Assembly (NCBI GenBank): GCA_902525295.1
Contig: CABZGR010000007.1
Coordinates: forward strand, 1 to 34,750
DNA length: 34,750 nt
DNA from: an uncultured Pelagibacteraceae bacterium
GTDB taxonomy: Bacteria; Pseudomonadota; Alphaproteobacteria; Pelagibacterales; Pelagibacteraceae
Reading direction: 5' to 3'
Position numbers and translations under genes: made by a program. Shown piece by piece: positions 1-34,750 of this stretch; position 1 is the first letter of the stretch; every line of letters starts with the position of its first letter. The notes beneath the pieces are model-generated. The model searched no databases, was not told the origin of the DNA, and worked only from the letters and a program-made list of their open reading frames with translations.

Positions 1-1
1 T

Positions 2-376
2 AACAAGGAATTGGTTGGGAATTTACCTTTTTTGTTAAAAAGATCTGGTCATCTATTGTCTAAAATGCGTTTTGTTTCAGCACAATTAGATGGATATATT
101 ACAAATGATGTTTGGTTAAAAAATGCAAGACATGCAAATCTAATGGCAAAAAAATTAAGTGATGGTTTAGTTTCTAGCAATCAAGTGAAACTTGAATATC
201 CAACAGAAGCAAACGAAGTTTTTGTGAAACTCCCAAAAAAAATGGTCGAACATCTCAATTCAGAAGAGTATATGATGAGTAAAGATGAATTGACTGGTAA
301 AACAGTTAGATTAGTCACTGCTTGGAATACTAAAGATAGCGAAGTGGATGAGTTTTTGAATACTATTTTCAATTAA
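2..376 (+). CDS. ltaE: Low-specificity L-threonine aldolase, C-terminal part (5' end outside window)
   Basis: Frame is open from base 2. Contains KRSGHLLSKMRFVSAQLDGYITNDVWLKNARHANLMAKKLSDGL, characteristic of alphaproteobacterial threonine aldolases (PLP fold type I). The TTG at 11 is probably internal. Confidence 0.8.
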   Translation, partial: NKELVGNLPFLLKRSGHLLSKMRFVSAQLDGYITNDVWLKNARHANLMAKKLSDGLVSSNQVKLEYPTEANEVFVKLPKKMVEHLNSEEYMMSKDELTGKTVRLVTAWNTKDSEVDEFLNTIFN

Positions 377-382
377 ATTTAC

Positions 383-409
383 TTGAAATTAAACCCTTCA
401 AATTATAAA
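383..409 (+). promoter_or_regulatory. Possible sigma70 promoter for the micro-ORFs
   Basis: TTGAAA (383-388), 15-bp spacer, TATAAA (404-409). It would give a start site almost at the ATG (418). The spacer is short and the background is AT-rich. Confidence 0.3.
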
Positions 410-417
410 AGAAACTA

Positions 418-477
418 ATGGAAGCTGTAGCACTATTAGTAATAATAATATTATTTGCGACTGGAAGCTTTAATTAA
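418..477 (+). CDS. Micro-ORF 1, 19 aa hydrophobic peptide MEAVALLVIIILFATGSFN
   Basis: ATG at 418-420, TAA at 475-477. One predicted membrane-spanning stretch. Similar in sequence to the adjacent micro-ORF at 488. No strong SD, but a possible promoter lies just upstream. Confidence 0.45.
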   Translation: MEAVALLVIIILFATGSFN

Positions 478-487
478 AAGGAGAAAT

Positions 488-547
488 ATGGAAGTTGTAG
501 CTGTATTAGTTCTAGCTTATTTAGCATATAAACAATTTTTAGACTAA
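488..547 (+). CDS. Micro-ORF 2, 19 aa hydrophobic peptide MEVVAVLVLAYLAYKQFLD
   Basis: ATG at 488-490, TAA at 545-547, preceded by AAAAGGAGAAAT (good SD and spacing). Same length and N-terminal motif (ME-VA-LV) as micro-ORF 1. Followed by a hairpin plus T-run. Confidence 0.55.
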   Translation: MEVVAVLVLAYLAYKQFLD

Positions 548-574
548 TTTTATTAATTAGTTTGGATTTTTTTT
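541..574 (+). terminator. Possible rho-independent terminator after micro-ORF 2
   Basis: ACTAATT (543-549)/AATTAGT (555-561) perfect 7-bp stem with TTATT loop, extendable by one G-T and one A-T pair, then TTGGATTTTTTTT. AT-only stem, so weak. Confidence 0.4.
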
Positions 575-784
575 AATATCTTCGATAAAATTTAATACTT
601 CATTAAATTTATCGTCTCCGATATCTTTGTAACTAGCATTAAATTTATTTTTTACACATATTGCTACATGCGCGTATGGATTTCTTCCTTTTGGATGATT
701 TGGGTGATTAGGTAATTGACCATCCAAATAATCGCCAGCTTCCTGTATCATTTTCCAAAGTTTACGGGCATTTTCTGGCGACAT
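557..784 (-). CDS. Small conserved-looking hypothetical protein, 75 aa, resembling the ORF6C-type C-terminal domain of phage-like antirepressors
   Basis: Complete ORF. The segment AHVAICVKNKFNASYKDIGDDKFNEVLNFIEDI loosely matches the pattern 'alk.kFgv.syKdIp...f.ealefI'. Family assignment is tentative. Confidence 0.55.
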   Translation of the reverse strand: MSPENARKLWKMIQEAGDYLDGQLPNHPNHPKGRNPYAHVAICVKNKFNASYKDIGDDKFNEVLNFIEDIKKNPN

Positions 785-831
785 ACATACTAAATCTTTG
801 CTTTATCTAAAAAAGTTCTTGTTATAGTTCT

Positions 832-859
832 AGTATACTACAAAATCCTATATTACCAA
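832..859 (-). promoter_or_regulatory. Possible promoter for the 75-aa ORF
   Basis: Minus strand TTGGTA (859-854), 16-bp spacer, TATACT (837-832). The -10 lies in a perfect palindrome TAGTATACTA (831-840) within the longest intergenic gap of the window (785-949). Confidence 0.3.
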
Positions 860-949
860 ATATTGAACTGGGAGTCTAATTACTTAAAATACTATTTATT
901 TTAGATTTTCGTTTTTAATATTTTTTACTTTTTTTGATATTATCAAACA

Positions 950-2317
950 TCAGTCTTGTGTTGGGTTTACATCCCATGACTTTTTAGAAAAACTGTGAAA
1001 AAGTTTACCAACGATAATTCTAAAAGTTGTGACTGGGTTATTTAGTCCGTAACCCATTTTCATATATTCTTGTGGTGAAAAATGCCTCGAAAAAATTTTC
1101 ACCCCATTGTGAGAAATTTGTCTAAATTTCCCGTTAACAAGAGTTGTATTAGCTCCGTATTCATTTTTGAGAGTGAATCTAAGCGTCGCAGCTGAAAGTG
1201 AAATATCAGCATCCGCATTACATCCATCTTTAACCTTCAATCCTTCACGATAGCTTAAAGTTAAATTCACATCGAGGTCATGTAAGTAAAATTCTATCGG
1301 ATTTATAAATTTTAATCTTTCTAGAAACTGTGGCCCTATTAAAAAGTGCTTGAATATTTTCTGTCTAAACAAGTCATAGGTTTCTTTAATTTCTTTCAAC
1401 GAAACTATATTTTTATTCTTGGAGTGTGGCTTTATGTCATTGAATAAGTTAACCCAATGTTTTATATTGTGGTCTCTGTCTGCCACTTCTTGATTTAATG
1501 GTTTCTTTAAATCTAAAATATCCCAAGGTTTAAGAACCAACAAATTGCTGGTAATTTTTTCTCTTTCAAATAGAGTAGCCACATCATTTGGAGTATTTTG
1601 GGAGTCGTTGGTATGAAAGTTTTCTTGGTCGCTAAAATACACAAAAGATGCAAATGGAATAACTGCTTTTGGCTTAAACCTTTTCACTTGAAATGATATT
1701 CTCTTAAGTTTTTCTCGTGCTGAACTTTTGCGCATTTGAACTTCACTTGGATTACCCATCCAATTTGCATAACCAAATTGAGTAAGGAGTAAGTCGATAT
1801 TGTTGGTATATTTTTTGTAGCTTTTAGTAACTCGCTTTGTCGCTATTTCATCATCCACAACACAATCGTTAATGTTTAGTATGGAAAAGTTGTTGATCAT
1901 CGTTAGACTATAAGAATCTCCACCTAAATATGGAAACGTTACAATGGATAATTCAGAGTCTAGAATTTGTGGTTTATCGTTACATTCACTAACAGTAAAA
2001 CCCATTTTTCTTATAAATTGCGCAACACGCCCATCTAATGTTTTCTGAAAGATAAATTTAACTTCTGGTTGACTTTCTTTCAGAGCATTTATGAATGGCA
2101 CTGAAAAATGATCTGAATGCTCATGAGACAGCCATATATATTTTGCTTTATTAATTTCTGCTAAATATTTTATCAGCGTTTTATTATTTATAGATTTGTC
2201 CAATAAAGACCAACCATTATCAAATGCACCACCTTCTACCCATGGGTCAACAATTAGTAAAGACTTTTCAGATTCTACTAAATAACAAGCATGATTTATA
2301 AATGTAAGATTAGCCAT
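950..2317 (-). CDS. Metallo-beta-lactamase-fold hydrolase (UlaG/CMAH-like) with C-terminal extension
   Basis: 455 aa; LSHEHSDHF (HxHxDH zinc motif), DPWVEGGAF, long C-terminal region with NEYGANTTLVNGKFR. Confidence 0.75.
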   Translation of the reverse strand: MANLTFINHACYLVESEKSLLIVDPWVEGGAFDNGWSLLDKSINNKTLIKYLAEINKAKYIWLSHEHSDHFSVPFINALKESQPEVKFIFQKTLDGRVAQFIRKMGFTVSECNDKPQILDSELSIVTFPYLGGDSYSLTMINNFSILNINDCVVDDEIATKRVTKSYKKYTNNIDLLLTQFGYANWMGNPSEVQMRKSSAREKLKRISFQVKRFKPKAVIPFASFVYFSDQENFHTNDSQNTPNDVATLFEREKITSNLLVLKPWDILDLKKPLNQEVADRDHNIKHWVNLFNDIKPHSKNKNIVSLKEIKETYDLFRQKIFKHFLIGPQFLERLKFINPIEFYLHDLDVNLTLSYREGLKVKDGCNADADISLSAATLRFTLKNEYGANTTLVNGKFRQISHNGVKIFSRHFSPQEYMKMGYGLNNPVTTFRIIVGKLFHSFSKKSWDVNPTQD

Positions 2318-2348
2318 TTCTCCTATCTATCTTAAGTCAAAACACTCT

Positions 2349-2963
2349 CTAGTATAAAAGTTCATAATATTTAATTAATAGAGATTCAACAAATTCCCAA
2401 TCTATAAGATTATCAACAAATTTATCTAAATATTCAGGTCTTCTATTTCGATAATCAATGTAATATGAATGTTCCCAGACATCGCAACCAAGTATTGGTT
2501 TTAAATTATCTATTAAAGGATTAGCTGCATTAGCTGTTTTTGTAACAACTAATTTATGATCATTTAAAGATAACCAACACCAACCTGATCCAAATTGAGT
2601 TATACCTGCTTGTTTGAATTCATCTTTGAATTTTTCAACACTTCCAAAATCTTCAATAATTTTTTTCTCAAGTTTTGACGGAATATTCCCACCACCTTTT
2701 GGCTTCATGCACTTCCAAAAAAGATTATGGTTCCAATGCTGGCTTGCATTATTAAATATTCCAGCTTTTGAGTTATCTTTTGAGCTTTTAACAATTATAT
2801 CTTCCAATGACATTTCAGCCATGTCCGTATCTTTTATAAAATTGTTAAGATTTGTTATGTAGGTTTGATGATGTTTTCCATGATGTAATTCTAATGTTTC
2901 TTGTGACATTATTGGAGACAAAGCCTCATTAGAATAATCTAGTTTTGGTAATTCAAATGTCAT
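2349..2963 (-). CDS. sodB: Superoxide dismutase, Fe type
   Basis: ELHHGKHHQTY, FNNASQHWNHNLFW, QFGSGWCWL, DVWEHSYYIDYRNRRPEYL. The Gln in the NNASQHWNH segment favours Fe over Mn. Confidence 0.95.
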   Translation of the reverse strand: MTFELPKLDYSNEALSPIMSQETLELHHGKHHQTYITNLNNFIKDTDMAEMSLEDIIVKSSKDNSKAGIFNNASQHWNHNLFWKCMKPKGGGNIPSKLEKKIIEDFGSVEKFKDEFKQAGITQFGSGWCWLSLNDHKLVVTKTANAANPLIDNLKPILGCDVWEHSYYIDYRNRRPEYLDKFVDNLIDWEFVESLLIKYYELLY

Positions 2964-2994
2964 AGTTATTTTTTATAATATTTTCTTGTAAATA

Positions 2995-3008
2995 AACTTA
3001 ATTAAGTT
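2995..3008. promoter_or_regulatory. 14-bp perfect palindrome AACTTAATTAAGTT upstream of sodB
   Basis: Read directly. Located about 32 nt upstream of the sodB start codon; could be an operator or chance in AT-rich DNA. Confidence 0.3.
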
Positions 3009-3027
3009 GACGCAATTAAATACAAAA

Positions 3028-3213
3028 TTAGTTTTCTAAAGCGTTTTCTTCTCTCATAAGAATAGGTCGACCATCTTGAGCAGTGTTTAAAGGTATAATT
3101 TTACCATTGTATCTTGCGCATAACGTAGGTGCACTTCTCACTTGTTCTCCCAAATTTACTTCTAAATCTGCTATAACTAATTCAACCCCTTTCAATATAC
3201 TCAATATCTTCAT
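3028..3213 (-). CDS. Small hypothetical protein, 61 aa, between msrB and sodB
   Basis: ATG preceded by CGGAGGAATA (strong SD) and 12 bp after the msrB stop on the same strand. No family recognised. Confidence 0.7.
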   Translation of the reverse strand: MKILSILKGVELVIADLEVNLGEQVRSAPTLCARYNGKIIPLNTAQDGRPILMREENALEN

Positions 3214-3225
3214 TATTCCTCCGTT

Positions 3226-3684
3226 TTATGATGATGGCTTAAATATTAAACACAAGCCGTTATTACAATATCTCTTTCCTGTCGATCCAGGACCGTCTTC
3301 AAAGACATGTCCGTGATGAGCACCACATTTTGCACAATGGTATTCAATTCTTTTCATGCCAAAGCTGTAATCAACCTTAGTTTTAAAAGCTCCAGGAAGC
3401 GCCTCTGTAAATGATGGCCAACCAGTTCCACTATCAAATTTCGAGCTAGACTTAAATAGTTTAGCTCCACAATTTGCACAGTGATAAAAACCTTCTCTTT
3501 TCTCATAATTAAGAGGGCTTGAGAATGGTCGTTCGGTTGCTTCCTCAAACATTATTTTTTTTTGGGCTTCTGTTAAATTTTGATTAATTATTTTTTTGGT
3601 TTCAGCTAATGAAATTTTGTATGGAAAAATACTGTATAATAATGATCCAAATATAGATAATTTTATAAATTTTCTTTTGTTCAT
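3226..3684 (-). CDS. msrB: Peptide-methionine (R)-S-oxide reductase with N-terminal signal sequence
   Basis: CANCGAKLF, SGTGWPSF, YHCAKCGAHHGHVFEDGPGSTGKRYCNNGLCLIF (zinc CxxC pairs plus catalytic Cys in RYC). N-terminus MNKRKFIKLSIFGSLLYSIFPYKISLA is signal-like. Confidence 0.95.
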   Translation of the reverse strand: MNKRKFIKLSIFGSLLYSIFPYKISLAETKKIINQNLTEAQKKIMFEEATERPFSSPLNYEKREGFYHCANCGAKLFKSSSKFDSGTGWPSFTEALPGAFKTKVDYSFGMKRIEYHCAKCGAHHGHVFEDGPGSTGKRYCNNGLCLIFKPSS

Positions 3685-3750
3685 AACTTTCTTAATAGAT
3701 CAATATTACTTTATTTGAATGAGATATTTTGACAGTTTCGATTTTAAATT

Positions 3751-3777
3751 GGTAGCTCCATAATTAATGAAGCTACC
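3751..3777 (-). terminator. Hairpin downstream of the GYD gene, possible terminator
   Basis: GGTAGCT (3751-3757)/AGCTACC (3771-3777), 13-nt loop, just 3' of the stop at 3785. The following T-tract is poor. Confidence 0.4.
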
Positions 3778-3784
3778 AGTTATA

Positions 3785-4108
3785 TTATTGTCCAGGAGCT
3801 TTATAGCCACTTGATACTTTTGTTGCATGATTTGCAATTTCATTCATTGGTGTTTCCTCACAAATGGCGATATTTTTAAGTGCACCACTTCCCTCAGTAG
3901 CCATTTTTATAGCAGCCATTTGCTCAAATGTGCCATGAGTTTCAACTATAAAGTCATAGGGTCCTCTTAAATATGTGTAAGATTTCATTTCAGCACCAAC
4001 ACTTTCAGAACACTTTCTAGCAACCTCAGATCTATCTGATCCTGGATCTTTTAAAAAGCCTGCGAATGCTTTCTCTGTAAAATTTCCCATTAAAAAAAAT
4101 TTAGCCAT
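3785..4108 (-). CDS. GYD domain-containing protein
   Basis: 107 aa; MAKFFLMGNFTEKAFAGFLKDPGSDR, YLRGPYDFIVETHGTFEQMAAIKMATEGSGALKN. Confidence 0.8.
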   Translation of the reverse strand: MAKFFLMGNFTEKAFAGFLKDPGSDRSEVARKCSESVGAEMKSYTYLRGPYDFIVETHGTFEQMAAIKMATEGSGALKNIAICEETPMNEIANHATKVSSGYKAPGQ

Positions 4109-4112
4109 AGAT

Positions 4113-4136
4113 ACCTCCTTGAAATGTATTATAGCA
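4113..4136 (-). promoter_or_regulatory. Extended -10 promoter and consensus SD of the GYD gene
   Basis: Minus strand TGCTATAAT (4136-4128), then AAGGAGGT (4120-4113) 4 nt before the ATG. Confidence 0.5.
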
Positions 4137-4178
4137 CTTAAATAATTTTTTTTAATATTTTATTACTTTATAAAAAAT

Positions 4179-4835
4179 TTATTCTCGTCCAATTTGTAAT
4201 AATTGAGGTGGTTCAAATACTCCACTTTGTATTTCGCTGTTTGATATATTTATCATGGATTTGGCAACTATTTCTGCATTTATCGATTTATATTTTTTTA
4301 GATCTCCAACTAAAATTGGCGATATACATTTCATGGCGAAAATACCTATTTTTTCTCCCAATCTTTCCTCTATTCTTTTTCCAATTAAAAATGAAGGTCT
4401 AATTACAATAAATTTTTTAAAGTTTAGTTTTCTTAATTCTTCTTCAGCCATACCTTTATTTTTTAAATACAAATTTGTTTTTTTTGAACTGGCACCCAAT
4501 GAAGAAATATAAGTAAAATTTTGTACACTATTATCGCTACAAATTTTTCCAATTGTTACAGGTAAATTGTATTCGGTGTTTATATAATCTTGTTTGTTAG
4601 GTGTTTTTTTTCTTGTAGTTCCAATGCAAAAAAAACAATCATCGCCTTTTATTTCTGATTTAATATTTTCTAATTTTGTAAAATCTGTTTGAATAACTTC
4701 TATTTTGGGATCAATTTTTGAAGTAGAAGATCTTACAAAAACCTTAATTTTTTTATATTTTTGATCATTAGTTAACAGTTTAAGTAATATTCCACCAATT
4801 AATCCAGTTGATCCGAATATTAATGCTGTTTTCAT
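4179..4835 (-). CDS. NAD(P)-binding oxidoreductase (NAD(P)H-binding/HTATIP2-like Rossmann protein)
   Basis: ALIFGSTGLIGGILLKLL, DDCFFCIGTTRKKTPNKQDYINTEYN, FTYISSLGA, FIVIRPSFLIGKR. Confidence 0.8.
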   Translation of the reverse strand: MKTALIFGSTGLIGGILLKLLTNDQKYKKIKVFVRSSTSKIDPKIEVIQTDFTKLENIKSEIKGDDCFFCIGTTRKKTPNKQDYINTEYNLPVTIGKICSDNSVQNFTYISSLGASSKKTNLYLKNKGMAEEELRKLNFKKFIVIRPSFLIGKRIEERLGEKIGIFAMKCISPILVGDLKKYKSINAEIVAKSMINISNSEIQSGVFEPPQLLQIGRE

Positions 4836-4850
4836 AATTTTGAACTTACA

Positions 4851-6143
4851 CTAAATTTTCTTAAATTCGTTCAAATTATTTGGTTCATCTATTGGTTCAG
4901 TTGAAGGATTAAGTTCTATACCGGCTGGAGTAATTGTTTGAGGCATAGGTGCAAATTGTGAATCTGGGTTATCTCCAGATTCTCTAATTTGCATTCTATA
5001 TATTCCAAATAAACCAATAAATGAATGAAATATAATTAAAAAAATAAAAAATCCATTTTCTCCTAAAAATTCCATAAATAATGAGCACATAAAAGGACCG
5101 CAAATTGCACCAAGACCAAAAACAAATTGTAATCCTGCTCCTGCTGCTACAAATTTTTCTTTTGGTATAAAATCATTTGTGTGTGCAAAAATTAATGCAA
5201 ACATTGGTAGACTACAAAAAGAAAAACACATTATACAGATATAAAAAAATAATTTTGATGTAGCTAAACCTGCAGGCATATACATTTGACCCGAAGAAAT
5301 AATCGCCAAAAAACAAAATAAAGCTGCTCCAAATGTTGTATAAATAATTACAATTCTTCTATCCAAAACATCTGATAATTTTCCAATTGGCCATTGAGAT
5401 ATAGCTCCAGATATCGCAAATAAAAATGTTACTATTGAAACTTCTAAAATACTAAAATTCATCGATGTAGCATAAACTGCAATCAATGAAAAAACAGCAG
5501 AATGTGATATTCCAATTAAAAACGAACTTACAACACCAAATGGTGATGATTTATAAACTTCCTTGAGTTTCATACCTGATATTTTTTTAAAGTTTGGAGC
5601 CTTTCTTTTTGTTAATAATATTGGAACAAGAGACAATGACATAAATAAAGATATCAATATAAAAGGTTGAAAGTTTTCTGGTTTACTAAAGTTTATGAAA
5701 AACATTCCAATCGCCATAGAGGCATACATAACAATCATATAGATTGATAAAACACTACCTCTGTTTTTATTTGTAGATCTATCATTTAACCAGCTTTCAG
5801 CAATTGTATAAAGGCAAACCATGCTAAATCCAGAAATCATTCTAAGCACGAACCATGAAATAGGATTTACAAAAATAGAGTGTAACAAGACCACAATTGA
5901 AGTGACAGAAGCAAAAGCCGCGAATACTCTAATATGTCCAACTCTATGAATTAATGATTGTATAATTTTTGCTCCAATAAAATATCCAACAAAATATCCA
6001 GAAAATAAAAAACCTGTCGATGATAGACCAAAATTTTCTTTAACTGCTCTAACACCTAAAAGAGTACCTTGAAAACCATGAGCGAGCATTATAAATGCCA
6101 TACCCATAAAGAGAGCCCAAGAGTTTTTTATAATTTTGTTCAT
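4851..6143 (-). CDS. MFS transporter (YcaD-like)
   Basis: 430 aa, about 12 hydrophobic segments; SGYFVGYFIGAKIIQSLIHRVGHIRVF, ESWLNDRSTNKNRGSVLSIYM, GQWPIGKLSDVLDRR-type loop. Confidence 0.85.
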   Translation of the reverse strand: MNKIIKNSWALFMGMAFIMLAHGFQGTLLGVRAVKENFGLSSTGFLFSGYFVGYFIGAKIIQSLIHRVGHIRVFAAFASVTSIVVLLHSIFVNPISWFVLRMISGFSMVCLYTIAESWLNDRSTNKNRGSVLSIYMIVMYASMAIGMFFINFSKPENFQPFILISLFMSLSLVPILLTKRKAPNFKKISGMKLKEVYKSSPFGVVSSFLIGISHSAVFSLIAVYATSMNFSILEVSIVTFLFAISGAISQWPIGKLSDVLDRRIVIIYTTFGAALFCFLAIISSGQMYMPAGLATSKLFFYICIMCFSFCSLPMFALIFAHTNDFIPKEKFVAAGAGLQFVFGLGAICGPFMCSLFMEFLGENGFFIFLIIFHSFIGLFGIYRMQIRESGDNPDSQFAPMPQTITPAGIELNPSTEPIDEPNNLNEFKKI

Positions 6144-6213
6144 AAAATTAGCGGTGTTTATGGGCGATCTAATTTTAAATCAAGACAAATTTGTGACAAA
6201 AAGAAAAATAATT

Positions 6214-7080
6214 TTATTTAGAAGAAGATTTTAATTTTAGATAAGAGTGAATAGCTATAGTGAAAATAATTACAAGTCCACCAACTATTGTCTCTATACT
6301 CGGCTGTTCTTTGATAACTAACCAAACCCAAATGGGTCCTAAAATGGTCTCAAGAAGAAAAAACAGATTAACTTCCTCGGCAGGTATAAATCTTGGAGCA
6401 ATCGTCACCAAAACGAATGGTATTGCTACACACAAAATACACATTAAAGGTATATAAATCAGGTCTTTTTCAACTAACTCATAACTTTCAACGAAAAAGA
6501 GAGCAAATAGAGCTACTGTAAGCTTACCGACAACTGCTGAAGGTAGCAAATCTCTATCTTTTGCCGACCTGATTATTACTGCGTTGGTGGCGAGTCCAAA
6601 AGCTGTTGTTATACCCATAAGATCACCAAATAAGTTACCCATCTCTAGAGAGTCATAAAATATATATATTACAGCTACTAAAGTAATAGCTATAGCTATC
6701 CAGGTTTTCTTATCGGGAACCTCTTTTAAAAATATTGCACCAAGGATTGCTGAAAGCATAGGTGCCATCGCAATCATTATTAATGTATTTGCTACATTTG
6801 TATTTTGTATTGAAATTATAAATGTGATGTTACAAATCGAAAAACTAATAATATAAAAAATACCAGCATAACCAACATTCAAAAATGCTTTAATAAAGTT
6901 TTTTTTATAAAATATGAGAAGTCCAATTAATACAGCTACAAATGGTATCGCACCTCTATAAAACAATAATCCCCAAGTATCTATAGAAGATAATCTTATA
7001 AAAAGTGAATCTGGTGTGATAAACATCACAGCTATAAATGCAAGGGATGATCCTTTTTGCTGATTTGACAAATTTTTCAA
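6214..7080 (-). CDS. DMT superfamily (EamA) transporter
   Basis: 288 aa, about 10 hydrophobic segments; ANTLIMIAMAPMLSAILGAIFLKE, FLLETILGPIWVWLVIKEQPS. Confidence 0.85.
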   Translation of the reverse strand: MKNLSNQQKGSSLAFIAVMFITPDSLFIRLSSIDTWGLLFYRGAIPFVAVLIGLLIFYKKNFIKAFLNVGYAGIFYIISFSICNITFIISIQNTNVANTLIMIAMAPMLSAILGAIFLKEVPDKKTWIAIAITLVAVIYIFYDSLEMGNLFGDLMGITTAFGLATNAVIIRSAKDRDLLPSAVVGKLTVALFALFFVESYELVEKDLIYIPLMCILCVAIPFVLVTIAPRFIPAEEVNLFFLLETILGPIWVWLVIKEQPSIETIVGGLVIIFTIAIHSYLKLKSSSK

Positions 7081-8004
7081 CTATAAACCTTTCCAAAAAG
7101 TCTTAGCCAAGTTTATCTGAGATAAATCAAAATATGTTTTTATACCCGTTGGTGATGTTACATTTATATCTCCATTTAACTTTCCATCAATGAAGTCTAT
7201 TCCTGCAAAGTATATTCCGTCTTTCTTAATTTTTTTTGCAATTATATTTGAAATTTTTAGCTCTTTATTACTTAAAAATGCGATTTTAGGTTTTGCACCT
7301 TTGCTCATATTGCTCAATATTGATCCTGATTTTGGAACTCTAGATATAGCTCCGCAAACCTTACCATTTATAATAAAAACTCTTTTATCTCCAAACTTAA
7401 TTTTATTTAAAAATTTTTGACACATAATGTGACCGTGTTTTTTCAATATTTGCTTTAATTTAAGTAAATTAAGCTTCCCTGAAATAAGATTTATATCATT
7501 ACCACCATAGCTATGAATAGGTTTAATTATTATCTTTTTATGTTTTTTGAAAAATTTTTTAATTTCAATCAAATCTTTAGTAAATATTGTATCCGCCATA
7601 TAGTTTTTAAAATTTAAAGAATAAAATTTTTCTGAAATATTTCTTACTGAAGTAGGATCATTAATAATTTTTGTTTTATCTTTGATTCTATCTAGCATTA
7701 ATGTTGTAGAAATATATTCCAAGTTAAAAGGTGGATCCTGTCGGATTAAAATATATTTTGCAAAGGATAAGTCTAATTTTGATTTTTTTATAATTTTATA
7801 AAATTTCTTTTTTGAATAATCAATTTTAATAAAATATCCTTCACTTACAGTTTTTCCTCTTATATTCGATAAATTTTCTGGATAATAATAAAATAATTTA
7901 TAACCCTTGTTTTGAGCTTCATTAGCTAAAAAAATAGTAGTATCTGTTTTGATATTTATTTTTTTTAAATTATCACCTTGTATAGCAACAATTTTATTGG
8001 TCAT
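7081..8004 (-). CDS. gshB: Glutathione synthetase (prokaryotic GSH-S, ATP-grasp)
   Basis: LIRQDPPFNLEYISTTLMLDRI, INDPTSVRNISEKFYSLNF, IIKPIHSYGGNDI, GIDFIDGKLNGDINVTSPTGIKTY. Preferred start is the MTNK ATG at 8004. Confidence 0.92.
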   Translation of the reverse strand: MTNKIVAIQGDNLKKINIKTDTTIFLANEAQNKGYKLFYYYPENLSNIRGKTVSEGYFIKIDYSKKKFYKIIKKSKLDLSFAKYILIRQDPPFNLEYISTTLMLDRIKDKTKIINDPTSVRNISEKFYSLNFKNYMADTIFTKDLIEIKKFFKKHKKIIIKPIHSYGGNDINLISGKLNLLKLKQILKKHGHIMCQKFLNKIKFGDKRVFIINGKVCGAISRVPKSGSILSNMSKGAKPKIAFLSNKELKISNIIAKKIKKDGIYFAGIDFIDGKLNGDINVTSPTGIKTYFDLSQINLAKTFWKGL

Positions 8005-9289
8005 ATAAATCATTCAAATTTTCGGAATTTGAATACTTACTTATTATATTATCAGCATTTGTTTTTTTACTTTTTACAATTTTTTCTAAGTGATCTAAAA
8101 ACTTTACTTCACTTAATTTTTTTCTATTTAAAAAGTCTCTCTTTTTTAATCCTGATTTTGATATGTCTAATAGTCTCTCTGTCCAATACGAAATATCCTT
8201 GCCCATCAAATTAGTTTTCAAGCCGTTTTTAGGGGCATTTTTATAAGCTGAAAGCACTTCATTAGCTTCCCAATTTTTAATTAAATCTAAAGCTTCTTCA
8301 AGATTTCCATAAAGTAATCCAGTGAATAGGGCAGGACCAGCACATAAACACTCCCATCCACACGCATCCATTGATCTTAATTCGATATATTGTTTTAATC
8401 TGTTCTCTGTAAATATTGTTCCTAAATGTGTATCAAGATCGTTAGTACTAGGAATTTTATTTCCAATTTCTTTAATTTCTCCATTCATAAAGTTTTTAAA
8501 TAAATATTTTTTTCCAGATATATAATTACCTTCACTTTGTAAAAATAAGATTGGATAATTCATAATATAATCTGCATATTTTTCAAAATTTACATCTTTT
8601 AAAAAAAACTCAGGCAATCCACCTCTAGATGTTTCTTGCCAAACTTTAGATCTGTAAGATAAGTATCCACTATTACTTTTTTCAACAATAGAGGAATTTG
8701 CAAAAAGTCCGATAGATATTGGAACTAAATTATTTGCCAACTTAAATTTTTTTATAAAATCTTCTTCTGAGGTATAATCTAAATTTAATTGCGTACCTGC
8801 AGTTTTATACATCATATCCAAACTTAGTTTTCCTCCAACAGGCATATCTTTGGTCATAACCTCATACCTTTTTTTTGGATTATTAGGTATATCCTCAAGT
8901 TTAGATATAGGATCATATCCAGCGCTTACTATTTTAAAATCTAATTTTTCAATTACCTGATTTAACTCAAATAAATACTCATGAGACTCAGCACAAGCTT
9001 CGTGAATATTATTTAATTTTGCTCCAGATAACTCTATTTGATTACCAGGCTCTAAAGTAATACTTTTACCATTCTTAGTTAACGCTATTGGATTTTTTTC
9101 CTCAAAAATAGGTTTCCAGCCAAACTCATATAAATTTTCAAACATTTTCTTGATTTTGGAATAATCAATTCTCGTATTTGTTTTTTTATCAAAAATAAAT
9201 TTTTCATGCTCAACTCCAATCTTTAAATTAGATTTATCCTTTGAGCCTGACTTAAAATGTTCTATTATTTGTTCCTTTGTTTCTATCAT
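7994..9289 (-). CDS. gshA: Glutamate-cysteine ligase (GCS2, plant/alphaproteobacterial type)
   Basis: IGVEHEKFIFDK, LEPGNQIELSGA, MMYKTAGTQLNLDYTSEEDF, TENRLKQYIELRSMDACGWECLCAGPALFTGLLY. Confidence 0.93.
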   Translation of the reverse strand: MIETKEQIIEHFKSGSKDKSNLKIGVEHEKFIFDKKTNTRIDYSKIKKMFENLYEFGWKPIFEEKNPIALTKNGKSITLEPGNQIELSGAKLNNIHEACAESHEYLFELNQVIEKLDFKIVSAGYDPISKLEDIPNNPKKRYEVMTKDMPVGGKLSLDMMYKTAGTQLNLDYTSEEDFIKKFKLANNLVPISIGLFANSSIVEKSNSGYLSYRSKVWQETSRGGLPEFFLKDVNFEKYADYIMNYPILFLQSEGNYISGKKYLFKNFMNGEIKEIGNKIPSTNDLDTHLGTIFTENRLKQYIELRSMDACGWECLCAGPALFTGLLYGNLEEALDLIKNWEANEVLSAYKNAPKNGLKTNLMGKDISYWTERLLDISKSGLKKRDFLNRKKLSEVKFLDHLEKIVKSKKTNADNIISKYSNSENLNDLYDQ

Positions 9290-11238
9290 TAGCTTATATT
9301 GTTTCTTTTTAGATAATCTTCAATTTCCTTTATATTACTTAATTTGTTAGAGCAAGTTTGATTTTTACATATAACAATTTTTGCCTCTTTTACTTCATTA
9401 TCTAGATATTTAAATGTAGCTCTAGTAAAAAAATTTTTTTGCAAATACTTTTTTATATTAGGATCTAAATTTTGCTTTCCATGAATTGTAAAAGATATAC
9501 TTTCATTACAAATATCTAATGATTTAACAAAACTAAACATTTGTGCAAAGTTTGAGTTTAAAACTTGGTGGAAACTTTTCTTTAAAATATCAATTTTTTC
9601 AAACCATGTTTTGTCACTAGTTATTATGTATAATTTATTACATAAGTTCAAATATATGCTATTTCCATTGGGTATATTGTTATCATTTAGATCTACTGGC
9701 TGAACAAAAAGGTCATTATCTAATATTTTATTTTTTTGCATTAATCCTGATTTTTTATCAAAGAAGTATTCCCAGGTTTTTATTAATATATCTTTTGCTT
9801 TTTCGATGTATATATCTTCACCGTCTAATTCATAAATAGTTATCAAGAGACTTGCATAATATACGTAATCTTCCAAAAAAGCGTCAATCTCTGTGTCTTG
9901 ATAACAATGGAAAATTTTATCTGATAAATATTTTTCCAATATATTTATACTTGATAGAGTATTTTGTTTTAAATCTTCATTATCAGTTACTAACGATGAA
10001 AAAAGGAGAGTTTCTAACAAAAAACAATTTTGATCAGTTTGAGATTTATCATCAAATAATGGTTTGGTACGTTTGTTTCTTTGATCTAATAACGTTTTTT
10101 CTGTGTTTGAGATTTCTTTAATCTCATCATCGGAAAGTTTATTATGAGTTTCTGTTAAAATATTATTACCTTCAAAATTTCCCTTTTCAGTTAAAATATA
10201 TTTTTTTGTAAATAAATTAAATTTAGAGCCCAGAATATTTTTTAGTTCTAAATAATTCCATACGTAATATTTTCCTTCAACACCATCGCTATCAGCATCA
10301 TATGCTGATCCATAAAGATCAAATTTATTTTTAAATTCTGAATTGATAAAATTTATGGTTTGCTCTAACTTTCCTTTATAATAAAGATTATTAGTTTTTT
10401 GAAAGATCTTATTTAACAATCCGATATATTGGATATTATCATAAAGCATTTTTTCAAAGTGGGGAACTATCCAATTTTCATCGACAGTATATCTTGCTAT
10501 ACCACCAGCTAGATGATCATACATTCCTTTTGAAGAAATATTGTAAAGTAAAGTTTCAACGGGTTTAAAGTATTCTTCATTTCCTGTTTTTAAATAAAAA
10601 TAAAACATTGCATCAAATAAATAAAATTGGGGAAACTTAGGAGCTCCTTTGAAACTTCCATTATCTTTATCAAGGTGCTGTATAATTTTTTCTAAAAACG
10701 GTTCTAATGGTTGATTTAATACTGCTGATCTTTGATTAATTTTACCAAATATTTCCTGCATTTGGGGCGCTTGATCAAGAATTTTTTGTCTATTTTTACT
10801 ATATACATCTGAAACATTATTAAGTACTTTTTGAAAATCTGGTCTTCCATGCATTTCTTTTGGAGGAAAATAAGTTCCACCAGTGAAAGGAACTCCATTT
10901 TCATCAAGAAACATTGATAAAGGCCAGCCTCCTTGAGTTCCTGTTAAAATAGATAAACTTCTTTGAAAAACATAATCTAAATCAGGTCTTTCTTCTCTAT
11001 CAACTTTAATGTTTATAAATTTCTCATTCATTATTTTAGCAGTTTGATCATCTTCAAAACTTTCATGTGCCATCACATGGCACCAATGACAACTTGCATA
11101 TCCAACACTAAGAAATATTGGTTTTCTCTCTTTTTTTGCTTGTTCTAAACTTTCTTTATTCCAAGCAAACCAATTTACTGGATTATCTTTGTGCTGCTTT
11201 AAATACGGACTTTTCTCTTCCTTAAGTTTATTAGTCAT
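9289..11238 (-). CDS. Thioredoxin-like domain protein (YyaL/SSP411/DUF255 family)
   Basis: EEKSPYLKQHKDNPVNWFAW, ASCHWCHVMAHESFED, DREERPDLD, GGWPLSMFLDENGVPFTGGTYFPP. Confidence 0.93.
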   Translation of the reverse strand: MTNKLKEEKSPYLKQHKDNPVNWFAWNKESLEQAKKERKPIFLSVGYASCHWCHVMAHESFEDDQTAKIMNEKFINIKVDREERPDLDYVFQRSLSILTGTQGGWPLSMFLDENGVPFTGGTYFPPKEMHGRPDFQKVLNNVSDVYSKNRQKILDQAPQMQEIFGKINQRSAVLNQPLEPFLEKIIQHLDKDNGSFKGAPKFPQFYLFDAMFYFYLKTGNEEYFKPVETLLYNISSKGMYDHLAGGIARYTVDENWIVPHFEKMLYDNIQYIGLLNKIFQKTNNLYYKGKLEQTINFINSEFKNKFDLYGSAYDADSDGVEGKYYVWNYLELKNILGSKFNLFTKKYILTEKGNFEGNNILTETHNKLSDDEIKEISNTEKTLLDQRNKRTKPLFDDKSQTDQNCFLLETLLFSSLVTDNEDLKQNTLSSINILEKYLSDKIFHCYQDTEIDAFLEDYVYYASLLITIYELDGEDIYIEKAKDILIKTWEYFFDKKSGLMQKNKILDNDLFVQPVDLNDNNIPNGNSIYLNLCNKLYIITSDKTWFEKIDILKKSFHQVLNSNFAQMFSFVKSLDICNESISFTIHGKQNLDPNIKKYLQKNFFTRATFKYLDNEVKEAKIVICKNQTCSNKLSNIKEIEDYLKRNNIS

Positions 11239-11253
11239 GTTTTCTTAAAAAAA

Positions 11254-11811
11254 TTAGTGATGATAAAAAGGTTTTCTATCAAATATCTTTTTCACCATTG
11301 GTTCAAACTCTTCTAGAGACATAGATTTGTAATTAGGATCAAAAGAAGACTGGTCGTATTTTTCACAAAAATCAACAGTGTCTTGATAGTATTTGTGATC
11401 CTTGAATTTATCCCTAGCGTTTCTATCACCTCCTAAATGATGAGCACTGTAATAAGTTTGAAAAAGTCCATGGTGAAGTATTATCCAATATGTTTTTTCT
11501 GAAACATATGGTCTTATAATTGAAGCTGCATATTGAGAATGATTCATGGGTGCCAAGTCATCTCCTATGTCATGAAGTAAAGTTGCTACAACCATCTCTT
11601 CACTTTCACCATTCTTGTATGCTCTTGTTGCTGCCTGTAATGAATGTTCTAATCTAGTTATTTGATAACCCTCAAGAGTTGTAGTTTGACTTGCAAGATA
11701 TTTAAGTAATCTATCTGCAGTTTTGCGTTCAAAATTTTTTTCATACTTTTCTAATAATTCATAATCTTCTTTTGAACCATTTTTCATTTCAGTAAAATTT
11801 ACTTTTTTCAT
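11254..11811 (-). CDS. HD-domain protein, PhnZ-like
   Basis: RLEHSLQAATRAYKNGESEEMVVATLLHDIGDD...NHSQYAASIIRPYV...ILHHGLFQTYY...KYDQSSFDP. The pattern of His/Asp ligands matches the diiron HD oxygenase PhnZ. Confidence 0.8.
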   Translation of the reverse strand: MKKVNFTEMKNGSKEDYELLEKYEKNFERKTADRLLKYLASQTTTLEGYQITRLEHSLQAATRAYKNGESEEMVVATLLHDIGDDLAPMNHSQYAASIIRPYVSEKTYWIILHHGLFQTYYSAHHLGGDRNARDKFKDHKYYQDTVDFCEKYDQSSFDPNYKSMSLEEFEPMVKKIFDRKPFYHH

Positions 11812-13253
11812 TAATTACTTGATCCTGTGCTTAATAAAGATAATTGTGTAACTTTATCTTCCCCAAGTTCGTCAATTATTTTTACTGGATAATCGCCAGT
11901 AAAATGATGATCAGTTAACTGAGGATACGCTTCATTTCTTTTATCAAAACCCATTCCTCGATATAAGCCATCTAAAGTTAAAAATTTAAGTGACTGTGCT
12001 TTTATAAATTCTTTTATTTCATCTACTGATTTGTTTGCTGCTAATAGTTCTTTTTTAGTAGGCGTATCAACACCATAAAAATCTGGATATTTTATTTCTG
12101 GACTAGCTATTCTAACATGAATCTCTTTAGCACCATTATCGTATAACATTTTTACAATCTTTGATGAAGTTGTCCCTCTAACTAAAGAGTCATCAACCAA
12201 AATGATTTTTTTGTTTTTTATAACCGAAACATTTGCATTTAATTTTAACTTAACACCTAAACTTCTAATTTGTTGTGATGGCTCAATAAAAGTTCGACCA
12301 ACATAATGGTTTCTTATTAAACCTAAATCAAAATTTATTTTTTTTTCTTCTGCATAACCTAATGCTGCAGCATTTCCAGAATCTGGTACAGGCACAACTA
12401 AGTCAGCATCTAAATTATCTTCTTTTGCCAATTCAGCTCCAAATTTTTTACGATATTCATAAGCTGTTTTGCCATTTAAAATACTATCTGGTCTTGAAAA
12501 ATAAATATATTCAAACACACATGGTCTTACTTTTTTTTGAGGAAATGGTTTAATACTTTGTAATTTATCATTTTCTACATAAACAATTTCACCATTTTCA
12601 ACTTCTCTGACAAACTTTGCACCTATAATATCAAACGCACATGTCTCAGATGCAAAAACATAAGAGTTTTTTAATTTTCCTATAACCAGAGGTCTAATTC
12701 CATATGGATCTCTTACCCCAATAAGAGTATTCTGTGTCATCATAACTAATGCGTATCCGCCTTGAATTTGAAATAGGGCATCAATGACCTTATCAATTGT
12801 CTTTGGTCTTTTTGATTTGGCTATAAGTTTTACTATCGTTTCTGTATCTGAGGTTGTGTAAAAGATTGAGCCTTCTTCAACCATTTTATTTCTAAGTGTT
12901 ATCGCATTTGTTAGATTTCCATTATGTGCAACTCCAATTCCACCCGAATTAGTATCAGCAAAGAATGGTTGTACATTTCTTAAAGCAGTTCCGCCAGTTG
13001 TAGAATATCTATTGTGACCTATAGCGTAATTTCCTGGCAGGTGTTTTAAAACTTTCTCATCATTAAAGTTGTCACCAACCAGACCAAATCTTTTTTCAGA
13101 GTGATATTTTTCACCATCAAATGATACAATTCCACAACCTTCTTGACCTCTATGCTGTAATGCATGAAGTCCTAAAGCAGTTAAGGTAGATGCTTCTGGA
13201 GTATTACTAATTCCAAAGACAGCACATTCCTCTTTCAATTTAGGATCATACAT
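11811..13253 (-). CDS. purF: Amidophosphoribosyltransferase
   Basis: EECAVFGISN (N-terminal nucleophile Cys after a short propeptide), HALQHRGQEGCGI, GHNRYSTTGG, IILVDDSLVRGTTSSKIV. The track start at 13280 gives an extra N-terminal MKMLKKKFK; the MYDPKLKEEC start at 13253 is more likely. Confidence 0.96.
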   Translation of the reverse strand: MYDPKLKEECAVFGISNTPEASTLTALGLHALQHRGQEGCGIVSFDGEKYHSEKRFGLVGDNFNDEKVLKHLPGNYAIGHNRYSTTGGTALRNVQPFFADTNSGGIGVAHNGNLTNAITLRNKMVEEGSIFYTTSDTETIVKLIAKSKRPKTIDKVIDALFQIQGGYALVMMTQNTLIGVRDPYGIRPLVIGKLKNSYVFASETCAFDIIGAKFVREVENGEIVYVENDKLQSIKPFPQKKVRPCVFEYIYFSRPDSILNGKTAYEYRKKFGAELAKEDNLDADLVVPVPDSGNAAALGYAEEKKINFDLGLIRNHYVGRTFIEPSQQIRSLGVKLKLNANVSVIKNKKIILVDDSLVRGTTSSKIVKMLYDNGAKEIHVRIASPEIKYPDFYGVDTPTKKELLAANKSVDEIKEFIKAQSLKFLTLDGLYRGMGFDKRNEAYPQLTDHHFTGDYPVKIIDELGEDKVTQLSLLSTGSSN

Positions 13254-13791
13254 CTTGAACTTTTTCTTTAGCATCTTCATATTGTTTTTGATTTGGAAAT
13301 ACCTTTATAAGATAGATACTACCTTTTTCAACCCAAGGAAATGTAAACGAATCTTTTAAATTTAATGGCCATTTTTTGCTATCGTAGACAACATCTAGAG
13401 CTGTAAACAAACAAACAATTAAAACATAGCTTTTAGCGATTCCGAAGAAAAAACCAAAAACTTTATCGACTGATCCTAATCCTGTGTAATTAATTACTTT
13501 ACTAATTGCTTTGTTTGCTAAGAGAATAAGGAATATTATTATAATAAATAATATTACTCCTAAAATTATATCAAGAACGTATTCACTATCTAATATACCA
13601 TCAAAATATGGTTTTACTTTAGGAAATAAATAAATTGTTAAAATATAAGCCAATACCCATTTAGCAGCAGATAATAAACTTAAGACAAAACCTTTTCTAG
13701 ATCCTTGAATTAAAAAATAAATTGTTAATACAAAAAAAATATAATCAAATAATGTTACTTGTATTAAAAAATCCTGAATAGCCTCTATCAT
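13246..13791 (-). CDS. cvpA: CvpA family membrane protein
   Basis: Four hydrophobic helices, FVLTIYFLIQGSRKGFVLSLLSAAKWV, directly upstream of purF (classic cvpA-purF pair). Confidence 0.85.
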   Translation of the reverse strand: MIEAIQDFLIQVTLFDYIFFVLTIYFLIQGSRKGFVLSLLSAAKWVLAYILTIYLFPKVKPYFDGILDSEYVLDIILGVILFIIIIFLILLANKAISKVINYTGLGSVDKVFGFFFGIAKSYVLIVCLFTALDVVYDSKKWPLNLKDSFTFPWVEKGSIYLIKVFPNQKQYEDAKEKVQDV

Positions 13792-16169
13792 TAATTGAAT
13801 GGTTTTATTTTAAGCAGTAAAGAGGGCAAAAGTGTTAAAACGGAAATCATTGCAAGCAACATAGCAATACCTGTGAAAACACCAAAATAAATTGTAGGTA
13901 TAAAATTAGACATTACTAAAATTGAAAATCCAAAAACTATTGTAATTGATGTATTTAAAATAGCTTTACCAACTGTTGAATGACAGAGCTTTAATGTTTT
14001 ATTATAATTTTTTAACTTTGCATACTCCTCTTTAAATCTGTAAATATAATGAATACTATTATCTACAGCTATACCTATAGTTATGGCAGCTATTGTTATT
14101 GTCATCATATCAAGTGGAATTCCCAACAATCCTATCAATCCTAATATAAAAAAAGCTGCTATAAAATTTGGAACAACACCTATTAAAGCTAATTTTAAAT
14201 TTTTAAAAAGAATTATAAACATTACAAAAATTCCAAGCATAACAAATCCAAGTGTTAAAATTTGAGATTTAAATAAACTTTGTAAAAGATTATTAAACAA
14301 AATTAATACTCCACCCAATTTATACTCATCCTTCTTTAAATTTAACTTATTTTCAAAATCTGAATTTATTTTAATAAGTAAATCATTTCTCCTCAGATTA
14401 TCTAATGAGTCTTTTATTCTTAAGCTAATTCTAGCCTCAGAGTCTTTTATAGATATATATGGATCAACAATTTCTTTTTTTATGTTATCTGGAATCTTAG
14501 TATACAAGACGCCCATTTCCAAAGAGCCAAGTTCTTTATTATTATTTAATTGAGTAGCAACATCAATTATTGATGAAAAAGAGAGAACTTTTCCAATTGG
14601 CTCTAAAGAATCTAAATAATTATGAACCTTTTTTATCTTATCAATTTTGTCTTTGGTAAACCAATATTTTTCATCATTCTCATCTTCATCTCCCCAATCA
14701 TCCTCTTCATCTTTTGATTTTTGGTCAGCTTCATCTTGTTTCGGAAATTTTAAAATAACTTCAAGTGGTGTTGTGCCACCCAACTTTTCATCAATGAGCT
14801 TCATTCCTTTATAAATTTCAGTATTTTTATCAAAATAATTTATAAAACTATTTTCAACTTCAAGCTTTGAAATTCCTAATATACTTAGTAATATAATTAT
14901 TAAGGTTGTTCCAAATATAGTATTTTGGTTTGAAACTGAAATGCTACTAAAAAAGTTAGTTATGGTGGTACCTCTTTCCTCTTTTAAAGAAACTTTATTA
15001 AAATTAATTAAATTAATTAACGTCGGTAATAGACTAAAAGTAATAAGAAATGAAATTATTAGACCAAAAGTCATCATAAACCCAAAATCAATTATTGGTT
15101 TTATTTCGCTGAACACGAGAGACAAGAAAGCAAATATAGTTGTCAAAGCTGTATATAAAATAGGCCAAAACATTTTGCTCGTTGTTAAAGAAATAATCTT
15201 AAATTTATTTAACTTCGGAAATTGTTTTGAAAGCTGAAGATACCTTGTGCTAATATGAATATTCATAGCCATTGTTAATATCAACATTAAAGCTATAAAA
15301 TTTGATGATATAACGGTAACTTTCCATCCTAAGAGGCCAAGAAGTCCTGTCATTATTACAACTGAAAAAAAACAACTGCTTATAGGTACAAGTATCCATA
15401 TCAATCTTCTAAATACATACCAAAGAGTCGCTACGATAAATAAAAAAACTCCAAGTCCAAAAACAATAATATCGTTTTTTATAAAAGTCATCATGTCATC
15501 AGCAATCATAGGTATTCCGCCTAAATGAATTTTGCTTTTTGAACTAAAATTTTTAATTACTTGTCTTATTTCTAAAATATTTTGATGATTTTGTTTCTTT
15601 AATTGATCTTTATATATCTCTTCGTCTTTTTTACTTTTAAAGTCTTTTATTTTATCTTTTGACTTTAAATAAACTATTATGCCAGATGTTTTACCATCCT
15701 CACTGATTACGAAATTCCTGAAAACTGGACTATTCAATATTTCATTAAACCCTCTTTCTTTATCAATACCGTCTGAGTTAAGTGTAGAGTAGTTTTTTAG
15801 TCTCTCTATAAGTGGTTCATCAGAGCTGTTTAGCAAAGGAATATCTAATAGTGTGATTACACTATGCACCCAATTAAGTTTTTGAATTTCTTTTTTTAAT
15901 TTTATAAGATTCTCGATAGAATTTTCTTCTATCATTCTCCCTTTTGGAGTGTAAGTAAGAACTAAAAATTCTTTCGCACCGTATCTTTCGTTTATTTCAT
16001 TTAAATATTTTAAATCAGGATCACCTTCTATTAATAAAGTTTCAGATGATGCATCAAGTCTAAAGTTTTTTGAAAAATATCCAAAAAAACATAAGCAACT
16101 TAATAATAAAATTAAAATGAAGCCTGGTTTTTTTAATACAATATTTTGATAAAATTTGGCCAACATCAA
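13791..16169 (-). CDS. RND superfamily (MMPL-type) transporter
   Basis: 792 aa, about 12 TM segments in two halves, GIAVDNSIHYIYRFKEE, FRLDASSETLLIEGDPDLKYLNEI. Confidence 0.88.
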   Translation of the reverse strand: MMLAKFYQNIVLKKPGFILILLLSCLCFFGYFSKNFRLDASSETLLIEGDPDLKYLNEINERYGAKEFLVLTYTPKGRMIEENSIENLIKLKKEIQKLNWVHSVITLLDIPLLNSSDEPLIERLKNYSTLNSDGIDKERGFNEILNSPVFRNFVISEDGKTSGIIVYLKSKDKIKDFKSKKDEEIYKDQLKKQNHQNILEIRQVIKNFSSKSKIHLGGIPMIADDMMTFIKNDIIVFGLGVFLFIVATLWYVFRRLIWILVPISSCFFSVVIMTGLLGLLGWKVTVISSNFIALMLILTMAMNIHISTRYLQLSKQFPKLNKFKIISLTTSKMFWPILYTALTTIFAFLSLVFSEIKPIIDFGFMMTFGLIISFLITFSLLPTLINLINFNKVSLKEERGTTITNFFSSISVSNQNTIFGTTLIIILLSILGISKLEVENSFINYFDKNTEIYKGMKLIDEKLGGTTPLEVILKFPKQDEADQKSKDEEDDWGDEDENDEKYWFTKDKIDKIKKVHNYLDSLEPIGKVLSFSSIIDVATQLNNNKELGSLEMGVLYTKIPDNIKKEIVDPYISIKDSEARISLRIKDSLDNLRRNDLLIKINSDFENKLNLKKDEYKLGGVLILFNNLLQSLFKSQILTLGFVMLGIFVMFIILFKNLKLALIGVVPNFIAAFFILGLIGLLGIPLDMMTITIAAITIGIAVDNSIHYIYRFKEEYAKLKNYNKTLKLCHSTVGKAILNTSITIVFGFSILVMSNFIPTIYFGVFTGIAMLLAMISVLTLLPSLLLKIKPFN

Positions 16170-16190
16170 CTATTAGATTTATAATTTAAT

Positions 16191-17606
16191 TTAATTATTT
16201 TGAATATCTTTAAATTTGGTAAACATTGCCTCAAATTCAAGCATAACATTTCCCGTTGGTCCATGCCTTTGTTTTTGAATAATTAATTCTGCTAAATGTG
16301 AAACCTCATTCATTTTTGCTTGCCACTCAGCATGTTCTACTGTGGCAGGTCTAGGCTCTTTTCCTTGTAAATAATATGCTTCCCTGTAAACAAACATTAC
16401 TACATCAGCATCTTGTTCGATTGAACCCGATTCTCTCAAGTCTGATAATTGAGGTTTTTTGTCGTCTCTTTGTTCTACAGCTCTTGATAATTGAGAAAGA
16501 GCTAAAACTGGAACGGCTAATTCTTTTGCTAAAGCTTTTAATCCTTGAGTGATTTCAGATATTTCCTGAACCCTACCATTGTTAGTATTGGAGGCTCTCA
16601 TTAACTGAATATAATCTATTACAACCATATCGAGACCATACAATCTTTTTATCCTTCTTGCTCTATTACTAAGGGCTGCTATGGTAATTGCTGGAGTCTC
16701 ATCAATATATAAAGGTAGTTCAGATATATCTTTTGAAGTTTCTATAAATTTATCAAATTGTTCTTCTGATATTTTGCCTCTTCTTATATCATTTGATTTA
16801 ATTCGCGATTGTTCTGCTAAAATTCTTGTAGATAATTGTTCTGATGACATTTCTAGTGAAAAAAAAGCAATGGAACTTTTTTCACCACTCTCTTGAATTT
16901 TTTTTGCTGCATTAAATGCAATATTAGTAGCTAAAGCAGTCTTACCCATAGATGGCCTTCCTGCAATAATAATAAGATCTGATTTATGCAAGCCACCTAA
17001 TCTATCATCTAAATCTCTCAACCCAGTTGGTACACCAACTATACCCTCTTCATTTTTATATGCATTCGATGCCATTTCAATAGTTTGCCTCATAGCTTCA
17101 TCAAACTTAATTAATGATGAACTAAAAGATCCCTTCTCTGCAAGATCAAATAAAGATTTTTCGTAATTTTCTATAATTTTTTGTCCATCTGTTCCAAGAT
17201 CATTTAATTTGGCTTGATCTATCACTTCTCCTGAAATTTTAATTAATTCTCTTTTTACATAAAGATCGAAAATTAGTTTTGAATATTCAAGGGCTTGTCT
17301 TGATGAGGTAGAGAATTTAGTTATTTTAACTAGATACTCTGGAATATTTAATTCATCTTTCTCTTTTTCAAAATAATTTTTTAAAGTTATTGGATTTGCT
17401 AGAAGTCCACCATAAATAAGTCTTTCTAATGCTTCAAATATTTTTTTATGAACTGGATCGTAAAAATTTTTACTTGATATTATAATGCTAACGTCATCAA
17501 ATATTTCATTTGTTAAAAGAATAGATCCAATTACTGATTGTTCAGCTTCTATATTATTAGGTAATTCTTCAGCCTTATTTTTTAAAATATTTAAAGATTG
17601 AGACAC
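16191..17606 (-). CDS. dnaB: Replicative DNA helicase
   Basis: NIEAEQSVIGSILL, GRPSMGKTALATNIAFNAA (Walker A), MVVIDYIQLM (Walker B), SQLSRAVEQRDDKKPQLSDLRESGSIEQDADVVMFVYR. Confidence 0.97.
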   Translation of the reverse strand: MSQSLNILKNKAEELPNNIEAEQSVIGSILLTNEIFDDVSIIISSKNFYDPVHKKIFEALERLIYGGLLANPITLKNYFEKEKDELNIPEYLVKITKFSTSSRQALEYSKLIFDLYVKRELIKISGEVIDQAKLNDLGTDGQKIIENYEKSLFDLAEKGSFSSSLIKFDEAMRQTIEMASNAYKNEEGIVGVPTGLRDLDDRLGGLHKSDLIIIAGRPSMGKTALATNIAFNAAKKIQESGEKSSIAFFSLEMSSEQLSTRILAEQSRIKSNDIRRGKISEEQFDKFIETSKDISELPLYIDETPAITIAALSNRARRIKRLYGLDMVVIDYIQLMRASNTNNGRVQEISEITQGLKALAKELAVPVLALSQLSRAVEQRDDKKPQLSDLRESGSIEQDADVVMFVYREAYYLQGKEPRPATVEHAEWQAKMNEVSHLAELIIQKQRHGPTGNVMLEFEAMFTKFKDIQNN

Positions 17607-17636
17607 ACAAAATATTATTTGTTTTAAATTAAAATA

Positions 17637-17653
17637 ACAAAGTAAAACTTTGT
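17637..17653 (-). terminator. Possible terminator of the rpsF-rpsR-rplI operon
   Basis: ACAAAGT (17637-17643)-AAA-ACTTTGT (17647-17653). On the minus strand followed by TATTTTAATTT, between the rplI stop and dnaB. Confidence 0.5.
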
Positions 17654-17673
17654 CTGGGGAAAAAAATGTATAA

Positions 17674-18132
17674 TTATTGTTTCTCTTCTTCTTGAACTAC
17701 TTTAATTTTAATTAGTGTTTGGATCTCTGAATGTAGGTTTAATAAAACTTTAAAAGTTCCTATTGATTTTATTTCTTCAGTTGGTTGTATATTAGAAGGA
17801 TTAATATCTATACCCATTGACAAATTAACAATTTTTGCGATTTCTGTTGGTTTAACAGATCCATAGAGTTCATTGTTTTCTGTGCTTAATTTTTTTACCT
17901 CAAATTCTTTATTTTTAAGTTTCTCATCTATATTTTTAGCTTCATTTTTTTTATCTAAATCTTTTTTACTAAGGTCTGATTTAATTTTCTCAACTTCAAT
18001 TATATTCTCTTTAGACGCAAATAGAGCTTTCTTTTGTGCAATTAAGAAATTTCTTGCATATCCTCTTTTAACATCAATTATATCACCAATAGAGCCTACT
18101 TTACGAACATTTTCTAACAATATAACTTTCAT
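17674..18132 (-). CDS. rplI: 50S ribosomal protein L9
   Basis: MKVILLENVRKVGSIGDIIDVKRGYARNFLIAQKKA. Confidence 0.97.
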   Translation of the reverse strand: MKVILLENVRKVGSIGDIIDVKRGYARNFLIAQKKALFASKENIIEVEKIKSDLSKKDLDKKNEAKNIDEKLKNKEFEVKKLSTENNELYGSVKPTEIAKIVNLSMGIDINPSNIQPTEEIKSIGTFKVLLNLHSEIQTLIKIKVVQEEEKQ

Positions 18133-18399
18133 TTAAATCAATGCTAAATTTCTAGCTCTTTTTATAGATAAAGATAGATCTCTCTGTTTTTTTTGGCTCA
18201 CTGATGTAATCCTTGAAGGTAAAATTTTTCCATTTTCAGAAACATACCTTTTTAACAACTTAATATTTTTATAATCTATAATTGGAGCTCCTTTACCTGA
18301 CAATGGGCATTTCTTTTTAAATTTATATTTTTGGTTTTGAAATACGCTTAATTTAGAGAAGTTATTTTGGTTATTTTTTTTTGTATTTTTCTTTTTCAT
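18133..18399 (-). CDS. rpsR: 30S ribosomal protein S18
   Basis: [61 protein letters not shown], with a K/N/Q-rich N-terminal extension. Confidence 0.97.
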
Positions 18400-18413
18400 A
18401 ATTAATTTTTTTC

Positions 18414-18743
18414 TTATTTATCTTCACTTTTTTTAAAATAATCAGTTTCCAAATCCAATTTTTTTACTTTCACAGTTAAATATCTAATTAAATTTTTATC
18501 AATTTTCTCATTTTTCTCTAATTCTTTTATAGTTTTTCCACTTCCCTGGAATTTAAAATGAAGGTAGTTACCTTTTTTATTTTTTTTTATTAAATAAGAT
18601 AAATGTAGCAATCCCCAACTTTCAAATTTAAGAATACTACCATCATTATTCTCTATAATTTTTGAGTATTTTTCTTGAATAGTTTTTATTTGACTAGGCG
18701 AAGTATCTTGTCTTGCTATTAATGTATGCTCGTAATAGTTCAT
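18414..18743 (-). CDS. rpsF: 30S ribosomal protein S6
   Basis: [50 protein letters not shown]; adjacent to rpsR and rplI. Confidence 0.95.
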
Positions 18744-18760
18744 ATTATTTTATAGAAAAA

Positions 18761-18789
18761 TTGAGGATATACTATTATAAATTTTTAAT
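18761..18789 (+). promoter_or_regulatory. Possible sigma70 promoter for fabD
   Basis: TTGAGG (18761-18766), 17 bp, TTTAAT (18784-18789); ATG at 18827. Confidence 0.35.
18774..18779 (-). promoter_or_regulatory. Possible -10 element for rpsF
   Basis: Perfect TATAAT on the minus strand 30 nt upstream of the rpsF ATG. No good -35. Confidence 0.3.
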
Positions 18790-18826
18790 TACAATATAAA
18801 AAAACACTTAATTTATTAACATTTTT

Positions 18827-19756
18827 ATGTTTTCTGTAATTTTTCCTGGTCAAGGTTCCCAAAATATTGGAATGGGTAGGGATTTATACGAAAACTTTAA
18901 TTATGTTAAAGAATTTTTCTCTGAAGCTGATGATATATTAAATAAAAAATTGAGCCAGATAATATTTAATGGACCAAGGGATCAATTAGACTTAACTGAG
19001 AATACTCAACCAGCAGTTTTTCTAGTTAGTTACTCTATATTTAAAGTAATAGAAAATGAGACTTCTTTTAAAATAAAAAATGCAAAATTTTTTGCTGGGC
19101 ATTCTCTAGGTGAATATTCTGCACTTTGCTGTGCAGGTGCAATTGATTTTAATCAAACAATAAATCTTTTAAAATATAGGGGAAAAGCAATGCAAGATGC
19201 GGTACCATTGGGAGAAGGTGGCATGATAGCAGTCCTTGGTATTGAAATTGATCAAATTAATAAAATTTTGATGGAAAATGTTAATAATTTTTTATGTTAT
19301 GTGGCCAATGATAACTCTAATGGGCAAATAGTAATAAGCGGTAAAACAGACAATTTGAATAAACTTTCAATTGAATTGAAAAAGAAAAAAATTAAATTTG
19401 TAAATCTTTCCGTTAGTGCGCCATTTCATTGTCCATTAATGAATAAAGCTACTGAAGAAATGAAACAAAGAATATTAAATACAGAATTTAAAAAACCAAT
19501 GATTGATGTTATTTCTAATGTTACAGCAAATGCAGCAACTAGTTCAAATGACATAAAAAAACTTCTTATTGATCAAATCGAAAAACCTGTTAGATGGAGA
19601 GAAACAATAGTTAATATGATTGAATCACGAATAAATAATTTTATTGAAATAGGTCCTGGAAAAGTATTGTCTGGATTGATAAAAAGAATTGATAAAAATG
19701 TAATTTTGAAACAAGTAAATAATATAAATGATGCAAAATTATTGAAAAATGATTGA
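18827..19756 (+). CDS. fabD: Malonyl-CoA:ACP transacylase
   Basis: FPGQGSQNIGMGRDLYE, FAGHSLGEYSALCCAGAI (GHSLG nucleophile elbow), SAPFHCPLM. Confidence 0.96.
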   Translation: MFSVIFPGQGSQNIGMGRDLYENFNYVKEFFSEADDILNKKLSQIIFNGPRDQLDLTENTQPAVFLVSYSIFKVIENETSFKIKNAKFFAGHSLGEYSALCCAGAIDFNQTINLLKYRGKAMQDAVPLGEGGMIAVLGIEIDQINKILMENVNNFLCYVANDNSNGQIVISGKTDNLNKLSIELKKKKIKFVNLSVSAPFHCPLMNKATEEMKQRILNTEFKKPMIDVISNVTANAATSSNDIKKLLIDQIEKPVRWRETIVNMIESRINNFIEIGPGKVLSGLIKRIDKNVILKQVNNINDAKLLKND

Positions 19757-20486
19757 TCTTAAAAATTTAAATATTATTATAACAGGTTCTACAGGAGGAA
19801 TAGGATCTTCAATTTTAAAAATACTAGACCAACTAAATGCTAATATCATAGCAACTGGTACTAATTCAGAGAAATTAGAGAATATTAGCAAAACATATCC
19901 AAAGGTGAATGTAAAAAAATTTGATATTTCCAATCATTCATCTATTGAGAAATTTATGGATGATTGTAGTGAAACTTTTAACGGTAAACTAGATATTTTA
20001 ATTAATAACGCAGGAGTGACCTCTGACAATTTGACAATAAGAATGAAAGATGACGAATGGAATAAGGTTATAAACATAAATTTAACAGCAACTTTTATGT
20101 TGTGTAAGTTCGCTATAAAAAAAATGCTCAAAAATAAAAATGGAAAAATTATTAATATTACTTCAATAGTTGGTCACACAGGAAATATTGGTCAAGCTAA
20201 TTATGCAGCCTCAAAAGCTGGAGTAATTGGTATGTCCAAAACTCTTGCTAAAGAATATGGAAAAAAAAATATTAAAATTAATTGTGTATCGCCAGGGTTT
20301 ATAAAGTCAAATATGACAGACAAAATAAGTGAAAATATTAAAAAAGAAATGGAACAAAATATTTCTTTAGAAAGATTTGGGTCCCCTGACGATGTTGCGA
20401 ATGTTGTAGCTTTTTTAACGTCTAGTTTGTCAGATTATATAACAGGGGAGACAATACATGTTAATGGAGGTATGTATTTTAGTTGA
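19749..20486 (+). CDS. fabG: 3-oxoacyl-ACP reductase
   Basis: SDR fold: ITGSTGGIGSSI, LINNAGVTSDNL, NITSIVGHTGNIGQANYAASKAGVIGMSKTLAKE, SPGFIKSNMTD. Confidence 0.96.
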   Translation: MIDLKNLNIIITGSTGGIGSSILKILDQLNANIIATGTNSEKLENISKTYPKVNVKKFDISNHSSIEKFMDDCSETFNGKLDILINNAGVTSDNLTIRMKDDEWNKVININLTATFMLCKFAIKKMLKNKNGKIINITSIVGHTGNIGQANYAASKAGVIGMSKTLAKEYGKKNIKINCVSPGFIKSNMTDKISENIKKEMEQNISLERFGSPDDVANVVAFLTSSLSDYITGETIHVNGGMYFS

Positions 20487-20510
20487 CAAAATAATATAAA
20501 TATTTATTAA
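20483..20510 (+). promoter_or_regulatory. Possible internal promoter for acpP
   Basis: Consensus -35 TTGACA (20483-20488) overlapping the fabG stop, 16 bp, TATTAA (20505-20510); acpP ATG at 20534 with AAGAAGGA SD. Confidence 0.45.
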
Positions 20511-20533
20511 CAATTTTAACTAAGAAGGAAAAT

Positions 20534-20773
20534 ATGTCAGAAGATATTTCAAATAAAGTAAAAAAAATAGTTGCTGATCATTTAGGTATAGATGAGTCTA
20601 AAGTCACTGATGAATCAAGTTTTATTGATGATTTAGGCGCTGATAGTTTAGATACTGTTGAGTTAGTAATGGCCTTTGAAGAAGAGTTTGGGTCAGAAAT
20701 TTCAGATAGCGATGCAGAAAAAATACTTACTGTAGGAGATGCAGTAAAGTTTATCGAAAATAAAGCAAACTAA
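20534..20773 (+). CDS. acpP: Acyl carrier protein
   Basis: [29 protein letters not shown] (DSL phosphopantetheine site). Confidence 0.98.
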
Positions 20774-20785
20774 TTTTTAAACTAT

Positions 20786-21409
20786 ATGTCCAGCTTTAAA
20801 AAAGGTGGGATGTATGTCCTCTCATCACCTTCAGGTGCTGGAAAAACTACACTAGTAAAAAAAATATCAAAAAATAAAAACTTTTTTACTTCAATCTCTC
20901 ACACAACAAGGCAACCAAGATCAAATGAAAAAAACTCAAAAGATTATTATTTTATATCTAAAAATAAATTTAAAAAACTTATAAAAAAAAAAGAATTTTT
21001 AGAATACGCAAAGGTATTTGATAACTACTATGGTTCTTCAAAAGAGATAGTTATAAATAATCTGCAGAATGGGAAAAATGTTATATTTGATATTGATTGG
21101 CAGGGTACAAGACAAATTAGAAATAAAAAGTTAAAATACAAATTGTTGACTATATTTGTATTACCTCCTTCAAAAGAAGAATTATTAAAAAGATTAATTA
21201 AAAGAGAAAAAAAAAATTTAAAAACAGTAAAAAAAAGAATGAAAGAATTTAAAAAAGATTTATCTAGATGGATGGAATATGATTATGTAGTTATAAATGA
21301 TGATTTAAAGATTTGTTACAACAATATTATGCGTGTAATTAAAAGCCAAAAAAAGATAACATTCGACAAAAAATTTATTCGTAAACATGTTAAAAAATTA
21401 TTGAGCTAA
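20786..21409 (+). CDS. gmk: Guanylate kinase
   Basis: [53 protein letters not shown]. Confidence 0.96.
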
Positions 21410-22183
21410 ACTTTCATAAATCTTACATAATTCTAAATATTTTTCTTTGGTAATATTTTGTGGTCTCAGATTTAAATCAATATTTAATTTTTCAGCAATT
21501 TCTTCAAATTCTTTAAACAAGATTTTCATGGGTTTTCTTACCATTTTACGCCTTTGATTAAAAAAAGTGTAAGTAATATGTTCAAGATTTTTATCTTTCT
21601 TTAAAACACAAAAATATGATTTTGGTGTTAATGTTATTAAAGAGCTCCATACTTTTGGTTTAGGATAAAAATAATTAGGATTAATATCTGTAATTTTTTT
21701 TGTGTCCATTTTCCAGGAAGCAATTATAGATAATCTTCCGTAGTCTTTTGAATTTACTTTAGCAATAATTCTGTCCGCTACCTCTTTTTGAAAAACGAAA
21801 ATAAATTTACTATAAAGTTTGTTTAAATCTTTTAATTTAATAAATGATGTCAAAATTTCAGTTGATATGTTATATGGTAAATTTCCAAATACTTTTATTG
21901 CTGCATCAAACTTAAAAGTTTTTACACAGTCTAATATATCTCTATTAATTAATATAATATTTTTACCAAATTTTTTTTTTAAAATTTCTGATAGATCTTT
22001 ATCTTTTTCAACAACTATTAAATTATTTGGACACTTATCTAATATTTTTTTTGTTAGATTTCCGGTACCTGGGCCTATCTCTAAAATAGTATCATCGCTA
22101 GTTATTGAGCCACTATCAACTATCTTATTTAAAATAACTTCATTATTTAAAAAATTTTGGCCTAAACTTTTTTTTGGCTTCAT
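21398..22183 (-). CDS. rsmA: 16S rRNA (adenine(1518/1519)-N6)-dimethyltransferase
   Basis: [52 protein letters not shown]. Confidence 0.96.
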
Positions 22184-22185
22184 CT

Positions 22186-23148
22186 CTATTTTAAATTTTT
22201 TATAAAATTCATTGCATAATAGAATGAAGATGGATCTGATTTATTCATACCTATCATATTAGAATTGGGCCCATGATCTGGAGAAATTCTTATAAAGGGC
22301 AAACCAATTGTAATATTAATAGCATTAAATCTAAATAAAGTTTTTATTGGTGTAAGAACCTGGTCGTGATACATTCCTAATGCTACATCAAACTTTTTAA
22401 TATTTTTTCTTAAAAAAAAGGTATCCGCTGGGAAAGGTCCATCTACATTTATTCCTTTTTTTTTTAAATATTTTATGGCTGGTTTGATAATGTTATCTTC
22501 TTCACTAAATTTATCTATAGTTTCACAGTGAGGATTAAGACCTAAAACAGCCACAGCAATTTTTCTCTTAAGTACTTTGCTATAAAATCTGTTTAAACTT
22601 AATATATTGTTATATATCTTTTTTTTTGTAATTTTCTTTGTAACATATTTAATTGGCACATGAGTTGTTAAAGGAGTAACTGAAAATTTTTTATTGTAGA
22701 TTAGCATAACTTCATTTTTTGAATTAGTTTTTTTTGACAAATATTCTGTGATACCCAAATATTTTTTATTTAAGAAAGATTTTTTTGAAACCGGACCATT
22801 TATTAAAATAGAATTATTTTTTTCTTTTTTTATAATTTTTAATGCTTTATCAAAGCAGTTTTCAATATACATCTTAGATTTATTTGATATGTTGCTAAAA
22901 ATTTTTTTATGTGAAAAGTTTACATTAATAATGTTTAAAATATTTTTTTTTGCATCAACATAGTTTGTTATTTCATTTATTGATAAATAATAATTTAATA
23001 AATTTAATTGTTTACTAAATAAATTTTTATTTCCTATAATAATAATTTTTTTATTTAATTTTTTTTTGTATTTAAAATATTTTGCGATAATTTCAGAAAA
23101 TGTACCATAAGGCTCACCTAATATAATTACGATATACTCAATATTCAT
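22186..23148 (-). CDS. pdxA: 4-hydroxythreonine-4-phosphate dehydrogenase
   Basis: LTTHVPIKYV, GLNPHCET, GPFPADTFFL, MYHDQVLTPIKTLF, GLPFIRISPDHGPN. Confidence 0.9.
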   Translation of the reverse strand: MNIEYIVIILGEPYGTFSEIIAKYFKYKKKLNKKIIIIGNKNLFSKQLNLLNYYLSINEITNYVDAKKNILNIINVNFSHKKIFSNISNKSKMYIENCFDKALKIIKKEKNNSILINGPVSKKSFLNKKYLGITEYLSKKTNSKNEVMLIYNKKFSVTPLTTHVPIKYVTKKITKKKIYNNILSLNRFYSKVLKRKIAVAVLGLNPHCETIDKFSEEDNIIKPAIKYLKKKGINVDGPFPADTFFLRKNIKKFDVALGMYHDQVLTPIKTLFRFNAINITIGLPFIRISPDHGPNSNMIGMNKSDPSSFYYAMNFIKNLK

Positions 23149-24064
23149 TTATTACAGTATTGCTTTTTAATTTTTTGTAATACAAAAGAGAAAATTGACT
23201 TAGTTGTTTATTTTTTTCGTAATTTATAATTTCTTGAAGTTCTTTATTAATATCAATTTTATTTTCTATTTCTCTTTTATTATTAATCTTTAATATTAAA
23301 TATCCATTAGGAAATTCAAGTGGTTCAGAAATTTGATTTATTTTCATTTTTGATAGAAGAGAGTTTAAATTATCAGACAACAAAGTTTGTTTAACCCAGC
23401 CAATTTCTCCACCTGTTTTAGCACTATTGGCAATACTATATTTCGAAGTAGCAATTTTAAAATTATTTAATTTAATATATTCTAAAATCTCATTGTATTT
23501 ATTATCTATATTCTCATTATTAACTACTTCAAATAATAATTCTGATAAATTATATTCATATTGTTTATTATTTTTTTTTTCGTTAACTAATTTTTTTTTA
23601 AGCTCTTCTTCATTAATTTTAATCATTGCATAATATTTTTGAAAAATTAATTCATTCCATAATCCTTCATATTTCATCTTCTCAACAATTTTATTATATT
23701 TAATATTATTAATTTTTAATAAATTTATAAATTCACTCTCAGAGTCTACTTTTTTAAATTTGAAAAGTGATTTTTTAATTTCATTTATCAATTTTTGGTT
23801 ATTGGTATCTTTGAATACTCTATCTATTTCTTTTTTTTTTATAATTTCTTTTTTTAAAGAATTTTCAGCTATTGACTCTATTTCTGTATTATTCAAATCT
23901 TTGAGACTTGGTCTAAGGAATATTAAATATTTTTTTTCATTTAAAATATCGATATTTGTAATTATTTCTTCACCAATTTTGTATTTTATATATACTTCTG
24001 CATTTACATAATTAGCATAACTCAAAAATAAAATTATATAACTAATTATTTTTAATTTAAGCAT
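23138..24064 (-). CDS. surA: SurA-like periplasmic peptidyl-prolyl isomerase (single parvulin-like domain)
   Basis: Signal sequence, SurA-N-like region, LSELLFEVV...SKYSIANSAKTGGEIGWVKQTLLSDNL...ISEPLEFPNGYLILKINNKRE; located next to lptD and pdxA. Confidence 0.8.
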   Translation of the reverse strand: MLKLKIISYIILFLSYANYVNAEVYIKYKIGEEIITNIDILNEKKYLIFLRPSLKDLNNTEIESIAENSLKKEIIKKKEIDRVFKDTNNQKLINEIKKSLFKFKKVDSESEFINLLKINNIKYNKIVEKMKYEGLWNELIFQKYYAMIKINEEELKKKLVNEKKNNKQYEYNLSELLFEVVNNENIDNKYNEILEYIKLNNFKIATSKYSIANSAKTGGEIGWVKQTLLSDNLNSLLSKMKINQISEPLEFPNGYLILKINNKREIENKIDINKELQEIINYEKNKQLSQFSLLYYKKLKSNTVINEY

Positions 24065-24068
24065 TGTT

Positions 24069-26459
24069 CTAATTACCTATTATATTAGCAACGTTAGGTA
24101 CTCCCAACTCTGTGAAGGGAATGATTTTTACTAAAAAAGTTAAACTGCTATTTGGTTCTATATTTCCATCGCTATAAAAAGATTTATTATATTTAAAGTT
24201 AAGGGAAATACAGTCTGTTTTGTATTCATAAGCCAAGTCATAATATTGTGTAAAGTTATTCTGTAAATCTTTTGCAATTTCAAATTTAATAATATTTTCT
24301 TTATCTAAACTTATATTTGTTCTATTTTTAAAATTTTCTTTACTGCTTAAGTCATTACCCTCTGCATGATATGAAAAGCTAGTAATAAAGTTATTTACAC
24401 CATAAGTAAAATCAATTTCATCTGAATTACTATATTTTAAGTCCCTATCGTAAGAAAAAAAATATCCTATTTTTGATTTATCATTAAAATAATAATTTAA
24501 GTTTCCAAAAATATCTGATCTTGTTTTATTTAGTTTTGATTTTTTAGGTAATTTTATATTCTCTTCTTTTTTTAAAACATTTGCTATTTTAAAATCCACA
24601 GCGCTTGTATCATCGGATTTAATTCTTTTAAATTCTAAACCAGCTGTTAATGCTTTTCCACCCTCAACTTGATGAGGATCACCAATTCTATTTAAACTAA
24701 ACACGTTATTATATTTAAGCGTTACATCTTTTGAGGCTATATCTCTATTTCCATTTGGACTATACCTTAAAGAAATAATTGGTTTTAGAAAATGAATAGA
24801 GTTGTTTAAATTTTTTTTCATCGGTAAGCTAGTATCAAATTTAACAGTACCATATAAGTCGTAATTTGAGTTTTCCTCAAAATTGTTTGAATTATTAGAA
24901 TATGAATTTGAGTTTTTTAACAAAATGTCGTAACTGGATGCTAATCCATTTGAGGACATGAATTCATTCGATGAAAATAAAAAATCATTAGTAATTATCG
25001 TTTCAAGAATATTTGTATTATAATTTTTATTATAACCGTATGATTCAAAATCAAATTTACCATTATAATTCTTTGGTATACTTAAATTTCTTGAAAATTT
25101 AAAATCTGGAAATACATACTGATATCTATCATGATAATTTCTTGAGAGATCTTCAAAAATTTTAAATGAAGTGTCAAGTTTAGCATTATCAAAATTCCAT
25201 TTAATATCTAAATTAGAGATTAAAAGATTATCATCTTTAACTAATGAAGATGTATCTGTTAATTTATGGTTTTTTAAATAGTTATCACCTTTTACATTTT
25301 GTAAGTTCAATTCAAATTCTGCTTTGTCATTTAATTTCCCTAATTGGTTATAGAACAAATGCCCTTTAGTCCCAGCTTCACCAAATAAAAAACTAAAGTC
25401 ACTTAAAATATTTGAGTTTTTTAAGGCTTGTCTGTACTCATTTTGTAATAGAAAGCTTTTATCAGCATATATTCTAGGACTAAAAGTTATGTCTTTATCA
25501 ACGGATAATGTTTTAAAATATGGCATACTTATATAGACACCAAGGCTTTCAGACGTTGAATATGAAGGAGTTAAAAAGCCGGATCTTCTTTTAACTGATG
25601 GATCTGGATGGTTAAAATATGGTAAAAAAAACACTTTGTAGTTAAATAATTTTAACCAAGAATCTTTATATTCAAAAATCTTCTTTTTTTTATCATGATT
25701 AAATTCTTCTGTATTAACTTCCCAACCTCTGCATTTTTTGTTTTCAATGTTGCAAGTACTAAATACAGCTTTATAAATTTTCAGTTCTTCAGGATTAGAA
25801 TACGCACTTCTTCCTTTAAGTAGCGGATCATTGTTTTTATTTCCAAAATAACTATCATAAAATTCAATTTTTAATTCTTTTCCAGCAATTTCATTATTTT
25901 TTAAATTAATTATTAAATTTTCAAATATATATTTATTTCCATTTATATCTAATATCGTAGATTTTTCCGTTTTGATTTTTTCATTTTTGATATCAAATTC
26001 GAATTTGTCTTTTAAAAAGTAAAAATTTCCATCTTTATCTTCTATTATTGAGCCTTCATTCCCATAAATTTTTTTTAAATAAATATTGTGGTAGATATTT
26101 TTTGATTTAATTTTATAATTTTCATTAACATCTATAGTTGTGTCACCATCACTAAAAATTAAATCATTTTTTCTTTCGTATTTTATTTTTTTACTTTCAA
26201 TTTTTAAGTCATTTAGTTTGTCATTAAAAATTACATCATCAGAAAAAATGATAATATCTAAATTCTTATTATAATTTACTTTTTTTGACTCTATACTTAT
26301 TTTTTTTGAGGGAATTTGAATTTCAGCATTACTTGCTAAAATAATATTTCCTTCATCTGAAATATTTATATCTGAAGATACAATATTTATTTCATCAGAA
26401 TTAGAATAATTTAAGCTTAATAAAAATAGAAAAATCCCAATTTTAAATTTTTTTAACAT
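24069..26459 (-). CDS. lptD: LPS-assembly protein LptD
   Basis: Signal sequence, N-terminal OstA-like repeats, PYFNHPDPSVKRRSGFLTPSYSTS, beta-barrel-like C-terminal half with YDLAYEYKTDCISLNFKYNKSF. Confidence 0.92.
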   Translation of the reverse strand: MLKKFKIGIFLFLLSLNYSNSDEINIVSSDINISDEGNIILASNAEIQIPSKKISIESKKVNYNKNLDIIIFSDDVIFNDKLNDLKIESKKIKYERKNDLIFSDGDTTIDVNENYKIKSKNIYHNIYLKKIYGNEGSIIEDKDGNFYFLKDKFEFDIKNEKIKTEKSTILDINGNKYIFENLIINLKNNEIAGKELKIEFYDSYFGNKNNDPLLKGRSAYSNPEELKIYKAVFSTCNIENKKCRGWEVNTEEFNHDKKKKIFEYKDSWLKLFNYKVFFLPYFNHPDPSVKRRSGFLTPSYSTSESLGVYISMPYFKTLSVDKDITFSPRIYADKSFLLQNEYRQALKNSNILSDFSFLFGEAGTKGHLFYNQLGKLNDKAEFELNLQNVKGDNYLKNHKLTDTSSLVKDDNLLISNLDIKWNFDNAKLDTSFKIFEDLSRNYHDRYQYVFPDFKFSRNLSIPKNYNGKFDFESYGYNKNYNTNILETIITNDFLFSSNEFMSSNGLASSYDILLKNSNSYSNNSNNFEENSNYDLYGTVKFDTSLPMKKNLNNSIHFLKPIISLRYSPNGNRDIASKDVTLKYNNVFSLNRIGDPHQVEGGKALTAGLEFKRIKSDDTSAVDFKIANVLKKEENIKLPKKSKLNKTRSDIFGNLNYYFNDKSKIGYFFSYDRDLKYSNSDEIDFTYGVNNFITSFSYHAEGNDLSSKENFKNRTNISLDKENIIKFEIAKDLQNNFTQYYDLAYEYKTDCISLNFKYNKSFYSDGNIEPNSSLTFLVKIIPFTELGVPNVANIIGN

Positions 26460-26462
26460 TAT

Positions 26463-27545
26463 TTAATTCTCATTTGCTTTTAAAATTCCAATATTACAGA
26501 GTAAAAATAAAATAATAATAGGTGCCCATACAGATAGATATATTGGTAATACACCATTACTGCCAAGAATATTAGAAAAATAATTAAGATAATACACAAC
26601 AACAGATATAAATACCCCAAAAACAATAAGAAAGAATCTCGATTTAAAATGTTTTAATTTATTTATTACTATGAAACCAAGAATTGTCATCAAAATATAA
26701 AATATAGGCATGCTGTAAATTTTATTTAAGTGTATTTTTATATCTGTATTAGAATAGCCAATTTTAAGATAACTTTTAGATAGGTTGTGTAATTCGTAAA
26801 TATTTAATGAATTTAAATTTGAAAATAAATTTGAAATAATTTCGCCATTAAAAGAAGAATTATAAATAAGACTCTTATATTTTTTTTTGTCACCATTATT
26901 GTCAATTGTTTCTACATTTTCCAAAAACCAATTTTTAGATTTAATGTTTGCTTTTTTTGATGTTATTGTACTTTTACTATTATAGTATTTATCTGTTTCT
27001 GTAATTGTTAATGATCTCAGGTTAATTTTATCAAACTTTTTTGCATGTATAAAAAAAATACTACTATCAACTGCCTCTTTTATCCAAAGCCCATCATCTT
27101 TAACGACCGCTAAATATTCATTCGAACTCGAAAATTTGTTTTTTACATCTAAATATTTACTTTTTAAGCTTGAGGAAAAAGAATAGTAAAATAACAGAAT
27201 AAATAACCCTATTAATGTTGAAATAACAGTCAAAAGGAACATTATGTTATAGTTACTTATTCCATTAGAATTTAATATTTTAAGTTCATTTTTATCATTC
27301 AGATTTAAATATAGAATTTTTACAGATATTAAAAATATAAAGGGAAATATTTCAAATATTAAAGATGGAGCATTAAGTAATGATAAATAAAGTGGATAAT
27401 AAAATTCTAGACTATACTTTTCTGAAAATTTAATCTCTTCAAAAAAATTTACAATAATTGTTAAACAAAAAAATACTATACTTACTAATATAAATTTTTT
27501 CAAAAATATTGAAAATATATATTTTTGATATTTTTTTAATATCAT
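26463..27545 (-). CDS. lptG: LPS export permease LptG (YjgP/YjgQ family)
   Basis: 360 aa, N- and C-terminal TM bundles flanking a periplasmic domain; ELKILNSNGISNYN coupling region; next to lptD/lptF. Confidence 0.85.
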   Translation of the reverse strand: MILKKYQKYIFSIFLKKFILVSIVFFCLTIIVNFFEEIKFSEKYSLEFYYPLYLSLLNAPSLIFEIFPFIFLISVKILYLNLNDKNELKILNSNGISNYNIMFLLTVISTLIGLFILLFYYSFSSSLKSKYLDVKNKFSSSNEYLAVVKDDGLWIKEAVDSSIFFIHAKKFDKINLRSLTITETDKYYNSKSTITSKKANIKSKNWFLENVETIDNNGDKKKYKSLIYNSSFNGEIISNLFSNLNSLNIYELHNLSKSYLKIGYSNTDIKIHLNKIYSMPIFYILMTILGFIVINKLKHFKSRFFLIVFGVFISVVVYYLNYFSNILGSNGVLPIYLSVWAPIIILFLLCNIGILKANEN

Positions 27546-28672
27546 AAATAACTCATCCTAAATTTTGATTTAATTAATAATGATCCGTAAAATAAAAAAA
27601 TAAAAATTATTGGTAAAACCAAAATAACAAATTCAATTACTATTGATGATAAAATAAATTTATAGCTTAATTCAGAAAATAAAATTAAAGTGAAACCAAC
27701 CGAAAACAAAAATATTTTAAAATAGTTTTGTAAAATACTTTCTTTAGGTTTTAAAATTAACAAAGAACTTATTAATGATAGTATAATCAAATATACTGGA
27801 ATGATTATTCTTTTAAAAACTTCTTCATAAATATCTTTTATTGAAAATTGATTTTTTTCACCACATCTAATCTCGGTATCTTTTCTAAATTTAATATATT
27901 TATTTAAACAATATATTAGTAAAGCACTTCTAGTTTCACTTAATTTACTTTCTTTCCGTGTCTTTGAACTTATTTTTGAGAGTTTATAAGTTGTTTCTTT
28001 AAATTTAAGACTTATTCCACCTTTGCTGTCAATATTCGTTATGTTCCCATCGTATAACTTAAAATTAAAATTATTATCATCTTTTATTAACTTACCTTTG
28101 CTAGCAATTACAATTTTACTTTCATCACTATTTAATTTTTCTTTAATATAAATTCCTCTGAAAACTCCATTTTTTTGATTTTCTTCAACAAATATAGTCA
28201 AATTTCTTGTAACATCAGAAAATCTCTTTTCTTGAATTAGATTTGGAAAAAATTCTATTGATGAGCTCCTTAAATATGTTTGTTTTAAATTTTGTGTATA
28301 TGGAACTAGAATTAAATTTAGAAAAAGCTGAATTAATACAAATATTAATGATATTTTCCCAATGAAGTTAATGAAAGTAATTTTTTTTATTCCATTTATC
28401 CAAAAAACTAATATTTCGTTGTTATCATCATATCTAGTCAATATTACAAACAAAGTTAAAAAATACGTGAAAATAAGCAGCTTACTAAATATTTTTGGTA
28501 AATTTAAAGAAGTATAAATAAAATATACTTTTAAACCATGACCTTGCTCAGATACAATATCTAGAAGGTTTACACCCTGAACAACCCATACAATTGATGT
28601 AATTGCAAGAGAAAATAATATAAAAAAAGAGAATATATCAAAAGTTAGTTTCCTATATATTAATTTATTCAT
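27542..28672 (-). CDS. lptF: LPS export permease LptF (YjgP/YjgQ family)
   Basis: 376 aa, same topology; NEILVFWINGIKKITF coupling region; LILVPYTQNLKQTYLRSS. Confidence 0.85.
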   Translation of the reverse strand: MNKLIYRKLTFDIFSFFILFSLAITSIVWVVQGVNLLDIVSEQGHGLKVYFIYTSLNLPKIFSKLLIFTYFLTLFVILTRYDDNNEILVFWINGIKKITFINFIGKISLIFVLIQLFLNLILVPYTQNLKQTYLRSSSIEFFPNLIQEKRFSDVTRNLTIFVEENQKNGVFRGIYIKEKLNSDESKIVIASKGKLIKDDNNFNFKLYDGNITNIDSKGGISLKFKETTYKLSKISSKTRKESKLSETRSALLIYCLNKYIKFRKDTEIRCGEKNQFSIKDIYEEVFKRIIIPVYLIILSLISSLLILKPKESILQNYFKIFLFSVGFTLILFSELSYKFILSSIVIEFVILVLPIIFIFLFYGSLLIKSKFRMSYL

Positions 28673-28726
28673 TGAAATTATAAATTTAATAAATATACAA
28701 CATTATCTATTAAATATTTCAAAAAA

Positions 28727-30163
28727 ATGAAGCTAAAATTAGAATTTGTAAATAAAATACCGAAAGCAGCCAAAGATAATCAGGTTATTCTATTAAATAA
28801 TAAAACCACTCAAAACAAAATCGTAAAATCTTATAATAAATCAATATTTTCTAATAAATTATTCTTAGACAGAAAATTTCTAATTCAAAATATAAATGAC
28901 AAAACATATATTTTTGTAAATTGCACCGACACTAAAACATCTTTAGATTATGAGAAACTTGGATCCAATTTATTCCTTTTTCTAAAGAATAATAAAATTG
29001 AAAAATCTTTTTTCGAAACAAATTTATCTAAAATTACTAATATACAGTTAGAGAAATTTTTACATGGCGCACAACTTAAATCATACGAATTTAATGTTTA
29101 TAAAACTGATAAATCAAAAAACCTCAAAACAAACTTATATGTTGTTGGTCATAAATCAAAAAAAACAAATCTGTTGAGAAATAAATTAAATTCACTTTTA
29201 GAAGGTGTTTTTCTTACTAGAGACCTTGTATCTGAGCCAGGAAATGTTCTTCATCCAGATGAATATGCAAGACGTATAGTTCAATTAAGAAAATTTGGAT
29301 TAAAAGTTACTGTATACGATCAAAAAAAATTAAAAAAGATGGGCATGAATGCTTTATTGGGTGTAGGCCAAGGTAGTGTCAGAGGTTCATATTTAGTAAC
29401 TATAGAATGGAAAGGCACAAAAAGTAAATCTAAACCCTTGGGATTTGTTGGCAAAGGTGTGTGCTTCGATACTGGAGGTTATTCTTTAAAACCAGCAAAA
29501 TTTATGGAAGATATGACCTATGATATGGCAGGCTCTGCTACTGTTGTTGGTTTAATGAAAACTCTTGCGTTAAGAAAATCAAAAATTAATGCTGTTGGAG
29601 TTGTTGGACTTGTAGAAAATATGGTAAGTGGAAATGCACAAAGACCTGGTGATATTGTTAAATCTTATAGTGGAAAAACAATTGAAATTTTAAATACTGA
29701 TGCTGAAGGAAGATTAGTTTTAGCAGATGCTTTAACATTTACAGAAGAAAAATTTAAGCCGCAATTCATTGTTGATTTAGCAACATTAACTGGAGCTATT
29801 ATTGTTTCTCTTGGTTCAGAATATGCAGGTTTATTTTCTAATAATGATAAATTATCTAAACAATTAATTGATGCAGGTGAAAGTGTTGAAGAAAAACTTT
29901 GGAGAATGCCTTTAAACGAAAACTTTGACAAATTAATAAATTCAAAAAACGCAGATATGCAAAATATTAATTATGTAGGTGGAGCAGGTTCGACTACAGC
30001 AGCACAATTTCTACAGAGATTCATAATAAATAAAACTCCTTGGGCCCACTTAGATATTGCTGGCATGGCATTTTCAAAATATGGTGGAGCACTTAACTCC
30101 GGCGGTGCAACTGGTTATGGAGTTAGATTGTTAAATAAATTAATTGAGGATAATTATGAGTAA
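28727..30163 (+). CDS. pepA: Leucyl aminopeptidase (M17)
   Basis: LVSEPGNVLHPDEYA, GKGVCFDTGGYSLKPAKFMEDMTYDMAGSATVVG, NTDAEGRLVLADALTF. Confidence 0.96.
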   Translation: MKLKLEFVNKIPKAAKDNQVILLNNKTTQNKIVKSYNKSIFSNKLFLDRKFLIQNINDKTYIFVNCTDTKTSLDYEKLGSNLFLFLKNNKIEKSFFETNLSKITNIQLEKFLHGAQLKSYEFNVYKTDKSKNLKTNLYVVGHKSKKTNLLRNKLNSLLEGVFLTRDLVSEPGNVLHPDEYARRIVQLRKFGLKVTVYDQKKLKKMGMNALLGVGQGSVRGSYLVTIEWKGTKSKSKPLGFVGKGVCFDTGGYSLKPAKFMEDMTYDMAGSATVVGLMKTLALRKSKINAVGVVGLVENMVSGNAQRPGDIVKSYSGKTIEILNTDAEGRLVLADALTFTEEKFKPQFIVDLATLTGAIIVSLGSEYAGLFSNNDKLSKQLIDAGESVEEKLWRMPLNENFDKLINSKNADMQNINYVGGAGSTTAAQFLQRFIINKTPWAHLDIAGMAFSKYGGALNSGGATGYGVRLLNKLIEDNYE

Positions 30164-30566
30164 TATTGAGCAAACTCTATCGATAATTAAACCAGATGCT
30201 GTTGAAAGAAATCTGCAAGATCAAATTAAGCAGGAATTCACAAATAAAGGATTTGAGATAATTAAAGAAAAAAAAATACATATATCCAAAGAGGAAGCCG
30301 AAAGATTTTATAAAGTACATGAATCCAAACCATTTTATAACGATTTATGCACATACTTATCTTCAGGTCCTATTGTTGTCATGACTTTACAACGAGAAAA
30401 TGCTGTTGCGGAAAATAGAAAGTTAATGGGAGCAACAAATCCAGTTGATGCAGAGGAGGGCACATTGAGGAAAAAATATGGAATTTCTATTGATAAAAAT
30501 TCTGTTCATGGTTCAGACAGTCTTGAAAATGCAAAGATTGAATTAGATTTCTTTTTTAATCACTAG
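30156..30566 (+). CDS. ndk: Nucleoside diphosphate kinase
   Basis: TLSIIKPDAVERN, RKLMGATNPVDAEEGTLRKKYG, NSVHGSDSLENA. ATG at 30156 overlaps the pepA 3' end. Confidence 0.97.
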   Translation: MSNIEQTLSIIKPDAVERNLQDQIKQEFTNKGFEIIKEKKIHISKEEAERFYKVHESKPFYNDLCTYLSSGPIVVMTLQRENAVAENRKLMGATNPVDAEEGTLRKKYGISIDKNSVHGSDSLENAKIELDFFFNH

Positions 30567-31134
30567 TTAATAATTTAATAATTGCTTTTGGGTATATTTT
30601 ATGCTCGATTTTTAACACTTTTTTTTCTAAACTTTTTTCACTGTCAGATTTGAGAATTTTTACTTTTTTTTGTAATATAATCTTACCTGAGTCTAATTTC
30701 TCATTAACGATATGAACTGTAGCTCCAGAGTATTTGTCTTTATTTTGAATTGCTCTATTGTGTGTATTTAGGCCTTTATACTTAGGAAGAAGAGAAGGGT
30801 GAATATTAAGTATTGGTTTATTAAATTTTCTTATAAAACTACCTGATAGTATTTTCATAAATCCAGCTAAACAAATCAAATCAACATTGTTCTTTTTTAA
30901 TAATTTTAACAAACGATCTTCAAAACTTTTTTTATTAGGATCTTTAATAAAGATATTATTGATCTTAGACTTATTTGCATAATCTAATCCTTTTGCACTA
31001 AAATTATTAGAGACAACTAGAACAATTCTAATTAAAGATTTTTCCGTTTTTGAATATTTAACTAGTGATCTTAGATTACTACCTCTACCACTTATTAAAA
31101 CTGCAGTATTTTTTTTACCAGATAACTTTTCCAC
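30556..31134 (-). CDS. purN: Phosphoribosylglycinamide formyltransferase
   Basis: AVLISGRGSNLRSL, LAGFMKILSGSFI, NIHPSLLPKYKGLNTHNRAI, GATVHIVNEKLDSG. GTG start. Confidence 0.96.
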   Translation of the reverse strand: MEKLSGKKNTAVLISGRGSNLRSLVKYSKTEKSLIRIVLVVSNNFSAKGLDYANKSKINNIFIKDPNKKSFEDRLLKLLKKNNVDLICLAGFMKILSGSFIRKFNKPILNIHPSLLPKYKGLNTHNRAIQNKDKYSGATVHIVNEKLDSGKIILQKKVKILKSDSEKSLEKKVLKIEHKIYPKAIIKLLTSD

Positions 31135-32137
31135 TCAATTTTACTTTTTCTGAATTTTTTGTAATTTTTCCAATGACATATGGTTTATATTTTTTTGGAA
31201 ATAATCTAATTACTTTTTTGTAGTTTGAACGGTTTACTATTAAACAAAAACCCACACCACAATTAAAAGTTTTTAACATTTCTTGATCGCTAACACCTTG
31301 ACTTTTAAGCCATCTAAATATTTTTAATGTTTTTATTTTTTCTAAATTTATTTCAGCACAGTAATTATCTGGTATTATTCTTTCAATATTGTCTTTTAAT
31401 CCACCACCAGTGATATTTGCACAAGCATTCAAATAGTTTTTTTTAATTAATTCTAATACATGCATTACATATATTTTAGTTGGTACCAATAATTCTTTTT
31501 TTAAAAATGAATTTTTTTTTATATTGATTTTATTTTTTTTTATAATGTGTCTTACTAAGGAATATCCATTTGAGTGGAGACCACTGGAAGGTATTGCCAG
31601 TACTAAATCTTTTTCTTTTATTTTATTTAATAATATTTTGTCTTTATCTACTAAGCCTAAAGAAAATCCTGCAATATCAAATTTACCTTTGGAATATGTT
31701 CCAGGCATTTCTGCAGTTTCTCCACCAACTAATTCACAGTCAGCTAATTTGCAGCCTTTTATAATTCCTCTAATTATATTTTTTAGCTTTTTCGTATCGA
31801 TTTTTTCGACAGATATATAATCTAAAAAAACTAAAGGTTTCGCTCCTTGAACTATAATGTCATTTACACACATTGCCACAAGATCCACACCAATTGTATC
31901 AAATTTACCCAGCATATTTGCAACTTCAATTTTTGTACCAACTCCATCTGTGCTAGTTACAAGATATGGATTCTTTAAATTACTTGGCAGTTTTGTAAGC
32001 GCTCCAAAACCTCCAATATTCTTAAATTTACCACTTTTTTTTGATTTTTTTGCACTTGAGGATATAAATTTAATAAATTTATCTGCTTTTTTTATGCTTA
32101 CACCACTTTTCTCATATGTAAAATTCTTCGATCCCAT
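31115..32137 (-). CDS. purM: Phosphoribosylformylglycinamidine cyclo-ligase
   Basis: FTYEKSGVSIKKADKFI, STDGVGTKIEVA, MCVNDIIVQGAKPLVFLDYI, LVGGETAEMPGTY, NITGGGLKDNIERI. Confidence 0.97.
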   Translation of the reverse strand: MGSKNFTYEKSGVSIKKADKFIKFISSSAKKSKKSGKFKNIGGFGALTKLPSNLKNPYLVTSTDGVGTKIEVANMLGKFDTIGVDLVAMCVNDIIVQGAKPLVFLDYISVEKIDTKKLKNIIRGIIKGCKLADCELVGGETAEMPGTYSKGKFDIAGFSLGLVDKDKILLNKIKEKDLVLAIPSSGLHSNGYSLVRHIIKKNKINIKKNSFLKKELLVPTKIYVMHVLELIKKNYLNACANITGGGLKDNIERIIPDNYCAEINLEKIKTLKIFRWLKSQGVSDQEMLKTFNCGVGFCLIVNRSNYKKVIRLFPKKYKPYVIGKITKNSEKVKLSGKVIW

Positions 32138-32146
32138 GTTTAAGTT

Positions 32147-33223
32147 ATGTTTTTAATCAAAAATAAAATTAATATTTACTTATACTTTTTTTTTTTACTT
32201 TTCATTTTAGTTTTTATCAAGTTTTCCACAACTATAGTATTTGCAGACAATTACACAGTTAAAAATATTAAAATTAAAGAACAATACGACATAAATTTTA
32301 ACAAAGATGAAGTAATAAAAAAGGGTTTCAAAAAAGCATTTAAAACATTAATTTTTAGAATTGTAGAAAGTAAAGATAAAAATTTATTTAAAAATGTACC
32401 AAGCAATAAAATTAATTCATTGATAGATAATTTTTCCATAACAAATGAAAAATTTGTAGACAATAATTATGAGGTTGATTTTGAGGTTAAGTTTGACAAA
32501 GAAAAATTATTATCATTTATTAGAGGAAAAAATGTTATTTCCTCTGTCCCAAAAGATACAGACGTGCTATTAATACCAATCTTAATTGATACACAAAGTA
32601 ACGAAATTAAGTTTTTTGATCAAAATTATTTTTATAACAATTGGAATAATGTTAATAAAAATTATTTCTTATTAAATTATAATTTACCAGATGAAAATAT
32701 TGAAAATTTTCGTCTTTTTCAAAGATTAAAAAATAATATTGAAAACAATGATTTATCTGAGATTACAAATAAATATGACTTCGAAAATATTTTTATTGTT
32801 GTATTTTATAAAAATAAAAAAAATTTACAAATATTTTCCAAAATTAATTTTTCAAATTCAAACTTCAAATTTAATTTAGATCAAAAAAACATCAATTATG
32901 AAGATAATAAACTATTAGATCAAATTATTTTAAATTTAAAAAATTTATATGAAGATAAATGGAAGCTAATTAATAAAATCAATACCGCAATTTCAATACC
33001 CATAAAAATTTCAGTAAAAAACAGTAACTTCATAATTTCTGAGAAATTAGAAAATATATTAAATCAATCAGATTTTGTATATGAATATGAAATAGAAAAA
33101 ATTAGTAGTGAAGATATTATATATAAAATAACTTACAATAATAATCCTGAAAAATTTCTAAATACTTTAAAAGTGAATGATATAAATATAAATTCATCTA
33201 GTAATATTTGGAATATAGAATGA
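32147..33223 (+). CDS. DUF2066 domain-containing protein, predicted secreted/lipid-anchored or periplasmic
   Basis: Signal sequence FFFLLFILVFIKFSTTIVFADNYTVKNIKI; located directly upstream of the hda-like gene as in other alphaproteobacteria. Confidence 0.65.
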   Translation: MFLIKNKINIYLYFFFLLFILVFIKFSTTIVFADNYTVKNIKIKEQYDINFNKDEVIKKGFKKAFKTLIFRIVESKDKNLFKNVPSNKINSLIDNFSITNEKFVDNNYEVDFEVKFDKEKLLSFIRGKNVISSVPKDTDVLLIPILIDTQSNEIKFFDQNYFYNNWNNVNKNYFLLNYNLPDENIENFRLFQRLKNNIENNDLSEITNKYDFENIFIVVFYKNKKNLQIFSKINFSNSNFKFNLDQKNINYEDNKLLDQIILNLKNLYEDKWKLINKINTAISIPIKISVKNSNFIISEKLENILNQSDFVYEYEIEKISSEDIIYKITYNNNPEKFLNTLKVNDININSSSNIWNIE

Positions 33224-33879
33224 GAGAATTAGATCAAAAACTCTTAGACTTTGGAATTACTGAAAGTTTTGATGAAAATGATTACTATGTGTCTAAAAGT
33301 AATTATTTTGCAAAAAATATTATAGAGGCCTGGCCTAAATGGGAAAAAAAAATTGTCAACTTAGCCGGAGAAAAATATTCTGGCAAAACACATTTATCAA
33401 ACATATTTAAAAAAAAAAGTAACGCTTTATATTTATATAGCAATAATATCGAAGATAAGATTTTAAAAAAAATTAAACTTTCAAACAGTATAATAATTGA
33501 AGACCTAGAAGAAAGTTTTGATGAAAAACTTCTTTATTCTATATTCAATTTAGTTGAACAGGATAACAAATATTTATTAATCTCGTCAAAAAAACCAATA
33601 GATACAATGAAATTCACACTTCCAGATTTATTATCAAGATTAAAGAACTGCATTATCGCTACAATTGAACAGCCAGATGATGAGTTGATTTATGCAATAA
33701 TTTTAAAAAGCTTATCCGATAGACAAATTAAATTGGATAACAAAATTATAGATTATATTATAAAAAGAATTGCGAGATCGTATAGTAAAATGCATGAATT
33801 TATATATAAGATTGATGAATTGAGTTTAAAGAAAAAGAAATCTATTAACTTTAAAATAATAAAAGAGATAATAAATTGA
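33220..33879 (+). CDS. hdaA: DnaA-homolog replication regulator HdaA (AAA+ without DNA-binding domain)
   Basis: [14 protein letters not shown] (Walker A), [10 protein letters not shown] (Walker B), [11 protein letters not shown] (box VII-like), 220 aa, no C-terminal HTH. ATG at 33220 overlaps the upstream TGA. Confidence 0.85.
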
Positions 33880-34750
33880 GTAAATATAGAACACATACCT
33901 GTGGAGAACTAACTTTAAATAACAAAGATCAAACTATAAAGTTATCAGGTTGGATAAATAAGAAAAGAGATCATGGAAATCTGTTATTCTTAGATTTAAG
34001 AGATCACTATGGACTAACTCAATGTGTAATAGACGAGGGTAAAAAAATTTTTAAAGAAATAGAAAAACTTCCATTAGAAACTGTACTACAAGTTGAAGGG
34101 AAAGTTTTAGTGAGAGAAAAAGATACAATTAATAAAAATTTAAATACTGGAGAAATTGAGGTAGGAATTGAAAAATTTAAAGTGCTTGCAAGAACTAAAG
34201 AATTACCTCTTCCTGTTTTTTCAGATCAAGAATACTCTGAAGAAATTAGATTAAAGTATAGATTTTTAGATTTAAGAAGAAATAAAATTCATAATAATAT
34301 TATTTTAAGATCTAAAATTATTTCATTTATTAGATCTGAAATGCAAAAATATGGTTTTCTAGAATATCAAACACCTATATTAACTTCATCTAGCCCAGAA
34401 GGTGCTAGAGATTTTTTAGTACCAAGTAGACTAAACCCTGGTAAATTTTACGCTTTACCTCAAGCGCCACAGCAATTTAAACAATTAATTATGGTATCTG
34501 GTTTTGACAAATATTTTCAAATTGCGCCGTGTTTTAGAGACGAAGACGCAAGAGCGGACAGAAGTCCAGGAGAGTTTTATCAACTTGACTTAGAAATGTC
34601 ATTCGTAGAACAAGAAGATGTATTCAAAATAGTTGAAGAGTTATTTGTAAATTTATTCAAAAAATTTTCTTCTAAAAAGTTACTACATGAAAAATTTCCC
34701 AGAATTCCTTTTGATGAGGCTATGTTAAAATATGGCTCTGATAAACCAGA
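33876..34750 (+). CDS. aspS: Aspartyl-tRNA synthetase, N-terminal part (3' truncated by window)
   Basis: TTG start overlapping the hdaA stop (TTGA). Translation [46 protein letters not shown]...[19 protein letters not shown]...[51 protein letters not shown]. Missing from the ORF track because no stop lies in the window. Confidence 0.97.

Follow-up and report, generated by a model that had tools for sequence, protein, structure and literature searches.

Two consecutive 19-codon reading frames in the window (the whole stretch of DNA analyzed here, 34,750 nucleotides of a contig that indeed belongs to SAR11 [Pelagibacter]) are, judging from their substitution patterns, both maintained as proteins by purifying selection. 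ORF A (418..477, + strand) encodes MEAVALLVIIILFATGSFN and ORF B (488..547, + strand) encodes MEVVAVLVLAYLAYKQFLD; each starts with ATG and ends with TAA, and both lie where a preliminary description of this DNA had placed them. The products should be single-span membrane micropeptides, and by comparison across genomes they constitute a new family among small membrane proteins and a unit specific to one branch of SAR11. Annotation almost never captures proteins of fewer than 20 residues, and SAR11 stands near the extreme of genome reduction among free-living cells; that two 19-residue genes are under selection there means that such a coding layer is missed even in compact genomes.

The pair sits between the 3′ end of a gene for a PLP-dependent, threonine-aldolase-like protein of the Beta_elim_lyase family (2..376, + strand) and a convergent gene of 75 aa (557..784, − strand) that had no family match in Pfam or NCBIfam. 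The aldolase gene is truncated at the window edge, the window starting inside it; a full-length relative matched PF01212 at 5e-55. ORFs A and B stand at the 3′ end of an operon, and the same strand carries nothing further downstream. Because the median intergenic length in Cand. P. ubique is 3 nt (PMC2704228), the gap of about 180 nt between the convergent genes is unusual in itself.

Coding constraint and start signals

We compared 20 distinct Pelagibacter loci at the homologous site (window counted, duplicates removed), 11 with A and B and 9 with A alone. ORF A has 18 or 19 codons, differs in length only at its very end, and has no internal stop or indel in the 20 loci; ORF B has 19 codons and no internal stop or frameshift in its 11. 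The frames are intact while their flanks are rich in indels, the upstream stretch varying in length between 34 and 46 nt and the linker from A to B between 10 and 19 nt. Changes in ORF A, pooled over independent pairs, fell 22 times at first, 5 times at second, and 28 times at third codon positions (position 2 deficit, P = 2.8e-5), and this protection of position 2 is how hydrophobic residues persist while their identity changes. Third codon positions hold 11 of the 14 changes in ORF B (P = 7e-4). The codon-level check that had been proposed for the pair thus came out in favor of coding for both frames.

Compared with neutral placement of the same changes, the protein similarity of A was too high in four of six pairs (P ≤ 0.00015) and in a fifth (P = 0.007); the sixth pair (P = 0.17) has only 3 changes and is hence uninformative. 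By this BLOSUM measure, A was conserved beyond the neutral simulation in most of the compared pairs. For ORF B, the protein-similarity test taken by itself was not significant (P values of 0.05 to 0.31), because B has changed so little. What is kept in A is mainly hydrophobic character together with ME, A5, and A14-T15, and what is kept in B is the sequence ME-VVAVLV-x-AY-x-AY-xx-FL. Between the deep lineages L066 and L101, 2 of 18 synonymous sites of ORF B had changed, compared with 128 of 301 (0.43) in the aldolase gene (P = 0.005), and the other locus pairs gave no significant difference; this hints at an extra RNA- or DNA-level constraint on B. Both differences between the nearly identical 60-base copies of ORF B in these two lineages are synonymous, and the DNA flanking the copies has diverged.

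The SD sequence reported for the second ORF is present (AAGGAG, 478..483, + strand), and a purine-rich G run (AAGGAG, CAGGGGG, or CGGAGGG) precedes B in 11 of 11 pairs despite variation of the linker. The start codon of B is kept too, with GTG, still a valid start, in place of ATG at one locus (L108). A 30-aa form of B initiated at TTG 455 was rejected on account of a stop codon directly 5′ of the ATG in L066.

ORF A has no SD in the A+B loci. Promoter-like hexamers (CTTGAA, 16 nt, then TATAAA, TATAAT, or TGTAAA) end 7 to 8 nt 5′ of its ATG in three deep lineages; in the window the putative promoter occupies 382..409 (+ strand), with CTTGAA at 382..387 and TATAAA at 404..409, the latter ending 8 nt 5′ of the ATG. 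Identical bases among the three lineages number 10 of 12 in the hexamers versus 6 of 16 in the spacer (Fisher P = 0.019), and motifs of this type were not enriched across the window as a whole. Transcription from such a site would begin on or right beside the ATG and give a leaderless message, so a promoter of its own and a leaderless mRNA are probable for ORF A; the promoter evidence is suggestive. The A-only clade lacks CTTGAA and instead has an SD before A (AAAGG or AGGAGG), which would fit A having come to be translated from the aldolase message.

Leaderless translation of a very short ORF has a precedent in the 14-aa trpL of the alphaproteobacterium Sinorhizobium (PMC10117765). Ribosome profiling of Sinorhizobium meliloti found unannotated ORFs of fewer than 30 aa, some leaderless and some encoding membrane proteins (PMC10117765), in which respects A and B resemble them; A and B are not 5′ leaders, however, but sit at the 3′ end of an operon.

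Distribution and descent of the pair

A peptide HMM searched against 399 genomes of the genus found matches in 10 genomes at E ≤ 6.8e-7 (next best, 0.014), and the strong matches were confined to the A/B site, where the closest relative of the window (G000:C7) is G184. A degenerate 60-base pattern applied to GTDB r220 genomes recovered additional Pelagibacteraceae loci, including L066 and L101. A scan of the family (347 genomes, 14 genera) gave matches at E ≤ 0.01 in the genus Pelagibacter only, and, at the limited sensitivity of a 19-residue probe, neither the rest of the family nor GTDB species genomes nor viral contigs yielded a homologue. A profile search of the PDB with the peptides returned nothing meaningful.

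Several candidate matches were set aside. Seven pattern matches in IMG/VR included no homologue, and a viral origin was rejected. The MEVIALLVPKFLLPVESMI-type matches from the GTDB scan were judged unrelated: their upstream sequence is constant, they have no SD, and their C-terminus is neither B-like nor A-like. A match to ORF B DNA in G076 was a chance match inside another gene, and those weak matches of the A1 HMM (E of 0.01 to 1) that we inspected were unrelated ORFs or pieces of longer frames.

Both ORFs are cleanly absent from 25 more genomes of the same clade, in which the aldolase and convergent genes overlap by 4 bases with nothing in between; in most genomes that lack the pair, the overlap with the aldolase stop measures 4 to 8 bases. 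One copy of ORF A (L076, from single-cell genome AG-905-K02) starts with ATT, and the near-identical L003 has ATG; the ATT copy is perhaps dead or perhaps a single-cell sequencing error. Relatives that had lost the start or frame were named beforehand as evidence against coding, and no frameshift occurs in the 20 loci.

A tree was built from the aldolase gene only (IQ-TREE), and changes were placed on it by parsimony. L066 branches first and then L101; support was 99/94 for the A+B clade of the window, 93/75 for the clade of A-only genomes and genomes without the pair, and 100/99 for the latter as one clade, while the A-only group was not firmly one clade. Three changes explain the labels, namely, gain of the pair, loss of B, and loss of A. 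The order in the sister lineages, as reconstructed, is A+B, then A alone, then none, and since these lineages lost B and then A, the pair is dispensable. The earlier argument that keeping two copies would suggest function holds as to purifying selection on both ORFs, but the pair is not universally kept. Genomes with A+B, with A alone, and with neither form a nested, natural knockout series in which function can be sought through co-changing membrane systems or traits.

The near-identical 5′ DNA of the two ORFs, on which the proposal of a tandem duplication had been based, was borne out. Of the 24 bases in codons 2 to 9, A and B share 19 in the window and 18 and 15 in two deep relatives; among 136 hydrophobic eight-codon segments of window genes, matches averaged 10 and never exceeded 15, and shuffles of the A/B peptides gave P values of 0.001 to 0.01. 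Because this sharing exceeds chance for hydrophobic coding segments, A and B likely stem from a tandem duplication, which would be old, since the two are already distinct in every A+B locus. Later conversion between them possibly occurred in the window's clade. We rejected a reading of A and B as one shifted gene, the A-to-B frame offset varying between lineages.

Taken as one history, a two-peptide membrane system of 18 to 19 residues per peptide may have arisen once inside SAR11, duplicated into a fast-evolving hydrophobic A and a sequence-locked B, combined leaderless with SD-led initiation, and been dismantled in sister lineages, B first and A second; we put this forward tentatively, with appreciably less than even confidence. 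A further proposal, that AT-rich intergenic DNA of this Pelagibacter clade gave rise to the pair de novo, with duplication and selection following, likewise falls well short of even confidence. T-rich sequence readily encodes hydrophobic helices, and in yeast new membrane proteins have been described as arising by a thymine-rich route (PMC7005711); the pair is restricted to one clade of one genus, and in outgroup genomes the site has next to no intergenic DNA. However, horizontal transfer is an alternative route of gain, a 19-residue query is blind to remote homologues, and no noncoding ancestral sequence was found. The A/B locus can serve as a case in which to study how membrane genes are born from AT-rich DNA.

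Membrane character and possible roles

The description of both products as hydrophobic, single-span peptides agrees with GRAVY values over the whole peptide of 1.75 to 2.16 (about 2.0) for A and 1.27 to 1.51 for B. As is characteristic of small single-span membrane proteins, one hydrophobic stretch of about 15 to 22 residues makes up most of each peptide, and codon-position bias, SD, and intact frames give both the appearance of translated sequences conserved as proteins. A length of 19 aa is at the lower limit for a membrane span and counts against the membrane-helix reading.

The explanation that best accommodates these results, in which we place not quite even confidence, is a small lineage-specific unit that makes two single-span inner-membrane micropeptides, most likely accessory or regulatory helices. 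A would have its own promoter and be translated from a leaderless start, and B would be translated from its own SD on the same message. Both would enter the inner membrane as short helices, and aromatic residues would form a belt at one end of B. The weakest step is the last, in which A and B might jointly assist or regulate, as helices, a larger membrane protein whose gene lies elsewhere; lineages with different membrane machinery could then lose B and later A. No partner is adjacent, the neighbors (a deiminase-like enzyme, the PLP aldolase, and the 75-aa gene) including no membrane complex.

The single-helix proteins CydX, AcrZ, KdpF, and MgtS are about 30 to 50 aa. Like A and B they are small and single-span, and sequence plasticity has been shown for CydX, a bd oxidase subunit that tolerates many substitutions (PMC6005532). 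Their genes usually belong to the partner's operon or lie close to it, or else are widely conserved, whereas A and B have 18 to 19 aa, are restricted to one clade, and lie beside an aldolase gene.

A type-I-toxin-like role, in which A or both peptides would be membrane peptides comparable to Ibs or Zor and would be kept in check by an RNA of the same locus, antisense or structured, is the main functional alternative, and we consider it unlikely. The Ibs/Sib and Zor/Orz systems of Escherichia coli share with A/B very short hydrophobic single-helix peptides (IbsC has 19 aa, the size found here), tandem copies (zorO/zorP being an example), and a tolerance of altered sequence provided that hydrophobicity is preserved (PMC8309996, PMC7192591); the likeness is a descriptive one. 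A has no positive charge, and B was lost before A, as would be expected were B the harmful partner. The A/B locus differs from these systems, however, in having no detected antitoxin RNA: an Rfam search of the locus gave no match at E values up to 1, and promoter-like sites were not more frequent than in shuffles. B is conserved in sequence, beyond hydrophobicity, with an aromatic C-terminal half, and A survives without B in nine loci, preceded by a strong SD, a situation that would be strange for a toxin under no regulation. A constraint limited to hydrophobicity, as seen in A, fits an accessory helix and a membrane-active toxin alike, given the plasticity of CydX and the continued toxicity of IbsC frameshift mutants (PMC7192591). 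We slightly favor the accessory or regulatory helix, a weak preference drawn from the sequence conservation of B, the persistence of A alone with a good SD, and the lack of a visible antisense RNA.

RNA signals and surroundings of the locus

An AT-rich hairpin (538..566, + strand; −8.7 kcal/mol, z = −2.96) followed by a T-run (567..574) overlaps both ORF B and the convergent gene at their ends and is a possible weak terminator. The preliminary description was right that a hairpin and T-run follow the pair, but they are not a clean dedicated terminator, because the 3′ arm and the T-run are the final codons of the convergent gene. A conserved dedicated terminator was rejected, the element being made of two coding ends and its fold weaker in two deep relatives.

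That the peptides are irrelevant and the locus is a 3′-UTR or RNA element with coding-like conservation is very improbable. The low synonymous change in B between L066 and L101 and the hairpin at B's end speak for it; against it, synonymous and first-position changes in A are plentiful with second positions fixed, the SD is kept, the frames are free of indels, and the 377-575 region as a whole folds no better than shuffles (z = −0.19). Chance ORFs, although short ones are common (199 ATG ORFs of 14 to 30 aa in the window), are refuted in practice by 20 loci conserved with coding signatures.

Upstream of the pair (L101:6338-7453 and L041:366-1415), the operon consists of a weak arginine-deiminase-like protein (PF02274) and the aldolase, whose best NCBIfam match, the GntG family, scored 69 bits, far below the cutoff of 230. 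Beyond the 75-aa convergent gene (785..2348 in the window), gene content differs among close relatives: the window carries a gene for a metallo-beta-lactamase fold (950..2317), L037 has superoxide dismutase directly, and L039, L066, and L101 have other genes again. This stretch looks like a variable insertion site adjoining the A/B locus.
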